From contig NZ_JACCBZ010000001.1 of assembly GCF_013408825.1 (NCBI RefSeq), positions 310,001-374,000 on the forward strand: DNA of 64,000 nucleotides, read 5' to 3'. The position numbers and the translations under genes are program-made. The notes below the pieces were generated by a model. It was not told the DNA's origin and did no database searches. It saw only the letters and a program-made list of their open reading frames with translations. This document shows, one piece after another, positions 1-64,000 of this stretch. Source of the stretch: Mucilaginibacter tundrae (lineage in GTDB: Bacteria > Bacteroidota > Bacteroidia > Sphingobacteriales > Sphingobacteriaceae). Numbering within the stretch: position 1 is the first letter of the stretch; every line of letters begins with the position of its first letter.

Positions 1-36
1 GTCTTCGCGATCAGGAATATTGTTTTCGTTAATCAT
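1..36 (-). CDS. Start of a gene running off the left edge (partial)
   Basis: An ATG at 36..34 on the minus strand opens a frame of 12 codons (MINENNIPDRED) that continues past the window edge. It starts 9 bases after the stop of queD and runs in the same direction, so it is probably the next gene of that operon. GTP cyclohydrolase I (folE) often sits beside queD, but nothing in 12 residues proves it. Product unknown. Confidence 0.4.
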   Translation of the reverse strand, partial: MINENNIPDRED

Positions 37-45
37 TCCAATAAA

Positions 46-462
46 TTAGTCGCCGAAATATTCAGCGGAATTGTTTTCGGTTTCGTACAATTTAACGGAG
101 TGCAAAAACACACCTTCATAAGCTTCAATGGGCGTTTTCAACTGATTAAAGATCTCAATACAAAGTAACTCTGTCGAAGCCATTTTGCCAGCCATAAAGT
201 CAACATCCTTATTAATGTTTTTATGATCGAGTTTTTCGATCACGTAATCATTAATAATCACTTTAAGCTCCTTCAGGTCAATTAAATAGCCTGTAGCATG
301 AGTAATTTCGCCTTTAACCGTTACAAACAGGTTGTAATTGTGGCCATGCCAGTTTGGATTGGCACATTTGCCAAAAATTTCTTCGTTTTTTTCGGCGCTC
401 CATTCCTCGCGGTACATCCTGTGGGCCGCATTAAAATGTTCTTTGCGCGTTATATGTATCAT
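46..462 (-). CDS. queD: 6-carboxy-5,6,7,8-tetrahydropterin synthase / 6-pyruvoyl-tetrahydropterin synthase family
   Basis: About 138 residues, the normal size for QueD/PTPS. The enzyme converts 7,8-dihydroneopterin triphosphate to the carboxy- or pyruvoyl-tetrahydropterin, an early step toward queuosine (preQ0) in bacteria. Visible zinc ligands are His14 (NAAHR) and the pair His39/His41 (WHGHNY); Cys33 (GKCANPN) is the likely catalytic cysteine. An LDHKNIN segment follows near residue 80. The open frame reaches further upstream, but the ATG at 462 gives the family-typical start MIHITRKEHF. The upstream extension would overlap the promoter region shared with the divergent mqnB. QueD versus eukaryotic-type PTPS is not decided by sequence alone; QueD is expected in bacteria. 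Confidence 0.88.
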   Translation of the reverse strand: MIHITRKEHFNAAHRMYREEWSAEKNEEIFGKCANPNWHGHNYNLFVTVKGEITHATGYLIDLKELKVIINDYVIEKLDHKNINKDVDFMAGKMASTELLCIEIFNQLKTPIEAYEGVFLHSVKLYETENNSAEYFGD

Positions 463-540
463 CATAACAATTGTGGCTGCAAATATACAAAACAAAAACA
501 AGGCATATGTTTTATCTTAGCTGTCAAAAAATATTTGACA

Positions 541-1185
541 ATGCGGATATTAATAGTGGCAGCCACTTCTTTCGAAGTCGATAGTCTTAAGTCTTTAGTC
601 GAAGACCAAACTCAAGACTCACAACGGGGGACTACAGACTTTTTAATCACCGGCGCGGGCATGGTAGCCACTTCCTTCGCTTTAGGCAAACATTTAGCTA
701 CCAATCAGTATGATCTGGCAATAAACTTAGGTATTGCGGGTAGTTTTGACCGAGGTATTGCCCTGGGTAATGTAGTTGAAATTACGGAAGATACTCTTAT
801 TGAATTAGGTGCGGAGGACGATGAGGACTTTATCACTATTGATAAATTAGGCTTTGGCGAGAGTAATTTTACGTCAACTTATGCTTTGCCTGCTCAATTT
901 AACCTAAGAAAGGCAAATGCGATTACCGTAAATACTGTTCATGGGAACGAAGCATCCATTTACAAATTAGGCAGCCGAATTAACGCGCAAATAGAGAGTA
1001 TGGAAGGCGCTGCGTTTTTCCATGCTTGCCGACAGATGGGTGTGCCCTGCATGCAAATCAGGGCAGTGTCAAATTATGTAGAAAAACGTAATCGCGATGC
1101 CTGGCAAATAGGGCTAGCCATAAAAAATCTGAATACATTTGCTGCTGAATTTTTGGATTGGGAGCGAGGTGCGAAGAGCCAGTAA
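541..1185 (+). CDS. mqnB: Futalosine hydrolase
   Basis: 214 residues of the nucleoside phosphorylase/nucleosidase fold. MqnB splits futalosine into hypoxanthine and dehypoxanthine futalosine in the alternative menaquinone pathway. The fold signature is a short N-terminal strand (MRILIVAAT), a glycine-rich GAGMVATSFALG segment around residues 40-52, NLGIAGSFD around 66-74, and IESMEGAAFFHAC at about 151-163, where the Glu of the SMEG motif contacts the ribose in this superfamily. The frame is open upstream, but the ATG at 541 gives the family-typical start and the upstream part is antisense to queD. The next gene is mqnD, 57 bases downstream, which fixes the pathway assignment. Confidence 0.88.
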   Translation: MRILIVAATSFEVDSLKSLVEDQTQDSQRGTTDFLITGAGMVATSFALGKHLATNQYDLAINLGIAGSFDRGIALGNVVEITEDTLIELGAEDDEDFITIDKLGFGESNFTSTYALPAQFNLRKANAITVNTVHGNEASIYKLGSRINAQIESMEGAAFFHACRQMGVPCMQIRAVSNYVEKRNRDAWQIGLAIKNLNTFAAEFLDWERGAKSQ

Positions 1186-1242
1186 TCTGAATTGTTAATA
1201 TTTTCTGGCTCCTCGCCCCCGCTCCTCAACACTATTAAAGCT

Positions 1243-2094
1243 ATGACACTCTCGCTCGGTTTTTCTCCCTGCCCAAACGATACCTTTATTTTTGATGCGC
1301 TTATCCATCATAAAATTGATACGGAGGGTTTAGATTTTGAAGTTTCTTATGATGATGTGGAAACCCTCAACCAAAAAGCATTTCGGGGTGAACTGGATAT
1401 TACCAAACTAAGTTACCATGCCTTTGCATATGTGGCCGATAGTTACGTGTTGCTAGATTCAGGCAGTGCGTTAGGTTTTGGCGTAGGCCCGATGTTGATT
1501 TGCAAGGATGATCCGGAAAAGTTACGCGCGGAATTGGAAAAGCCGGATACACAACTTAAAATTGGTATCCCCGGCAAATACACTACCGCTAATTTCCTTT
1601 TAGGATTGGCTTTCCCAAATGCGTTGAATAAACAAGAACTGGTTTTTTCAGACATTGAAAATGCAGTGATAGATGGCCGCGTAGATATTGGCCTCATCAT
1701 CCACGAAAACCGCTTTACCTATCAGGATAAAGGCCTTAAAAAGATCATCGATTTAGGCGATTTCTGGGAAAAGGAAACAGGCTTAGCCATCCCGCTTGGC
1801 GGAATCGTAGCCAACCGTAGTTTACCCGAAGATGTTCAGCATAAAATTAACCGTGTATTGCGCCGCTCTGTAGAGTTTGCTTTCTCCAATCCAAAATCCG
1901 GACTGGAATACATTCGCTCACACGCCCAGGAAATGAGCGAAGAAGTGATGTACAAACACATCGATCTGTATGTAAACAAATATTCTGTTGAGTTAGGTGA
2001 TGAAGGTAAAAAAGCAATCAAACTATTATTTGATACCGCTACCGAGAAAAATGTAATCCCGGAGATTAAGGATGAGTTATTTTTGACAAATTAA
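1243..2094 (+). CDS. mqnD: 1,4-dihydroxy-6-naphthoate synthase
   Basis: 283 residues, periplasmic-binding-protein-like fold. MqnD converts cyclic dehypoxanthine futalosine to 1,4-dihydroxy-6-naphthoate in the futalosine route to menaquinone. The N-terminal signature GFSPCPNDTFIF (residues 6-17) and the substrate-lobe segments LSYHAF, GVGPMLICKD and IGLIIHENRFTYQ are typical of MqnA/MqnD; the SPCPNDTF start favours MqnD over MqnA. The frame extends 17 codons upstream, but the ATG at 1243 starts the conserved domain. It lies just behind mqnB on the same strand, so the two are probably co-transcribed. Confidence 0.9.
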   Translation: MTLSLGFSPCPNDTFIFDALIHHKIDTEGLDFEVSYDDVETLNQKAFRGELDITKLSYHAFAYVADSYVLLDSGSALGFGVGPMLICKDDPEKLRAELEKPDTQLKIGIPGKYTTANFLLGLAFPNALNKQELVFSDIENAVIDGRVDIGLIIHENRFTYQDKGLKKIIDLGDFWEKETGLAIPLGGIVANRSLPEDVQHKINRVLRRSVEFAFSNPKSGLEYIRSHAQEMSEEVMYKHIDLYVNKYSVELGDEGKKAIKLLFDTATEKNVIPEIKDELFLTN

Positions 2095-2141
2095 AATGAA
2101 TGATATTCTATTATGTATATTAGTAGATATAGTCATAAATA

Positions 2142-3065
2142 ATGATAGAGTATTTAGCCCATAAGTTTGGTGTTGAAAATAAAGATATACTTAGCTTCAT
2201 AATACCTATAAGTATATTTCTGAGTGGTATATTAATAAATATTTTTGTAAAAGGATTAAATAATCATAATCAGCGAAAATTAACCAGAAGTCTATTTAAA
2301 ATTAATTTAATTAAATTGATACGTGGAGTAAATAAACAAGCGATTAGTTATGATTATTTACAAAAACAGATAGTTATCGATAACGACAATCCTCGGTCTT
2401 TTTCATCTGTATCTATAGCCGCTATTAGTATTTTCCAAGAAATTAGATATGAAGATTTATACAAGGCATACTTTAAAGGCATTGGTAACTACTTTGCTTT
2501 CAATAAAAAAAATCGATTAAAAGCTTTCAGTAATTTCTATTCAGCACTTGATTTTTTAATTTTAAATCACCGTAAATCATTCGATGAAATAAAAGTATTT
2601 GAAGATCAACTGCATGTTTTACAAGATAAAAGGAATGAGGCTTTAGGCGAGGTAAGCAGAATTATTGAGGATTTTAGATTTGAAATTCATGGCGAAAAAG
2701 TAGCAAAAGAAATAGGTGAGTATTTTGAAAAAATTGAAAGCCTTATTGAAGATTATCAAGATAAACAAGATTACACTAATCCAACTAATACGGAAGATTA
2801 TGTTCAAGCACTTTTGTTTCTAAATAGAAATAGCATTGATACATTGAAAATGCTTGAAAATAAAAAGCATTCGGTGTTATTAAATGCTGCATTATTAGAG
2901 TCCTCGTTAAGATTTATCAATCTTCAGAACTATTTTAATTCATATAATAGTACAATCAAAACGTTATCAGAAATGTTTTTTAGCCAACGTAATGTTTTGA
3001 TAAAATCTTACAGAGTATTATTTACTTCAAGAATTTGTTTTAGGGGTACTGCATGTTATAATTAA
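2142..3065 (+). CDS. Orphan protein with one N-terminal membrane segment and coiled-coil character
   Basis: 307 residues, family not recognised. A hydrophobic segment at about residues 18-37 (rich in Ile, Leu and Phe) is followed by a Lys-rich stretch, so the protein is probably anchored with most of it in the cytoplasm. The rest is rich in Lys, Glu, Ile and Asn, with helical, coiled-coil-like runs around residues 165-215. The gene is visibly more AT-rich than its neighbours and uses AAA, ATA and AAT heavily. The last 15 or so residues (RVLFTSRICFRGTACYN) differ in character, so the 3' end may be shifted or truncated where it meets the convergent hflX, 11 bases away. Likely acquired; function unknown. 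Confidence 0.7.
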   Translation: MIEYLAHKFGVENKDILSFIIPISIFLSGILINIFVKGLNNHNQRKLTRSLFKINLIKLIRGVNKQAISYDYLQKQIVIDNDNPRSFSSVSIAAISIFQEIRYEDLYKAYFKGIGNYFAFNKKNRLKAFSNFYSALDFLILNHRKSFDEIKVFEDQLHVLQDKRNEALGEVSRIIEDFRFEIHGEKVAKEIGEYFEKIESLIEDYQDKQDYTNPTNTEDYVQALLFLNRNSIDTLKMLENKKHSVLLNAALLESSLRFINLQNYFNSYNSTIKTLSEMFFSQRNVLIKSYRVLFTSRICFRGTACYN

Positions 3066-3076
3066 GAAAACTACAA

Positions 3077-4261
3077 TTAATACAACAAATGATCATACGG
3101 ATACCTATCCGAATGTATCTCCACCACCATATCATACAACAGTTTCCTAAACTCGTCAATATTCTCCCGCTGAGTAGCTGAGATAAATATTGCAGGGCTG
3201 TTGTTCTTCGCCATCCAGCTGTGTTTAAAATCGTCAAGGGTTAGTGGCTCAACTTCTTCGTCCGCGTGATTTTTTATCGGTTGGTAAGCGTCAATTTTAT
3301 TAAATAGTGTAATGGTCGGTTTATCGATCACTCCCAAATCTTTCAAGGTTTCATTAACCGTCCTGATCTGATCCTCAAAGTTCGGATGCGAAACATCCAC
3401 CACGTGGATCAAAATATCAGCCTCGCGTACTTCATCCAGTGTAGATTTAAAGCACTCTATTAAATCATGAGGTAATTTGCGAATGAATCCAACCGTATCC
3501 GAAAGCAGGAAAGGCACATTCTCAATCACTACTTTCCTAACGGTGGTATCCAAAGTAGCGAACAACTTATTCTCCGCGAAAACATCCGATTTAGAGATCA
3601 TATTCATGGTGGTGGATTTACCCACGTTGGTATAACCCACCAACGCCACCCGAACCATCGACACGCGGTTTTTGCGCTGGGTTTCGTTTTGCCGGTCTAT
3701 TAGTTTTAGTCTTTCTTTTAACAACGAGATCTTTTCCAGGATCAAGCGTCTGTCCGTTTCAATCTGCGACTCACCCGGCCCACGCATACCGATACCACCT
3801 TTCTGGCGCTCTAAGTGAGTCCAAAGGCGTGTTAATCGTGGCAATAAATATTGTAATTGCGCAAGCTCAACCTGGCTTTTAGCCTGCGCTGTTTGCGCAC
3901 GACCGGCAAAAATATCCAGTATCAGGTTATTGCGGTCAAGTATCTTTACACCCAATACATTCTCAATATTACGTAATTGCGATGGCGTAAGCTCATCATC
4001 AAAAACTACAATATCAATTTCTTCTTCGGTAACAAAGGCTCTGATATCTTCTAATCTGCCCGCGCCTACAAAAGTAGACCGATCCGGCTTTTGAAGTTTC
4101 TGCGTGAAAATTTTAATAGTCTCCGCCCCGGCGGTATCCACCAAAAATTGTAATTCCTCTAAATATTCTTTCGACTGTTCAGCAGTTTCATATTGGGTAA
4201 TCACACCAACCAGCACAGCTCTTTCCTGCTTCACAGCAGTATCGTAAAATTTTTGCTTCAT
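3077..4261 (-). CDS. hflX: GTPase HflX
   Basis: 394 residues. HflX is a ribosome-associated GTPase that splits or rescues stalled 70S ribosomes under stress. The N-terminal HflX domain carries FVGAGRLEDI near residue 66 and the linker GGIGMRGPGESQIETDRR near 163-180. The G domain follows with the P-loop GYTNVGKST at about 208-216, the switch region LFATLDTT, the G3 motif DTVGFI and the G4 motif NKID. All nucleotide-binding motifs look intact. It stands alone between the trp operon and the orphan gene. Confidence 0.95.
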   Translation of the reverse strand: MKQKFYDTAVKQERAVLVGVITQYETAEQSKEYLEELQFLVDTAGAETIKIFTQKLQKPDRSTFVGAGRLEDIRAFVTEEEIDIVVFDDELTPSQLRNIENVLGVKILDRNNLILDIFAGRAQTAQAKSQVELAQLQYLLPRLTRLWTHLERQKGGIGMRGPGESQIETDRRLILEKISLLKERLKLIDRQNETQRKNRVSMVRVALVGYTNVGKSTTMNMISKSDVFAENKLFATLDTTVRKVVIENVPFLLSDTVGFIRKLPHDLIECFKSTLDEVREADILIHVVDVSHPNFEDQIRTVNETLKDLGVIDKPTITLFNKIDAYQPIKNHADEEVEPLTLDDFKHSWMAKNNSPAIFISATQRENIDEFRKLLYDMVVEIHSDRYPYDHLLY

Positions 4262-4356
4262 TAAATACTGTATATCAAAACAATTGCCAAGTTAAATTTA
4301 GGTAAAATAATAACCTAAAATGTCATTAACGCCTAACTATTCCTGACAGATTGTGC

Positions 4357-5142
4357 TTATTTCAAACCTTCCACAAATTCCCGCATTGCCATTCCGGGAT
4401 CTGCTTGCTTCATAAAATTTTCACCAATTAAAAATCCGTTAAAGCCTGCTTTTTTCAACTCTTTTATAACATCCGTATTGCTTATGGCACTTTCCGAGAT
4501 CTTCAAAAACTCCTTCGGAATATGTTCGCCCAATTTGAATGAGGTTTCTACCGAAACAGTAAAATCGGCCAAATTGCGGTTGTTTACGCCGATGGCATCC
4601 ACATTTGGGTTGATACTGCGTTCCAGTTCTTCCAGGTTGTGAACTTCCAGCAACACATTTAAACCCAAGCTTTTTGCAAGCGAGCCTAATTGCTGAATTT
4701 GTGCAGGGGTAAGTATCGCCGCGATGAGCAAAATAATATCAGCGCCTAAAGCTTTAGCTTCAATCACCTGATATTCATCAATCATAAAATCCTTACGCAA
4801 TACCGGTATGGTATTAGCCTGCCTTGCCCTGATCAGATCTGCTTTGCGGCCCATGAAAAACTGTTTATCAGTTAAAACCGATAGAGCAGACGCGCCAGCC
4901 TCGGCATAAGCATTTGTTACCGCCGCAACTTTTACCTTATCGTTGATGATACCTTTTGAGGGCGACTTACGCTTAAACTCAGCTATAATACCAGTGCGTT
5001 CCGGATCTAACAAGAAATCCCTGAACGAATAAGTATCTCTTGCGAAAAATTCTGATTCCTCCAACTGAGTAAAAGATGTTTTATTCTTAGCCGATGCAAC
5101 TTCCTTAAGTTTATTGGCAACTATTTTATCTAAAATGTTCAT
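4357..5142 (-). CDS. trpC: Indole-3-glycerol phosphate synthase
   Basis: 261 residues, the usual size for a monofunctional TrpC (beta/alpha barrel). It closes carboxyphenylamino-deoxyribulose phosphate to indole-3-glycerol phosphate. The active-site segments are EFKRKSPSKG (residues 55-64), VLRKDFMID near 114-122, LEVHNLEELE, IGVNNRNLADF and a phosphate-binding FLIGENFM near the C-terminus. Its ATG overlaps the trpG stop by 4 bases, so the two are translationally coupled. Confidence 0.95.
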   Translation of the reverse strand: MNILDKIVANKLKEVASAKNKTSFTQLEESEFFARDTYSFRDFLLDPERTGIIAEFKRKSPSKGIINDKVKVAAVTNAYAEAGASALSVLTDKQFFMGRKADLIRARQANTIPVLRKDFMIDEYQVIEAKALGADIILLIAAILTPAQIQQLGSLAKSLGLNVLLEVHNLEELERSINPNVDAIGVNNRNLADFTVSVETSFKLGEHIPKEFLKISESAISNTDVIKELKKAGFNGFLIGENFMKQADPGMAMREFVEGLK

Positions 5143-5711
5143 GCGCCTATCCAGTTAGCCATCATTTCTTTACCAAATTCTGTTAATATCGATTCCGGGT
5201 GAAATTGTACACCGCGTACATCGTACTCCTTATGCCTTAATGCCATAACCGAATTATCTTCTTCATCAATCGCGGTAACAGTTAATATGTCAGGTATAGA
5301 CTTTTCATCTACCACCCACGAGTGGTACCTGCCTACTTTAAAGCTTTCCGGCAAACCAATAAAAAGTTTTTCGGTTTGGTCGGTTACTTTTATTGGTGTG
5401 GCGATACCGTGCATGGGTTGTTTTAAATTGTACAATGCGCCGCCAAACACCTCGGCAATAGCCTGTTGACCTAAGCAAACGCCAAAAATACTTTTAGTAG
5501 GTGAATATTTTTTGATCACATCCAAAAGCAAACCGGCCTCAGAAGGTATTCCCGGGCCTGGTGATAAGATGATCTTGTCATAAGCATCCACATCCTCGAT
5601 CTTAAATTTATCATTCCTCCAAACTTCGCATTGCAGGCCAATCTCGTTAACCAGATGCACCAAATTGTAGGTGAAGGAATCGTAATTATCTATTATTAAT
5701 ATATTTTTCAT
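5139..5711 (-). CDS. trpG: Anthranilate synthase component II (glutamine amidotransferase)
   Basis: 190 residues, class I glutamine amidotransferase that supplies ammonia to TrpE. The catalytic triad is visible: Cys79 in GVCLGQQA, and His171 and Glu173 in VQFHPES. SPGPGIP at 50-56 is the oxyanion region. It begins 1 base after trpE and ends inside the trpC start. Because trpE sits immediately upstream, the tryptophan role is favoured over PabA, although a dual function cannot be excluded. Confidence 0.93.
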   Translation of the reverse strand: MKNILIIDNYDSFTYNLVHLVNEIGLQCEVWRNDKFKIEDVDAYDKIILSPGPGIPSEAGLLLDVIKKYSPTKSIFGVCLGQQAIAEVFGGALYNLKQPMHGIATPIKVTDQTEKLFIGLPESFKVGRYHSWVVDEKSIPDILTVTAIDEEDNSVMALRHKEYDVRGVQFHPESILTEFGKEMMANWIGA

Positions 5712-5712
5712 C

Positions 5713-7122
5713 TTATAATTCCTCCGCTAATTCAATGGCTTTTCTTAATGCCGCTATTTTGTTATCCACTTCTTTTAATTCACTTTCGGCTATAGAACCA
5801 GCAACAATTCCTGCTCCCGCCTGGTAATGCAATGTGTTGTTCTTGCTTAAAAATGAGCGGATCATGATAGCATGGTTAAAGTCGCCGTTAAAGCCCAGGT
5901 AGCCAATGGCGCCACTGTAAAAACTACGTTTAGTTTTTTCGTTTTCGTCGATGATCTCCATAGCGCGGTATTTTGGCGCTCCGCTTAATGTACCGGCGGG
6001 GAAGGTATCAGCAACAATCTTAAATGAAGCGACACCCGGTAAAAGCTTGCCGCTTACATGCGATACCAAGTGGATGAGGTGCGAATAATATTGTACTTCT
6101 TTAAATGCTTTAACTTCTACCTGTTCGCAATGCCTGCTCAGGTCATTGCGGGCTAAATCAACCAGCATCACGTGCTCGGCCGACTCTTTTGGGTCTTCGA
6201 TAAGTTTTTGCGCTAATTCGGCATCCTTAATATCATCACCTGTACGTTTGAATGTTCCGGCTATTGGGAAAATACTGGCGATCCTATTTTTAATAGTGAT
6301 CTGTGCCTCCGGCGATGAACCGAAGATCCTGAAATTGCCATAATCGAAATAAAATAAATAGGGCGACGGGTTGATAGAACGTAAAGCCCGGTAAACGTTA
6401 AACTCATCACCCAAAAACTTTTTAGAGAAAGCACGTGACGGCACGATCTGGAAAACATCGCCGCGGTAAATGTGCTGCTTCATCTTTTCAACTATAGCCA
6501 TAAAGCCTTCGTTGGTTAAGTTGGATTGTTCAGCCTCATCGCTTTTGAAGGTATATTCCGGGAAGTTTTTATTCTTGATCAGGTATTCTATTTTCTCGAT
6601 CCCTTTGGCCGCGTTTTGTCCCTCGGGTTGATTGTAGGAGATGTACAGCTCGTTTTTAAAGTGATCGATGGCGATAACGTAACGATACATGTTGTACTGC
6701 ATCTCCGGAATCTTTTTGCTATCGTCATCAGTCTTTTTTAGTTTGATGGTTTCAAAATGCTCAACTGCTTCGTGAGTGAAGTAGCCGAACAAGCCATTCG
6801 AAATAATCTTCAAACCGGTTTCATTAGTTTCGAAACTGCTTAAAAAAGAATTGATCTGGTCTATCAGTTCAAATTCTCCAGACTTATAGGCTTCGATGGC
6901 ACCATCGGGATATTTCTTTTTTAGTTCGCCATCGTTCAATAGTAATCCGGCAATAGGTTCGCAGCAGATGTAACTAGTACTGTTTTCACGACTGTGATAG
7001 TCGGAGCTTTCCAGTAAAAGCGAATTTGGGAATACATCCCGCAGGCGTAAATATATGCTTACGGGCGTAGTAGTATCGGCAAGTAGTTTTTTATGTGTGG
7101 TAATTATTTTAAACTTTTTCAT
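5713..7122 (-). CDS. trpE: Anthranilate synthase component I
   Basis: 469 residues. It converts chorismate plus ammonia to anthranilate and is the first enzyme of the branch. The N-terminal domain has LLLESS (residues 35-40), the tryptophan feedback-binding motif that separates TrpE from PabB. The C-terminal chorismate-binding domain shows FQIVPSRAFSKKF, NPSPYLFYFDYG, GSSPE, HVMLVDLARNDLSRHC and FPAGTLSGAPKYRAMEII. It is the first structural gene of trpEGC and lies behind the leader peptide and terminator at 7143-7273, so expression probably follows tryptophan supply. No trpD, trpF, trpA or trpB is seen after trpC. Confidence 0.95.
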   Translation of the reverse strand: MKKFKIITTHKKLLADTTTPVSIYLRLRDVFPNSLLLESSDYHSRENSTSYICCEPIAGLLLNDGELKKKYPDGAIEAYKSGEFELIDQINSFLSSFETNETGLKIISNGLFGYFTHEAVEHFETIKLKKTDDDSKKIPEMQYNMYRYVIAIDHFKNELYISYNQPEGQNAAKGIEKIEYLIKNKNFPEYTFKSDEAEQSNLTNEGFMAIVEKMKQHIYRGDVFQIVPSRAFSKKFLGDEFNVYRALRSINPSPYLFYFDYGNFRIFGSSPEAQITIKNRIASIFPIAGTFKRTGDDIKDAELAQKLIEDPKESAEHVMLVDLARNDLSRHCEQVEVKAFKEVQYYSHLIHLVSHVSGKLLPGVASFKIVADTFPAGTLSGAPKYRAMEIIDENEKTKRSFYSGAIGYLGFNGDFNHAIMIRSFLSKNNTLHYQAGAGIVAGSIAESELKEVDNKIAALRKAIELAEEL

Positions 7123-7142
7123 TCTTTATATGGCCTTAAAAC

Positions 7143-7174
7143 AAAAAAACCCGGTGAATTATATTCGCCGGGTT
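7143..7174 (-). terminator. Attenuator terminator of the trp operon
   Basis: A hairpin with arms 7148-7159 and 7163-7174 (12 positions, one C-A mismatch, 3-base loop) is followed on the minus strand by seven U residues. It lies about 20 bases before the trpE start and after the Trp leader peptide. This is a textbook intrinsic terminator. Its 5' arm contains CCGGC, which can instead pair with GCCGG at 7223-7219 just after the Trp codons, giving a possible antiterminator. Confidence 0.85.
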
Positions 7175-7207
7175 CCAAATAGGTTTACAATTGGTTAATC
7201 TATAAGA

Positions 7208-7273
7208 TCAAATAGTATCCGGCTGCCAATTTTGTTGGTGCCACCACAGGTTAGTTTGGTAGATTTTGATCAT
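7208..7273 (-). CDS. trpL: trp operon leader peptide (21 residues, three Trp)
   Basis: A short frame from ATG at 7273 to TGA at 7208 encodes 21 residues with tandem Trp at 10-11 and a third Trp at 16 (context NLWWHQQNWQPD). Three rare Trp codons in 21, directly upstream of a terminator and trpE, identify an attenuation leader. A stall at the tandem codons would leave GCCGG at 7223-7219 free to pair with the terminator arm. A stall at the third Trp would cover it. The start lies only about 8 bases after the promoter box, so the mRNA has almost no 5' leader. Confidence 0.82.
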   Translation of the reverse strand: MIKIYQTNLWWHQQNWQPDTI

Positions 7274-7281
7274 AGCGGGAG

Positions 7282-7311
7282 CAAATTTATAAAGAAAATT
7301 GAATTTGCAAA
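7282..7311 (-). promoter_or_regulatory. Bacteroidota-type promoter of the trp operon
   Basis: On the minus strand TTTG (7311-7308) is followed after 18 bases by TAAATTTG (7289-7282). This fits the Bacteroidota housekeeping consensus of TTTG and TAnnTTTG. Transcription should begin near 7277, only a few bases before the leader-peptide ATG at 7273. Confidence 0.75.
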
Positions 7312-7328
7312 CTTTTTCTCAATTTATT

Positions 7329-7775
7329 TTAATGGCTAACCCCAAAAAACGGGCGCATGCTTTGTACAATAGCTAATACTATGACTAACAGCGCCAATAA
7401 ATAAAATATAGCGATGGTGCGATGTTTAGCTGTAGGTGCCAATACTTTTTTAGAACGGATATGACCAACTGTTATTAGCGCGATGGCAAATATCATCATG
7501 GTGATATGCTCAACGGTCCAGTAACGGGTAGTATTATCCTGCATGGCCGTTTTGCTGAATTGTACCAGCGGACTAACAAAATACAAGCCCAGGCCTAACA
7601 GCAATTGGATATGTGCCGATATCATGGTGAACATGTTTATTTTGCGGTTGGTATTTGTATATGGGCGGTTACCAAACCAGCCTGCCAATGATTGCAGGAT
7701 AGCCAGTAATAGCAGCGCCATTACAATAAACCTGAAACCCGAATGCGCTTGTAGTAAAATTGAATATAAGTTCAT
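7329..7775 (-). CDS. Small four-helix membrane protein, cytochrome b-like
   Basis: 148 residues with four hydrophobic segments, at about 12-33, 46-68, 87-105 and 120-140. Conserved-looking His residues (AHSGFR near 10, SAHIQL near 54, VEHITM near 90, VGHIRS near 104, TAKHRT near 117) lie in or at the ends of helices. This suggests a haem or quinone-binding membrane protein of the type loosely annotated as cytochrome b in Bacteroidota. No exact family is claimed. It is read in the same direction as trpEGC but lies upstream of the trp promoter. Confidence 0.65.
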   Translation of the reverse strand: MNLYSILLQAHSGFRFIVMALLLLAILQSLAGWFGNRPYTNTNRKINMFTMISAHIQLLLGLGLYFVSPLVQFSKTAMQDNTTRYWTVEHITMMIFAIALITVGHIRSKKVLAPTAKHRTIAIFYLLALLVIVLAIVQSMRPFFGVSH

Positions 7776-7846
7776 GTTGTTAAATTATTATTCGAATATA
7801 CATTTTATTGGATTTATGAACCAAGTAATTCAATCAGCGGACTGTT

Positions 7847-7892
7847 AAAAAAGAAAGACCTCCTCTATTTAAGAGAAAGTCTTCTGTTATCG
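7847..7892 (-). terminator. Probable intrinsic terminator of recA
   Basis: On the minus strand, AAGAC pairs with GTCTT and CTCT with AGAG around a short loop, with a 3x3 internal bulge. The hairpin is followed by a U-rich run (TTCTTTTTT). It lies about 40 bases past the recA stop. Confidence 0.55.
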
Positions 7893-7929
7893 GTGTAATC
7901 ACACCTTAAAGCTGTGAAATCAAAAGAAA

Positions 7930-8940
7930 CTAAACTTCGGCTAAATGTTCGCCGGTTACTACTTCTTTTATTTTATTTTCTAATTCTTCCATTAGCTCAA
8001 TATTGTCAAGCAATAGAGTTTTAACGGCATCACGGCCCTGGCCTAATCGGGTTTCGCCGTAGCTAAACCATGAGCCTGCTTTTTTGATGATGTTATGTTC
8101 AACACCTAAGTCGATGATCTCACCAACTTTAGAGATGCCTTCACCAAACATAATGTCAAACTCCGCGATACGGAACGGCGGTGCCACTTTATTTTTAACA
8201 ATTTTAACTTTTACACGGTTACCTGATACTTCATCAGAATCTTTGATCTGTGATATACGGCGTACATCTAAACGTACAGAAGCATAGAATTTCAAGGCGT
8301 TACCACCGGTAGTTGTTTCCGGGTTACCGAACATTACACCGATCTTCTCGCGTAATTGGTTAATGAATATACAGCAACATCCTGTTTTGCTGATAGTGCC
8401 GGTTAATTTACGCAATGCCTGCGACATCAACCTGGCCTGCAAGCCCATTTTTGAATCGCCCATTTCGCCTTCAATCTCGCTTTTTGGCACCAATGCCGCA
8501 ACCGAGTCAATTACCAGAATATCAATAGCGCCTGAACGGATCAGGTTATCAGCAATTTCCAAAGCCTGCTCGCCGTTATCCGGTTGAGAAATTAAAAGAT
8601 TTTCTACGTCGACGCCTAATTTCTTAGCATAAAAACGGTCGAATGCATGCTCCGCGTCAATAAATGCGGCGATGCCCCCTTTTTTCTGCGATTCAGCAAT
8701 AGCGTGGATAGCCAAAGTTGTTTTACCTGATGATTCCGGGCCGTATATTTCAACCACACGGCCTTTAGGCAAACCACCAACACCCAAAGCTATATCCAAC
8801 CCTAATGAACCGGTTGATATTACTTCAGTAGCTTCAATGGCAGTATCACCCAATTTCATGATGGTACCTTTTCCGTATGATTTTTCCAGCTTATCTAGTG
8901 TAAGCTGTAATGCTTTTAATTTTTCTGCGTTTGCGTTCAT
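7930..8940 (-). CDS. recA: Recombinase RecA
   Basis: 336 residues, the expected length. RecA forms filaments on single-stranded DNA, drives strand exchange and triggers the SOS response. Walker A is GPESSGKT (residues 67-74). Further motifs are FIDAEHAFD, the Walker B strand [24 protein letters not shown], the L2-loop region [36 protein letters not shown] and a C-terminal acidic tail. All motifs are intact. A 12-bp palindrome and a TACATTTG box lie just upstream. Confidence 0.98.
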
Positions 8941-8958
8941 CTTTGTAATAATTCAAAA

Positions 8959-8966
8959 CAAATGTA
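8959..8966 (-). promoter_or_regulatory. Candidate -7 box of recA
   Basis: TACATTTG on the minus strand fits TAnnTTTG and lies about 20 bases before the recA ATG. No clear TTTG is seen at the -33 position, which instead falls inside the palindrome at 8979-9007. Confidence 0.5.
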
Positions 8967-8978
8967 AATATAATTATT

Positions 8979-9007
8979 TATAAATGCTAATTTATTTAGC
9001 ATTTATA
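8979..9007. promoter_or_regulatory. 12-bp perfect palindrome upstream of recA, possible operator
   Basis: TATAAATGCTAA (8979-8990) and its exact reverse complement (8996-9007) are separated by 5 bases. The palindrome covers the place of a -33 element relative to TACATTTG at 8966-8959. That position suits a repressor site, for example for an SOS regulator, but no known box is matched and the regulator is not in the window. Confidence 0.45.
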
Positions 9008-9013
9008 ATATTT

Positions 9014-9090
9014 TTGTCATTCTGAACGCAGTGAAGAATCTGTACGGTGCAAATTATTTTACAGATTCTTCACTGCGTTCAGAATGACAA
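9014..9090. repeat. 31-bp perfect inverted repeat (long hairpin element)
   Basis: Arms 9014-9044 and 9060-9090 are exact reverse complements over 31 bases, with a 15-base loop. The arm core reads CATTCTGAACGCAGTGAAG. It sits between the divergent-in-origin recA upstream region and the helicase 3' end and carries no ORF. It resembles the short palindromic repeat families scattered through Sphingobacteriaceae genomes, and could also act as a terminator. Confidence 0.8.
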
Positions 9091-9146
9091 CAGCACACAA
9101 GTAAATGTAAAAGATTTACCGAAACCGTTATTAACATTTCACAATA

Positions 9147-11735
9147 TTAAAGTCCTTTTTTCCTAACAATTCCTGGCTTTCTGCTGCGCCTATTTTCTAT
9201 GTCGGCAACACCTTCGGCTCCGTAGCGGCGCGCCATTTTGGATATACGCTCTTCCAGTGATTCGGTGGTGAACTTTTCACGGCCTAAGCTATCCACCATA
9301 ATGGGGAAAGCGAACGGCGTAGGCCGCTCAATGGTTTTTAGGATGATGCTTTGTTTTTCTATACGCTGCAAGGCCATGCGCAAACGGAATTCCTCTAACT
9401 GAAAGGCCAAGGCCTCATTATAAGCTTGTCTCACCAATAAGTTATCCGGCTCGTACTCGCTGAATACTTCAAACAGTAATGAAGTTGATGCCTGCAGATG
9501 TTTGTTTTTCACCTGCTGGCCGGGATAGCCTGTAAATACCAGACCACCAATGTGCGCGATATCCCTAAATCGCCTGCGTGCCATTTCATTAGCGTTTAAG
9601 CTGTGTTGAATGTCTTCCAACAAATTATCAATTGAAAAAAAACTGGCATCTTCTAAAATCTCTTCAATAGGTACGTCGTCGTCAGTGAGCAGCTCGAAAC
9701 CATAATCATTCATCGCTATAGAAAAACTGGCGCTTATGAACTTACTGATGCGATAAGCCAGCAATGATGCCATCCCTTCATGTACCAACCGCCCTTCAAA
9801 GGGATAAAATAATAAGTGATGCCCCTCGCGTGATTTAAAAGATTCGATCAAAAACTCATGGCTTTGTGGCAGATGCGAGAGCTTTTCCTGCAATTTAAAC
9901 AGTGGCCTTAAGGCAATCACTTCTTCATCTTTTTCAATGCCATGTGCCACCTCATCCAGTTTATCGCGGAATACTGCCGCCAATTGAGATGATAAAGGCA
10001 TACGTCCGCCATTCCAGCTTGGGATGATTCCTTTGGTTGAATTTGATTTCCGTACATAGGCGGTCATTTCCTTCACCCGCACAAATTCCAGACTTCTACC
10101 CGCAAACCAAAATGTGTTGCCGGGCTTTAACTTGGATACAAAGCTTTCTTCGATAGTGCCCAAGCTGCCACCGCTTAACCATTTTACACGGATGTTTAAT
10201 TCACTGGTTATGGTGCCGATACTCAACCTATGGCGCATAGCTACACGTCGGCTGTTTACTTTATATAACCCATTCTCTACCTCTACCTTTAAAAATTCAT
10301 CGTATTGGGCAAGGGTTTTACCTCCATTGGTGATAAAATCTAAAAGCTGGTTAAATTCATTACGCGTTATATCTGCGAAAGCAAAAGTGGTTTTCACCTC
10401 TTTAAACAATTCATCAGCCCTAAATCCTTCCGATACTGCCAGTGTAACCATAAACTGTATCAGTACATCCATCGTGAGCAGCATCGGGTCTCGGCTTTCA
10501 AAAATTCCTTTTTTAATGCCTTCCTTTAGTGCTGCGCCCTCTAATAGCTCTAACGAATGCGTCGGCACAAAGTAAGCCCTTGATACAGCCCCGGGATGGT
10601 GGCCGCTTCTCCCGGCCCGCTGCATAAAACGGGCAACGCCCTTGGGGCTGCCCACTTGTATAACCGTATCTACGGGTCGGAAATCTACGCCTAAATCCAA
10701 ACTCGAGGTACAAACCACAACCTTCAATGCTTCGGCATGCAAGGCAGCTTCTACCCAGTTACGCAACTCGTTATCTAATGACCCATGGTGCATAGCCATA
10801 ACGCCGGCATATTCAGGGTAGTTATCTAGAATAGCGTGATACCAAATCTCCGATTGTGAACGGGTATTGGTAAATATCAGTGTGGTTTTACTTTGGGCGA
10901 CTATCTCCATAACCTGCGGCAGCAACTTTATACCAATGTGGCCCGACCACGAATAGCTCTCAATATTTTCAGGAATGATCGATTTTATCAGCAGTTTCTT
11001 TTCAATATTTGCCCGAATCATCGTTATACGATCTGCCGGGAAATCATTACCTAATAAAACCTCGCCGGCTTGTTCCAGGTTACCAATGGTTGCAGAGATA
11101 CCCCATATGCGGAGCGAGGTATAAGAAGCGGAGCGCTCAGTTTTCAGTGATTGACCATTATCGGCACTTCGCACTTCACTCCCCGCCACCCTCTTCAATC
11201 TCGATAACCCCAACTCCACCTGCACACCTCTTTTGGTGCCCAACAATTCATGCCATTCATCAATTACTACCACTTGCAATCCATTGAATATTTTGGGATA
11301 TTCTTTTTGGGCGAGCATCAGGTGCAGGCTTTCGGGCGTTGTTAAAAGTACTTCCGGCAGTTTCTTTTTTAGTGCTGCTTTTTCGGCGGCGGAGGTATCG
11401 CCGGTGCGGGTAGCTATTTTCCAGGGGATGCCGATCTCGTCACACACCTCCTGCATAGCCTTTTTAATATCATTAGTTAGGGCGCGCAATGGGGTTATCC
11501 AAAGCATCAGTAAACCATTGTTTTTATTTTTCGTATAACTATCCGGATGTTTGTTGATGTAATCGGCTAAAAAAGGTAAAAACAAGGCGAATGTTTTACC
11601 GCTGCCGGTTGGGGCATTTAACAGGCCTGAGAATCCGCTCAAATATGCTGCTTCCATCTCTCGCTGAAAGGCGAATTGTTTCCAGTTTTTTTGTTTGTAC
11701 CAATCTCGGATAACTTGCTGCCCAACAGAAATCAT
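9147..11735 (-). CDS. Ligase-associated DEXH-box helicase (Lhr-like)
   Basis: About 862 residues from the ATG at 11735, chosen because MISVGQQVIRDWYKQKNW matches the family start; the frame opens 7 codons earlier. It is an SF2 helicase of the Lhr-core type thought to act in DNA repair with an ATP-dependent ligase and an exonuclease. Motif I is PTGSGKT (42-48) and motif II DEWH (159-162). WGISATIGN, FTNTRSQSE, SSLDLGVDF and QRAGRSGHHPG are the later motifs, followed by the winged-helix and Lhr-type C-terminal parts. The usual ligase and exonuclease partners are not in the window. Confidence 0.9.
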   Translation of the reverse strand: MISVGQQVIRDWYKQKNWKQFAFQREMEAAYLSGFSGLLNAPTGSGKTFALFLPFLADYINKHPDSYTKNKNNGLLMLWITPLRALTNDIKKAMQEVCDEIGIPWKIATRTGDTSAAEKAALKKKLPEVLLTTPESLHLMLAQKEYPKIFNGLQVVVIDEWHELLGTKRGVQVELGLSRLKRVAGSEVRSADNGQSLKTERSASYTSLRIWGISATIGNLEQAGEVLLGNDFPADRITMIRANIEKKLLIKSIIPENIESYSWSGHIGIKLLPQVMEIVAQSKTTLIFTNTRSQSEIWYHAILDNYPEYAGVMAMHHGSLDNELRNWVEAALHAEALKVVVCTSSLDLGVDFRPVDTVIQVGSPKGVARFMQRAGRSGHHPGAVSRAYFVPTHSLELLEGAALKEGIKKGIFESRDPMLLTMDVLIQFMVTLAVSEGFRADELFKEVKTTFAFADITRNEFNQLLDFITNGGKTLAQYDEFLKVEVENGLYKVNSRRVAMRHRLSIGTITSELNIRVKWLSGGSLGTIEESFVSKLKPGNTFWFAGRSLEFVRVKEMTAYVRKSNSTKGIIPSWNGGRMPLSSQLAAVFRDKLDEVAHGIEKDEEVIALRPLFKLQEKLSHLPQSHEFLIESFKSREGHHLLFYPFEGRLVHEGMASLLAYRISKFISASFSIAMNDYGFELLTDDDVPIEEILEDASFFSIDNLLEDIQHSLNANEMARRRFRDIAHIGGLVFTGYPGQQVKNKHLQASTSLLFEVFSEYEPDNLLVRQAYNEALAFQLEEFRLRMALQRIEKQSIILKTIERPTPFAFPIMVDSLGREKFTTESLEERISKMARRYGAEGVADIENRRSRKPGIVRKKGL

Positions 11736-11792
11736 ATTACAAATAACAAAATTCAATCGAATTAGTTATAGTATTAATTATTTAATAAAGTC

Positions 11793-12380
11793 ATGTTCAA
11801 ATACCTCTTTATCCCAGCCGTTTCCATATTGATGTTTGGCTGCGAGTCAATGTCGACACATAAAAGTTTAGCCGATAGCATCCACGCTGTAGATACCCCT
11901 TTGAAAACCATTGCCCCTGCCAAATTAATAGTGCCGGGTAAGCGCATTGGCGATATATGTATCAATGAGGATGCGGATAGCGTAGTTGCAAGATTGGGCA
12001 GGCCTGATTCAAGTGATGCAGCAATGGGGGCGTCAATAATGGTTTGGCTTGATAAAACCGGTAAAAATACACATCAAACTAGTGTTTATGCCCATCGTAA
12101 TATGGGTGCGGCAAATGAAAAGATAAACTATATAAAAGAAATACGTGAGACATCGCCCAGCTTTAAAACTGCCGATTATGGTGGAGCAGGTTCGGAAATT
12201 AAAGATGTCCTGAAATTATATAAGCTGAAAAAACATCCCGCCCCCGGTAATAAAAAACTTTGGTTGTATGATAATTATCAAGAGGGTATAGGTTTTGAGG
12301 TTGACTCAACCGGAAAATGTTTAGCAGTATATATACACGCCCCAAACGATAGTTCGGCAACGTATTTAAATGTTCATTGA
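11793..12380 (+). CDS. Predicted lipoprotein of unknown function
   Basis: 195 residues with a lipoprotein signal: a hydrophobic stretch after MFKY and a lipobox ending LMFG-Cys17. The mature part contains GKRIGDICINEDADSVVARLGRPDSSDAAMGAS near residues 50-80, which resembles the small outer-membrane-assembly-like fold of proteins that track a dynamic parameter (GxRxGDxxxxVxxxLGxPD). That likeness is only by eye. It is divergent from the helicase and convergent with the M16 protease. No function is assigned. Confidence 0.7.
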   Translation: MFKYLFIPAVSILMFGCESMSTHKSLADSIHAVDTPLKTIAPAKLIVPGKRIGDICINEDADSVVARLGRPDSSDAAMGASIMVWLDKTGKNTHQTSVYAHRNMGAANEKINYIKEIRETSPSFKTADYGGAGSEIKDVLKLYKLKKHPAPGNKKLWLYDNYQEGIGFEVDSTGKCLAVYIHAPNDSSATYLNVH

Positions 12381-12383
12381 TAA

Positions 12384-12417
12384 AAACGGCCATCAGTAAG
12401 TAAACTGATGGCCGTTT
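12384..12417. terminator. Bidirectional terminator
   Basis: A perfect 14-bp stem (12384-12397 with 12404-12417) and a 6-base loop lie between two converging genes. One arm ends in AAA and the other in TTT, so it can serve both strands. Confidence 0.8.
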
Positions 12418-12433
12418 GTTTATTTAGTTAAGT

Positions 12434-15289
12434 TTATTTTTTCTCAGGTAACAATATAAATTTTATAAGGTTATCACCACTTAAGTATTTGTTAGCGGCA
12501 TCCTTAGTACTTTGTACGGTTACCGTATTTAAGTTTTTAACATAGTTTATAATACGGTGTGGGTTTTCCTGGTTTTGGCTACCGCTTGCTAAATATCCTG
12601 TCCAAAAAACATTCTGCCTTATTTGTACTTCGGTTGAGCGCATATCCTCGGATGTGAATTTTTGGATGTCTGTTTGCTGGGCACCGTTTTGTTTAATTTT
12701 GTTGATCTCGTCAAGGGTGGCGGCAATCAGCTTGTCAACATTTGCCGGGGCACAGGTAAAATATATGGTAAAACTATAACGGCCGTCAGGTATTTTTACA
12801 TAACTAGCCCTAACTCCCGGCGAATAAACACCGCTTTCTTCCTGGCGCAGGCGGTCAATCAGCTTAAGTTGTATTATGGCCTCAAGCGCATCCATTTGCA
12901 CATTGTTAAGCTCTTTATAGTCATAATTACCACTAAATACCAATTGTACGGTGGCTTTATCGCCAATGCCTTTATAAACTGTTTTAGTTATTTGCCCCGC
13001 AGGCGGGTGAATATTTAAATTCTTATAAGTTTCTTTACTGTTGGTTGATGGCAATCCGCCTAAATAGGTTTCTAATAATGGTTTGATGGTAGGGATATCA
13101 AAATTACCTACAATAGTGAATGTGAACCCGCTTGCATCAGCAAACCTGTCTTTGTAAAAATTGTAAGCTTTATCAAGCGACGCGGCATTCAGTCTGCCGG
13201 GGGTAGTTGTCATGCCACGGAAATTGTAATTACTTAAAACAGCGGCAACAGTATCCCTATAAACATTATTAGGGTCGAGGTTGCGATTGTTTAAGAACGC
13301 GTTTGCCTGGCTAATTGTTGATTGCCAAATGTCCGGATCTTTACGTGGCTGTGTGAAATAAAGGTAAAGCAATTGCAAAGCAGTTTCAAAATCCTGCGGA
13401 GATGAGTTTCCGTTTATACCTTGCGAATTGTCGCTGATATAAGGTGTTATGCTAACGTTTTTACCTGCCAACATTTTTCCTAACTCTATTTGGTTGAAGT
13501 TGCCCACACCACTGTTACTAATAATATCACCTGCAAGGTTGGCTGATGTAAAGTCATCGTCGTTCGCTAGCGAGGTGCCACCAAAGCTGTAACCGCTGAT
13601 CAATATCTGATCATTTTTAAAATCGGTTGGTTTCAGTATGATTTTTACACCGTTGCTTAATGTAAGCGTTGCCGTAGCAATTGAGTCATCGCTTACAGCC
13701 CTAACAGTTGCACTTGGTATTGGCCTTTTATCCAATAAAGGCTTGGTGCTAACCTTATCAACATAAGGTGTTAAATTATTATCGGCGGCGCTTAACCAAC
13801 TGAGTATAGTTGCCTGTGTAGGCAGCTTGGCTTTTTCTTTATCAGGCGCTTCAATTACAATTACCCTATTTTGGTCGCTGATAAACTTACCTGCCATCGC
13901 GTTTATTTCGGTAAGGGTAATTTTGCCAATGTTGTTTACATAAAAATTGTATTCAAAGTCAATCCCGGGTATGGCCTCACCCTTTAAAAAGTGTTGTTCA
14001 TACTCTTCAACATATTCTGATGACGCGGTTTTGTCCCTCTCTTTATAGGCGTTTTGTAATTGCTGCAGGGCATTCTGTTTCGCACGCTCTAATTCGGTTA
14101 TAGTAAAACCGAACCTGCGCGCACGTTCAGTTTCAGTTGCCACGGCCTTAACAGCGGTTTCCAGATCGCTATCCGACTTTGACACAGCTACAGTTATAAA
14201 AGCATCCTGCCTGCCTAAAAACGGGCCGTAAGAGGCCTGCCCAAATAAGAAAGGCGGATTACGTTTTTGGCTAAGTTCGCCGATGCGGGCATTTAGCATC
14301 TGGTTAAATAATGATACCCTAACGTTTTGTAAATATTGTGAACCTGTTTTAACAATTGTTTCAGGGTGTTTAACTATTATCTCAGCCAAAGTATACGGAA
14401 ACTCCTTATCAGTTGCTACAATAGAACTAGTTCCAAGGCTTGGTGGGTCATTATATATGATCCTTGGTTTTTCGACAGGCGGATTTTTAAGCGAAGAGAA
14501 GTTTTGTTTGATCAATTCTTCTACACGTTTCGGATCAAAATCGCCAACAACTATTACCGCCTGCAAATCCGGGCGATACCAATCATGGTAGAAATTCCTG
14601 ATCGCATCGGCACTTATTGTTTTTATAATTTCTTCTTTACCAATTGGTAAACGGGTGGCATACCTGGAATTGTTAAACAACACCGGGTAAATTTGTTGCT
14701 GCAGGCGTTCCTGAGCATTTTTACCTCGCAGGCGTGCTTCCTCTAAAATAACGCCGCGTTCCCTGTCCAGTTCTGCCGGGTCAAACGTATCGTATCCTGC
14801 CCAATTTGCTAATATGTTAAAGCCTTTTTCAAAAACGGCAACGCTATCGGTTGGTAGCGGTAATTCATAAACTGTTTCATCAAAAGTTGTGGCCGCATTT
14901 AAATCCGCGCCAAATTTTACGCCTGATTTTTGCAGATAATCAACCAATTGGTTTTTAGGGAAGTCGCGTGTGCCATCAAATGACATGTGCTCGGTAAAGT
15001 GGGCCAGGCCTTGCTGCGCGTCGGTTTCTAATACAGAGCCAACTTTGTTAACTAAATATAACTGGGCCCTGTTTTTAGGTTCGGCATTAGCACGTATATA
15101 ATAGGTTAAGCCGTTTGGTAATTTACCGATAATAACATTATGATCGACGGGCAAAAGGTCACCATCATTTGTTGATGCAACCGTAGCCGGTTTATGAGCA
15201 AGAGGCTTTTTCTTTACCTGGGCAAATGCTCCGCCCGAAGCCATCAGCAAAGCCAAAGCCGCTACGGAGATGTTCTTGTTAAAATTCAT
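12434..15289 (-). CDS. M16 family zinc metalloprotease (pitrilysin-like), exported
   Basis: 951 residues with a Sec signal peptide (MNFNKNISVA then a hydrophobic run ending GGAFAQ near 24). The active N-terminal M16 domain has the inverted zinc motif HFTEH at 97-101, and a downstream EE pair near 183-184 supplies the third ligand. A second, inactive-type M16 domain fills the C-terminal half, as in other two-domain M16B/PqqL-like proteases. It is predicted to act in the periplasm on peptides. It stands alone, with a terminator on its 3' side. Confidence 0.9.
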   Translation of the reverse strand: MNFNKNISVAALALLMASGGAFAQVKKKPLAHKPATVASTNDGDLLPVDHNVIIGKLPNGLTYYIRANAEPKNRAQLYLVNKVGSVLETDAQQGLAHFTEHMSFDGTRDFPKNQLVDYLQKSGVKFGADLNAATTFDETVYELPLPTDSVAVFEKGFNILANWAGYDTFDPAELDRERGVILEEARLRGKNAQERLQQQIYPVLFNNSRYATRLPIGKEEIIKTISADAIRNFYHDWYRPDLQAVIVVGDFDPKRVEELIKQNFSSLKNPPVEKPRIIYNDPPSLGTSSIVATDKEFPYTLAEIIVKHPETIVKTGSQYLQNVRVSLFNQMLNARIGELSQKRNPPFLFGQASYGPFLGRQDAFITVAVSKSDSDLETAVKAVATETERARRFGFTITELERAKQNALQQLQNAYKERDKTASSEYVEEYEQHFLKGEAIPGIDFEYNFYVNNIGKITLTEINAMAGKFISDQNRVIVIEAPDKEKAKLPTQATILSWLSAADNNLTPYVDKVSTKPLLDKRPIPSATVRAVSDDSIATATLTLSNGVKIILKPTDFKNDQILISGYSFGGTSLANDDDFTSANLAGDIISNSGVGNFNQIELGKMLAGKNVSITPYISDNSQGINGNSSPQDFETALQLLYLYFTQPRKDPDIWQSTISQANAFLNNRNLDPNNVYRDTVAAVLSNYNFRGMTTTPGRLNAASLDKAYNFYKDRFADASGFTFTIVGNFDIPTIKPLLETYLGGLPSTNSKETYKNLNIHPPAGQITKTVYKGIGDKATVQLVFSGNYDYKELNNVQMDALEAIIQLKLIDRLRQEESGVYSPGVRASYVKIPDGRYSFTIYFTCAPANVDKLIAATLDEINKIKQNGAQQTDIQKFTSEDMRSTEVQIRQNVFWTGYLASGSQNQENPHRIINYVKNLNTVTVQSTKDAANKYLSGDNLIKFILLPEKK

Positions 15290-15387
15290 TAGTTTAAATT
15301 AGGAATATATTTTAGTGCTAAAGTGCAAAACGTATTTTTTAGTTACAAAGTATTAGGTTTAAAAATGCGCATGTTACTTATACAAGC

Positions 15388-16659
15388 TTACACTTTTATA
15401 ATTATTTTACGCTTATACAATGCCCAAACCATTAGGTATATCAGCAATGTAAATGCTATCCCACCAGCTAAAGAAGCATTAACCGGGCTAAAGTGCGGTA
15501 CAAATACTGTTTGATAAATGTAACTGTAAGCATCTATACTTTTTCCGCCGGAGTTTATTTTTATGAGTGCTATAGTGCCCGGCACAATATCCGACAAGAT
15601 ATAAGCTGTTATTGCATTAATACCAAAGGCCACAAAAAACGAAGTGTATTTTTTATAACCTTGAACATCTATCAGCCAATATAGCGTAGCTAATGTCATG
15701 GTAGCTAAACCGCCTGTATATAATACAAAAGAACTTGTCCATAACGATTTGTTGATTGGGAAAAACAAATCCCATATCAGCGAAGCGGTAACGGCTAAAA
15801 GGCCATAAATAAACATCCAGGTAACTTTAGTCGGATCATCACGATCTCTGCGTTTTAGCCAGCTGCCCACCATCATCCCAAACAATCCGGTGCCTAATGA
15901 AGGTATTACACCTAATAATCCCTCGGGGTCCCAGGTGTGGGCTTCGTTCCAAAGGTGGTTGGTGGTAAATACAAGCCTGTCTATAAACGCCCCCATGTTT
16001 GTCTCAGGGTTAAGGTTGGCATAGCCAACTCCCGGAACAGGGATAAAACACATAATTATCCAGTACCCTATCAAAGAGCCAATAAATACCCGTTTGATGG
16101 TTTTGGCTGGTGTTTTAAGGTAGAGTAAAGTGCCTATAAAGTAAACTACAGCAATACGTTGCAATACACCCGGAATACGCAGTGTTACCATTTGTGTATG
16201 ATAGAATAACCAAGCTAATATGCTTATTACAACTAAGGTGAGCGCCCATATTAGCGTTTTTTGAGTGGTATTAACGTATAATAACAATCCTATTAATACA
16301 ATTATGCCAATACATTGAATGGTGCCCGGAAACGGATGATAAAAAAGCTGCACCAGCAGTGTAATAAAAATAAGGGTTACCATACGCCTGAAAGCATGCA
16401 GGATAATTTGCCCGTGGTTTTCTACAACCGCTTTTTTGCTTTCCATGGCATAAACAATGGATACGCCTACCATAAACAGGAAGAATGGAAAGATCAGGTC
16501 GGTTGGTGTGCAGCCGTTCCATTTGGAATGTTCAAGCGGTGGGTAGATATGTCCCCAATCTCCCGGATCATTTACTAAAACCATCGCGGCCATTGCGGCT
16601 CCCCTAAATACATCAAGCGAGAGTAAACGTGGCTGTTTGGCTTTGACTTCAGTTTCCAT
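15388..16659 (-). CDS. DUF5009 / heparan-alpha-glucosaminide acetyltransferase-like membrane protein
   Basis: 423 residues with about ten hydrophobic segments. The N-terminal signature SLDVFRGAAMAAMVLVNDPGDW (about 14-35), followed by WNGCTPTDLIFPFFLFMVGVS, is the hallmark of the HGSNAT/NagX family. In this family a membrane enzyme is thought to move acetyl groups across the membrane onto amino sugars. In Bacteroidota such genes often neighbour glycosidase genes. Here anmK is divergent on one side. The substrate is not known from sequence. Confidence 0.82.
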   Translation of the reverse strand: METEVKAKQPRLLSLDVFRGAAMAAMVLVNDPGDWGHIYPPLEHSKWNGCTPTDLIFPFFLFMVGVSIVYAMESKKAVVENHGQIILHAFRRMVTLIFITLLVQLFYHPFPGTIQCIGIIVLIGLLLYVNTTQKTLIWALTLVVISILAWLFYHTQMVTLRIPGVLQRIAVVYFIGTLLYLKTPAKTIKRVFIGSLIGYWIIMCFIPVPGVGYANLNPETNMGAFIDRLVFTTNHLWNEAHTWDPEGLLGVIPSLGTGLFGMMVGSWLKRRDRDDPTKVTWMFIYGLLAVTASLIWDLFFPINKSLWTSSFVLYTGGLATMTLATLYWLIDVQGYKKYTSFFVAFGINAITAYILSDIVPGTIALIKINSGGKSIDAYSYIYQTVFVPHFSPVNASLAGGIAFTLLIYLMVWALYKRKIIIKV

Positions 16660-16780
16660 TATAATAGTTTAATTATTAAAGCGATTAAATTTATAATTAT
16701 TAATAAACTTATGACATGTTATCGCAAAAAAAATACACCAATAATGGAAAAAAGCGTAGGAGTTAAACTAATTTAGGCCT

Positions 16781-17974
16781 ATGTTACCACTTAACCACAA
16801 CCTGCAAAAGCTTTTTGATACCGCATCGAAAGATGAGCGGTTAGGCGTAGGCTTAATGTCGGGTACATCGCTTGATGGGTTAGATATAGCTTTATGTCGG
16901 TTTAAGGGTAACGGACTTGCAACTACATTTAAGCTGGAAAATTTTGTAACGATACCTTATCCTATCGATTTTAAAAAAGAGATACAACAAGTATTCGCGC
17001 AAAAAACGGTCGATTTGGAAAAAGTTGTTTTGTTAAATGAATATATTGGCACCTATCATGCTGAATTAGTTTTAAAGGCTCTTGCCGACTGGAATATAAA
17101 GCCCGAAGATGTTGATTTTATAGCCAGCCATGGGCAAACAATTTATCATGCCCCAAAAAGACTGCATCAAAAAGCAGGTTATCCGAACGCTACCCTTCAA
17201 ATTGGTGATGGCGACCATATCGCGGTTAAAACCGGAATATTAACGATCAGTGATTTCAGGCAAAAGCATCTCGCGACAGGCGGCGAGGGAGCACCCTTAG
17301 CATTATATGGCGACGTGATATTAGGTAGCAAAAAAGGTGAGAATAGAATATTGTTAAATATTGGTGGTATCGCGAATTTAACCTACTTGCCGGCCGATGG
17401 CAATTATCAAAATATATTATGTACCGATATTGGCCCGGGTAATACACTGATTGATGCTGCCTGCCGCAAATATTTTGATAAGCCTTATGACGAGGATTCA
17501 AAAATCGCTTACTCAGGTAAAGTAAATAATTCACTGCTTAATGCATTATTGAGCAATTCATTTTTTAAAGAAGCATCACCCAAAACAACAGGTCCGGAAT
17601 TTTTCAACCTGAATTTTGTGGCAGATGCGCAAAAACGATCGGATACATTAACTATTAGTCCCGAAGATTTAATAAGTACATTAAGTGCGCTTACGGCAAC
17701 ATCAATTGCTCAATTTATTGAAGCTAATCTTAAGGTTGATGCCCTGCAAGTTTTCCTCAGCGGGGGCGGTGCCCGGAATCCTTTTATCGCAGCGCAACTA
17801 AAAAAAGATCTGCCGCATGCAGCTATTAAAAATACCGATGCTTTAGGGATTGATCCTGATGCTAAAGAAGCGATACTATTTGCATTATTAGGCAACGAAG
17901 CTTTATGTGGCGAGCCCATAAAAATTGGCAATAACCCAGCGGTTTTGATGGGGAAGTTTAGTTTCCCGGGCTGA
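16781..17974 (+). CDS. anmK: Anhydro-N-acetylmuramic acid kinase
   Basis: 397 residues. AnmK hydrolyses the 1,6-anhydro ring of anhydro-MurNAc and phosphorylates it to MurNAc-6-phosphate in cell-wall recycling. Visible motifs are GLMSGTSLDGLDIA (about 24-37, ATP-binding), ASHGQTIYH, LQIGDGDHIA, FRQKHLATGGEGAPLA, LNIGGIANLTYL, DIGPGNTLIDA and the C-terminal FLSGGGARNPF. MurQ etherase is not in the window. It is divergent from the DUF5009 gene, with a 121-base gap. Confidence 0.95.
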   Translation: MLPLNHNLQKLFDTASKDERLGVGLMSGTSLDGLDIALCRFKGNGLATTFKLENFVTIPYPIDFKKEIQQVFAQKTVDLEKVVLLNEYIGTYHAELVLKALADWNIKPEDVDFIASHGQTIYHAPKRLHQKAGYPNATLQIGDGDHIAVKTGILTISDFRQKHLATGGEGAPLALYGDVILGSKKGENRILLNIGGIANLTYLPADGNYQNILCTDIGPGNTLIDAACRKYFDKPYDEDSKIAYSGKVNNSLLNALLSNSFFKEASPKTTGPEFFNLNFVADAQKRSDTLTISPEDLISTLSALTATSIAQFIEANLKVDALQVFLSGGGARNPFIAAQLKKDLPHAAIKNTDALGIDPDAKEAILFALLGNEALCGEPIKIGNNPAVLMGKFSFPG

Positions 17975-18019
17975 GGTCACTTTTACAATACAAAAGCTAA
18001 ATGCATATAGTTTTCCTTA

Positions 18020-18027
18020 TATATTTG
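18020..18027 (+). promoter_or_regulatory. Candidate -7 box upstream of the first GH92 gene
   Basis: TATATTTG fits TAnnTTTG and ends 28 bases before the ATG at 18056. No TTTG lies at the expected -33 spacing, so this is a partial match. Confidence 0.4.
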
Positions 18028-18055
18028 TGTTTTAACTGACACCCACTTTGCCCTG

Positions 18056-20350
18056 ATGAAAAAAACGCTGACCGTACTTTTCGCCTGCGCTGCTTTAATG
18101 GCTAATGCGCAAAAAAAATCTGATAATAACTTAGTTCAATATGTAAAACCGATCATCGGCACTGAACGCATGGGGCATACTTTCCCGGGTGCTACAGTGC
18201 CTTTTGGGATGGTGCAGCTTAGTCCGGAAACAGATACTGCAAGTTATGATCTGAATGGGCATTACAATCCCGATGTATACAAATATTGCGCAGGTTATCA
18301 GTATGAGGATAAAACTATTGTAGGCTTTAGTCATACCCACTTTAGTGGTACAGGCCACTCTGATTTAGGTGACTTTTTAGTGATGCCAATGGTTGGGGAA
18401 CTGAAGCTAAATCCCGGTACGGCAGATAAGCCCGGTAGTGGCTATCGCTCGGCATACTCACACACCAATGAAGTAAGCGAAGCCAACTATTACAAAGTAA
18501 AGCTGGATGCCAGCGGTATTATTGCCGAAATGACTACCAGCGCAAGGGTTGGTTTCCATCAATATACTTTCCCGAAATCAGATAACGCACATATTATCCT
18601 CGACCTGATGGCGGGCATCTATAATTATCCTGACAAAAACGTGTGGACTTATGTAAGAATGGTTAACGATAGCACTATTGTAGGTTATCGCCAAACAAAC
18701 GGTTGGGCACGTACGCGTACCTTATACTTCGCCATGACGTTTAATAAGCCGTTCATCCAAATGGGTTATAAGAATTTTTCAAAACACGAAGTATATGGCG
18801 GGTTCTGGGGCAAGTTTAACCACGTGAAAAATTTCCCGGAAACAGCAGCAAGACAATTAAAACTTTGGTTCGACTTTAAAACTGAAGAAGGAGAGAAGAT
18901 CAAAATAAAAATGGCGCTATCACCGGTTAGTATGGATGGCGCGTTGAACAATATGCAGGCCGAAATACCGGGCTGGGATTTTGATAAGGTAAAGAATGAC
19001 GGGCAGGAACTATGGGAAAAAGAACTGCATAAAATTGTGATCAACGCGAGTTATGATGATAAGGTGAATTTTTATACCTCGATGTATCATGCCATGATCA
19101 ACCCGACCATTTATATGGATGAGGATGGCCAGTACAAAGGCCTCGATCAAAACATACATAAGGCAGACGGTTTTACCAATTATACCACTTTTAGTTTATG
19201 GGACACCCACCGCGCCTTACACCCGCTATTTAATATTATTGAGCCTGACCGCAATGCGGATATGGTAAAATCAATGCTGGCCCATTACGACCAAAGCCCT
19301 GAGCATATGCTGCCGGTTTGGAGTAACTCTGCCAATGAAAACTGGTGTATGAGCGGCTTTCATAGCGTATCGGTAATTGCTGACGCAGTTATAAAGGGTA
19401 ATGCGCCTTTTGATGCAAATAAAGCGCTGGATGCCTGTATAGCGACCGCTACGCATCGCGATTACCAAAGCACAGGGTTATTTATGGATATGGGTTATAT
19501 CCCGGATGAAAAGGACGACAACTCCGTTTCATTGACCCTGGAATATGCTTATGATGATTGGTGTATAGCCCAAATGGCTAAGAAGCTTAACCGGATGGGT
19601 GTGTACGATCGTTTTATCAAATACTCTGAAAACTGGAAGAATGTATTTGATCCGCAAGCAGGTTTTATGCACCCTAAAGAAGCTGATGGTACATGGAGAA
19701 AAACAAAATTCGATCCGTTTACAACAATAGGCATGGGTTTTATTGAGGGTAATGCCTGGAATTATACACTTTACGTCCCTCAAGATCCCAAAGGATTGAT
19801 AAAAGCCATGGGCGGCGATAAGCGTTTTATTATTTATGAAGACAGCTTGTTCAGTTATAACCTGCCTGATAAATATTTTGCGGAAACAGAAGATATAACC
19901 AAAGATGGTATCATCGGAAACTATGTGCATGGCAACGAGCCGTCGCACCATGATGCTTACTTATATGATTGGACAAATGAACCCTGGAAAACACAGGATA
20001 AGATACGCATGATCCTGCCAAAAATGTACAAGCCCACACCGGATGGTTTAGGAGGCAATGATGATACCGGCCAAATGAGCGCCTGGTATATATTCAGCGC
20101 CATGGGCTTTTATCCAGTTGCCCCAGGGTCGGATCAATATGCCATTGGCAGCCCGGCGGTTGATAGGGCAGTAATTAATTTGGAGGACGGTAAAACGTTT
20201 ACCATCAATGTGAAAAATCAAAGCCCTAAAAATGTTTATATCCAAAAGATATTGTTAAACGGCAAACCGCTTAATGGTTATTTTATCAGCCATGCTGATA
20301 TTATGAATGGCGGCGAGATTACTTTCTTTATGGGAAGCAGGCATATATAA
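18056..20350 (+). CDS. GH92 alpha-mannosidase, exported
   Basis: 764 residues with a signal peptide (MKKTLTVLFACAALMANAQ). GH92 enzymes are calcium-dependent exo-alpha-mannosidases, mostly alpha-1,2, that trim mannose from N-glycans or mannans. Family landmarks are GTERMGHTFPGATVPFGMVQLSPE near 36-59, FSHTHFSGTGHSDLGDF, FSLWDTHRALHPL near 381, LEYAYDDWCIAQMAK near 495, HGNEPSHHDAYLYD near 626, and GNDDTGQMSAWYIFSAMGFYPVAPG near 668. The HGNEPSHH glutamate is the family's catalytic acid region. It is a paralogue of the gene at 37074-39260 but lies outside that locus. Confidence 0.93.
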   Translation: MKKTLTVLFACAALMANAQKKSDNNLVQYVKPIIGTERMGHTFPGATVPFGMVQLSPETDTASYDLNGHYNPDVYKYCAGYQYEDKTIVGFSHTHFSGTGHSDLGDFLVMPMVGELKLNPGTADKPGSGYRSAYSHTNEVSEANYYKVKLDASGIIAEMTTSARVGFHQYTFPKSDNAHIILDLMAGIYNYPDKNVWTYVRMVNDSTIVGYRQTNGWARTRTLYFAMTFNKPFIQMGYKNFSKHEVYGGFWGKFNHVKNFPETAARQLKLWFDFKTEEGEKIKIKMALSPVSMDGALNNMQAEIPGWDFDKVKNDGQELWEKELHKIVINASYDDKVNFYTSMYHAMINPTIYMDEDGQYKGLDQNIHKADGFTNYTTFSLWDTHRALHPLFNIIEPDRNADMVKSMLAHYDQSPEHMLPVWSNSANENWCMSGFHSVSVIADAVIKGNAPFDANKALDACIATATHRDYQSTGLFMDMGYIPDEKDDNSVSLTLEYAYDDWCIAQMAKKLNRMGVYDRFIKYSENWKNVFDPQAGFMHPKEADGTWRKTKFDPFTTIGMGFIEGNAWNYTLYVPQDPKGLIKAMGGDKRFIIYEDSLFSYNLPDKYFAETEDITKDGIIGNYVHGNEPSHHDAYLYDWTNEPWKTQDKIRMILPKMYKPTPDGLGGNDDTGQMSAWYIFSAMGFYPVAPGSDQYAIGSPAVDRAVINLEDGKTFTINVKNQSPKNVYIQKILLNGKPLNGYFISHADIMNGGEITFFMGSRHI

Positions 20351-20357
20351 TCTTTTA

Positions 20358-20400
20358 AAAAACCATACTATAAAACGAGAGTTAAAATAGTATGGTTTTT
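20358..20400. terminator. Hairpin ending the GH92 gene and covering the next start codon
   Basis: A perfect 14-bp stem (20358-20371 with 20387-20400) with a 15-base loop is followed by TTTTT, so it can terminate transcription from the GH92 gene. The ATG of the next gene (20392) sits inside the 3' arm, so any read-through transcript would hide that start in the stem. Confidence 0.7.
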
Positions 20401-20820
20401 GACAATAAACTCGACAGATTTTTAGATGCGCAAAAAACAGATTATGCAATTGCGCTGTCCGAAATAAGAAATGGCAGAAAGTATAACCATTGGATGTGGT
20501 ATATTTTTCCGCAAATACATGGCTTGGGTTTTAGTGAAACATCGAAGTATTACGCGATAAAGGATATTGCAGAAGCAGAAGCATTTCTTAGTCACCCAAT
20601 TTTGGGTGAAAGGTTGGTTGCCATTAGCAAAGCACTGCTTAATCTTAAAGAAACCGATGCTAATAAAATATTTGGTAGCCCTGATGATGTAAAGCTCAAA
20701 TCATCCATGACATTATTTGCGACTTTATCCAGAACTGATCCTGTATTTCAGTTAGTTTTGGATAAGTTTTTTGATGGTGAAAAGGACAGAACCACCCTAC
20801 AAATTATTTCTAAAAATTAA
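20392..20820 (+). CDS. DUF1810 family protein
   Basis: 142 residues with the DUF1810 signature: LDRFLDAQKTDYAIALSEIRNGRKYNHWMWYIFPQI near 6-41, then GLGFSETSKYYAIKDIAEAEAFLSHPILGERL. The length is normal for the family. Function is unknown; the family is widespread in bacteria as a small cytosolic protein. The start codon is inside the hairpin at 20358-20400. GAGAG about 10 bases upstream could serve as a weak ribosome site. Confidence 0.85.
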   Translation: MVFDNKLDRFLDAQKTDYAIALSEIRNGRKYNHWMWYIFPQIHGLGFSETSKYYAIKDIAEAEAFLSHPILGERLVAISKALLNLKETDANKIFGSPDDVKLKSSMTLFATLSRTDPVFQLVLDKFFDGEKDRTTLQIISKN

Positions 20821-20862
20821 CTTTCTTGATAAATGATTACATTTATCGTTTAAGAATTTTAT

Positions 20863-21756
20863 ATGCTTGATTTCCGCTTACAGGTATTTTATACGGTTGC
20901 CAAAAGGCTTAATTTTACCAAGGCCTCGGCCGAGCTTTATATCAGCCAGCCAGCCGTAACCAAGCATATAAAAGAACTGGAAGCACAGTTTAAAGTTTCG
21001 TTATTTGAGCGCAGCGGGAACAAAAGAATACTGTTAACCCCTGCCGGCGAAATGCTGCTGCAATATGCAGAGCGTCTGTTAGAGATTTACCGCGAACTGG
21101 ATTATGATATGAACCTGCTGGTTAAACAGCACAGCGGCGTGTTGCGTATAGGTGCCAGTACAACGGTAGCACAGTATATTATTCCACCCATATTGGCGCA
21201 GTTTCATAAAAAGTTTAAAGATATACGGGTTTTGCTGATCACCGGGAATACGGAAGAAATAGAGCTGGCTTTATTAAATAAGGAAATTGAATTTGGTATT
21301 ATAGAAGGGATCTCCCGTAATCCGCAAATCAGGTACGAGGAGTATTTAAATGATGAACTGGTATTGGTTAGTGCCCTTAACAATCCGATCATTAAGAAGG
21401 ATGTTATTAAACCTGAGGAGTTACCAAATTATCCGCTGTTATTACGCGAACCGGGGTCGGGTACACTTGATGTGATCGCTCATGCATTAAAACCTCACAA
21501 CTTAAAATTGTCCGACCTTCAGATTGAAATGCAATTGGGTGGTACTGAAAGTATAAAATCATATTTACTACACAGCAAATGCCTGGCATTTCTATCGATC
21601 CATTCTATACTAAAAGAATTAAAAAACAACGAATGCCGTATAATTGATATAAAAGGCCTTAGTATTGAACGCCCTTTTAAGTTTATACAGCATTACGGGC
21701 AACCCTCATCCTTAACTGAATTGTTTATTCGTTTTGCCAGGAGCTATAAGTTGTGA
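20863..21756 (+). CDS. LysR-type transcriptional regulator
   Basis: 297 residues. The N-terminal winged HTH covers about residues 1-60 (FYTVAKRLNFTKASAELYISQPAVTKHIKELEAQF). The effector-binding domain starts near 90 (LRIGASTTVAQYIIPPILAQF). The wording resembles the CysB/CbbR/YeiE part of the family, but the ligand cannot be read from sequence. It converges on the pyruvate oxidase gene with a gap of about 20 bases, so regulation of that gene is possible but not shown by a shared promoter. Confidence 0.92.
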   Translation: MLDFRLQVFYTVAKRLNFTKASAELYISQPAVTKHIKELEAQFKVSLFERSGNKRILLTPAGEMLLQYAERLLEIYRELDYDMNLLVKQHSGVLRIGASTTVAQYIIPPILAQFHKKFKDIRVLLITGNTEEIELALLNKEIEFGIIEGISRNPQIRYEEYLNDELVLVSALNNPIIKKDVIKPEELPNYPLLLREPGSGTLDVIAHALKPHNLKLSDLQIEMQLGGTESIKSYLLHSKCLAFLSIHSILKELKNNECRIIDIKGLSIERPFKFIQHYGQPSSLTELFIRFARSYKL

Positions 21757-21776
21757 AAACTTCGTTAAAATCAGCG

Positions 21777-23513
21777 TCAAATTACATCCGAAAGATGTTT
21801 GTAGTTTGATTTAATAATATCCAATACTTCATCCATCCTGCCGCCCAATATTAATTTGCCCATGGTTATGGCATATCCTTTTGTCTGTTCCCATTCTATT
21901 TTAGGCGGCATTGCCAGCGCATTTGGGTTGGTTAATATATTTAACAGTACTGGCCCGTCTTGTTTTATCGCTTCTGCCATTGCGTCTTTAACTTGTTCCT
22001 GATGATGGACCGTGATACCCTTAAATCCCATTGCCTGGGCCACAAGAGCGAAATCGGGATTGATCATATCTGTTTCATTGTCGGGCAACCCGTCAACTTC
22101 CATTTCCAGTTTTACCATCCCAAGGGCGCGGTTATTAAATACAATTAGTTTTATTGGTAAGTTATATTGCTTAATGGTGGCCAGATCCCCAAGTAACATA
22201 GACAGGCCTCCATCACCGCATAAAGCAAAAACCTGCCTGTTCGGATAGCATAAAGCGGCACCAATTGCCATAGGCATGGCGTTAGCCATTGAGCCATGAT
22301 TAAATGAACCCAGGAATTTTCGCTGCCCTGTGGCATTTATATACCGGGAGCCCCATACGCAACTCATACCCGTATCAAGAGTGAAGATGGCATCTTTTGC
22401 GGCCAGCTTATCTATTACTGATGCCACGTATTCGGGCTGGATCATATCCTCCTCGCCGACGTTATCCACGTAGGTTTGCAGGTGACCTTTTACTTTATCA
22501 TACAGGTCAAGCTGCGCTTTCAAAAAACTGTCGTCTTCTTTCTTTTTGATCAACGGTAATAATGCTTTGACTGTATCTTTGATCTTTCCGCATAAACCTA
22601 ATTCCAATTTTGCCCGCCTGCCCAGTCTTTCGGGTTTTTCATCAACTTGAATAATCTTGTTATCAGTTGGCATGAAAGGGACATAAGGAAAATCGGTACC
22701 AAGCAATAAAACAACATCAGCTTCGTGCATACTATGATATGCAGAGGGTAAGCCCAATAAGCCGGTCATACCCACTTCATAGGGATTATCATATTGTATG
22801 CCCATTTTGCCTCGAAAAGAATAACCAACAGGCGCTTGCATCGCGGCAGCAAGCTGTACAATTTCGTCATGCGCTTCACGTGCGCCGTATCCACAAAATA
22901 TGGTAACCTTTGGATATTTGTTGAGTATATCAGCCAAGCCTTGTAATTCATGGTCGGCTGGCCTTAAAATCGTTTCACAAGTAAAATTTTGCCGGGATGC
23001 AATGCTTTCTTCTGCAGGCATGGCCGATACATCTCCCGGGAGGCCAAACACAGCTACGCCTTTATGATGAATGGCATGTTGAATAGCCGCCTGAAACATA
23101 CGCGGAGCTTGCGCAGGGGTGGTTGCCACCTGGTTGTAGCAACTGCAATCGTCAAACAATTTTATGGTATTGGTGCCCTGGAAATAATCCTGCCCGAATT
23201 CGGGTGTATTTATAGTTGACGCGATAGCAATTACTGGTACCCCGGTCCGGTGCGCATCATAAAGCCCGTTAATGAGATGTATATGACCCGGGCCGCAGCT
23301 GCCCGCGCAGCAGGCGAGCCCTTCCAGTTCAGCTTCAGCCGCTGCCGCGTATGCGCCAACCTCCTCATGCCTTACATGTATCCATTTTATTTTGCCATTT
23401 CGCCTTACCGCGTCATTCAGATGATTTAAGCTATCCCCGGTAACAGCGTAAATTCTTTTTACTCCATTTTCTACCAGCATTTCCACCAGTTGATCCGCTA
23501 CTTGTTTGCTCAT
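21777..23513 (-). CDS. poxB: Thiamine-diphosphate-dependent pyruvate oxidase / pyruvate dehydrogenase (quinone)
   Basis: 578 residues. The N-terminal PYR domain has HEEVGAYAAAAEAELEGLACCAGSCGPGHIHLINGLYDAHR, with the catalytic Glu in RHEEVGA near residue 50. The middle FAD-type domain follows, and the PP domain carries the ThDP motif GDGGLSMLLGDLATIKQYNLPIKLIVFNN at about 430-458. This fits PoxB, which decarboxylates pyruvate to acetate and passes electrons to quinone at the membrane. The far C-terminus (NYKHLSDVI) lacks the classic membrane-binding helix, so an oxygen-using pyruvate oxidase or a related ThDP enzyme is possible. Confidence 0.82.
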   Translation of the reverse strand: MSKQVADQLVEMLVENGVKRIYAVTGDSLNHLNDAVRRNGKIKWIHVRHEEVGAYAAAAEAELEGLACCAGSCGPGHIHLINGLYDAHRTGVPVIAIASTINTPEFGQDYFQGTNTIKLFDDCSCYNQVATTPAQAPRMFQAAIQHAIHHKGVAVFGLPGDVSAMPAEESIASRQNFTCETILRPADHELQGLADILNKYPKVTIFCGYGAREAHDEIVQLAAAMQAPVGYSFRGKMGIQYDNPYEVGMTGLLGLPSAYHSMHEADVVLLLGTDFPYVPFMPTDNKIIQVDEKPERLGRRAKLELGLCGKIKDTVKALLPLIKKKEDDSFLKAQLDLYDKVKGHLQTYVDNVGEEDMIQPEYVASVIDKLAAKDAIFTLDTGMSCVWGSRYINATGQRKFLGSFNHGSMANAMPMAIGAALCYPNRQVFALCGDGGLSMLLGDLATIKQYNLPIKLIVFNNRALGMVKLEMEVDGLPDNETDMINPDFALVAQAMGFKGITVHHQEQVKDAMAEAIKQDGPVLLNILTNPNALAMPPKIEWEQTKGYAITMGKLILGGRMDEVLDIIKSNYKHLSDVI

Positions 23514-23652
23514 GGCGTATAGTTTTAAGTTAATAAAATGAGGTGTAATTAATTATAAATGTAACCAGATTATGAATAGCTTGTTTGAAAAAAAACCTAC
23601 ACAATAGGGATGATGCTTCAAGTTTATTGTTCATCATAACCTAATTGTTAAC

Positions 23653-26004
23653 TTGCGGTATCTTAATCTAATTTGTATTAAAGTGATTGTAAATTTATCA
23701 AAAAAGATCCTTGCTCTAATTTCGCTGCTGCTTGTAATCGGGTTTTCTCAAACTGCTTTTAGCCAAACTATAAACATTATCCCCTACCCCAATGCTATTA
23801 AAGTGATGCCCGAAGAGTTTGTTATAACAAGGGCCACGCGTATTATTTATAATCAGCAGGATAAAGATTTAGCCGTAGCTATCACCCCCTTGATTTTAAA
23901 GCTTCAAAAAGCTGCGGGAATCAAACTAAAAACTACTAACACATTACGCAGCCATGATATTCTTATCAGGTTAACAGATAATATAACCCAGCCGGAAGGT
24001 TATCATCTGGAAATAAGTCCGGATAATATAAAAATTGAAGCCGGAACACCTGCCGGGGTATTTTATGCAGTTCAATCGTTATTGCAATTGCTCCCAACAG
24101 AAATAGAGAGTCCAACATTGGCAAAAAATTTACAATGGAAGGTGCCTGCAGTGGTGATAGATGATGCCCCGGCTTTTGCTTATCGTGGCTTAATGCTTGA
24201 TGTGGCACGGCATTTTATGCCATACAGTTTCTTGGAAAAGATGGTTGACCTAATGGCCATGCAAAAAATGAATACCCTGCACCTACATTTAACCGATAGC
24301 CAGGGCTGGCGTTTTGAGAGTAAAAAATACCCTAAACTAACTACAATAGGCGCTTATCGTAAAGGATCGGCTTTCAATACAACGTATGATTATGCTTCAC
24401 GACCCAATGATACACTTTACGGTGGGTTCTACACACAGGATCAGTTGCGCAAGCTGGTTGCGTACGCACAGTCAAAGTTTATTACCATTATTCCGGAAAT
24501 TGAAATGCCCGCGCATTCAGAGGCTGCGCTTGCCGCTTATCCTCAATTTGCTTGTTTAGATAGTACGGGCAAGGCATTTCCATATCCATCGCAAATACAG
24601 AATGAATTTTGTACTAAAGATTCGACCTTTATTTTTTTAACGGATATACTAACCGAGGTGATGGATGTTTTTCCATCAAAATATATCCATATAGCCGGTG
24701 ACGAGGCAAGTAAGGTGAACTGGCGCAAATGCCCGATATGCCTTCAACGGATGAAAGATGAACATTTAAACTCCGTAGATGAACTGCAAAGCTATTTTAT
24801 AAAAAGGATCGAAACGTTTGTCAATCAAAAAGGGAGAAGGATTATTGGATGGGATGAAATTTTAGAAGGAGGCCTGGCTCCCAACGCGACCGTTATGAGC
24901 TGGCGCGGGGAACAGGGTGGCGTTGATGCTGCAAAATTAGGCCACCAGGTAATAATGACACCCGGCGAATATTGTTACTTTGATCATTATCAGTCGCTCG
25001 ATAGCTCAGAACCTCCCGCGTTTGAGGGCTTAACTACTTTGGCCACGGTATATGGTTATCATCCTGTGCCGGACGGTTTAACGCCAGAACAAGCAAAGCT
25101 AATAATCGGCACCCAAGGTAATTTATGGACTGAATCTGTACCAACGCCGCAGCATGCCGAATATATGTATTTCCCGAGGGCCATTGCACTGGCTGAAGTA
25201 GCATGGACTATCAATAAACAACCTTATAATCAATTTTTGAGCAGGCTTTTATCTTATATCAATAGGTTGGATTATTATCACGTTAACTATTCACGTCATA
25301 TGTTCGATATTCAAATGACTACTTCAGTCGATTCGGTAACCAAATTGGTGCAGGCACGGGTAGCTGGCGTTCCGAATGGTTACTATGTATATTATACTAC
25401 AGACGGATCACATCCAACGGTTAATTCATTAAAATATACAGGCCCGATTATTATAACGAAAGATGCTGAAGTAAATGCCGGCGTAATTTATAAGGGTATA
25501 CTAGTTGACGAGGTGAACAAAACATTTACCATAAACAAGGCTACAGGTCGTACATCTACATTAGTAACTCCGCCGAGTAAGTCTTACAATAAAGGTGGAG
25601 AACATGCCTGGAATAATGGAATTTTGGGCAACGACAACAGGTTTAACGACGGTGAGTGGCTGGGTTGGAGTGGACAGGATTTTGATGGAACAATTGATTT
25701 GGGTACATCGCAATATATGGATACCGTTACGACAAGATTTTTTAATAAACCATCCGACTGGGTTTATATGCCGCAATGGGTCAGTATTTCGGTTTCTGAT
25801 AATGGGACAGACTTCAAGGAAGTAGCCAGGCAAGCCGACCTACAAACAAATACAGATGGATCCCATAATTTAAAAATTGGGTTGGGACACATAAGCGCGA
25901 GATACGTAAGGATAGTTGCCAAATGCGATGGGATTATTCCAAAAGGTTTGCCGGGAGAAGGTAATCAAGCATGGCTTTTTGTTGACGAGGTTGAGGTTGA
26001 ATAA
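23653..26004 (+). CDS. GH20 beta-N-acetylhexosaminidase with C-terminal F5/8-type carbohydrate-binding domain
   Basis: 783 residues, exported. It removes terminal GlcNAc or GalNAc by substrate-assisted catalysis. The signal peptide is the hydrophobic run ending FSQTAFSQ. The GH20b domain covers about 40-170 and the GH20 barrel starts FAYRGLMLDVARHFMP. The catalytic pair is in HIAGDEAS near residue 350. After the barrel come a Fn3-like chitobiase C segment and a discoidin-like domain with YVRIVAKCDG. The start is a TTG at 23653; a GTG at 23683 in the same frame gives a more compact signal peptide. A TAATTTG box at 23669-23675 favours the later start. Confidence 0.9.
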   Translation: MRYLNLICIKVIVNLSKKILALISLLLVIGFSQTAFSQTINIIPYPNAIKVMPEEFVITRATRIIYNQQDKDLAVAITPLILKLQKAAGIKLKTTNTLRSHDILIRLTDNITQPEGYHLEISPDNIKIEAGTPAGVFYAVQSLLQLLPTEIESPTLAKNLQWKVPAVVIDDAPAFAYRGLMLDVARHFMPYSFLEKMVDLMAMQKMNTLHLHLTDSQGWRFESKKYPKLTTIGAYRKGSAFNTTYDYASRPNDTLYGGFYTQDQLRKLVAYAQSKFITIIPEIEMPAHSEAALAAYPQFACLDSTGKAFPYPSQIQNEFCTKDSTFIFLTDILTEVMDVFPSKYIHIAGDEASKVNWRKCPICLQRMKDEHLNSVDELQSYFIKRIETFVNQKGRRIIGWDEILEGGLAPNATVMSWRGEQGGVDAAKLGHQVIMTPGEYCYFDHYQSLDSSEPPAFEGLTTLATVYGYHPVPDGLTPEQAKLIIGTQGNLWTESVPTPQHAEYMYFPRAIALAEVAWTINKQPYNQFLSRLLSYINRLDYYHVNYSRHMFDIQMTTSVDSVTKLVQARVAGVPNGYYVYYTTDGSHPTVNSLKYTGPIIITKDAEVNAGVIYKGILVDEVNKTFTINKATGRTSTLVTPPSKSYNKGGEHAWNNGILGNDNRFNDGEWLGWSGQDFDGTIDLGTSQYMDTVTTRFFNKPSDWVYMPQWVSISVSDNGTDFKEVARQADLQTNTDGSHNLKIGLGHISARYVRIVAKCDGIIPKGLPGEGNQAWLFVDEVEVE

Positions 26005-26161
26005 TTAAAACTTGTTAATCATTGGCAATAACACTAATTGCTACCTCGTTTTTATTAGGTTTCGCTTTTTAAGGCAATAATATTTAACGAAAAATATAAA
26101 ATTGAAAAAGCAACAAAAACAGCGGGGGGAGGATTTTTTCAAGACATTCACAAACAATATA

Positions 26162-26384
26162 ATGGCAATGGAAACAAACAAAAGTGAAAACAAACCAAAC
26201 GAACCAATTCACCGCCCTTTTTACAGACGTTCTTTCACGGTACAAAGGCTGACCTGAAGATTGGCGACCTTATCAAAATTGGTATTAACTCAAACTATGG
26301 AAAAAGAGTAAAGCGAAATATATTTATCTCACTGCCACACTTGATGCTGCTGTTTGGGGGTGCTGAACTTGCATTACAGCAATA
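26162..26384 (+). pseudogene. arr: Degraded rifampin ADP-ribosyltransferase (arr) fragment
   Basis: Translating three frames in turn gives a recognisable Arr N-terminus. It starts METNKSENKPNEPIHRPF (ATG at 26162 or 26168), shifts to FHGTKADLKIGDLIK then INSNYGK (from 26233), shifts again to KAKYIYLTATLDAAVWG (from 26310), and shifts once more in a run of five G at 26356-26360 to GAELAL. Intact Arr continues for roughly 70 more residues, including the catalytic C-terminal part, which is absent. The copy is therefore dead, with three frameshifts and a 3' truncation where it joins the chrA fragment. Confidence 0.8.
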
Positions 26385-26749
26385 ATAGCAGGTTTAATAC
26401 CATAAACAAAAGGTTGCACCTGCGGCAGTTGCCCGTACAACTTATACAGCCACGCAAAACAAAACGTAATTAAAACCGCTGGCATTATAAAGCAAGTGCC
26501 GCCGATGATTAATCCACGCCAACCTGCACGTTCCTGCCCAATGTGGATGGCCATCTCGGTACTGTTAGGGCCGGGAATAAGATTGGTTGCACCTACAAGA
26601 TCAAGGAAGTGCTGCTCGCTCATCCATTTTCGTCTCACTACGGCTTCGTAGCGCATCATGTCGATGTGAACCGCGGGGCCGCCAAATGCTGTAAATCCCA
26701 ATCGCAAAAAGAACCTGGCAACTTCTTTTAAATGCTGCTTGCTATACAT
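26324..26749 (-). pseudogene. chrA: Truncated chromate transporter (ChrA) N-terminal part
   Basis: From the ATG at 26749 the frame gives about 133 residues of the ChrA N-terminal domain: FFLRLGFTAFGGPAVHIDMM, RKWMSEQHFLDLVGATNLIPGPNSTEMAIHIG and a membrane run around GLIIGGTCFIMPAVLITFCFAWLY. After IKPAIIAV the reading changes to MQVQHPQTAASSVAVR, which is the antisense of the arr relic, so the gene is cut at about 26380-26390. Full-length ChrA proteins need one or two complete domains, so this is probably non-functional. Its ATG overlaps the last codons of the multicopper oxidase gene by 8 bases. Confidence 0.8.
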
Positions 26750-28235
26750 AATCAAACAGGGCCATAAAACCAAAATCCATGTGGAGCTGCATATGACAAT
26801 GAAATAAGGTTAATCCCGGATTATCTGCTACAAAATCAACTTCCATTTCCTGAAAACCGCCGAGCATCACTACATCTTTCATGATACCCGACGTATTCTT
26901 GCCGCCAATTTTGGTGATCTCAAAACTATGGCGGTGCAAGTGCATAGGGTGAATGTCATCAGATGCGTTATACATTTGCAGGCGGTACCGTTTGCCTTTT
27001 TTTAAGTGAAACATGGGTTTCATTTGCCCCATATTAAAAGCAACGCCATTTATCGTCCACCGGTTAAAGCCTTTATCCGCGGCATTTTGTTTTGCAAAAA
27101 TCATTTTGATCGTTTCATCAGGCTGCGGCACGTAACCATTTTTTTTACCGAAAATGGTGTAATCCCATAGATAAGGTTTGGGTTTTACCCATTGTGGTTT
27201 TCCTTTTTGCCCTGTGTATTGAATGATCGTGCCCATTCCATTGCCACGATCATCATCTGCAAGGTCGCCCATGATCCATACACCCGGATGTTTCATTTCT
27301 ACTATTGCCGAAATGCGTTCTGCCGTGCCTATCCATAAAATAGGTACTTCAATCGGGTTAGGTACCGTGAAACCGTCCAACGCGATTATTTTAAAGGTAT
27401 GCCCTGGCAATGCCAGGCTGCGGATCTCGGATCCGCTCCCGTTAACAATATGGAACAATATGCGCTCGCCGTACTTAACTTGGATGGGTTTACCATGGCC
27501 CAGTTGACGGCCATTAATGGTAAATACCTTATATCCTACTTCGTATCCTTTAGTTTTGTTGGGCGATTCCTTTTCTCTTTTATCCTGAATCGCCTTAAGC
27601 TCAGGTATTACGGGCCCGCTCAAAAAATCGCTCGACATATCGCCGCCGCGCATAAAGTAAGGTTCAAATTCCTTCAACATCAGGAACTCTTCACGGTCAT
27701 AGCCTGTAGGTTTAACTTTTGGTTCGATATAAACCGGGCCCACCTGGCCTGAATACTGGCCGGCGCTTAAGTCGCCACGTGCAACGGTATGCGTATGATA
27801 AAAACGCAAACCGGCAGGCTTAGGTACAAAAACTTCCCTGCGCATACCATGCGCGGGTATACATGGCGTTCCCTCCTCGGTTGAACCATCAACACTTACC
27901 GGGATGAACTGCCCGTGCCAGTGAAATTGTTCCGGGCTATCGGTATCGTTGTAAATATCCACTATAGTTTGTTCGCCTTCTCTAAATCGTAGCAATGGCC
28001 CTGGGAATTGCCCGTTGTAGCAAACAGTAGAAATAATATGTTGCGGGCCAACTTCAACTAAACCTATGCCTATACGGATGGTGTAATCAGCTTTTGCTTT
28101 TTGTTCGTGTGGCCCATTGTTCTCTTCGCTTGGTTTGGTTTTGTCGGGCCGGGCAAAACTCAAAGCGCTTGCCGGCAATGCGCCCGCAAGCGGCAATACT
28201 AAACTTGCTGTTGTGATAAATTTTCTACGATCCAT
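26742..28235 (-). CDS. Multicopper oxidase (laccase/CueO-like), exported
   Basis: 497 residues. The N-terminus MDRRKFITTASLVLPLAGALPASALS is a Tat-like signal (RRKF plus hydrophobic core). Copper-binding motifs are HWHGQF near 109-114, FYHTHT near 147-152, HPMHLHRHSFE near 438-448 and HCHMQLHMDFGFM near 480-492, so type 1, 2 and 3 copper sites appear complete. The protein probably oxidises Cu(I), phenols or metals in the periplasm. Its 3' end overlaps the truncated chrA, which suggests an old metal-resistance operon. Confidence 0.92.
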   Translation of the reverse strand: MDRRKFITTASLVLPLAGALPASALSFARPDKTKPSEENNGPHEQKAKADYTIRIGIGLVEVGPQHIISTVCYNGQFPGPLLRFREGEQTIVDIYNDTDSPEQFHWHGQFIPVSVDGSTEEGTPCIPAHGMRREVFVPKPAGLRFYHTHTVARGDLSAGQYSGQVGPVYIEPKVKPTGYDREEFLMLKEFEPYFMRGGDMSSDFLSGPVIPELKAIQDKREKESPNKTKGYEVGYKVFTINGRQLGHGKPIQVKYGERILFHIVNGSGSEIRSLALPGHTFKIIALDGFTVPNPIEVPILWIGTAERISAIVEMKHPGVWIMGDLADDDRGNGMGTIIQYTGQKGKPQWVKPKPYLWDYTIFGKKNGYVPQPDETIKMIFAKQNAADKGFNRWTINGVAFNMGQMKPMFHLKKGKRYRLQMYNASDDIHPMHLHRHSFEITKIGGKNTSGIMKDVVMLGGFQEMEVDFVADNPGLTLFHCHMQLHMDFGFMALFDYV

Positions 28236-28443
28236 TTTGTTAGCTGCTTTAGCCTGTGGCTGGTGATTTTACCGTACTATAAATATAGGCAGTTATTATT
28301 CGAATTGTATTAATAATGAGAAGAATGAAAGGGTTTAACAAAGTGTAGATTATAAGAGATCCTACGGAATTTTAGCTTATGGCAAATATTCCTTATGGTT
28401 CTCAATGTAATATCTTTATAGACAATATAAAGTATCTTTTTTG

Positions 28444-28809
28444 ATGTACACTATGGACAAAAATGAAATTATTGCAGACTGGCTGGATGCCTGGAACTGC
28501 CATGACATTGACAGGATAATGGCTCACTACGCGGAAGAAATTGAGTTTACTGCTCAAACAGTTGTTGCAAGGTGGGGTAAAGCTGATGGAAAGCTTGTAG
28601 GCAAAGCCGAATTAAGAAAACATTTTGAAAAAGGCTTGGAACTGGCACCGAAAATTCATTTTGAAGCGGATCAAATTTTATGGTCGCCGATCGGTTACGC
28701 CGTGCTTTATCGCCGGGAAAATAATAACGAAGTATTGGATGCTGTTGAGTTAAATGCTGAAGGATTAGCTGTTAAAGTAACGGCATATTATTTGGACGTG
28801 CAGCCCTGA
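28444..28809 (+). CDS. SnoaL/NTF2-like small protein
   Basis: About 121 residues. The motif IIADWLDAWNCHDIDRIMAHYAEEIEFTAQTV is the typical start of a nuclear-transport-factor-2-like fold, which includes small polyketide cyclases and many proteins of unknown role. There are three possible starts: TTG 28441, ATG 28444 and ATG 28453. The last gives MDKNEIIADW and may be the real one. No ligand or partner can be named. Confidence 0.75.
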   Translation: MYTMDKNEIIADWLDAWNCHDIDRIMAHYAEEIEFTAQTVVARWGKADGKLVGKAELRKHFEKGLELAPKIHFEADQILWSPIGYAVLYRRENNNEVLDAVELNAEGLAVKVTAYYLDVQP

Positions 28810-29026
28810 GTAATATAGCAAATTTATTGCGTCCGAAGTTGTAAATGTGACACAGCTATGCAAATAAAGGGAATGCCTGAATGATAAAGCTTTCAAATTT
28901 TTGGGGCAAAATCAATTAGTGGTCAACTACGCCGGTAGTGTATAATTGGCCGATATATATCCATAATTTTACAGGATGAATCAAACAGCCAGATATCTTA
29001 TCTTTGATTAAAATCGAACCAAAAAA

Positions 29027-29749
29027 ATGAAAATTACAGGTAATAAAATATTGATAACCGGCGGAGCCAGTGGAATTGGTTTAGGATTGACCGAACGTTT
29101 TATAAAAGAAAATAATACTGTTATTATTTGCGGCAGGCGCGAAGCTGTATTGAACGAAGTGCGGGAGAAATTCGCAGCTGTTATTACCCGCGTATGCGAT
29201 ATTGCTAATGAAGCAGACCGCATTGATCTTTTTAATTGGGTGGCTGCCAATCACCCGGATCTGAATGTACTTGTAAATAACGCCGGTATCCAAAACTGGA
29301 TGAACGTTACCGACAAGGATTTTTACGAAAAAGCTAATAACGAAATAGCGATCAATATAACAGCGCCTATTCATTTAAGCAGCCTGTTTTTGAATTTGAA
29401 GGGATTAAATACCATTATGAACGTCACTTCTGGTTTGGCTTTTGTACCGCTTTCAAAAGTTCCGGTGTATTGTGCTACAAAAGCATTTATGCGTTCGTTT
29501 ACGCTATCATTAAGGCATCAACTCAAGGCAACCAATACCGAAGTGATTGAAATTATCCCCCCGGCATTAAATACCGACCTTGGCGGAAAGGGCATTCATG
29601 ATGAACACCCGGCGGTTAGTGATTTTGTGGAATCGATATTTAAGCAATTGCAGGAAAGTAAAATTGAATTGACGTTTGGTACCAGTGAATCAAGAGCGGC
29701 GGCTAATAATGAAACCATAGCCGACTATTTTAACAGAATGAATCCATAA
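29027..29749 (+). CDS. Short-chain dehydrogenase/reductase (DltE-like)
   Basis: 240 residues with a Rossmann fold. The nucleotide motif TGGASGIG is at residues 11-18, NNAG near 86-89, and the catalytic Tyr148 and Lys152 are in YCATK. NVTSGLAFVPLSKVPVY holds the catalytic Ser. An early Arg in CGRRE near 36 favours NADP(H). The likeness is to DltE-type oxidoreductases; the substrate is unknown. A hairpin lies on its 3' side. Confidence 0.9.
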   Translation: MKITGNKILITGGASGIGLGLTERFIKENNTVIICGRREAVLNEVREKFAAVITRVCDIANEADRIDLFNWVAANHPDLNVLVNNAGIQNWMNVTDKDFYEKANNEIAINITAPIHLSSLFLNLKGLNTIMNVTSGLAFVPLSKVPVYCATKAFMRSFTLSLRHQLKATNTEVIEIIPPALNTDLGGKGIHDEHPAVSDFVESIFKQLQESKIELTFGTSESRAAANNETIADYFNRMNP

Positions 29750-29778
29750 TATTTTATGGTGCGATGTTTTCGATAAAA

Positions 29779-29813
29779 GATGACCCCCTGCTACAACATA
29801 GCAGGGAATCATC
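29779..29813. terminator. Hairpin between convergent genes
   Basis: CCCTGCTA (29786-29793) pairs with TAGCAGGG (29799-29806), and outside it GATGA (29779-29783) pairs with TCATC (29809-29813). There is no U-tract, so termination is only inferred from position. Confidence 0.5.
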
Positions 29814-29820
29814 TGAAGCT

Positions 29821-31995
29821 TTAATTCAATAACTTTATTTTGATACCAGCATTTACAACAACTCCATCCAATGGTGCATAAATGTCATTAAAGTCAGGAT
29901 GAGTGATGGTGCCGGTATATATTGATCCCCAGCGGGTTTGCCTTAGGTCTGTTAAGTCTTCTGAATTGATAAACAAGTCGAAATGTTTCCAGCTTTTCTC
30001 AATCAATGCACCAAAGGTAATAAAGCCATGCCCGGTTGTTCCGCTGCTTAATAACTGCGGGCTGGTATAAAAACTCTCAATACCGACCCTGAAATCATCT
30101 TCCATTTCGTATGCCGAATCAAAACTAACCCGGTTTTTCGGCGTAAGGGGCTGCTCGGTAATGTTACCGGCATTATTCAATTTCGCATCTGTATAGGTGT
30201 AACCTATATAAAAGCTCAACTCATCCATTTCCAATTTGAGGTTAGTCTCCGTACCCTGCGAACTAACAAAACCCGGAGTATTTACAAAAGCATTGTTTTC
30301 CAATATCAGGGCGTGGTTTACCCTTGTATAAAAAAATAACTGGTTAACTGTAAAAAAAGCATCGCCCAGCGCGGTGCGGTAATTAACGTCGCCGTTTAAA
30401 CCATAAGATTGCTCGGCTTTGGTATTGCCGATATTAAGGGGCTGAATATTCTGGTATCCATCTTCTTCACTTTGGTCGTTGAACAGATTGGGCATTTTAT
30501 AGCCAAATCCACCGCCTATACGGCTGGTAAGCTCCTTGCTAATTTTAAATAAAGCGTTTATTCTTGGTAAAATAAAAAGTCCATTTGCGGGCTGACTAGG
30601 GGGCGGGGTATTATCATCAATACGCAAGCCGCTTTCAACAGAAAACCAATTTGCCGCCCTCCAGGTATTTTGCACAAAAGCACCGAATGTAGCCTGGTGA
30701 TAGCTAAGGTCGCTTTGCGGTGGTAGGGCAGTAAAGTTGTCGGTGATGGCATTCAGGCCTGCAACCCATGAGGTTGTTTTACCATTCTGCACATAATTTA
30801 ACTCAGTGAAAGAAGAGAGTTGCTGGCCTTTGAATAAAAAGCCCGGCTCGCCTAAGTCCCTATTGAAATAGCCCACCGTGTTTTTAATATTGAATTGCTG
30901 TGCGCTATCGATCTTATGCGTAAAAACAAATTCGGTGGAAAAACGTAATGTGCGGTTGCGTTCATAATATTGGTGCAGGCTGTCGGCATGCCCGGCAATA
31001 ACCTGCATATCGCCGCCAAGCCGGTTCTCATAAGTAAGGTTCACGCCCAACCAGCCCGAATTGTGGGCGTCGCCATAAAAGAATATTTTGGGGTTAATGG
31101 TGAAACGGTGTGTGAGTGGTATAGCACTAAACCCATCATGCGAAGGATCATAAGCACCATTATAATCATATGAACCGAACAGCGTTGTGCCAAAGTGCGT
31201 CCATTTTCGTGAATAATATACGCTTGCATCGGTGCCATTGGCGCTGGTCTGATTTAACAGTATATTAAATTCCGGATCTTTGTCGGGTGTGCGGCTGATG
31301 AGATTTACGAGGCCTGCTATCGCACCGCCCCCGTAAAGTGTAGAAGCCGAGCCTTTGAGAAACTCCACCTGTTTCAAGTCGAGCGGACTTACCTGTAATA
31401 AACTTAAGCTGCCCGAAAAACCGGCGTAAAGAGGCATGCCGTCCTGTAATAGCTGGGTATAGCGGCTGTCGAGCCCTTGTATGCGAAAGCTGGCCGAGCC
31501 GCTTACGGCTGATGTTGCCTGCGTCATTATTCCGGTTGTTTCGCCCAACAGCATTTTAATATCGCCGGGGCTCTCGGTGCTTTTTTCATCAAGCTCTTCC
31601 AGGGGCAGGGCTTCTATACGGGTAGGGATATCCTGAATTTTTTGGTTGGTTCGGGTACTTTGTATAGTTACTTCGGCAAGTTCGCCTTCTTGCGGTTCCA
31701 AATCAAATTCAAACGTATCCGCATTGTGTTTTAGCGGGAAAGTCAAAGTTTTTTCCTGTTTATTGAGGCCGATGTAGGTTACCTCTATAGTAAATTTTCC
31801 ATTGGGTATATTTTTAAAAATGATGTGCCCGGTTGAATCGGATGTTGTTGTAAGTTGTAATACCGGGATAGTTGCGGTTGCACCTGCAAGTGTTTGTTTA
31901 TTTTGATCGTTACGGATGATGGCATTAAAGGTGTTTTGGGCAATAACGATGTGCACTGATAATACAGCGCATATTAAAATAAATAATGATTTCAT
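29821..31995 (-). CDS. TonB-dependent outer-membrane receptor
   Basis: 724 residues with a signal peptide (MKSLFILICAVLSVHIVIAQ). A CarboxypepD-regulatory-like domain covers about 22-110, then the plug domain (IPTRIEALPLEEL, GSASFRIQGLDSRYTQLLQDGMPLYAG, VEFLKGSASTLYGGGAIAGLVNLISRTP) and a beta-barrel. The plug is of the siderophore/cobalamin/metal type rather than SusC, and there is no SusD neighbour. Upstream on the same strand is a small exported protein with several His residues, so uptake of a metal or metal complex is a reasonable guess. Confidence 0.9.
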   Translation of the reverse strand: MKSLFILICAVLSVHIVIAQNTFNAIIRNDQNKQTLAGATATIPVLQLTTTSDSTGHIIFKNIPNGKFTIEVTYIGLNKQEKTLTFPLKHNADTFEFDLEPQEGELAEVTIQSTRTNQKIQDIPTRIEALPLEELDEKSTESPGDIKMLLGETTGIMTQATSAVSGSASFRIQGLDSRYTQLLQDGMPLYAGFSGSLSLLQVSPLDLKQVEFLKGSASTLYGGGAIAGLVNLISRTPDKDPEFNILLNQTSANGTDASVYYSRKWTHFGTTLFGSYDYNGAYDPSHDGFSAIPLTHRFTINPKIFFYGDAHNSGWLGVNLTYENRLGGDMQVIAGHADSLHQYYERNRTLRFSTEFVFTHKIDSAQQFNIKNTVGYFNRDLGEPGFLFKGQQLSSFTELNYVQNGKTTSWVAGLNAITDNFTALPPQSDLSYHQATFGAFVQNTWRAANWFSVESGLRIDDNTPPPSQPANGLFILPRINALFKISKELTSRIGGGFGYKMPNLFNDQSEEDGYQNIQPLNIGNTKAEQSYGLNGDVNYRTALGDAFFTVNQLFFYTRVNHALILENNAFVNTPGFVSSQGTETNLKLEMDELSFYIGYTYTDAKLNNAGNITEQPLTPKNRVSFDSAYEMEDDFRVGIESFYTSPQLLSSGTTGHGFITFGALIEKSWKHFDLFINSEDLTDLRQTRWGSIYTGTITHPDFNDIYAPLDGVVVNAGIKIKLLN

Positions 31996-32098
31996 TGAAA
32001 ATGAATGATATATACCCGGTTAACCTATACAACAAAGCATAAGTTAACAGGCATGTTTAAAATGCTGTAAATTATTAATGGAAATAGAATTGAAGGGA

Positions 32099-32497
32099 TT
32101 AGGCAAGCGGTGGCCTAAAAAGAGAATTTTTGAAACCGGTGGTAGCAGCTGCTTTAAAACAAGTAGTTTGTTTTTGTAAGGACTGCGACGCATTAATAGC
32201 ATTAAAACACATATGAAACAAAACAACCATTAAAGGATTAACCGGATGCTGAAATTGTACACTGTTTGTGGCTGTTTGCGGTTTGTCGTGACTGTTGTGG
32301 TCAAATATTTCTTTTCCGTGAAGTAAATAATCGCCGATAAAATCAACCACTCCGGCATCGTCGTCGGTAACTATTTTTTTATAGTTATGGTACATACCGG
32401 GGATATCGCGCATTAAGGAAAAATCGCCTAGCGGTAAAACCATGCCTCCAACCAAAAAGTAGAAGGCCATCCCTAAAGTGATCAGGCGCTTAATCAT
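32099..32497 (-). CDS. Small exported His-containing protein next to a TonB receptor
   Basis: 132 residues from the ATG at 32497 (the frame starts 6 codons earlier). An N-terminal hydrophobic segment (about 3-23) looks like a signal peptide or anchor. The mature part has YHNYKKIVTDDDAGVVDFIGDYLLHGKEIFDHNSHDK, a cluster of Asp and His, and a C-terminus ending FRPPLA. No family can be named. Proteins of this size with similar HDH clusters are common beside metal-type TonB receptors in Bacteroidota, so a metal-sensing or binding role is a guess. Confidence 0.6.
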   Translation of the reverse strand: MIKRLITLGMAFYFLVGGMVLPLGDFSLMRDIPGMYHNYKKIVTDDDAGVVDFIGDYLLHGKEIFDHNSHDKPQTATNSVQFQHPVNPLMVVLFHMCFNAINASQSLQKQTTCFKAAATTGFKNSLFRPPLA

Positions 32498-32548
32498 TAG
32501 TTCAAAGATAATCAATCTAATTTGAGATTGTCACAATTGGAATCTTTG

Positions 32549-33847
32549 TTAAACTAATGGTATAAAAATAGAAAAGGCTGAACCCTTCCCAACAACGCTG
32601 GTAAATTCTATCCTCCCGTTCTGCCGATCAATAAATTCTTTACATAAGAGCAGCCCCAAACCCGTACCTCTTTCGTTATTGGTGCCATAGTCAGGTTCGG
32701 TATTAATTGAAAATATTTTTTCCTGTACATGTTGTTCAATACCTTTTCCGCTATCCTTAACGGTTATTCTGCATTCGTGCCCCTCCAACCGGGCGTCTAT
32801 ATTAATGATACCAGCTTGTGGCGTAAATTTAACAGCATTGCTAATAAGATTTCGCACAACTAATTGCAGCATATCCGCATCGGCAATAACATTTATGTTA
32901 GGCCCGATGTGATAGCTGAAGATTATGGCTTTTTTTTCGGCTTGTATTTTCCCCAATTCCAATGTGCTTTTCAGGGTTGAAAGCAGGTCTAATGGTAATA
33001 AGTTAACGCTAGGCCCCTGCATTTGAGATTTAGACCACTGCAGCAGATTGGATAACATATCCATTGTGCTGTTGGTGGCGGTAAGCAAATCCCTTTCTAA
33101 TGCCGGGCGTTGCAGGCTATCCAGTTCATCTTCATTCAGCAATTCCAGGTAATTTTGTATATTGATGAGCGGAGTACGCAGGTCATGCGATATAATAGAC
33201 ATCAGCTTGTTTTTTTCGGCATTGCTTTTTTCGAGCTGGTCTTTTTGCAATAATATTAGTTGGTTTCGCGCTTCAATAGCTTCAGCCTTTTCTTCAACGC
33301 TGTTTTTTTCTTTGTCATAACTTTTCCTAATGAACTTAATGATAATATATATTGCTATTACCGGTATAGGGAATGCGGTAACTCTATCTATTAGTTCGCC
33401 CCTGCCCGCGCTAAAAGGATGTTTTACTAAAAAAGGATAATAATAAGCTACCAGGTGAAGTATCAAGAAGTATAATATATAGGTTATTAGCCACATCATA
33501 TGCTGACGGTATGGCGAAATGGCAAATAACAGCAATAGATAGGCAGGCCAAATTAAATCGGTAGAGCCGTTAATGCCAGAATTTGCAAAATAATTTACTG
33601 AAAAAATGAAGATGCCAGTTAAGCCAAATAAAAAATTACTGTGCGCCTTAGCCCGAAAGCGGGAATTATAATATTGGTAAAAGAAGAATACGGCTACAAG
33701 AAAGCTTGATAAAGAGGCAATATAAAGCCCGGCGAAAAAGTTGTAAGGGACATAGATAATGCCAAGGGTAATTAAACCTATGCTAATAGAGTGAAATATC
33801 CTGCTTTCTAAAGAGAAAATGGATGGACTGCCTATTAGCCTAACCAT
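32549..33847 (-). CDS. Membrane-bound sensor histidine kinase
   Basis: 432 residues. About six hydrophobic helices occupy residues 15-190, then a short coiled coil and the HisKA dimer box SIISHDLRTPLINI, with the phospho-acceptor His near 217. The ATPase domain has the N box LVVRNLISNAVKF, G1 DSGKGI and G2 GTGLGLLLC. No response regulator is adjacent, so the partner is encoded elsewhere. The membrane part has no recognised sensor domain. Confidence 0.9.
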   Translation of the reverse strand: MVRLIGSPSIFSLESRIFHSISIGLITLGIIYVPYNFFAGLYIASLSSFLVAVFFFYQYYNSRFRAKAHSNFLFGLTGIFIFSVNYFANSGINGSTDLIWPAYLLLLFAISPYRQHMMWLITYILYFLILHLVAYYYPFLVKHPFSAGRGELIDRVTAFPIPVIAIYIIIKFIRKSYDKEKNSVEEKAEAIEARNQLILLQKDQLEKSNAEKNKLMSIISHDLRTPLINIQNYLELLNEDELDSLQRPALERDLLTATNSTMDMLSNLLQWSKSQMQGPSVNLLPLDLLSTLKSTLELGKIQAEKKAIIFSYHIGPNINVIADADMLQLVVRNLISNAVKFTPQAGIINIDARLEGHECRITVKDSGKGIEQHVQEKIFSINTEPDYGTNNERGTGLGLLLCKEFIDRQNGRIEFTSVVGKGSAFSIFIPLV

Positions 33848-34023
33848 AGACCGCTTGTATTTTTTAAAACAGAATAACAGTGTGTAGCAAACGTTGATTT
33901 TGGCATAAATTAAAAGCCATTGCGGCTTACGCGGGAAGTTAACTGATAATTAATACAAATATTGCTTTAATTATTTAAACTTGATAAGCTAGAGTATAAT
34001 AAACTGTGTGACTGGCAATGTGT

Positions 34024-34080
34024 CGTTTCGAGAGAGACTGTTAACGAAGCAATCTCTCTGGTTGACAGAGTCGTAGAGAA
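34024..34080. repeat. Dispersed repeat copy 1 (AACGAAGCAATCTC family)
   Basis: The stretch contains AACGAAGCAATCTCT followed by GGTTGACAGAG. The same core recurs at 34894-34950 and, shorter, near 61521-61550. No ORF crosses it. It looks like a decayed small non-coding repeat. Confidence 0.55.
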
Positions 34081-34140
34081 CTAAAAAAGCATATTTTACT
34101 ATCAGGCTCATCTGCAATAAAACCGTGATTCTAAATTTAA

Positions 34141-34148
34141 TAAATTTG
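34141..34148 (+). promoter_or_regulatory. Candidate -7 box of pepE, possibly leaderless mRNA
   Basis: TAAATTTG fits TAnnTTTG and ends 4 bases before the pepE ATG, so transcription would begin at or near the start codon. No TTTG is visible at -33. Confidence 0.45.
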
Positions 34149-34152
34149 GCAC

Positions 34153-34854
34153 ATGAAAAACATCCTGCTTGCCAGCACCTCTGCCATGTCTGGTGAGGAC
34201 TACCTGGCTTATCTTAAGCCATCTATAGCCAATCTGTTCAGTGGAGTTGACGAAATTATTTTTATTCCGTTTGCGCGCCCGGGTGGCATCTCGCATGATG
34301 ATTATACTAAAAAGGTTGCGGGCGCTTTTTCTGTTTGGGATATTCGCGTAACCGGGCTTCATACATTCGAAGACTCCGCGGCTGCTGTTCTCAAAGCAAA
34401 AGGATTTTTTACCGGAGGTGGTAATACATTTCTATTGGTAAAAACCTTGCATGAACTGGATTTGATGAATGTATTGAAGGAGACTGTGGAAAAAGGCGCG
34501 CCGTACCTCGGTACAAGTGCGGGTAGCAATATAGGCGGATTAACCATGCATACTACCAATGATATGCCCATTGTTTTGCCGCCAAGCTTAAACACTATGG
34601 GGCTTGTTCCGTTTAACCTCAACCCGCATTATCTTGATCCCGATCCTGATTCGAAGCATAATGGCGAAACAAGGGAAACGCGAATTAATGAATTTCATAC
34701 ACAGCATGCCATACCGGTAATTGGATTACGGGAAGGCAGCTGGATCAGGGTACAAGGTGAAACCGTCACCACCGAAGGTTTATTTACCTCAAGGATATTT
34801 GAACAGGGTAGGGATGCCTATGAAGTTGCTCCTGGCAACCAGTTATTATTCTAA
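34153..34854 (+). CDS. pepE: Peptidase E (alpha-aspartyl dipeptidase, family S51)
   Basis: 233 residues, the family's usual length. PepE cleaves dipeptides with N-terminal aspartate in the cytosol. The nucleophile is Ser122 in GTSAGSN, with GGGNTFLLV near 94-102 and the catalytic His in NLNPHYLDP near 157. The C-terminus carries GLREGSWIRV. All catalytic positions look intact. It stands alone between repeats. Confidence 0.92.
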   Translation: MKNILLASTSAMSGEDYLAYLKPSIANLFSGVDEIIFIPFARPGGISHDDYTKKVAGAFSVWDIRVTGLHTFEDSAAAVLKAKGFFTGGGNTFLLVKTLHELDLMNVLKETVEKGAPYLGTSAGSNIGGLTMHTTNDMPIVLPPSLNTMGLVPFNLNPHYLDPDPDSKHNGETRETRINEFHTQHAIPVIGLREGSWIRVQGETVTTEGLFTSRIFEQGRDAYEVAPGNQLLF

Positions 34855-34893
34855 AGTAGGGTGCGCGATGATAACTCTTAAATGAAGTGGGTT

Positions 34894-34950
34894 GTTGCTG
34901 TAAGAAACGAAGCAATCTCTATGGTATACAGAGCAGTTGGATTGGACGCA
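34894..34950. repeat. Dispersed repeat copy 2 (AACGAAGCAATCTC family)
   Basis: The core AAACGAAGCAATCTCTATGG is followed by TATACAGAGCAGTTGG, parallel to the copy at 34024-34080, where GGTTGACAGAG follows. It is another copy of the same non-coding repeat. Confidence 0.55.
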
Positions 34951-35442
34951 GGGTACTCTTCGAGAGACCCTGGGGGAACTAAAAGATCTCTGACTTCTTT
35001 TGCTGGCTCACGCGTACCGCGTGTGTCTATTAAGATAAAACATTTCGACTACTCAGAGCCTCCCGCGTTATGGATTGCAGCGGATACCGGCCTATGGCTA
35101 ACGCCTGTGTAGTATTAGCGAAAAGCCAGGCCCGCTTCTACCGGCGGGAAACGCCCAAACCATTTAAGGCATTACCGAGGCCCGCTCACTCAAAATAAAT
35201 TTAGTCATTGCCGTATTTCCTGCTGTATTTGCTTTTTCATCAAAAAACAGATATTTTTTAGTAAAAAACAGGTGAAAATGACGTTTTTTGCCCTGTTTTG
35301 AGACTAAAGCGGACGTTTTTGAGCTATAAAATGCATTTAAAAACCGCCTTTTCGAGTAGTTTTTGGGCGTTTTTTGTTGGTTTTTTGTACCAAGTGTACA
35401 ACTGTTCATGGCACGGTACGGGTGAGAAATGTACTAAACAAA

Positions 35443-35466
35443 AAGGCAACACCTAAGTGTTGCCTT
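35443..35466 (-). terminator. Minus-strand intrinsic terminator behind a tRNA-like 3' end
   Basis: A perfect 10-bp stem (35443-35452 with 35457-35466) with a 4-base loop is followed on the minus strand by TTTTTGTTT. Just before it the minus strand reads CCTCCCCGCTA, close to the acceptor end of the tRNA-Met at 52188 (CTGCTCCCCGCTA). This hints at a lost tRNA gene on this strand. Confidence 0.65.
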
Positions 35467-35640
35467 GTAGCGGGGAGGCGCAATCGGTCGACATTTATTA
35501 CTGATGTAGAGGTAATTATAAATGCAAAAAATATAATTGATAGAATTAATGGGGTTTGATGATTTTTTGGGAAGTGCGGAGGAAGCAAAGTTAAACCCTT
35601 TAATTATTAGAGCTGTATTAAAGATTTGAATTAAATTCAA

Positions 35641-35690
35641 GGCTCATAACCCGAAGGACGTAGGTTCGAGTCCTGCTCCTTTCCTGTATC
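35641..35690 (+). pseudogene. 3' half of a tRNA with CAT anticodon (integration-site relic)
   Basis: The sequence begins with an anticodon loop CTCATAA. It then has a variable region and a full T arm: stem GTAGG, loop TTCGAGT, stem CCTGC. An acceptor strand TCCTTTC ends the fragment. The D arm, the 5' acceptor strand and most of the 5' anticodon stem are missing; the upstream bases do not pair. A tRNA cut within the anticodon arm and keeping the 3' half is the usual trace of tRNA-targeting integrases. Confidence 0.65.
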
Positions 35691-35847
35691 TACATAGTCC
35701 GATAATACCGCCACCTAATCACTCAGTAATTATGAGTTGTTTTAAGAACTTTTATGAAGTAAGATAAGTTAACATAAGAGAAACGTATATTCTGAGGCTA
35801 GCTGCCCATTTTATAGAGTATGCCCAGTTATAACTAAAAAAGAGTAA

Positions 35848-35882
35848 TTAATATAAAAGCCCCCCTTCCCGGAAGGGGGGCT
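35848..35882 (-). terminator. Terminator of the GH18-side PUL operon
   Basis: A GC-rich 10-bp stem (35858-35867 with 35873-35882) is followed on the minus strand by TTTTATATT. It lies about 120 bases past the GH18 stop. Confidence 0.75.
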
Positions 35883-36003
35883 GTAGGTAACAACACCTTT
35901 CACTAAACTAATTCAATGATTTAGTATAATAAATAATCTTCCAGCTAGAAAAATTGCCTACACGATTAGGAAATTATTAGTTTAACAGCTGATCATGTTA
36001 TCT

Positions 36004-36957
36004 TTAATTAGTAAACACCGTGCTTTTGCCGTACAATTTATTTGATACGCTGGACAAATACGTGTGAGAGTCGGCATCGGATAAATTATAATACAGATAA
36101 ACTCCATAGCCATTATTCACCGTTTGGGTAGCCAAAGAAGCAGCTGTGGAAGAAGATGTATTTTGTACATCAATAGCGGCAGGTGCCAGGGCGCTTTTTG
36201 CCAAACCAGGAACATTTGGTACTGAATAAGTACCATAAATGGCATTCCAGCTATAATTTATTTTTGAGCCTACAGTTACACCGTTATATGATAAATACGA
36301 TGCGGCTGGTCCATAATCATAAAAAGAAATGATCTTATTTGGCATCAATTGACGAAGAGCGGTAACCAAATAAACAAATGATGATGAGTTTACCTGACCG
36401 CTGCCACTGGTTGGATAATCGGCATATTCATCATCGAAATCGATACCATCCAGCCCATAAGTCGTAACTGCATTACTTAACTGCTGCGCGAAAGCTTGTG
36501 CATCCGCCTGACTTTGAAAGTTACATATGCCCACTCCTTCATGATTCCCCAAAATGGATAACAATACTTTGATCCCTTTTGCCTGAACCGGCTGGATATA
36601 GGTTGATGCATTACTTAATACATTAGTAACTTGTGTATTGTAATATAATACTGCTTTACCGGTTGAAGGATTAAGATTGATATTAGCAGCAAAAATAATC
36701 CCAATATCGAATAATTGTTGCCCGGTAGACAGGGTATACTTACCCACATCCCTGAAATCATAGTTATTTACCTCCATGTAACAAACACTCTTTGGGCCGC
36801 TCACACCGATAGCAAAGGCCGATGAAGAAGCAGTAGAAGAAACTTTTAAACTTTCCGGTATAGGGTTTGAACTTGATTTTTTATCACATGATGACAAAAA
36901 AGCAACGGCTGCTATAACTATTCCAGTTGCAGCATTTTTTAAATTAAATGTTTTCAT
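36004..36957 (-). CDS. GH18 endo-beta-N-acetylglucosaminidase (EndoH/EndoF type), lipoprotein
   Basis: About 317 residues from the ATG at 36957, chosen because it opens a lipoprotein signal (MKTFNLKNAATG, hydrophobic core, LSSC); the frame runs further upstream. Enzymes of this type cut the chitobiose core of N-glycans, leaving one GlcNAc on the protein. The GH18 catalytic motif DGIDFDDEYADY is at about 168-179 with the acid Glu near 177. SILGNHEGVG and SFYDYGPAASYL are barrel strands of the EndoH/F3 type. It is downstream of SusC/SusD/GH92 on the same strand. A chitinase is less likely given the GH92 neighbour. Confidence 0.85.
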   Translation of the reverse strand: MKTFNLKNAATGIVIAAVAFLSSCDKKSSSNPIPESLKVSSTASSSAFAIGVSGPKSVCYMEVNNYDFRDVGKYTLSTGQQLFDIGIIFAANINLNPSTGKAVLYYNTQVTNVLSNASTYIQPVQAKGIKVLLSILGNHEGVGICNFQSQADAQAFAQQLSNAVTTYGLDGIDFDDEYADYPTSGSGQVNSSSFVYLVTALRQLMPNKIISFYDYGPAASYLSYNGVTVGSKINYSWNAIYGTYSVPNVPGLAKSALAPAAIDVQNTSSSTAASLATQTVNNGYGVYLYYNLSDADSHTYLSSVSNKLYGKSTVFTN

Positions 36958-37073
36958 AATTTTTGGTTTAAGTAATTGGTAATTTTTAAACATAATAAGG
37001 CTGGTTCTTTTCATTTCTTGTTTCTTCATAGGCATTGTGATTGGTTAGGTATTCGGTTAATTATCTTCAGTGA

Positions 37074-39260
37074 TTATAATTTAGGTTTAGGCCCCATCAT
37101 AAATTCCAGCACGCCTCCGTTCAGCAGATCTATATGGGTTACATAATCTTTAGTATATGGCTTACCGTTTAAGGTCACTGCCTGGATATATACATTTTCG
37201 GCGCTGTTATTTTTCGCCTTTACAGTAAACTTTCCATTAGCCGTTCTTATGGTAATTTCATCGGCAGCGGGGCTTCCAAACATATATCGTCCGCTGGCCG
37301 GATTTACCGGATACAGGCCGGCAATACTCCATATTGCCCACGCGCTCATTTGTCCGCAATCTTCATTACCGGCATAACCATCAGGTTGATCATGGTATAA
37401 AGAATCGATGATCATTCTTACCCTGGATTGGGTTTTCCATGGCGTTCCAGCATAATCATACAAATAGGCCACATGATGACTTGGCTCATTGCCATGTGCA
37501 TATTGTCCTATCATCCCGCTGATATCCGGCGATTGATCCTCGCCATGCATAACAGAGGTAACCGAGAAAAGCGAATCCAGCCTCCTTACAAAGCGTTGTT
37601 TACCACCATAATGCGCAATAAGCCCGTCAACATCCTGCGGAACAAAAAAAGAATACTGCCAGGCATCGCCTTCCATAAACATGGCCTTATCCGGATCATG
37701 TTCTGAATAAAAAGGATCAAATGGTGTTACCCACGTTCCATTACTGTTTTTAGCGCGCATAAACCCGATACTTGGGTCAAATACTTCTTTCCAGCTGGCT
37801 GAGCGTTTCATGAAATACTTATAATCGTTTTTGCTTCCTATTTTCTTGGCAACTTGCGCTATACACCAGTCGTCATAGGCATATTCAAGTGTGTTGGTTA
37901 CGCTTGCTCCATATTTATCCTGCGGTACATAACCATACTGCCGGTAATAATTACAACCCCTTATATTTTCCATCGCGCTTGCCTTCATAGCCTGGTAAGC
38001 AAGATTAATATCAACTCCTTTTATTCCTTTGAGTACAGCATCAGCCAATACCGGCACCGCGTGGTATCCTGTCATGCAATTCGTTTCATTGGTACTCAGA
38101 TCCCATACCGGTAGCAAACCGTTCTCTTTGTAAAATGCAAGCATGGAATTGACGATGCCTGTATACCGTTCTGTTTGAATAACTGTATAAAGCGGATCCA
38201 ATGCGCGAAAGGTATCCCATAAGGAATAAGCGGTATAGCGCTGCTGTCCCGCAGGCATTTGATGAATTTCCCCTTTTGCATTTTGGTAAGTCCCATCAGC
38301 ATCTGAATATAGCGATGGTGCAATGCAGGTATGATAGAGCCCGGTATAAAAAACACGTTTTAAATGAATGTTATTAGTTTTAATTTGCATTTTAGAGAGC
38401 TCATGTTCCCATTTATTTTCTGCATTAACTTTAACAGTATTAAAATCCCAACCCTTGATCTCATTTAATGCAATAAGAGCTTTGTCTTCATTTACTGTTG
38501 AAAGTGCGATCTTAAGTTTTACGTGATTATATTTTTCTGTATTGAATACTAACTGTCCAACAACTCCTTCAGCCTTTGCCTCATTACCCAACATCGGTAA
38601 GCCATTTGCAGTAAGGTATAGTTTGTTAAAAGGTTTAGAGGATCGCAGCGCAAAATATACGCGTTGTACCTGCGCCCACCCGGTTGAGTAACGGTAGCCG
38701 ATAAGCGTTGAATCATTAAGTCGTTTAATATAGGTGCCTGTTGGTTTATCCCAGTTTTGATGGTAACCAAGGTCTAGCTTGATGACAGGTGAAACACCTG
38801 TAGGATAGGCATAATCATGGAAGCCACAATGCTCGGTAGCCGACAATTTCGCTTCGATGCCGTTATCCATCTTTACACGATAATATCCCGGACTTGCCTG
38901 TTCATTTGCATGACTAAAAGTAGTTCGCCCATGGTCTGCTGTATCTGTAATTAGTTTATTTTCAGGCATGACTGATATGTCACACCAATCGCCTATCCCG
39001 GTACCGCTTAAGTGCATATGGCTGAACCCGGCGATCACTGAGTCGCCATAATAATAGCCACCGCACCAATCCCAGCCTCCATGCCCGTTATCGGGGCTCA
39101 ATTGAATCATCCCAAATGGCACAGTAGCGCCCGGAAAAGTATGCCCATGACCACCAGTGCCAATAAAAGGATCGACATAGGATATTAATTTATGCTGAGC
39201 TTGAGTATTTATTTTAAATAGTGATATAAAAATGAGGGATAGTATGATCTTTTGTTTCAC
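37074..39260 (-). CDS. GH92 alpha-mannosidase, exported
   Basis: 728 residues with a signal peptide (MKQKIILSLIFISLFKINTQAQ). Landmarks match the paralogue at 18056-20350: GTGGHGHTFPGATVPFGMIQLSPDNGHGGWDWCGGYYYGD near 35-74, FSHMHLSGTGIGDWCD, YSLWDTFRALDPLY near 346, EYAYDDWCIAQVAKK, HGNEPSHHVAYLYDYAGTPWKTQ near 592, and GNEDCGQMSAWAIWSIAGLYPVNPASG near 632. It is probably alpha-1,2- or alpha-1,3-mannosidase acting on high-mannose glycans released by the GH18 gene product. It sits between the GH18 gene and the SusD gene on the same strand. Confidence 0.93.
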   Translation of the reverse strand: MKQKIILSLIFISLFKINTQAQHKLISYVDPFIGTGGHGHTFPGATVPFGMIQLSPDNGHGGWDWCGGYYYGDSVIAGFSHMHLSGTGIGDWCDISVMPENKLITDTADHGRTTFSHANEQASPGYYRVKMDNGIEAKLSATEHCGFHDYAYPTGVSPVIKLDLGYHQNWDKPTGTYIKRLNDSTLIGYRYSTGWAQVQRVYFALRSSKPFNKLYLTANGLPMLGNEAKAEGVVGQLVFNTEKYNHVKLKIALSTVNEDKALIALNEIKGWDFNTVKVNAENKWEHELSKMQIKTNNIHLKRVFYTGLYHTCIAPSLYSDADGTYQNAKGEIHQMPAGQQRYTAYSLWDTFRALDPLYTVIQTERYTGIVNSMLAFYKENGLLPVWDLSTNETNCMTGYHAVPVLADAVLKGIKGVDINLAYQAMKASAMENIRGCNYYRQYGYVPQDKYGASVTNTLEYAYDDWCIAQVAKKIGSKNDYKYFMKRSASWKEVFDPSIGFMRAKNSNGTWVTPFDPFYSEHDPDKAMFMEGDAWQYSFFVPQDVDGLIAHYGGKQRFVRRLDSLFSVTSVMHGEDQSPDISGMIGQYAHGNEPSHHVAYLYDYAGTPWKTQSRVRMIIDSLYHDQPDGYAGNEDCGQMSAWAIWSIAGLYPVNPASGRYMFGSPAADEITIRTANGKFTVKAKNNSAENVYIQAVTLNGKPYTKDYVTHIDLLNGGVLEFMMGPKPKL

Positions 39261-39303
39261 GTAGGTATTTATTATTGATTAATGAGCAAGATTGGCTGAA
39301 ATA

Positions 39304-39331
39304 AGCGCTCCGGGTTTTACACCAGAGCGCT
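39304..39331 (-). terminator. Hairpin between SusD and GH92
   Basis: AGCGCTC (39304-39310) pairs with GAGCGCT (39325-39331) across a 14-base loop; the U-run after it is weak. It may partially terminate or stabilise the upstream SusCD message. Spacing between GH92 and SusD is 125 bases. Confidence 0.4.
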
Positions 39332-39385
39332 CTCATTAACACTAATCAAAACTCAATTGTGGTAGTATGCAGGATCAGAATTGTA

Positions 39386-41002
39386 TTAAAAATTTGCCTT
39401 ATTAACGTCCCACCATAAACGGGTACCACCGTTATCGGGGCCGCCTAAAAGTGCAATACCATGAGCTAACGCAGCTTTATTGCTTGTTGCTTCGGTAGAA
39501 GGGTAAGGCAAGCGACGAACCTGTGTTTGCGTATTGATAAGGCCGCCGCTGAAATTGTTGGCGACGGTGAACAGTTTCGGATAACCCGTACGGCGGAAAT
39601 CTGCCCATGCTTCCTGCCCGTCAGGGAATATAGCAAGCCATTTTTGGGTAATAATACGTTCCAATTGTTGTTCCTGCGTAGCAGTATTATCCCATTTAAT
39701 GGTGACGGTTGACACTGCGGCAACATTATTGGCCGAATTAAGAGGATCGGTAAAATTAGCTTCGGTGCTGGTAGCATCGTTTAGGTAATTACCCGCTGTA
39801 GCACCCCATTGCGTCATAGAAGTGGTGATACCGGTTTCATAATCAGTTTGCACACTTTCGGCAGACCATCCACGCAAGGCGGCCTCTGCCCTCAGGAACC
39901 AAACTTCGGCCGCGGTCATGATTAATTGCGGTGTAGTGAATTGGAAAGTCTGAGTAGTGTTCAAGTTGGCAAAATACTCGTAAGTACCCTGGTTGGCCCC
40001 GATAACCGTACCTGTACGGATACCTAAGAATTGGCCAGCATATGTTGTACCAGCGCCTGCTTGGGCAGGTTGAAAATAGATTGAAAAGCGCGGATCATTA
40101 TACCCAACCATGAATGATTCGATAGCAGCATCCATGTTGGTATTGTTCCAGTCATGCGATAATTGATACAGATCGTTTTCCCTGCCGCCTGTTTGCGCTA
40201 CAGCAGCATCGTCTGACGGTACAGTTAGCAAGCCCCCTGAATCGGTCAGCGCTTCTTTTGCTTGAGTTTCTGCCGTTGCCGGGTCAATCTTCACAATACG
40301 CATAGCCAGGCGCAAACGCAGGGAATTGGCCAATTTTAACCATTGTGCATAATTTCCCGCATATATATAATCATTGGCGCCTAAATAATTGACAGTCCCT
40401 GGAGCAGCGATATAAGCCTTCAGATTGGTTACAGCTGTATCAAGTTGTTTAAAAAATGTAGTATAAACCGTTTGTTGATCGTCATACGGTGCAGTGGTTA
40501 ACGATGTAGCTACTTGCGTATACGGTATAGGTCCAAACCTGTCGGTTACTCTATCCATAGCCTCAACCTGAATTATCAACGCCACAGCCCAGGCTTCGGG
40601 GTGTGCTGTTTTTATAGGGGTTGTTGTACCCATTGCATGTACAGTTGCCATAACCTGGTTGTACTGATCGGTAAAACCAGTTTGGTTCCATCCGTCAACC
40701 ATGGCATAGGTTAAATTATTCTGATCACCACTAAATGATATACCAGGCTGCAAATAACCACTATACCCATCGGCACTTAAATTTTGCGCGCGCTGGTAAT
40801 CTGCGAAAATCGCCTGCTCCAATGGGCCAAATGCCGTTGGTGTAGACACTAAACTTTGCGCCCCTGTTAAGTTGTTGGGATTGGTATTGTATTTTTCAAA
40901 ATTTTTGGTACATGCCGACAGGGCTAAAACCATGACGGTACTCAAAACAAACTTTAGCTTGTTTTGGGTAATATATTTTTTGTTATTATTATCTCTTTTC
41001 AT
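39386..41002 (-). CDS. susD: SusD/RagB-family outer-membrane lipoprotein
   Basis: 538 residues with a lipoprotein signal ending at Cys31 (LALSAC), then KNFEKYNTNPNN, typical of the SusD-like_2 branch. SusD is the surface lipoprotein lid that binds glycan for the SusC channel. Features include helical TPR-like segments (YAGNYAQWLKLANSLRLRLAMRI near 225-247) and a C-terminal RRLPYPSTE signature. It lies 23 bases downstream of the SusC gene, so the pair is co-transcribed. Glycan specificity is inferred from the neighbouring GH18 and GH92 genes. Confidence 0.92.
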   Translation of the reverse strand: MKRDNNNKKYITQNKLKFVLSTVMVLALSACTKNFEKYNTNPNNLTGAQSLVSTPTAFGPLEQAIFADYQRAQNLSADGYSGYLQPGISFSGDQNNLTYAMVDGWNQTGFTDQYNQVMATVHAMGTTTPIKTAHPEAWAVALIIQVEAMDRVTDRFGPIPYTQVATSLTTAPYDDQQTVYTTFFKQLDTAVTNLKAYIAAPGTVNYLGANDYIYAGNYAQWLKLANSLRLRLAMRIVKIDPATAETQAKEALTDSGGLLTVPSDDAAVAQTGGRENDLYQLSHDWNNTNMDAAIESFMVGYNDPRFSIYFQPAQAGAGTTYAGQFLGIRTGTVIGANQGTYEYFANLNTTQTFQFTTPQLIMTAAEVWFLRAEAALRGWSAESVQTDYETGITTSMTQWGATAGNYLNDATSTEANFTDPLNSANNVAAVSTVTIKWDNTATQEQQLERIITQKWLAIFPDGQEAWADFRRTGYPKLFTVANNFSGGLINTQTQVRRLPYPSTEATSNKAALAHGIALLGGPDNGGTRLWWDVNKANF

Positions 41003-41025
41003 TTTGTACTGTTTTAATGGTCGTA

Positions 41026-44000
41026 TTAAAAAGCTACGTTCAGGTCTAAGCCTATGTTACGGGTAGCGGGTTGATTAAACAGGTCTACACCGGAAAGCCC
41101 ATTACCAGTTGAACTGGCTATTTCGGGATCAAATGGCGCTTTCTTATAGAAATAAATCAGGTTCCTGCCAATCAGTGAAAGCTTAACATCTTTAATTGCA
41201 CTGTTTTGAATTGGCCAATTATAACCTAAAGCTGCTTGGCGCAAGCGTACAACTGTTGCACTATATACATACTGGTCTGCTATTGCATTACGCCCACCAA
41301 TAGCCTGGTACCATGTTTGTGGGTTGACTGAAGTTACCGCGGTACCTGCGGCGTTTACGCCGTTAATTGTAACACCGCCTGCCGCGCGTGCATTGCCCGA
41401 AGCTTGTGAAACCCCATAGCTATCCATCATGGCCTGCGTTAAAGAAAGCACCTGGCCACCAAATTTTCCATCAACAAGGAATTCCAGGGTAATATTCCCG
41501 AAATTAAAATTGTTATCCCATCCTAACAGAAATTTAGGATTAGGGTTGCCTATATAATTCAAGGTGGAACTTCTTTGCGGTAAATAAGGACTGGTACTGG
41601 TACCTGCGCCTGAAAGCACTATCTGTCCTGATGAATTGCGGACAATAGTATTTCCGTATATATCACCAAATGAGCCGCCTTTAGTAATTATGGATTCGTA
41701 ACCAAAGCTCCCTCCGGCTGTATTGGTTAATACGGCTTGATTCAATCCGTCTGCCGGGTCAACTTCTATTATTTTATTATTATTGGCAGAAGCATTGAAT
41801 GAAGTATTCCAGGTGAATGCTTTGCTGCGCACGATATCAGCGCCCAACGTAACCTCAAAACCTTTATTCTGTATTTCACCCGCATTAACGTAAGCCGAGG
41901 ATATTAACGTTGACGATGGTGGTGTTACAGTAAATAATTGATTATAAGTACGTGTATTATAATAAGTAAAACTGAAGTTGATACGGTTATTGATGAATTT
42001 CCAGTCGGTACCAAACTCATAAGAGTGGGTAGTTTCAGGTTTTAGGGTGTGAAAAGGTTCGGCGAAATTGAATAACAGCGACCCTCCTGCTGTTTCTGTA
42101 TTTTGTGTGTTTGATACATACGGAGACACCCCATTTCCAACATCAGCGTAGCTTCCACGTACTTTTGCATATGAAATTGCCTGTGGTAATGAAAGCGCTT
42201 GCGATAAAATAGCACTTAAGCCTACTGACGGATAAGTATAATAATCTTTGTTGGTGAAAGCCAGTGTCGAATTCCAGTCGGTACGGTTTGTTAGCGCCAG
42301 GTACAACCAATCGTTATAGGAAAGGTTTGCAGCTTCGAAAATGGATTGAATTTGCGTATGATAGCCAAAACCCATAGGGGCAACATGGCCACTTACAATA
42401 TTATACGGATCAAATAGATCGGTCAAAGACAAATCACCGTTTGCGCCAAGGCCATTAACCTGCGTATCATTTATAGCCGCTCCAACTAAGCCATCAAATT
42501 TAAATTTACCAAATTTAGAAGGGGTGAAATTCGCGATAGCGTCAGCATACTTTTGTTCAGTAAGCTGGTTGCTATACGAATAATTACCATTGCCGTTGCT
42601 ATTAAACGTTGCGATAGTGCCTGAATACAGGTCCTGGGTATAACTGTCATTGGTACGGTCTAAGCTTCCCCTTACTTGTATATTAAACCAGCTGGTAACA
42701 TCATATTTCGCGCTTCCGTTAAATATAATGCGCCCACGCTGTAAGTTATTGGGGTTTTCGTTGGTTACCCACCATGGATTTTGTTGCTGGCTGTCATCCG
42801 ACTTTAAAAACCAGTTTTGACGGGCCGCACCCACCTGGTCGGCTAGCAGATACTGGTTTTTATAGGGCGTGATGTTTAATCCGCGAGGAAAAAGGTACAG
42901 ACCTACAAGAGGGTTAACATATAAGCCCGACAATGGAGTGTTTTTCACATCCTGGTCTATATAATTAACACTCCCGTCAATGGTAAGCCTATTGTTTAAA
43001 AAATGACCCGTTTCGCGCAGGTTAAAGTTGTTCCTTCTCAGCTTATTGCCGGGTTCAATACCGTTGGCGGTTGTATTGGCATATGAAAAGTAAGTTTGTG
43101 CCATTTCGTTACCTGAACTAAGATCAATAGCGTTTGTCCAGTTAGTACCAGTCTGGAAAAAATCTTTCAGATTATTTTGGGAGCCCGATATGGCCGTACC
43201 CCAGCTAAATGGTGAATTTCCCGCACTTGATGAACTTTGGCCGTACTGATTTTGAAACTTTGGTTCAGCAACTGCGTTTGAAGCCTGGAAACTGGATGTG
43301 TAGTGTATCGATGTTTTACCAGCCTTACCTTTCTTAGTTGTAATTAATATAACTCCATTAGCTGCCTGGCTGCCATATAAAGCTGATGCCGAAGCACCTT
43401 CCAGCACGGTCATGCTTTCTATATCATCAGGGTTAAGATTTGATATACCGTCGCCACCATCCGGGGCACCTCCGTAATTACTATTTGGCTGCCCCGCGTT
43501 AGCTATTGATGTTCCACTATAATTAGTAGGAGCGGCCATAGGCACACCATCAATTACATACAAAGGCTGGTTGCTGCCGGCAAAGGAACGTGAACCGCGT
43601 AACAGCACTTTTGCTGAGCCGCCAACACCGGAGGCGCTCGGTGAAATGTCCACACCGGCAACTTTGCCATTCAGCGAATTCATTAGGTTGTCGGTCTTTA
43701 CATCGTTCAGCTCATTCCCGCCAATTTGCTGTGCAGAATAAGTCAACGATTTTTGTGACCTTTTGATACCCAAAGCTGTTACCACAACCTGGTCAAGCTG
43801 GCCTGAATTAGCTCCAAGCGTTACAATTATATTCTTTTCTGTTCCAACAACAACTTGCCTGGTATTATAACCCACATAGCTGAAAACAAGTATATCGCCT
43901 GGATTGGCTGATAAAGAAAATTTTCCATTCACATCGGTTTGCGTGCCTTTGGTGCTCCCTTTGATTACGACTGAAACGCCCGCGAGCGTTGTTCCTGTAC

Positions 44001-44175
44001 TATCACGTACGGTTCCCGTGATTGTTTCATCAGCATACAAACGCCCGGTTAATTTGGCGGGGTTCGGTAAATGGTGATTGATTGTGCTTCCTGATGTAAT
44101 TGTACTCCCGGCAGCAAAAGCCCCCGCGGAACTACAAACAATCAAGCATGTAAGTAAGCTTTTTTTCATACTCAT
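41026..44175 (-). CDS. susC: SusC/RagA-family TonB-linked outer-membrane channel
   Basis: 1049 residues. A signal peptide is followed by a CarboxypepD-like domain (ITGTVRDSTGTTLAGVSVVIKGSTKGTQTDVNGKFSL near 52-90), the TonB-box region DQVVVTALGIKRSQKSLTYSAQQI, the SusC plug (GSRSFAGSNQPLYVIDGVPM, NLNPDDIESMTVLEGASASALYGSQAANGVILITTKKGK) and a large barrel. There is no N-terminal STN domain, unlike the second SusC at 46302, so this one is a transporter without signalling. The start is the ATG at 44175; an ATG two codons later at 44169 is an alternative. Confidence 0.95.
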   Translation of the reverse strand: MSMKKSLLTCLIVCSSAGAFAAGSTITSGSTINHHLPNPAKLTGRLYADETITGTVRDSTGTTLAGVSVVIKGSTKGTQTDVNGKFSLSANPGDILVFSYVGYNTRQVVVGTEKNIIVTLGANSGQLDQVVVTALGIKRSQKSLTYSAQQIGGNELNDVKTDNLMNSLNGKVAGVDISPSASGVGGSAKVLLRGSRSFAGSNQPLYVIDGVPMAAPTNYSGTSIANAGQPNSNYGGAPDGGDGISNLNPDDIESMTVLEGASASALYGSQAANGVILITTKKGKAGKTSIHYTSSFQASNAVAEPKFQNQYGQSSSSAGNSPFSWGTAISGSQNNLKDFFQTGTNWTNAIDLSSGNEMAQTYFSYANTTANGIEPGNKLRRNNFNLRETGHFLNNRLTIDGSVNYIDQDVKNTPLSGLYVNPLVGLYLFPRGLNITPYKNQYLLADQVGAARQNWFLKSDDSQQQNPWWVTNENPNNLQRGRIIFNGSAKYDVTSWFNIQVRGSLDRTNDSYTQDLYSGTIATFNSNGNGNYSYSNQLTEQKYADAIANFTPSKFGKFKFDGLVGAAINDTQVNGLGANGDLSLTDLFDPYNIVSGHVAPMGFGYHTQIQSIFEAANLSYNDWLYLALTNRTDWNSTLAFTNKDYYTYPSVGLSAILSQALSLPQAISYAKVRGSYADVGNGVSPYVSNTQNTETAGGSLLFNFAEPFHTLKPETTHSYEFGTDWKFINNRINFSFTYYNTRTYNQLFTVTPPSSTLISSAYVNAGEIQNKGFEVTLGADIVRSKAFTWNTSFNASANNNKIIEVDPADGLNQAVLTNTAGGSFGYESIITKGGSFGDIYGNTIVRNSSGQIVLSGAGTSTSPYLPQRSSTLNYIGNPNPKFLLGWDNNFNFGNITLEFLVDGKFGGQVLSLTQAMMDSYGVSQASGNARAAGGVTINGVNAAGTAVTSVNPQTWYQAIGGRNAIADQYVYSATVVRLRQAALGYNWPIQNSAIKDVKLSLIGRNLIYFYKKAPFDPEIASSTGNGLSGVDLFNQPATRNIGLDLNVAF

Positions 44176-44508
44176 GTCTAGATTAATTAAACTGTTAATA
44201 AATTGGTTTCAGAGCTTGTAGCCGAATAAATGCGGCCATTAATTGTTTTTAGCGCGCTTACTATCCGTTACTAAGGTTATATCCCTTTTTGTTAAAGAAT
44301 TGCCTACAGGATTTTTTATATTTTTTATAACCGCTGCATTTGTTAAATTGAAACAGGCTGCGCCCTAAGGATTATAGGGGGAAACGCCATCATTTATTTT
44401 ATCATAAAGATGTCAACAAGGCACCGGACTAGCACTTAAATTATTCTATTATAATCAGAATTAGTACATTGCGTTTACTTTCATCTGATTATTAAGCCAT
44501 AGAAGAGA

Positions 44509-45141
44509 TTGAAACCTGATTTACTGGAACTCTGGAAAAAAATCTGTTTAACGGATGATGTTAAAGCTTTTGAGCAGCTTTATTATACGTTATTCGGCAA
44601 ACTGATTAAATTCAGTATCTATTATGTTCATCAGCGGGAAGCGGCTGAGGAAATTGTATCAGAGGTTTTTGTTAAATGCTGGAGTAACAGGAATAGCTTG
44701 GGTCATATTGAATATCCGGAAAGCTATTTGTTTATCGCTGTTAAAAATCAATCGTTAAAATATCATAAAAAATATTCCAATATACACCTGGTTGAATTAG
44801 AGGATCATCAGTTTCATTTGGTTGATTTGGCTGATCCATCCAAAAAGCTGGAAATAAAAGAGTTACATCACCGCCTCGATAGTGCCATAGAAACCTTGCC
44901 TATGCAGGCGCGCATGGTCTTCCGGCTAATTAAAGAAAACGGTTTAAAGTACAAAGAGGTTGCCCAGATACTGGAGATTTCGCCAAGAACGGTTCAAACG
45001 CAGCTTTTCAGGGCAATAGATAAACTAAGACGGGCTTTGAAATCATTGCCGGAAAATGACCATAACTTTGGGATAAAGGGTAAAATCCTGAGCATTTTAA
45101 TCTTGTTTTTTTATTCGATAAATTATTTAATCAACTTGTAG
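44509..45141 (+). CDS. ECF RNA polymerase sigma factor (sigma-70 family)
   Basis: 210 residues. Region 2 has VKAFEQLYYTLFGKLIKFSIYYVHQREAAEEIVSEVFVKCW near 18-59. Region 4 has ETLPMQARMVFRLIKENGLKYKEVAQILEISPRTVQTQLFRAIDKLRRAL near 126-175. The last 20 residues are a hydrophobic tail typical of Bacteroidota PUL sigma factors. The start is TTG at 44509, preceded at good distance by AGAAGAGA, a strong purine-rich ribosome site. It is divergent from the first SusC and directly upstream of FecR, so it probably reads promoters within this locus. Confidence 0.92.
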   Translation: MKPDLLELWKKICLTDDVKAFEQLYYTLFGKLIKFSIYYVHQREAAEEIVSEVFVKCWSNRNSLGHIEYPESYLFIAVKNQSLKYHKKYSNIHLVELEDHQFHLVDLADPSKKLEIKELHHRLDSAIETLPMQARMVFRLIKENGLKYKEVAQILEISPRTVQTQLFRAIDKLRRALKSLPENDHNFGIKGKILSILILFFYSINYLINL

Positions 45142-45187
45142 GCATCTTTTATTAAAAAGAGATTATCATATTGTACAAAATACACTA

Positions 45188-46216
45188 ATGGAAGAAGAGA
45201 GATTTACTGAACTACTTGCAAAAAAATTATCCGGAGATATTACTCCTGATGAGCTTGCTGAGTTTAACCGGCTTATTGCGGGAAATACCTCTTTTCAAAA
45301 GGAATATGAATTGATAAGATCTTACTGGATGCAGGATGACGAGCCTTATGATAACATGGTCGGCATTCTTGAAAAAATCAAACAGCGTGCAGGAATTACT
45401 GACATCGACGAAAATACAGTCAGCGTAATTGAAATACACAGTCCAAAAAATAGCCGGCTATGGTTGCGCAACATTGCCGCAGCCGCTATCGCGATTATTG
45501 CGCTATCTGCCTGTTTCTATTTTTTCAGAATATATTCCCCGGGACATCCCGTCTCTGCGCGCTTAACCGAGCTGAAAACAAATAATGGCTCAATCGCTAA
45601 AATCAGGCTAGCTGATGGTACTTTGGTTACTTTGAATACTTTGTCGACCCTAACCTATCCCAAAAACTTCACTGGTAAAACAAGAGAAGTTTTTTTAAAC
45701 GGTGAAGCTTTTTTTGATGTGGCTAAAGATCATAGTCACCCGTTTATTGTGCATACAAACCAATCAGATATACAGGTATTGGGGACTGCATTTGATATTA
45801 AGAGCTATAAAAATGACCCGCAATTCGAAGCAACTCTTTTTAGAGGAAGCATCCAGGCTACATTAAAAGATAATCCTACTATAAAAGTTATACTAAAGCC
45901 AACAGACAAGCTACTTATTCAGCATACATCTTATTCTTTAACCAAGGAAACTTATTTTGATGATTCGAATACGTTAAATATCGAAACAGCCTGGATGAAT
46001 AATAAGCTCGTATTTAAAAACGAACCCTTTGAGCAACTTGCCAATAGCCTGGAAAGAAAATATGGAAATAACATAATTTTCAAGAATGATTTGCTAAAAT
46101 CCATTAAATTTACCGGTGAGTTTGAAAAAGAAGATATAAACCAGATTTTACTATCGTTACAGATAGTTACCCGATTCAATTACAAAATCTCGGGTAATAA
46201 CATTTATATTTTTTAG
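45188..46216 (+). CDS. fecR: FecR-family anti-sigma factor
   Basis: 342 residues. The N-terminal cytosolic part (about 1-85) binds the sigma factor, followed by one transmembrane helix (IAAAAIAIIALSACFYFF near 94-111). The periplasmic FecR domain follows, with KTNNGSIAKIRLADGTLVTLNTLSTLTYP and REVFLNGEAFFDVAKDHSHPFIVHT near 175-200, and a C-terminal DUF4974 part. It lies 46 bases after the sigma gene and 85 before the STN-bearing SusC, the standard trans-envelope signalling order. Confidence 0.95.
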   Translation: MEEERFTELLAKKLSGDITPDELAEFNRLIAGNTSFQKEYELIRSYWMQDDEPYDNMVGILEKIKQRAGITDIDENTVSVIEIHSPKNSRLWLRNIAAAAIAIIALSACFYFFRIYSPGHPVSARLTELKTNNGSIAKIRLADGTLVTLNTLSTLTYPKNFTGKTREVFLNGEAFFDVAKDHSHPFIVHTNQSDIQVLGTAFDIKSYKNDPQFEATLFRGSIQATLKDNPTIKVILKPTDKLLIQHTSYSLTKETYFDDSNTLNIETAWMNNKLVFKNEPFEQLANSLERKYGNNIIFKNDLLKSIKFTGEFEKEDINQILLSLQIVTRFNYKISGNNIYIF

Positions 46217-46301
46217 CCAATTATTTGTTCTTTTTCAAAAATGTCCTGTATAGACCAATCAGGATTAGGGCTGATATGCAAAATGTTTTACAGGTTAATT
46301 C

Positions 46302-49300
46302 ATGAAATTAATCAGGTTACTATTATTGGTTCTCATTTTTTGGAGCTCAAAACAAGGGTACTGCCAAACAAAAGTTACACTCAATTTGCGGCATGCAACC
46401 TTTGAAGATGTAATAAATGATATTAAAAGTCAAACGATCTACCATTTTATATATCGCCCCGATCAATTGCCCGGATGGCCCATCAAGCTGCATATAAAAA
46501 ACCAGGAAGCGCTGACTCTTCTACATAATATTTTGATGGGAACAGGCTATTCCTTCCATGTAGTTTCAGATAATTTAATAGCGATCGGTGCTCAAAGAGA
46601 TACGGCTCAAAGATTACCGATTACCGGATTTGTAACAGATGAAAATGGCAATCCGCTCAACAAGCTGTCTGTCAGGATAACAAATAATCCTTATGGAACA
46701 GAAACAGATGAGAATGGGAAGTTTACTATTAACGCTATTAAGGATAGTAGCCTTAAAATATCCGGCATTGGATTCATCACCCAAGAAGTAAAGGCACGCA
46801 TTACCGGGGAAGCCTTAAAGATAGTTATGCTACCTGCTGCTAATAACCTTGATGAGGTAGTGGTAACTGCCCTAAATATAAAGAAAGCGGACAGAAAAGT
46901 AGGCTACTCCGTTTCAACCATACAGGGAATAGACCTGACCGAGGCCCGGGAGTCGAACGTGGCTATGTCGCTTGAGGGGCAGGTGGCTGGATTAAATGTT
47001 AGCGGCGTTAACGGTGGGCCGGCATCATCGTCAAGGTTACTGCTTAGGGGTGCTGCCAGCATGAGTGCCGGCTCCCCTTTGCTCATATTGGATGGTATAC
47101 CAATAGACAATACCCAGCGCGGCGCGGCAAATGAATATGGAGGAGCGGATTACGGTGACGGATTCAGCAATATAAATCCGGATGATATAGAAAGTATTAC
47201 CGTTTTAAAAGGATCTGCTGCCTCGGCATTGTATGGCGCAAGGGCGGCAAATGGCGTAATACTGATTACAACGAAAACCGGAAAAAAGAATTCAAAAACA
47301 TTAATCGAATATAACCTTAATCTTGCCTATAGCCAGGCTGTAAATAATACCGATTTTCAGTATGTATATGGCCAAGGCTCGCAAAACCAAAGGCCTACGG
47401 ATGTAGCGAGTGCAATAGCATCCGGATTGCTGAGCTGGGGGCAAAAGCTGGACGGAAAACCAACGATTCAATTTGATGGTAATTTATACCCGTATTCAGC
47501 TGTTAAAAATAACATTGACCAGTTTTACCGGATAGCGCCATCGCTTACCAATACCATTGAAGTAAGTGGTGGTAGTTCCAAAGCTACTTTCCGGGCATCT
47601 GCTTCTGATCTTCAGGATGAGTCGATCGTCCCTAATAGCGGGCTGAATAGAAAAACCTTCAACCTAAACACCTCCTACGACATTACCGACCGACTGGAAT
47701 TCAGTTTTAATGGCAATTATATTTATGAGTTTGATAAAAACAGGTCGTACTTAAGTGACGGCCCAATGAATCCTAATTATGGTATTGAATTATTGGCGAC
47801 AAGTGCAAATCAGGCTAGCCTTAAGCCTGGTTACAATCCATCAAACGGTAATGAATCACAGTGGAACAGCAATGTATATATTACCAATCCGTACTTTGCT
47901 GTATCTAAACAGGTAGATAATTCTACACGGAACCGCTTTATAACCGCCGGAATTTTAAAGTACAAATTCTCTGACCATATGTACCTCCAGGGCAGGGTTG
48001 GATACGATATTAGTAATGATGGATTATTAAACGTTTTGCCTACGGGAACAGCGTTCACCGTGAATGAACAGGGTGGACTGAATGGATTGAGTAAATCACA
48101 AACAGCTGAACTGAACACTGACCTGCTCTTTGTCGCTGAAAAAGAACTGGCATCAAACCTCGATTTTGATTTTTCGGCCGGAGGTAATTTCCGTAAACGG
48201 CAATATAACCTGACAGAGATTAGCGGCTCTCAATTTATAACCCCTTATTTATATACTCCTGCAAACCTGGTAAGTATAGCTACAAATTATGACGTATCGG
48301 AAATTGTAACGGAGTCTGCTTATTATTCGGCAGATGTTGATTTTTTGCATCTGCTGGACATAACTGCTACCGGCAGGTATGACGTTTTTTCAACATTACC
48401 TGCCGATAACAGGGGGATTTTTGTTCCGGGTATTTCGGCCAGTTTTTTATTTTCAGATCTTTTGCACCTGCCGCAACTGAATTCAGGAAAATTCAGGATT
48501 AGCTATGCCAAAACAAGTGGGGAGCCCTCGCAACCGTATACTACACAATTGTATTTCACATCCAATAACACGGTAAATGGTATTCCTTTAGGCAGTTTTT
48601 CTGCAGAACTACCCAATTACAACCTGAAACCGTTCACACTTAACGAATTTGAGACTGGTGTTAACCTAAATTTCTTCCAGAACCGTTTGGGTGTAGATGC
48701 CACTTATTTCAACCGGATTACCCATAACGAAATAGCGAATGCCCAACAGTCGGTTGCAACCGGGTTTACATCTGCCTACGTTAATGTGGGTAAAACTAAG
48801 AATACAGGCATTGAGTTATTGCTAACCGGGACACTCATAAAAACAGCTTCATTTTACTGGAAGACAAGCATTAACTTCAGCCAGGTTCATAATGTACTGT
48901 TATCGATCGATGGTTCAAGTCAGTATCTGCTAACCGGTACTTATCGGCCGTTAAATGCAAATACAGCCTTGGTTGTAGGCAAATCCATCACGCAAATAAT
49001 GGCTTACGATTACAAAAGAAATGCGGCAGGGCAAATAGTTATAGGAAGCGACGGCATACCCGAACGAGGAAATCTAGAAGCAATGGGCGGCACGTTGCCA
49101 ACGTCGTACGGCGGTTTTACCAATTCATTCCAATATAAAAGGTTTAACCTGTCTTTTTTAATCGATTATAAGTTCGGTAATAAGATACTTTCGGCTACAG
49201 AAGATTACTCCTACGTTTATGGATTAAACAAAGCAACTTTACCCGGACGCGAAACAGGTATTGTTGCTAATGGGGTAAATGATAATGGCCAGCGTAATAC

Positions 49301-49616
49301 GATCAATGTACCGGCTTACACCTACTATCCCGACTTAGCTACAAATATTTCTGCGTTATCTGTTTTAAACGGCAGCTTTATTAAATTTAGGCAGCTTGTT
49401 TTTGGATACGAATTTCCTGCGCAGTCTTTACATAGTTTATTCCAAGCGGTATCTGTTAGCCTTGTTGGCCGAAACTTGTTTACTATTCTAAAATACACTA
49501 AGAATATCGATCCCGAATCAGAATTCGCTCCAACTTTGGCTTATGCGGGAATAGAAGGTGAATCGTTACCGGGAACAAGAACGATCGGGTTAAATTTTAA
49601 TTTTAAATTCAGGTAA
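46302..49616 (+). CDS. susC: SusC/RagA-family TonB receptor with STN signalling domain
   Basis: 1104 residues. After the signal peptide (ends near QGYCQ) comes an STN (secretin/TonB N-terminal) domain at about 25-100 (VTLNLRHATFEDVINDI, then YHFIYRPDQL), then a CarboxypepD-like domain (ITGFVTDENGNPLNKLSVRI) and the SusC plug (SMSAGSPLLILDGIPID, INPDDIESITVLKGSAASALYGARAANGVILITTK). The STN domain contacts FecR in the periplasm, so this channel is the sensor of the sigma/FecR switch as well as a transporter. The SusD partner starts 3 bases after its stop. Confidence 0.95.
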   Translation: MKLIRLLLLVLIFWSSKQGYCQTKVTLNLRHATFEDVINDIKSQTIYHFIYRPDQLPGWPIKLHIKNQEALTLLHNILMGTGYSFHVVSDNLIAIGAQRDTAQRLPITGFVTDENGNPLNKLSVRITNNPYGTETDENGKFTINAIKDSSLKISGIGFITQEVKARITGEALKIVMLPAANNLDEVVVTALNIKKADRKVGYSVSTIQGIDLTEARESNVAMSLEGQVAGLNVSGVNGGPASSSRLLLRGAASMSAGSPLLILDGIPIDNTQRGAANEYGGADYGDGFSNINPDDIESITVLKGSAASALYGARAANGVILITTKTGKKNSKTLIEYNLNLAYSQAVNNTDFQYVYGQGSQNQRPTDVASAIASGLLSWGQKLDGKPTIQFDGNLYPYSAVKNNIDQFYRIAPSLTNTIEVSGGSSKATFRASASDLQDESIVPNSGLNRKTFNLNTSYDITDRLEFSFNGNYIYEFDKNRSYLSDGPMNPNYGIELLATSANQASLKPGYNPSNGNESQWNSNVYITNPYFAVSKQVDNSTRNRFITAGILKYKFSDHMYLQGRVGYDISNDGLLNVLPTGTAFTVNEQGGLNGLSKSQTAELNTDLLFVAEKELASNLDFDFSAGGNFRKRQYNLTEISGSQFITPYLYTPANLVSIATNYDVSEIVTESAYYSADVDFLHLLDITATGRYDVFSTLPADNRGIFVPGISASFLFSDLLHLPQLNSGKFRISYAKTSGEPSQPYTTQLYFTSNNTVNGIPLGSFSAELPNYNLKPFTLNEFETGVNLNFFQNRLGVDATYFNRITHNEIANAQQSVATGFTSAYVNVGKTKNTGIELLLTGTLIKTASFYWKTSINFSQVHNVLLSIDGSSQYLLTGTYRPLNANTALVVGKSITQIMAYDYKRNAAGQIVIGSDGIPERGNLEAMGGTLPTSYGGFTNSFQYKRFNLSFLIDYKFGNKILSATEDYSYVYGLNKATLPGRETGIVANGVNDNGQRNTINVPAYTYYPDLATNISALSVLNGSFIKFRQLVFGYEFPAQSLHSLFQAVSVSLVGRNLFTILKYTKNIDPESEFAPTLAYAGIEGESLPGTRTIGLNFNFKFR

Positions 49617-49619
49617 AGC

Positions 49620-51224
49620 ATGCGAATAATTCTTTTTATCTCACTTATCGGACTTGTTTTTTTAACGGGCTGTACCAAAGCACAGTTAAACAATATCAAT
49701 ACAGATCCTACAAAGTCAACCGCCACTAATTTTGATCCTAACGATCTGCTTTCAACTGCTCAGTTAAATTATGCTAATACAGGTTACTACCAATTAGTAT
49801 ATGAAAGTACGATGATGCAGGTGCTGGCTTCTACCTATTTTTATTATAACAATGGGGATAAATACATAAATGAAGGCAATTTTACCGATTACCAGGGTGC
49901 TATATTCAGCCAGGGTTATACCGAAGCAGGCGACATCAGGCAAATGCAGCAGCTTTGTATTCAAAGGGATTCAGCAAGCTATTCCAATCTCATTAATATT
50001 GGCAATATTATGTTTGTGCTGATCCTACAAAGAATTACCGATATGTATGGCGATTGCCCCTACTCACAGGCTGACATGGCGGAACAAGGAATAAAATATC
50101 CGGTTTATGATCACCAGCAGGACATTTATAACGCCATGCTATCTGATTTGAATAACGCGATTTCCAAACTTGATGTGAATAAGCCCAAACCTACCGCGGA
50201 CCTTTTCTATAATGGTGATATCAGCAAATGGAAAAAATTTGGTTACTCATTAATGTTAAGAATAGCCATGCGCCTTACAAAAGTTGACCCGGCCGCAGCT
50301 CAGAAATGGGCACAAACGGCATCCGCAGGTGGTACGTTTGCCGATATAAGCGATAATGCGATCGTGCAGACAGATGGATCTAACGCAAGCAGCCAGAATG
50401 GCTCCTCGATCGCTCTAAGAACACTTACCGATTATGAACAGGTGAGATGGAGTAAAACATTGATTGATTATTTACGGCTAAATAATGACCCGCGATTAAG
50501 CGTTATTGGCGAGATCCCTCCTGCGGGCCTTTCAAATAATGGTAATGAAAACGTTGCAGGCAATTCGGATTCATCTCTGCAAAAAGGATTGCCAAATGGC
50601 TATGATCTGCTTGGCGGTTCAACAGACATCAGTAATTCGCCCGCTTATCCCGGCGGTACAGGCTCAGGCGCTGATTTCGCACCACTTGGAAATTATTCTC
50701 GCCCCAGAACAAGCGTTTACCTGAACCTTGGAGGTCCAATTTTTGTGCTGACCTATGCAGAAACAGAACTTTTACTGGCAGAGGCAAGCGCAAGGGGATG
50801 GAATATAAACGGGTCGGCCCAGCAACATTACGCTAACGGAGTTGCCGGCGCTTTTCAATCACTTACTCAGTTAAATGCGCAAACGGAAGTAAGCCAAGCT
50901 TCGATTACTAATTATTTAAATTCACATCCTTTAGATATGTCTTCAGAAACCAACTCGCTTCAAATGATCAATATGCAGTATTGGGTAGCAACCGGAACGG
51001 ATTTTAATTTTATTGAAAACTGGTTTAATTGGAGAAGATCCGGATATCCTAACCTTATCCCTATAAATTATCCCGGAAATATAACCATGGGAACAATCCC
51101 CAGAAGAATGATCTACCTGTCTACTGAAATATTGACAAACCCAGTGAATTACAAAGCAGCTGTTGCACGATTACAAGGTGGTGATGTTTTGACAGCACGA
51201 GTATGGTGGGATCCCAATAATTAA
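49620..51224 (+). CDS. susD: SusD/RagB-family outer-membrane lipoprotein (second)
   Basis: 534 residues with a lipoprotein signal ending at Cys18 (VFLTGC), then NNINTDPTKST, again the SusD-like_2 branch. LNNINTDPTKSTATN resembles the N-terminal motif of the first SusD at 39386. A FGYSLMLRIAMRLTKVDP segment near 200-217 is the conserved helical core, with IPRRMIYLSTE near the end. It is probably the glycan-binding partner of the STN-type SusC just upstream. No enzyme follows it, so this operon ends with the binding and signalling proteins. Confidence 0.92.
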   Translation: MRIILFISLIGLVFLTGCTKAQLNNINTDPTKSTATNFDPNDLLSTAQLNYANTGYYQLVYESTMMQVLASTYFYYNNGDKYINEGNFTDYQGAIFSQGYTEAGDIRQMQQLCIQRDSASYSNLINIGNIMFVLILQRITDMYGDCPYSQADMAEQGIKYPVYDHQQDIYNAMLSDLNNAISKLDVNKPKPTADLFYNGDISKWKKFGYSLMLRIAMRLTKVDPAAAQKWAQTASAGGTFADISDNAIVQTDGSNASSQNGSSIALRTLTDYEQVRWSKTLIDYLRLNNDPRLSVIGEIPPAGLSNNGNENVAGNSDSSLQKGLPNGYDLLGGSTDISNSPAYPGGTGSGADFAPLGNYSRPRTSVYLNLGGPIFVLTYAETELLLAEASARGWNINGSAQQHYANGVAGAFQSLTQLNAQTEVSQASITNYLNSHPLDMSSETNSLQMINMQYWVATGTDFNFIENWFNWRRSGYPNLIPINYPGNITMGTIPRRMIYLSTEILTNPVNYKAAVARLQGGDVLTARVWWDPNN

Positions 51225-52187
51225 TCATTAAAAAGTAGTTGAATGCATTTAGTTCGCAGGCAAATCTGTTAAAAGCGATGGCGGTTTTCAGTTTTGCCTG
51301 TGTGCAATGACCGCTGTTACCAATGATGAAGATTTAAGTATCTTGACCAGTTTATGGAAAAGCAATAACCACATATAATTTGTCAACCCTGCTTTATAAC
51401 TAAACACGACAGCCCTGAATCATCTAGTAAACAATTCATTTAAAGCTAAATAACGTCACAGATATTCTGTTCCTATGTAAATAATTGCGCTCCACAATAA
51501 CCTCACCGATCTTCCTAACTTCCGGTAATGGCACATAAATATCGATCTTTTTTAGCACCGGCTGGTCATTGATTACCTTTCAGTAAAAAGCTTTAAGCTC
51601 TATCTTACAATCTAGGTTATCGACTGCCAACATATTTACCCTAAATGTAGCGGGAAATCGCTATAATAAAATGGATTTGTTTATAAACTTCGAAGTTTAC
51701 ATTCTTGGTTAATGCGCTTTTTCAATTTCGCTATTTAACGATTAAAAGATGTAACACTAATTGAGTTATGAAAAAAAACGATAAATATAGATCCAAAACG
51801 AAAGCATGATATTACAATGGAAGAAGTAAGATTATGTCTTTGATTTGCTCATTTTTCAAACAAGCAAGCAGCCGAAGTAACACGCACAATCAAAGAATTA
51901 ACCAAGATAGCATATCACGAATACGTAAGAGACAAAGAATGGTTGATTATTATATTAATTGATAAAAAGATTGGTCGAACCTTTAATTATATTGGTTATC
52001 AGTATATTATGTAATAATATGCCGATTCAATTAATCGAAAAAAGGATCGAACTGGTAAATGTCTATAGATCAATTATTTAATAAGCTTTTTACAATTTAA
52101 GATCAATTGTAAAAAAACAACAAAGCCTTGAAAGTGCTTAATTCTCAATAGAGAAGTTCGACTTTCAAGGCTTTTGCCGGTTCAAAG
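51225..52187. other. Non-coding region with decayed ORF traces
   Basis: No intact gene. On the minus strand 51633-51436 reads as a 65-codon frame with one in-frame stop (before KVINDQPVLKKIDIYVPLPEVRKIG). On the plus strand around 51770-52015, two frames read MEEVRLCL and then SNKQAAEVTRTIKELTKIAYHEYVRD and an onward run to TAA, resembling a small Bacteroidota ORF broken by a frameshift. Both look like debris. The tRNA terminator (52117-52174) closes the region. Confidence 0.5.
52117..52174 (-). terminator. Terminator of tRNA-Met
   Basis: Arms AAAGCCTTGAAAGT (52122-52135) and its reverse complement ACTTTCAAGGCTTT (52161-52174) pair over 14 bases with a loop of 25 bases. On the minus strand a U-rich run (TTGTTTTTTT) follows. 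It is downstream of the tRNA-Met gene. Confidence 0.7.
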
Positions 52188-52261
52188 TAGCGGGGAGCAG
52201 GATCGAACTGCCGACCTTAGGGTTATGAATCCTACGCTCTAACCATCTGAGCTACCCCGCC
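52188..52261 (-). tRNA. tRNA-Met (anticodon CAT)
   Basis: 74 bases on the minus strand. Acceptor 5' strand GGCGGGG pairs with CCCCGCT (G-U at the end), D arm GCTC/GAGC, anticodon loop TTCATAA with CAT, T arm GGCAGTTCGATCCTGCT and discriminator A at 52188. The end pair G1 with U72 and the D arm fit an elongator rather than an initiator; a lysidine-type tRNA-Ile(CAT) cannot be excluded by eye. The encoded 3' CCA is absent. A terminator follows. Confidence 0.9.
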
Positions 52262-52416
52262 TTGTGTTTGTGTTATTATGGCCGGTATGGTACTGCCGGT
52301 TGTTGTATTGTTAATAACCCATCCTAAAAAGGTTTGCAAATATAGCAGAAATTCGTTTTCTTTAGAAAAAATGTTAACATTTACTCCTAATAGCTTTATT
52401 CTATTGTAAACCTGGT

Positions 52417-52797
52417 ATGTCTGAAAAGAAAAAATTCACTATGGAGTATGAGATTAAATCATCTCCGCGCATTCTATATAGCTTTTTAAGCGAATCAAAC
52501 GGCTTAACACAGTGGTTTGCTGATGACGTGACCGTTCGCGATCAGGTGTATACTTTTACCTGGGATGATGAGCAGCAAAAGGCCAAATTGCTTTTGCTTA
52601 AAGAAAATAAACTAGTTAAATTTCGCTGGGTTGATGATGAGCCGCAGTATTATTTCGAGATGGAAATTTTGCAGGATGAGTTAACTAACGATGTGGCCTT
52701 GGGTATCACAGATTTTGCTACTGAAGATACTATTGATGAGCGTAAACTCATCTGGGATAATCAAATTGAATACCTCATTAGCGTATTAGGTGCCTGA
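52417..52797 (+). CDS. START-like (SRPBCC) domain protein
   Basis: 126 residues. The pattern YEIKSSPRILYSFLSESNGLTQWFADDVTV near 10-39, DDEPQYYFEMEI and a closing helix KLIWDNQIEYLISVLGA fit the SRPBCC/AHSA1-like fold, which forms a hydrophobic cavity. In Bacteroidota such a protein of this size is frequently beside LptF/LptG-type permeases, as here. No ligand is known. It precedes the permease gene by about 90 bases. Confidence 0.85.
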   Translation: MSEKKKFTMEYEIKSSPRILYSFLSESNGLTQWFADDVTVRDQVYTFTWDDEQQKAKLLLLKENKLVKFRWVDDEPQYYFEMEILQDELTNDVALGITDFATEDTIDERKLIWDNQIEYLISVLGA

Positions 52798-52889
52798 GCT
52801 AATACAATTTTCCTTAATTTTACGTTTTTAAATGTGCATTATGCTTAATTAGGCAGTGCATTTTATTCCCAAAACGCTGATATATCCTG

Positions 52890-54302
52890 ATGAAAAAAAT
52901 TCATCTTTTAATACTTAAATCATTTATAAGGCCTTTTCTATCAACCTTCATTATAGTGATGTTTGTGTTATTGATGCTATTTTTATTCAAATACATCGAC
53001 GATCTTATTGGTAAGGGGTTTGCCTGGTATGTTATTCTGGAGTTGATGATGTACTCTTCGGCAACCAATGTGGCTATGGCGCTGCCCTTATCTGTACTGC
53101 TCTCTACCATCATGACCTACGGCAGCCTTGGCGAAAACTATGAGCTTGTAGCTATAAAAGCGGCCGGTATATCGCTAAGCAGGGCAATGTATCCAATGAT
53201 CATCATTGTATCCATCCTCAGTATCTCAGCGTTTATTTTCTCCGATTATATGCTGCCGGTGGCTAACTTAAAGTATTTTTCCCTTTTGTATGATGTAAGG
53301 CAGCAGCGTTCGGCAACGTTATTGCCCGAAGGCGTGTTTAGTAACAGCTTCCCCGGCTATACCATCAGGGTTGAAAAAAAGGGTGCTGATGGCCAGGGGT
53401 TATACGGTGTTATGATCTATCAAAAGGATCAGGCTTCGGAAAACACCTCGGTACTGTTTGCCAAAGAAGGTAGGATGTACCGGACACCCGGCGATAAGTA
53501 TTTGGTATTAAAACTTAAGGATGGCGTCCGCTATGAAGAATCAGCAGGAGATGTTGGTTATAACAGTCGCCAGCGACTAATGCGGGAGCGTTTTAAGGAT
53601 ATGGAACAAAAGTTTGACCTTTCAGGCTTTAAACTTTCCCGTACAGACGAAAATGAGTTTAAGTCTGCATTCCAGATGATGAACATTAAACAACTCCGCG
53701 AGTACAAAAAAACCACGCAACATGCTATTGATAGTGCGGTACAGGCCAGTTATCATATAATGACAGCTTACTTGCGGTATTTTAATATCGCAAAAAAACC
53801 GACTGTAAAAACGGCCGCGCCCGGCACTGTCAATAAAACTTTAACAATCAGCGAGCAACTTGCGGCGGTATCTAACGGTTCCAGCGAAGCCCGTTCTATC
53901 CAGGGTTTGATAAAAGACAATGATGCCCGTAATCATGACAATGCACAGAATATCCGGAAGTCCCTGGTTGAATACCAAAAGAAATATACCTTGTCTGCAG
54001 TTTGCTTGGTGCTGTTTCTGATTGGCGCCCCACTCGGAGCTATTATTCGTAAGGGCGGGTTAGGCCTGCCGGTCGTTGTGTCGGTAGCGTTTTTCCTGAT
54101 ATACTACATTATATCAACCATAGGTGAAAAATCAGTAAAAGACGGTAACGTATCGCCAATACTGGGTATGTGGATATCCATCATTATTCTCACGCCCATC
54201 GGACTTTTCCTATCATATAAAGCCATAACAGATTCGGCTATATTTGACGCTGATTCTTATAAAAAGTTTTTTAGGCGAATATTCCGCCGGGCAGAGGCTT
54301 AA
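52890..54302 (+). CDS. LptF/LptG-family lipopolysaccharide export permease
   Basis: 470 residues with the YjgP/YjgQ architecture: hydrophobic helices at about 12-34, 55-75 and 97-120, a large periplasmic part (about 120-360), and three helices near 370-385, 395-415 and 425-445. Conserved Lys/Ser (VLLSTIMTYGSLGENYELVAIKAAGISLSRAMYP near 72-105) is the coupling-helix-like region that contacts LptB. It is the membrane component of the LPS transporter. Whether it is LptF or LptG is not decided; Bacteroidota often have two such proteins. Confidence 0.9.
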   Translation: MKKIHLLILKSFIRPFLSTFIIVMFVLLMLFLFKYIDDLIGKGFAWYVILELMMYSSATNVAMALPLSVLLSTIMTYGSLGENYELVAIKAAGISLSRAMYPMIIIVSILSISAFIFSDYMLPVANLKYFSLLYDVRQQRSATLLPEGVFSNSFPGYTIRVEKKGADGQGLYGVMIYQKDQASENTSVLFAKEGRMYRTPGDKYLVLKLKDGVRYEESAGDVGYNSRQRLMRERFKDMEQKFDLSGFKLSRTDENEFKSAFQMMNIKQLREYKKTTQHAIDSAVQASYHIMTAYLRYFNIAKKPTVKTAAPGTVNKTLTISEQLAAVSNGSSEARSIQGLIKDNDARNHDNAQNIRKSLVEYQKKYTLSAVCLVLFLIGAPLGAIIRKGGLGLPVVVSVAFFLIYYIISTIGEKSVKDGNVSPILGMWISIIILTPIGLFLSYKAITDSAIFDADSYKKFFRRIFRRAEA

Positions 54303-54344
54303 TATATTTTACAAAGCACCGACCCTATTAGCTTTATTATCCTG

Positions 54345-54352
54345 TAACTTTG
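54345..54352 (+). promoter_or_regulatory. Candidate -7 box of ribBA
   Basis: TAACTTTG fits TAnnTTTG and lies about 57 bases before the ribBA ATG. No TTTG at the -33 spacing. The leader is too short for an FMN riboswitch. Confidence 0.45.
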
Positions 54353-54408
54353 TTCAAATTTAATACAAAGGCAACCTTTACAGCTTGCCGATACGTAACA
54401 GTACAACC

Positions 54409-55611
54409 ATGTTGAATACAATACCTGAGGCAATAGAGGCTATTAAAGCCGGCAAAACTATAATAGTTGTTGATGATGAAAATAGGGAAAACGAAGGCGA
54501 TTTTTTAACCGCCGCGCATAATGCAACTCCCGAAACTATAAACTTTATGGTGAAGTATGGTCGTGGCTTGGTTTGCGCGCCCATTACCCGTCAACGTGCC
54601 CGTGAGCTTGATCTGGAACCAATGGTAAGCCATAATACTACATCGCACGAAACTAATTTTACTGTTTCGGTTGATGTGCTGGAGGGATGTACTACTGGTA
54701 TTTCTGCTTCTGACCGTTCAAAAACAGTGTTAGCTTTGATCGATCCCGCTGTTAAGCCTGAAGATTTAGGCCGTCCGGGTCATATATTCCCATTAATTGC
54801 GAAAGATGGTGGTGTGTTGCGACGTACAGGACATACCGAAGCGGCTATTGACCTGGCAGTTTTAGCCGGATTTGAGCCAGCCGGTGTAATATGCGAAATT
54901 ATGAAGGAGGATGGTGAAATGGCCCGCCTGCCTGAATTATTAGTTATAGCTAAGGAACATGATCTTAAAATAGTATCAATAAAGGACCTGATAGAATACC
55001 GCTTGGCTACAGAATCAATGGTTACCCGAGAGGTAGCTGTGAAAATGCCAACTGAGTGGGGTGATTTTGATATGATAGCCTATACCCAAATTGATAGCGG
55101 CGAAAATCACCTGGCGCTTGTTAAAGGTACTTGGGAGCCTGATGAGCCAATCTTGGTGCGCGTACATAGTTCATGTGTTACAGGAGATATTTTCGGCTCA
55201 TGCAGATGCGATTGTGGCCCTCAGCTGCATAAGGCGATGGAGATCATCCAAAAAGAAGGTAAAGGCGTTATTGTATACATGAATCAGGAAGGCCGTGGTA
55301 TTGGTCTTATAAACAAATTAAAAGCATATCATTTACAGGAAAACGGTTTTGATACCGTTGATGCCAATATAAAATTAGGCTTTAAAATGGATGAGCGCGA
55401 TTATGGTATCGGTGCGCAAATATTACGCAGCTTAGGTGTATCAAAAATGCGTTTGCTATCAAACAACCCTAAAAAGCGCGCTGGTTTAATTGGTTATGGT
55501 TTAGAGGTGGTTGAGAATTTACCAATAGAGATTGCACCTAACCCACATAACGAAGTTTACCTGTTAACCAAAAGAGATAAAATGAATCACACTATACTAC
55601 GCGATCATTAA
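54409..55611 (+). CDS. ribBA: Bifunctional 3,4-dihydroxy-2-butanone-4-phosphate synthase / GTP cyclohydrolase II
   Basis: 400 residues from the ATG at 54409 (the frame opens 8 codons earlier with TTG). RibB turns ribulose 5-phosphate into the four-carbon unit and RibA opens GTP; both feed riboflavin. The RibB domain has [11 protein letters not shown] at about 22-32 and [11 protein letters not shown] and [11 protein letters not shown] near 120-145. The RibA domain has the zinc motif [15 protein letters not shown] near 256-270 (Cys256, Cys267, Cys269) and [11 protein letters not shown]. The last codon overlaps the tamB stop by 4 bases on the other strand. Confidence 0.95.
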
Positions 55612-58600
55612 TTATCATCCCCGTCGGATTTTTCGTTGGTATTTGAGCCTGAGCTTGGTTCTGTTAAGGTGGGAGTATCTGTAGTAGGCGGGATTGGAGT
55701 TGGTATTTTGCTTTTGGCTTTGCTGCCGATATTTTTTCTAAACAGATTCCTGAAAAATTCACCGAAAGTATCAAAATCCCGTTGATAGGTAAGGCCTACG
55801 CCATTTACATATTGACTGCTCAATTGGTCAATAGTATTTAAAGTGGTGGTATTTAATACCCGGTAGGAGTACTTGGCAGTAAGGTCTCCGCTTTTGCGCA
55901 ACAAGTATTGTGCTTCAAAATCCTTGGTTAAACTATTAAAATTTGAGCTGAATAAACTGTTTTGTGTAGTGTTGTTAAACAGGTCATTACTGCCGGTGGT
56001 AGTAAATAAGCTTCCGTTAAATACCAGCCGGTTGTCAAATAATCTTAATGATGCACTCGCGTCATTAAATGAACGCAGGTTTAAGTCGAAATTCTTAATG
56101 TTTGATTGTGAAATAAAGGAGTTTAATTTATTAAATGCAAACTCGCTCACCGCTTCGCCGGCTGTACTAAATACCTGGTTAGTTAAACTATTTGGTGTTC
56201 CTGATGCAAAATTCCTGCGCACAATAATACTTAGCGCCTGCTGGCTACGGTTATTATAATCAGTTAAATAGGTTCCCAAATCATCTTTAATTGATGGATC
56301 AGTAGGGAAGTTAAAATCAAAGTCGATAGTTGGGTGTAATAATGATTTGGTGATGATCAGCTCAGCCTGTACCAGCACGTTTTCCGCTCCTTTTGGTGAT
56401 GCCAAGCCCGCTGCCTGGTAAAGCGGTGATATATCTGTACGCACCTCGTAAATAGCATTCAGGTTGATGTCGGCATTTGCAGGGTCGCCTGTCCAGCGTA
56501 TAGTACCGCCCTGGTTTACGGTAAAGTTTTTACTGATGAAGTTTTTAGCGGTAAACTCAAACTTACCTGTCGATATTAAAAAGTCGCCATACATGTTAAA
56601 ATCACCCAAACTGTTAATATTAAGGTTTAGGTTATTGGTTGTACCACTTCCCTCTAAAACACCATAATCCGTAGTTATTTTAACTATGGTTTTTTCATCA
56701 ACGGTAAGGTCAAGGTTTAATGTTACCCCATCAAAAGCATTTTTTGGAACCACAACTTTTGTACTGTCTTTATGGCTTACAAATCTTATAAAATCATAAT
56801 CTCCAGCCGTGGACGAAGTGTTAAGTGGTATGTTAAACACTGTACCCTCAAGTGTGTGGGCCTTAATATTAATATTCATGGTGTTAACCGGGCCGTTGAA
56901 TGAGAATGTACCTGTTCCGTAAGCCTTACCATAGTAAATGTGGTTATCTTTAAACGTAGTGTTTAAAGCCAGTAAGTTTTTAGTGGTTACAGTTGCTTCT
57001 ATATCCGGGTTATTTAGGTTGTTTAGGTCCACTTTGCCTTTTACCTCTCCCGTACCTCCATGTGCATCCTTCAAAGTCATGCCATCAACATCAATAACAC
57101 TATTGGTTACGGTTAGTTTATCATTAACGGTATAAGCGGTTTTAAGATAGTTAACCGTAACGCCGGTATTCTCCAAGGTAACAGTACCATTCATTTGTGG
57201 CTTAGACGCCGGTCCCGTAAGCGATAGATCACTAGATACGGTACCTTTAGGGTCTGATACCAGGTCGCGGATAAAAGGGTCAAATATTACTGTTTGCGCA
57301 TGATCCATTTTTACTTTGAAGTTAAGCGCGTTAGCTTCGGCCTCTTTGGTAAGATTGTAAGCCCCGGTAATATTCATGGTCTCGGTACCATTATTATTGA
57401 TGCTCATTTTAACATCAGCTTGTTTCCTGTCATTACCAAGTGTTGATTCAATTTTTACATCGCCAACAAGTGTTTTATTCATATTTAACGAATCGATATT
57501 CAAATGAGCATCTATACCAGGCGTGTTAGTGATTGAGCTGAATGTGACATTCCCATTAAGTGACCCTTTTAACGCCACCCCCGAAACTTTGGTCAGCTGG
57601 TCAAATGTATTCATGTTAAATTTCTCAAACTCCAGTTTTAGCTTATCTTCCGGGTTGCTGGATATAAATCCGTTTATTTTAACTTTTTGCGCGCCGTTTG
57701 ATAGCTGAAAACCATCAATTTCAGTTTTGCCACCTAGGAATTTTATCCTCACCTGGTCAGTTAGTTTCCAGTCTTGATGCTCCAAAATAACATCTGATGG
57801 AAGTAGCTTTAATTTGGCCGTAGTATCGCGCCCAAATTCAACCAAACCGTAAAGGTCTAACTGGTTGGTCGCGTCTTTGTCAGCAAGTTTTATGTTGAAA
57901 TTCAGACTGTCGTTTCTTAGCGCGTTTGATATGTCAATATTTTTGATGAACAGACTGTCTGTGATATTGATCTTGCTTAAAGAAATGTTCAGGCCTAATT
58001 GCCCATTGGTTGTACTTTCGTCCAAAATAAGGTCATGAAAAACAGTTGTACCGTATTGGATGGTTTTAACATAACCATTCAAAGTAGCTGTTTCGTTTGA
58101 TGAATTAAACTCACCCACAAAAGTCCCCTGGTCAGGTATTTTCATATCCGGATCAAAAAGCGCCAGAAGCGGACTCATATTTTTAAGCGCCAGGTTAAAC
58201 TCAAAGTGCTGTGGTTTAGGAGTAACTGCGTTTATTTTTAACGATGGGATATATTTTTTAACGATCTGTTTAAAGTACGATGGAAGCGTTGCAAGATCAA
58301 ACGAGCCATGGATATTAGCGTCCGCGATGTCTGATTTCAGCGCCAATATGCGGGTATCGCCCTTGCCATGCGCCGAAAGATCAATAGAATCAACCAAGTA
58401 ATTATTTCTTGGATCAATTATCCTGATAGGGGTAAGTTCAATATGCCCCTGTAAATTTTCAAGGCTATTCCCGCTGAATTTGGTTTTAAGTACCGTTGTT
58501 AGGGTGATGGTATCCTTCAGTAATTTAAGCGTATGTAGGCGTGCATCCTTAATATCAGCGGCAAAATTATAAGCGGTTAGTGCGGGGTTCAAGTCGACTG

Positions 58601-60098
58601 TTCCTGCCATGTTAAGTTTAACATTGGTGTCATTAATGCTGATTTTGGCATCGGCTATTTTCTTTATAAAAGTGCCTTTTACATTCAGGTTATGGTAATC
58701 ATAACCATTATAGTTTATATAACCAATCTGCGCGTCTAAGTTTTCGTTTAAGTTTTTAAGCGCGTCGCCGCTTCCTTTAACGTTAGCGGATAATGTTGCC
58801 CTGCCAATGGCATCGTTATCAAGCAAGCCTCCCAAATCAAAGTTAGAGGTGCTTATTTTGCCGCTATATGCGGGCATACCTTTTTTGTCGATCTTTAGGT
58901 TAATATCCGGATCGAAACGGCCCAACTTGGTTTTAAAAGTACCGAATGCTACAAAGTCATTCTGCAAACCTGTAAATCTCCCGGTAAAATTAATGTTGCC
59001 GAACTTGCCTATAATATCAGGCACCTTTGCATTCCTGGTTCCGGTGAAGTTACTATACAAGTAATCGAGGTCTTTTTTGTTGGTTGATAACTGGTCGAAT
59101 TTCAGTTCCAAAAAGGTATTGTCCCAATCTGGTAGGCCTCTCAAACTAAAATCCCCGCGAATGTAAGTGGCTTGTCCACCGGTGATTAGTAAATTTTTAG
59201 CCGTAAGGTGGCGTACCATGCCATGTATTTTACCATCTACACCTAGATCAAATCTTACCTTTTCCAACCCACTTGTAAAAAATGCAATGTCTTTTGATGA
59301 TACGCGTGATGATTTAAAATCGGCATCCATCATCACCTTATCCTCAATGTCAGCAAAATCATCGAAGGACTTAAATTTCATCCTGAAATAATCCTTAACC
59401 ATGGAATTAGGTGTTTGCAGGAATAAATGCTTGGTCAGGATCATGTTGGTGTCAACCGTAGCATCAGCGGTTAAGTTTTTGATAATAGCGCCACTTTTTT
59501 CGTGCAGGGTAAGGTTGTGTACATAGCCTTTAAACAGGTGGTGAATAACATCCATGCTATCAATCACCGTGCTGAATTTCTGAACATCAACATCATCAAA
59601 GTTCACCCCGTTTATCAGGGTATCAACTAAATAATTTTTATAGCGGAAATGCAGATTGTTAACAGCAATTTTCCCGAAAATTACATTCCAGGGTTTGCCG
59701 GTTGATTTTGAGGTATCTGGCGAACTAAAGTAGTCTTCGATAAATTTAACGTTGCTGGTACTGTCTTTATATTCTTTTAAATAAACAGAACTGTTGTCAA
59801 GTTTTACCAGGCTTAAATCAATAGTGCGTTGTTTTATGCTGCGGAATATTGAAAATGCGTTAATGTTTACGGTTAATTTCGACATATTAACCAGCGTGTC
59901 TTTTTTCTGGTCAAGCACATAAAAATCTTCAAGTACAATGGATGAGAAGGGTTCAAGGTAAAGGCTGCCTATACTAACTTTGGTATGCAGTTTTTTCGAC
60001 AAATAGGCTGCACCCTTCCTGGCGGCCCAGGTTTGTACAGGTTTATATTGAAAAATAAGTAACAGTATGCTCAGCGTCAAAAAAACGATCAACACCAA
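55608..60098 (-). CDS. tamB: Translocation and assembly module protein TamB (DUF490)
   Basis: 1496 residues with an N-terminal membrane anchor ([15 protein letters not shown]), a very long beta-strand-rich region and a C-terminal DUF490 domain ([21 protein letters not shown] through the ring-forming [47 protein letters not shown]). TamB-type proteins bridge the periplasm and carry lipids or help assemble outer-membrane proteins. The TTG at 60098 is the last plausible start, but the frame continues upstream to 60156 with LSYKVIKKVLKIALG, a good positively charged start to the anchor, and has no ATG, GTG or TTG there. The true start is uncertain. Confidence 0.9.
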
Positions 60099-60255
60099 TC
60101 CTAACGCTATTTTGAGTACTTTTTTAATAACTTTGTAGCTTAATATAATAATGAATTATTGATTCAGCGATCGAACGTTAAACACAATTTTCGCAACATA
60201 GTTTAACAATAAAATAATCACTCAATCAAAACTCACTCAATCACTAATTAATAAA

Positions 60256-61257
60256 ATGCCCGTAATACTTGCCATTGAATCCTCTTGCGACGATACCTCT
60301 GCATCCATTTGTGCCGATGGTGTGATATTAAGCAATGTGATTGCTAATCAAACCATTCACCAGGCTTACGGTGGCGTTGTGCCCGAACTTGCTTCGCGTG
60401 TTCATCAGCAAAACATTGTTCCCGCTGTCCAGCAAGCATTACTTGCCGCAAAAGTAAGTAAAAATGATGTGACTGCGGTAGCTTTCACCCGTGGACCGGG
60501 ACTTTTAGGCTCACTTTTGGTAGGAGTGTCATTTGCTAAGGCTTTCGCGCTGGCTAAAACCCTGCCATTGATAGAGGTTAACCACATGCAGGCCCATGTT
60601 TTAGCGCACTTTATCGGTGATCCAAAACCATCATTTCCTTTTTTATGTCTGACGGTTTCAGGCGGCCACACCCAGATCGTTTTGGTAAAGGATTATTTCG
60701 ATATGACAGTTATCGGCCAAACTACCGATGACGCGGCGGGCGAAGCCATGGATAAAACCAGCAAAATTTTAGGCCTGCCATATCCCGGTGGCCCGCTGAT
60801 CGATAAGCACGCACGCTTAGGTAATCCTGATGCTTATAAATTCCCTGAGCCGCAAATCCCGGGCTTGGATTTTAGCTTTAGTGGATTAAAAACATCGATC
60901 CTATATTTTATCCAGAACAACGTTAAGCTTAACCCCAATTTTATTGAGGGAAACCTGAACGACATCTGCGCCTCGGTTGAAAAACGCATTGCCACCATAT
61001 TACTCAACAAGCTTAAAAAAGCAGCTGATGAATATGGTATTAAAGATATTGCCCTTGCGGGAGGTGTATCAGCCAACACAGGACTGCGTGAAGGCTTGCT
61101 GGCAATGGGAAATAAAAATGGATGGAATTGTTTTATCCCCAAAATGGAGTATTGCACCGATAACGCCGCCATGATAGCCATCGCTGGTTACCATAAATAC
61201 CTGAAAGGCGAATTTGTGGGACAAGATGTAGCACCATTGGCAAGGATGCCACTTTAA
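60256..61257 (+). CDS. tsaD: tRNA N6-adenosine threonylcarbamoyltransferase
   Basis: 333 residues, the usual length. TsaD places the threonylcarbamoyl group on A37 of tRNAs that read ANN codons, together with TsaB and TsaE. Motifs: the ASKHA ATP fold start AIESSCDDTSASI, zinc/iron ligands His110 and His114 in VNHMQAHVLAHF, LTVSGGHTQIVLV, DDAAGEAMDKTSKILGLPYPGGP, LDFSFSGLKT, ALAGGVSANTGLR, and YCTDNAAMIA near 299-308 with the third metal-binding Asp. It is divergent from tamB. Confidence 0.97.
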   Translation: MPVILAIESSCDDTSASICADGVILSNVIANQTIHQAYGGVVPELASRVHQQNIVPAVQQALLAAKVSKNDVTAVAFTRGPGLLGSLLVGVSFAKAFALAKTLPLIEVNHMQAHVLAHFIGDPKPSFPFLCLTVSGGHTQIVLVKDYFDMTVIGQTTDDAAGEAMDKTSKILGLPYPGGPLIDKHARLGNPDAYKFPEPQIPGLDFSFSGLKTSILYFIQNNVKLNPNFIEGNLNDICASVEKRIATILLNKLKKAADEYGIKDIALAGGVSANTGLREGLLAMGNKNGWNCFIPKMEYCTDNAAMIAIAGYHKYLKGEFVGQDVAPLARMPL

Positions 61258-61309
61258 TAACAGCCTTGAAGCTTTTCTACTTACACACTAAAAAACTACC
61301 TTTGTAGCC

Positions 61310-61504
61310 ATGAACGCAGCCGCCTACATATTTTGGATAATTTTCGTAATTCCTTTGATAGCCTTTTTGGTATGGCTTGTTCGCCAGGACAAAAGTAAAG
61401 GCAAAATTGGCCTTGCCGTAGTAATAGGTTTGGTGATTATGGTTGTCATTTACATGTATTATAAACACATGTTCGCGCCTTATACCAAGGTGTACGATTT
61501 TTAA
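61310..61504 (+). CDS. Small membrane protein with two helices
   Basis: 64 residues with two hydrophobic segments (about 5-24 and 34-51) joined by a Lys/Arg/Asp loop (RQDKSKGKIG), so a two-span membrane protein with a cytosolic loop is likely. The tail is MFAPYTKVYDF. No family is recognised. The frame is clean and close behind tsaD on the same strand, but short, so moderate confidence that it is real. Confidence 0.55.
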   Translation: MNAAAYIFWIIFVIPLIAFLVWLVRQDKSKGKIGLAVVIGLVIMVVIYMYYKHMFAPYTKVYDF

Positions 61505-61863
61505 GATTTCTCAGCATCTCATTGCTGTGAGGAACGAAGCAATAGCGAACTATACAAATCAGTTCCCCTCTTGAGGGGTTAGGGGTGTGTTTCTGCTCCC
61601 TGCAAACAATTGACTAATCACCGATTAACTAATCTCTGATAATGACCTACTGACAAAACACTGTCAGCACAAATCCCATTCTAATTCCCGAAATTTGATG
61701 TGCCGGTAGTGATACTGATAGCCTGTTAATCAATCCGTTTAACTATATTTATCCGGCAAACCAATTAATACCTTGCCAATATGGCATTTAGCCGCCAAAT
61801 TGTAACAACGGTATACGTTTTGTACTCTAAAACCAAACAACAATTAACCAATCTACAAAAACA
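61505..61863. other. Intergenic region with repeats
   Basis: About 360 bases. It holds a degenerate repeat copy (61519-61590) and otherwise AT-rich sequence with no convincing ORF. Confidence 0.6.
61519..61590. repeat. Dispersed repeat copy 3 plus CCCCTC/GAGGGG hairpin
   Basis: The core GTGAGGAACGAAGCAATAGC matches the repeats at 34024 and 34894. It is followed by CCCCTCTTGAGGGG, a small hairpin, then TTAGGGGTGTG. This combination recalls short intergenic repeats common in Sphingobacteriaceae. Confidence 0.55.
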
Positions 61864-62442
61864 ATGAAAAAGCTATTCACAGCAATATTATTAGTAATGT
61901 CTGTTATGGGGTTAAGCTCATGCAGCTACAATAGCATGGTGCAAATGGACGAGAACGTTAAAGCCAAATGGGGCGCCGTTGAAAGCCAGTACCAACGCCG
62001 TGCCGATTTGATCCCTAACTTAGTAAACACCGTTAAAGGCGTGGCCAATTTCGAAAAAAGCACTTTGGTTGATGTAACCAATGCGCGTGCAAGAGCAACA
62101 TCAATACAAGTTGACCCAACCAAGCTTACTCCGGAAACTATTCAAAAATACCAGGCAGCACAAGGTCAGTTAAGCACCGCTTTAGGCCGTTTATTAGTAG
62201 CATCAGAAAACTATCCCCAGTTAAAAGCTAATGATAATTTCACTGCTTTACAGGCACAGCTAGAAGGTACTGAAAACCGCATTAACATAGCCCGTTTAGA
62301 TTTTAACAGCGCTGTACAGGAATATAATAGCAAGATCCGCTCGTTCCCGGCAAACATAACGGCTAAAATGTTCGGCTTTACCGAAAAAGGTTACTTTCAG
62401 GCAGAGGCCGGTGCAAGTAAAGTGCCTACTGTACAGTTCTAA
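61864..62442 (+). CDS. lemA: LemA family lipoprotein
   Basis: 192 residues with a lipoprotein signal (LSSC20), unlike plain membrane-anchored LemA. The family signature is VKAKWGAVESQYQRRADLIPNLVNTVKGVANFEKSTLVDVTNARARATS near 33-80, then QAQLEGTENRINIARLDFNSAVQEYNSKIRSFP near 120-155. LemA-type proteins are helical bundles of unknown biochemical role. It heads a LemA-TPM-TPM cluster, a common arrangement in Bacteroidota that suggests an envelope function. Confidence 0.9.
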   Translation: MKKLFTAILLVMSVMGLSSCSYNSMVQMDENVKAKWGAVESQYQRRADLIPNLVNTVKGVANFEKSTLVDVTNARARATSIQVDPTKLTPETIQKYQAAQGQLSTALGRLLVASENYPQLKANDNFTALQAQLEGTENRINIARLDFNSAVQEYNSKIRSFPANITAKMFGFTEKGYFQAEAGASKVPTVQF

Positions 62443-62443
62443 T

Positions 62444-62535
62444 TTAGAGATTAGAGGTTAGCGATGGGAGATTAGGAACTTCAGTCGCTAACTTTATCCT
62501 CAAGCAATAACTAATCTCTAACCTCCAATCTCTAA
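62444..62535. repeat. Nested inverted repeat between lemA and the TPM gene
   Basis: Outer arms 62444-62461 and 62518-62535 are complementary over 18 bases with one mismatch. An inner alternative pairs GTTAGCGA (62457-62464) with TCGCTAAC (62485-62492). The arms share the AGATTAG motif. It separates two genes of one cluster and may be a small repeat or a processing/attenuation structure. Confidence 0.6.
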
Positions 62536-62545
62536 TCAACTAACC

Positions 62546-62980
62546 ATGGCTTTATTTACCGAAGAAGAGCAACACCGCATCCGCATCGCGATTGAAGACG
62601 CTGAAAAGCACACTTCAGGGCAGATACGGGTTTGCATCGAAAAGACCTGCAGCGAAAATGTACTCGATCGCGCAGCTAAATATTTTCATAAGCTGGATAT
62701 GCACAAAACGAAGCACCGTAACGGGGTATTGGTATATGTGGCTACAGTCGACCGTAAATTTGCAATTATAGGCGATGCCGGCATAAACAAAGTGGTGCCT
62801 GCCGATTTTTGGGATAGCACCAAAGAAGATATGCTGGAGCATTTTAAATTGGGCGATTTGGTTGAGGGCATTGTTACCGGACTTAAAATAGCCGGCGATC
62901 ACTTGCAGAAATTTTTCCCGCATAATGCTGATGATACTAACGAATTATCCGATGACATTGCCTTTATGGACGGCGAATAA
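62546..62980 (+). CDS. TPM-domain protein without signal peptide
   Basis: 144 residues containing a TPM (DUF477) domain. The N-terminus FTEEEQHRIRIAIEDAEKHTSGQIRVCIEKTCSENVLDRAAKYFHKLDMHKTKHRNGVLVYVATVDRKFAIIGDAGIN matches the fold near 4-80. There is no signal peptide or membrane segment, unlike the next gene. TPM domains in other families bind calcium or act as phosphatases; the role here is unknown. It overlaps nothing and leads the next TPM gene by 11 bases. Confidence 0.88.
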   Translation: MALFTEEEQHRIRIAIEDAEKHTSGQIRVCIEKTCSENVLDRAAKYFHKLDMHKTKHRNGVLVYVATVDRKFAIIGDAGINKVVPADFWDSTKEDMLEHFKLGDLVEGIVTGLKIAGDHLQKFFPHNADDTNELSDDIAFMDGE

Positions 62981-62991
62981 AAACAAACATC

Positions 62992-63783
62992 ATGTTTAAA
63001 AAACTCATACTATTTTTCGTTCTGCTGGCTAGTGGTTTTACTGCTTTCTCACAAAACTTCCCCCCCAAGCCGGCTGCGCTAATCACCGATTATACCAATA
63101 CTTTATCTCCCGGGGATCAGCAAAAGCTGGAGGATAAACTGGTTGCTTATGACGATACTTCGTCTACACAGATAGCTATCGTGTTGATGAAATCGGTAGG
63201 TGATTATGATATTGATCAATACGCCGCTGCGTTGGGCCGCAAATGGGGTATTGGTCAAAAAGGCAACAACAATGGCTTGCTGATATTAGCAGCTATGGAT
63301 CAGCATAAAGTAACCATTCAGGTTGGTTATGGGTTGGAAGGTGCTGTTCCGGATGTGATTACGCATGTAATCATTCAAAACGATATAACCCCGCGCTTTA
63401 AACAAGGCGATTATTACGGTGGATTAGATGCGGCGGTAGATGATATCATCAAATACACCAAAGGTGAATTTAAGGCAACCAAAAAGCCTCAGCACGACAA
63501 TAACAATGGCAATGCCGCAGGTATCATTATAGTGATCATTATTTTTATCCTGATCATGATTTTCCGTAACCGTGGTGGTGGCGGCCAGATAATCGGCGGC
63601 AGAGGCGGTGCAAGTCCGTTCTGGTGGTTTTTAGCTGGCGATATGTTAGGCGGTGCTGGTCGTGGTGGCGGCGGATGGGGCGGAGGCGGTGGCTTCGGCG
63701 GAGGAGATTCCGGCGGTGGTGGCGGCTTTGGCGGTTTCGGTGGCGGCGATTTCGGCGGCGGCGGCAGCAGCGGTAGTTGGTAA
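62992..63783 (+). CDS. TPM-domain (YgcG-like) membrane protein with glycine-rich tail
   Basis: 263 residues. A signal peptide ends near AFSQ21, the TPM domain covers about 27-155 (LITDYTNTLSPGDQQKLEDKLVAYDDTSSTQIAIVLMKSVGDYDIDQYAAALGRKWGIGQKGNNNGLLILAAMDQHKVTIQVGYGLEGAVPD), a membrane helix sits near 178-193, and the tail from about 195 is Gly/Ser/Phe repeats. This is the standard YgcG arrangement. Function unknown; association with LemA suggests an envelope role. Confidence 0.92.
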   Translation: MFKKLILFFVLLASGFTAFSQNFPPKPAALITDYTNTLSPGDQQKLEDKLVAYDDTSSTQIAIVLMKSVGDYDIDQYAAALGRKWGIGQKGNNNGLLILAAMDQHKVTIQVGYGLEGAVPDVITHVIIQNDITPRFKQGDYYGGLDAAVDDIIKYTKGEFKATKKPQHDNNNGNAAGIIIVIIIFILIMIFRNRGGGGQIIGGRGGASPFWWFLAGDMLGGAGRGGGGWGGGGGFGGGDSGGGGGFGGFGGGDFGGGGSSGSW

Positions 63784-63793
63784 TTGCGTAGCC

Positions 63794-64000
63794 ATGTTCC
63801 AAAAAGATTTCATGCTGAACGAAGCCCGCAAATTTGCCGAGCTTCTGGCTAAACTAATGGGCTTAAAGGTCGAAAGCAATTACGCGGAGTTTGATCGACA
63901 GCTAAGCGACATCCTGCAAAAGGAATATGATGCCAATCTGGAAAACTTATTAGCTTTAAGTGAATCTGAATTTATTAAACGTATTCAATCTGAAACTTAC
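63794..64000 (+). CDS. Hypothetical protein, cut by the right edge
   Basis: An open frame from ATG at 63794 to the window end gives at least 69 residues. It begins MFQKDFMLNEARKFAELLAKLMGL, and the following part (ESNYAEFDRQLSDILQKEY then LLALSESEFIKRIQ) is helical and charged. It starts 10 bases after the TPM gene on the same strand, so it may be part of that cluster. No family is recognised. Confidence 0.65.
   Translation, partial: MFQKDFMLNEARKFAELLAKLMGLKVESNYAEFDRQLSDILQKEYDANLENLLALSESEFIKRIQSETY

Follow-up and report, generated by a model that had tools for sequence, protein, structure and literature searches.

A predicted tryptophan attenuator upstream of trpEGC in Mucilaginibacter, with a leader start codon close to the predicted RNA 5' end

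Introduction

Attenuation in response to tryptophan (Trp) is a textbook mechanism, and the trpE locus of the soil bacterium Mucilaginibacter tundrae raises the question of whether its trp genes are controlled in this way and, if so, by what RNA design. In the 64,000-nucleotide stretch of DNA analyzed here (the window), trpE (5713..7122), trpG (5139..5711) and trpC (4357..5142), all on the minus strand, are followed by hflX. The product of trpE, anthranilate synthase component I, gave its best equivalog match to NCBIfam TIGR00564 (422.6 bits, under the curated cut-off of 517.7) and is 98% identical to the closest named TrpE, that of Mucilaginibacter sp. L196; trpG (TIGR00566, 193.5 bits) and trpC (NF001377, 302.2 bits) matched above their cut-offs. 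Upstream on the same strand lies a 148-amino-acid open reading frame (ORF; 7775-7329) with zero NCBIfam matches at E ≤ 0.001. The analysis below concerns the interval between this ORF and trpE, which would be the regulated gene.

Leader ORF and terminator

A first-pass annotation had described a promoter, a 21-codon leader with Trp at codons 10, 11 and 16 and a terminator before trpE, and the sequence agrees with this description base for base. The trpL-like leader ORF, MIKIYQTNLWWHQQNWQPDTI, comprises 21 codons and a TGA stop codon (7273-7208, minus strand; ATG 7273-7271, stop 7210-7208) and carries the putative regulatory tandem Trp10-Trp11 (TGGTGG, 7246-7241, minus strand; Trp10 7246-7244, Trp11 7243-7241). 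It is preceded by a -33 promoter element, TTTG (7311-7308, minus strand), read directly in the sequence, and a -7 element, TAAATTTG (7289-7282, minus strand; consensus TAnnTTTG), which puts the predicted +1 at about 7277. Downstream, an intrinsic terminator, AACCCGG...CCGGGTTTTTTT (7174-7143, minus strand; 5' arm 7174-7168, 3' arm 7154-7148, T-run 7149-7143), ends in seven T's, 20 nt ahead of the trpE start at 7122. The annotation had also proposed pairing between GCCGG (7223-7219) and CCGGC (7171-7167), and both motifs were located exactly there; the latter, strand 3 in what follows, lies inside the 5' arm of the terminator.

Recurrence among relatives

TrpE was matched in 60 of 61 Mucilaginibacter genomes, and 58 upstream regions were usable after G009 and G047 (partial TrpE) and G057 (without TrpE) had been left out. 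All 58 contain a leader with tandem Trp codons (WW), and the TGGTGG of Trp10-Trp11 is invariant in the 58 rows of alignment A1. A search of the family recovered TrpE at E ≤ 1e-100 in 53 of 61 genomes, and 51 of the 53 upstream regions were read (G067, which has internal stops, and G101 were left out). When these were pooled with the genus, a tandem or near-tandem Trp leader was present in 103 of 106 upstream regions (69 WW, 29 WWW and 5 WxW). In 102 of the 103 family sequences, moreover, a hairpin followed by a T-run scored at least 10 in our script. We looked for relatives lacking the Trp codons or the terminator, a finding that would have spoken against the annotation, and the counts for genus (58/58) and family (103/106) brought no refutation. 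Nearly every TrpE-bearing genome sampled in the family has the predicted trpE attenuator.

The three upstream regions without the tandem all belong to one genus, g3 (L063-L065), where the trpE attenuators carry one Trp instead of two at the conserved site. This trio still matches the attenuator model with 65-81 bits, and these attenuators possibly sense Trp more weakly.

Further afield, a class-wide draw of 80 genomes gave TrpE at E < 1e-80 in 27. Among 26 further loci from this draw, read by eye, 18 showed a WW, WWW or WxW leader and eight had no acceptable leader, one of them lying 10 nt from a contig end and one behind trpB. A leader was also picked in 77 of 80 named loci, the exceptions (L185, L188 and L190) being no leaders; this set overlaps heavily with the sampled genomes and was kept out of the genus and family counts.

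The first Trp is codon 10 in 82 of the 103 family leaders, as is the first regulatory Trp of E. coli trpL, and this position possibly reflects a footprint or timing constraint.

Promoter and start codon

An exact TAnnTTTG box stands 7-12 nt before the leader ATG in 56 of the 58 genus upstream regions, the remaining two having a variant box; in the family, 88 of the 103 sequences have the exact box, at a distance of 5-12 nt. The median gap between box and ATG was 8 nt (over 87 family sequences), and the ATG of the window likewise starts 8 nt past its -7 box. The 12 nt ahead of the leader ATG were searched for GGAG, AGGA and GAGG, which occurred in 0 of 103 family sequences; Bacteroidota ribosomes make little use of Shine-Dalgarno pairing.

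With the sigma-A box of Flavobacterium psychrophilum reported to span -12 to -5 (PMC9723704), +1 falls at 7277 and the 5' UTR in the window is predicted to be 4 nt long; predicted UTRs would measure 3-8 nt in the genus and 1-8 nt in family sequences with the exact box. Published figures give a background for this gap, UTRs of less than 10 nt amounting to about 3.7% in B. thetaiotaomicron (PMC7366714) and leaderless mRNAs to 5.5% in F. psychrophilum (PMC9723704), the window itself having given three usable ORFs out of 44, too few for a background. The first-pass annotation had remarked on a leader ATG almost at the mRNA 5' end as unusual, and the comparison upholds this as a sequence feature kept across genus and family, with +1 predicted from the -7 box. 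Indeed, the closeness of the leader start to the predicted 5' end is conserved and is the most unusual feature of the element, and it would make the leader AUG a clean case for testing how ribosomes of Bacteroidota can load in time for attenuation.

As the 5' end is a prediction from the -7 box, the attenuator might be real while its leader is normally read on a longer transcript that starts upstream, in which case ribosomes would not load by way of a near-5' start codon. Only 17 bases separate the stop of the 148-amino-acid ORF (7329) from the -33 box; by eye they hold no terminator, and read-through from this ORF is possible. However, 57 of 60 sequences in the genus, and 21 of 43 from other genera, have TTTG-N17-21-TAnnTTTG directly ahead of the leader ATG (within 14 nt), and the gap between box and ATG is held to 7-12 nt in the genus, which makes a longer transcript as the usual template unlikely.

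A His-rich leader peptide, MGRFNLHHLHLHHRHHMATR, is found ahead of hisG in the same genome (locus L255, contig C4), with its ATG 33 nt from a TATATTTG box and hence not near-leaderless. The idea that leader peptides of the genome generally have a near-leaderless start was rejected because of this 33-nt gap and of gaps of 8-22 nt at attenuators of the RF01692 type in eight genomes (see below).

Leader codons

Within codons 2-9 of the leader, changes numbered 26 and 29 at second and third positions and 8 at first positions. Second and third positions vary alike, so that there is no clear sign of selection at the peptide level. This bears on a further possibility, namely that the terminated RNA, some 135 nt long, or its peptide has a further activity in trans, like rnTrpL and peTrpL of the alphaproteobacterium Sinorhizobium meliloti. 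The two RNAs would be similar in form: the leader ATG of S. meliloti trpL/rnTrpL lies at or next to the mRNA 5' end, the transcript there beginning exactly at the ATG, and it is in that organism that activity in trans was reported (PMC7298713). Given leader codons with no clear sign of peptide-level constraint, we see a slim chance that such an activity accompanies the attenuator here.

The first-pass annotation had counted the third Trp (codon 16; 7228-7226, minus strand) among the features of the leader. It is present at codon 16, as described, but is not conserved as a sensor, since a third Trp within eight codons past the tandem occurs in only 16 of 60 genus sequences. The letters of this codon form part of RNA strand 2 (see below), and GGCAGCCGG recurs in 39 of 60 genus sequences, the preceding letter lying in frame 0, 1 or 2 in 11, 22 and 6 of them. 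This pattern indicates that selection at this site is acting on the RNA strand and not on the codon. A stall at the third Trp would favor termination, and its loss in relatives is therefore unsurprising.

RNA pairing and covariation

Besides the terminator and the GCCGG/CCGGC pairing, both of which stand, the predicted RNA contains two elements that the first-pass annotation had missed, a protector hairpin and a long-range helix. In the protector, strand 1 (GGCACCAA, 7235..7242, minus strand) pairs with TTGGCAGCC of strand 2 (TTGGCAGCCGG, 7219..7229, minus strand), which can alternatively pair with strand 3 through its GCCGG. The protector is closed by the long-range helix, in which strand A (GATCAAA, 7265..7271, minus strand, from the start-codon G), in the 5' part of the leader, pairs with strand A' (TTTGATC, 7206..7212, minus strand), which follows shortly after strand 2 and overlaps the leader stop codon. 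The antiterminator 2:3 and the terminator are mutually exclusive, strand 3 being part of the terminator arm.

In the genus alignment, in which 4 of 58 rows (L028, L031, L032 and L034) are misaligned at strand 2 and were kept in, all four CCAA/TTGG pairs of the 1:2 protector (columns 39-42/51-54) show two-sided changes, with 95.2% of cells paired. The terminator helix (columns 120-129/144-152) is 96.9% paired, with two-sided changes in three of eight pairs, and its loop-side pairs (134-135/142-143) are only 51.0% paired. For A:A' (columns 4-9/71-76) the figures are 80.2% and three of six pairs, and the pair made by the start-codon G (columns 3/83) is held in only 59.3% of cells.

Taken together, A:A', 1:2 and the terminator have 87.0% of cells paired and 56 two-sided cells, against a shuffled mean of 17.0 and none as high in 500 shuffles. 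The whole structure exceeded 500 of 500 shuffles in paired cells, two-sided cells, pairs with two-sided changes and covariation score; its number of further pair types was reached by 5 of 500. Slid controls scored lower throughout.

Comparison between genera extends this picture. On genus means, all 18 genera had a cognate A duplex that was stronger than the between-genus swaps, by a mean of 3.05 kcal/mol, a difference drawn mostly from one to four sequences per genus and to which shared base composition could add. The test is weak in g12, where about half or more of the swaps equal or exceed the cognate duplex in strength, and in g16, where this fraction is about 0.4. The 2:3 pairing (GCCGG/CCGGC) is nearly invariant within the genus, without covariation, and is therefore uninformative there; between genera strands 2 and 3 change together (GCCGG/CCGGC, GTCGGG/CCCGAC and TGCGACAAGGCTT/AAGCTTGTCGCA). 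Both conserved Trp codons and covarying stems, which the first-pass annotation had suggested seeking upstream of trpE in Sphingobacteriaceae, were thus found on comparison.

These results weigh against the view that the hairpin is merely constitutive, or terminates the 148-amino-acid ORF (7775-7329), and that the leader ORF is a chance reading. The hairpin would indeed stop read-through from that ORF, and the letters taken alone are not remarkable: the pattern TTTG-N4-12-ATG-N6-30-TGGTGG, which joins promoter letters, ATG and TGGTGG, is not beyond chance, with two occurrences in the window against 0.73 expected and at least two in 21 of 100 shuffles. Predicted folding energy on its own is also only modestly special (-30.6 kcal/mol for 7273-7139, z = -2.15; 5 of 200 shuffles fold as well). 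The element exceeds chance through where it lies, ahead of trpE, and through its recurrence: in 58 of 58 genus genomes trpE is preceded by a conserved promoter followed by a WW leader and, moreover, the alternative pairings co-vary, so that a constitutive hairpin with a chance leader is very improbable.

Ribosome-stall model

We modeled the ribosome with a 30-nt footprint and calculated P(2:3), per strand-3 nucleotide, at the stage at which strand 3 has been made and strand 4 has not yet been made. L054 was excluded from the structure tests on account of a terminator score under the limit, leaving 102 sequences. A ribosome stalled at the first Trp left strand 2 wholly outside the modeled footprint in all 102, and mean P(2:3) was 0.66 with the ribosome stalled, 0.25 without a ribosome and 0.09 with the ribosome at the stop codon. 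By a margin of more than 0.05, stalling gave a higher P(2:3) than the ribosome-free state in 90 and than the stop in 97 of 102 sequences; it gave a lower value in none in either comparison. At the stop codon the ribosome covers at least half of strand 2 in 76 of 102 sequences and less than half in 26.

The window sequence is among the 12 of 102 without a clear rise of the stalled over the ribosome-free state, its P(2:3) being 0.42 upon stalling at Trp10 or Trp11, 0.00 at Trp16 or the stop and 0.40 without a ribosome. The stall geometry put forward in the first-pass annotation, in which the tandem Trp frees the antiterminator and the third Trp does not, was thus reproduced (0.42 versus 0.00), with the ribosome-free value already at 0.40. 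In the equilibrium fold of the window sequence before strand 4 is made, P(1:2) is only 0.12 and the protector is not favored; together with the ribosome-free P(2:3) of 0.40, this means that the model does not predict low basal expression in the absence of translation for the window sequence.

Proposed mechanism

Although trp genes elsewhere are controlled by TRAP or T-boxes, sensing of Trp by the TRAP protein, a T-box or a Trp-binding riboswitch is scarcely credible here, as the conserved tandem Trp codons would then have no role, TRAP (PF02081) has no match in the genome (0/1) while the control matches in B. subtilis, and no T-box is found in the window at the Rfam gathering threshold (where the sole match is a tRNA) or among seven weak matches at E ≤ 10. 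A search for TrpR, whose TrpR-family controls matched in both B. subtilis and E. coli, likewise gave nothing in the genome; among the Trp sensors tested, no known alternative was thus found.

We hold with high confidence that trpEGC in Mucilaginibacter is preceded by a ribosome-mediated transcription attenuator. The predicted promoter, the near-5' start codon, Trp10-Trp11 and the putative terminator are conserved; A:A', 1:2 and the terminator co-vary within the genus and 2:3 between genera, as judged from the sequences compared. Translation of the leader peptide is predicted and very probably serves as the Trp sensor.

We suggest that RNA polymerase would begin the transcript some 4 nt ahead of the leader AUG and that a ribosome would load at once, without a Shine-Dalgarno sequence. 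When charged Trp-tRNA is scarce, this ribosome would stall at codon 10 or 11 and mask strand 1, whereupon strand 2 (GCCGG) could pair with strand 3 (CCGGC), no terminator would form and trpEGC would be transcribed. With ample Trp, the ribosome would reach the stop codon and either cover strand 2 or let 1:2 re-form behind it; with strand 2 covered or held in 1:2, the terminator would form and transcription would end at about 7143. If no ribosome has loaded, 1:2 closed by A:A' would be expected to hold strand 2, leading to termination. As strand A reaches the start codon in Mucilaginibacter, A:A' could also bar late ribosomes.

More tentatively, and with doubt outweighing belief, the trpE attenuator of the Sphingobacteriaceae may be a distinct, near-leaderless design that takes a single Trp reading per transcript. 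Its first ribosome would have to start ahead of the synthesis of A', at an AUG within a few nucleotides of the 5' end and unaided by Shine-Dalgarno pairing; A:A' would then tie down the 5' part of the leader, shut out later ribosomes and stabilize the protector.

Conserved stretch before the terminator

A conserved stretch, TTAACCAATTGTAAACCTA, ending in AAACCTA (7198-7180, minus strand), precedes the terminator, and our comparison found no pairing or role for it. Of 59 genus sequences, 54 carry AAACCT ahead of the terminator, and it is also found there in 6 of 17 other genera. We rejected the stretch as a decoy for the base of the terminator 3' arm, with 11 of 17 other genera lacking AAACCT there. 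An AAACCTA-like stretch also precedes three other terminators of the genome found with R1, a model built in this analysis (L257-L259; motif 16-19 bits). When 47 strong terminators in the window and 400 kb of contig C3 were scanned, the motif scored 28.9 bits at the trpE terminator and did not exceed background at any other (best value 3.6, with controls reaching 2.8), and a role as a general terminator element was rejected. Eighteen other matches above 9 bits in the same sequence had, by eye, no clear terminator behind them.

Relation to known trp attenuators

The element belongs to a known class of trp attenuator and, on the comparative evidence, is very probably working. E. coli trpL also has its tandem Trp at codons 10-11, a four-strand logic and a terminator before trpE; the element described here differs in having none of GGAG, AGGA or GAGG before the leader (0/103), a predicted 4-nt UTR and no TrpR match. 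Its distinctive traits are the conserved start codon near the predicted RNA tip and the helix that would tie down that end. A search of openly available full texts on attenuation in the phylum, judged in part by titles, brought up no description of the trpE element. Large comparative surveys of attenuation exist and may cover it.

The first-pass annotation had regarded a clear example of Trp attenuation in this phylum as worth recording, the classical descriptions being from Proteobacteria. As a novelty for the phylum this does not hold, as Bacteroid-trp (RF01692), a cis-regulatory RNA of Bacteroidetes, has been in print and in Rfam since 2010 (Weinberg et al. 2010, PMC2864571). In F. psychrophilum, of the same phylum, there are strong clues of leader-peptide attenuation before amino-acid biosynthesis operons, in a paper whose main text does not contain the word tryptophan (PMC9723704). 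Bacteroid-trp resembles the window element in occurring in Bacteroidota with WW or WWW leaders before trp genes, and differs from it in the sequences of the strands. RF01692 did not match the window element either at the gathering threshold (49 bits) or at E ≤ 10.

Up to E = 10, RF01692 finds a single site in the genome (51 bits), a second trp attenuator (locus L217, contig C3:200913-201030, minus strand) before trpD-trpF-trpB, with the leader MKSIKLNNNWWWLNERS and an ATG 8 nt past a CATATTTG box. Both halves of the split trp pathway thus appear, from predicted elements, to be under Trp attenuation in one genome, and Rfam's RF01692 model catches the trpD half only.

We read eight RF01692-type matches, five over the cut-off and three just under, the trpD element of this genome among them, and all have WW or WWW leaders. 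In seven of the eight, trpD or trpB lies downstream, L218 being cut by a contig end, and at these eight loci 8-22 nt separate the leader ATG from the TTTG of its box, versus 7-12 nt in the genus trpE set. R1 weakly cross-matched several of these loci (L211 and L224, 38.4 bits; L221, 33.7; L214, 33.3; L220, 29.5) and gave only 17.3 bits (E 1.5) on the trpD element of the same genome; kinship between the trpE element and the RF01692 element before trpD is possible. At L224 (G205, from elsewhere in the Bacteroidia), an RF01692-type attenuator (78 bits, leader MRSILVNTYWWRYLQLNKS) precedes trpB, and trpE follows farther along that strand.
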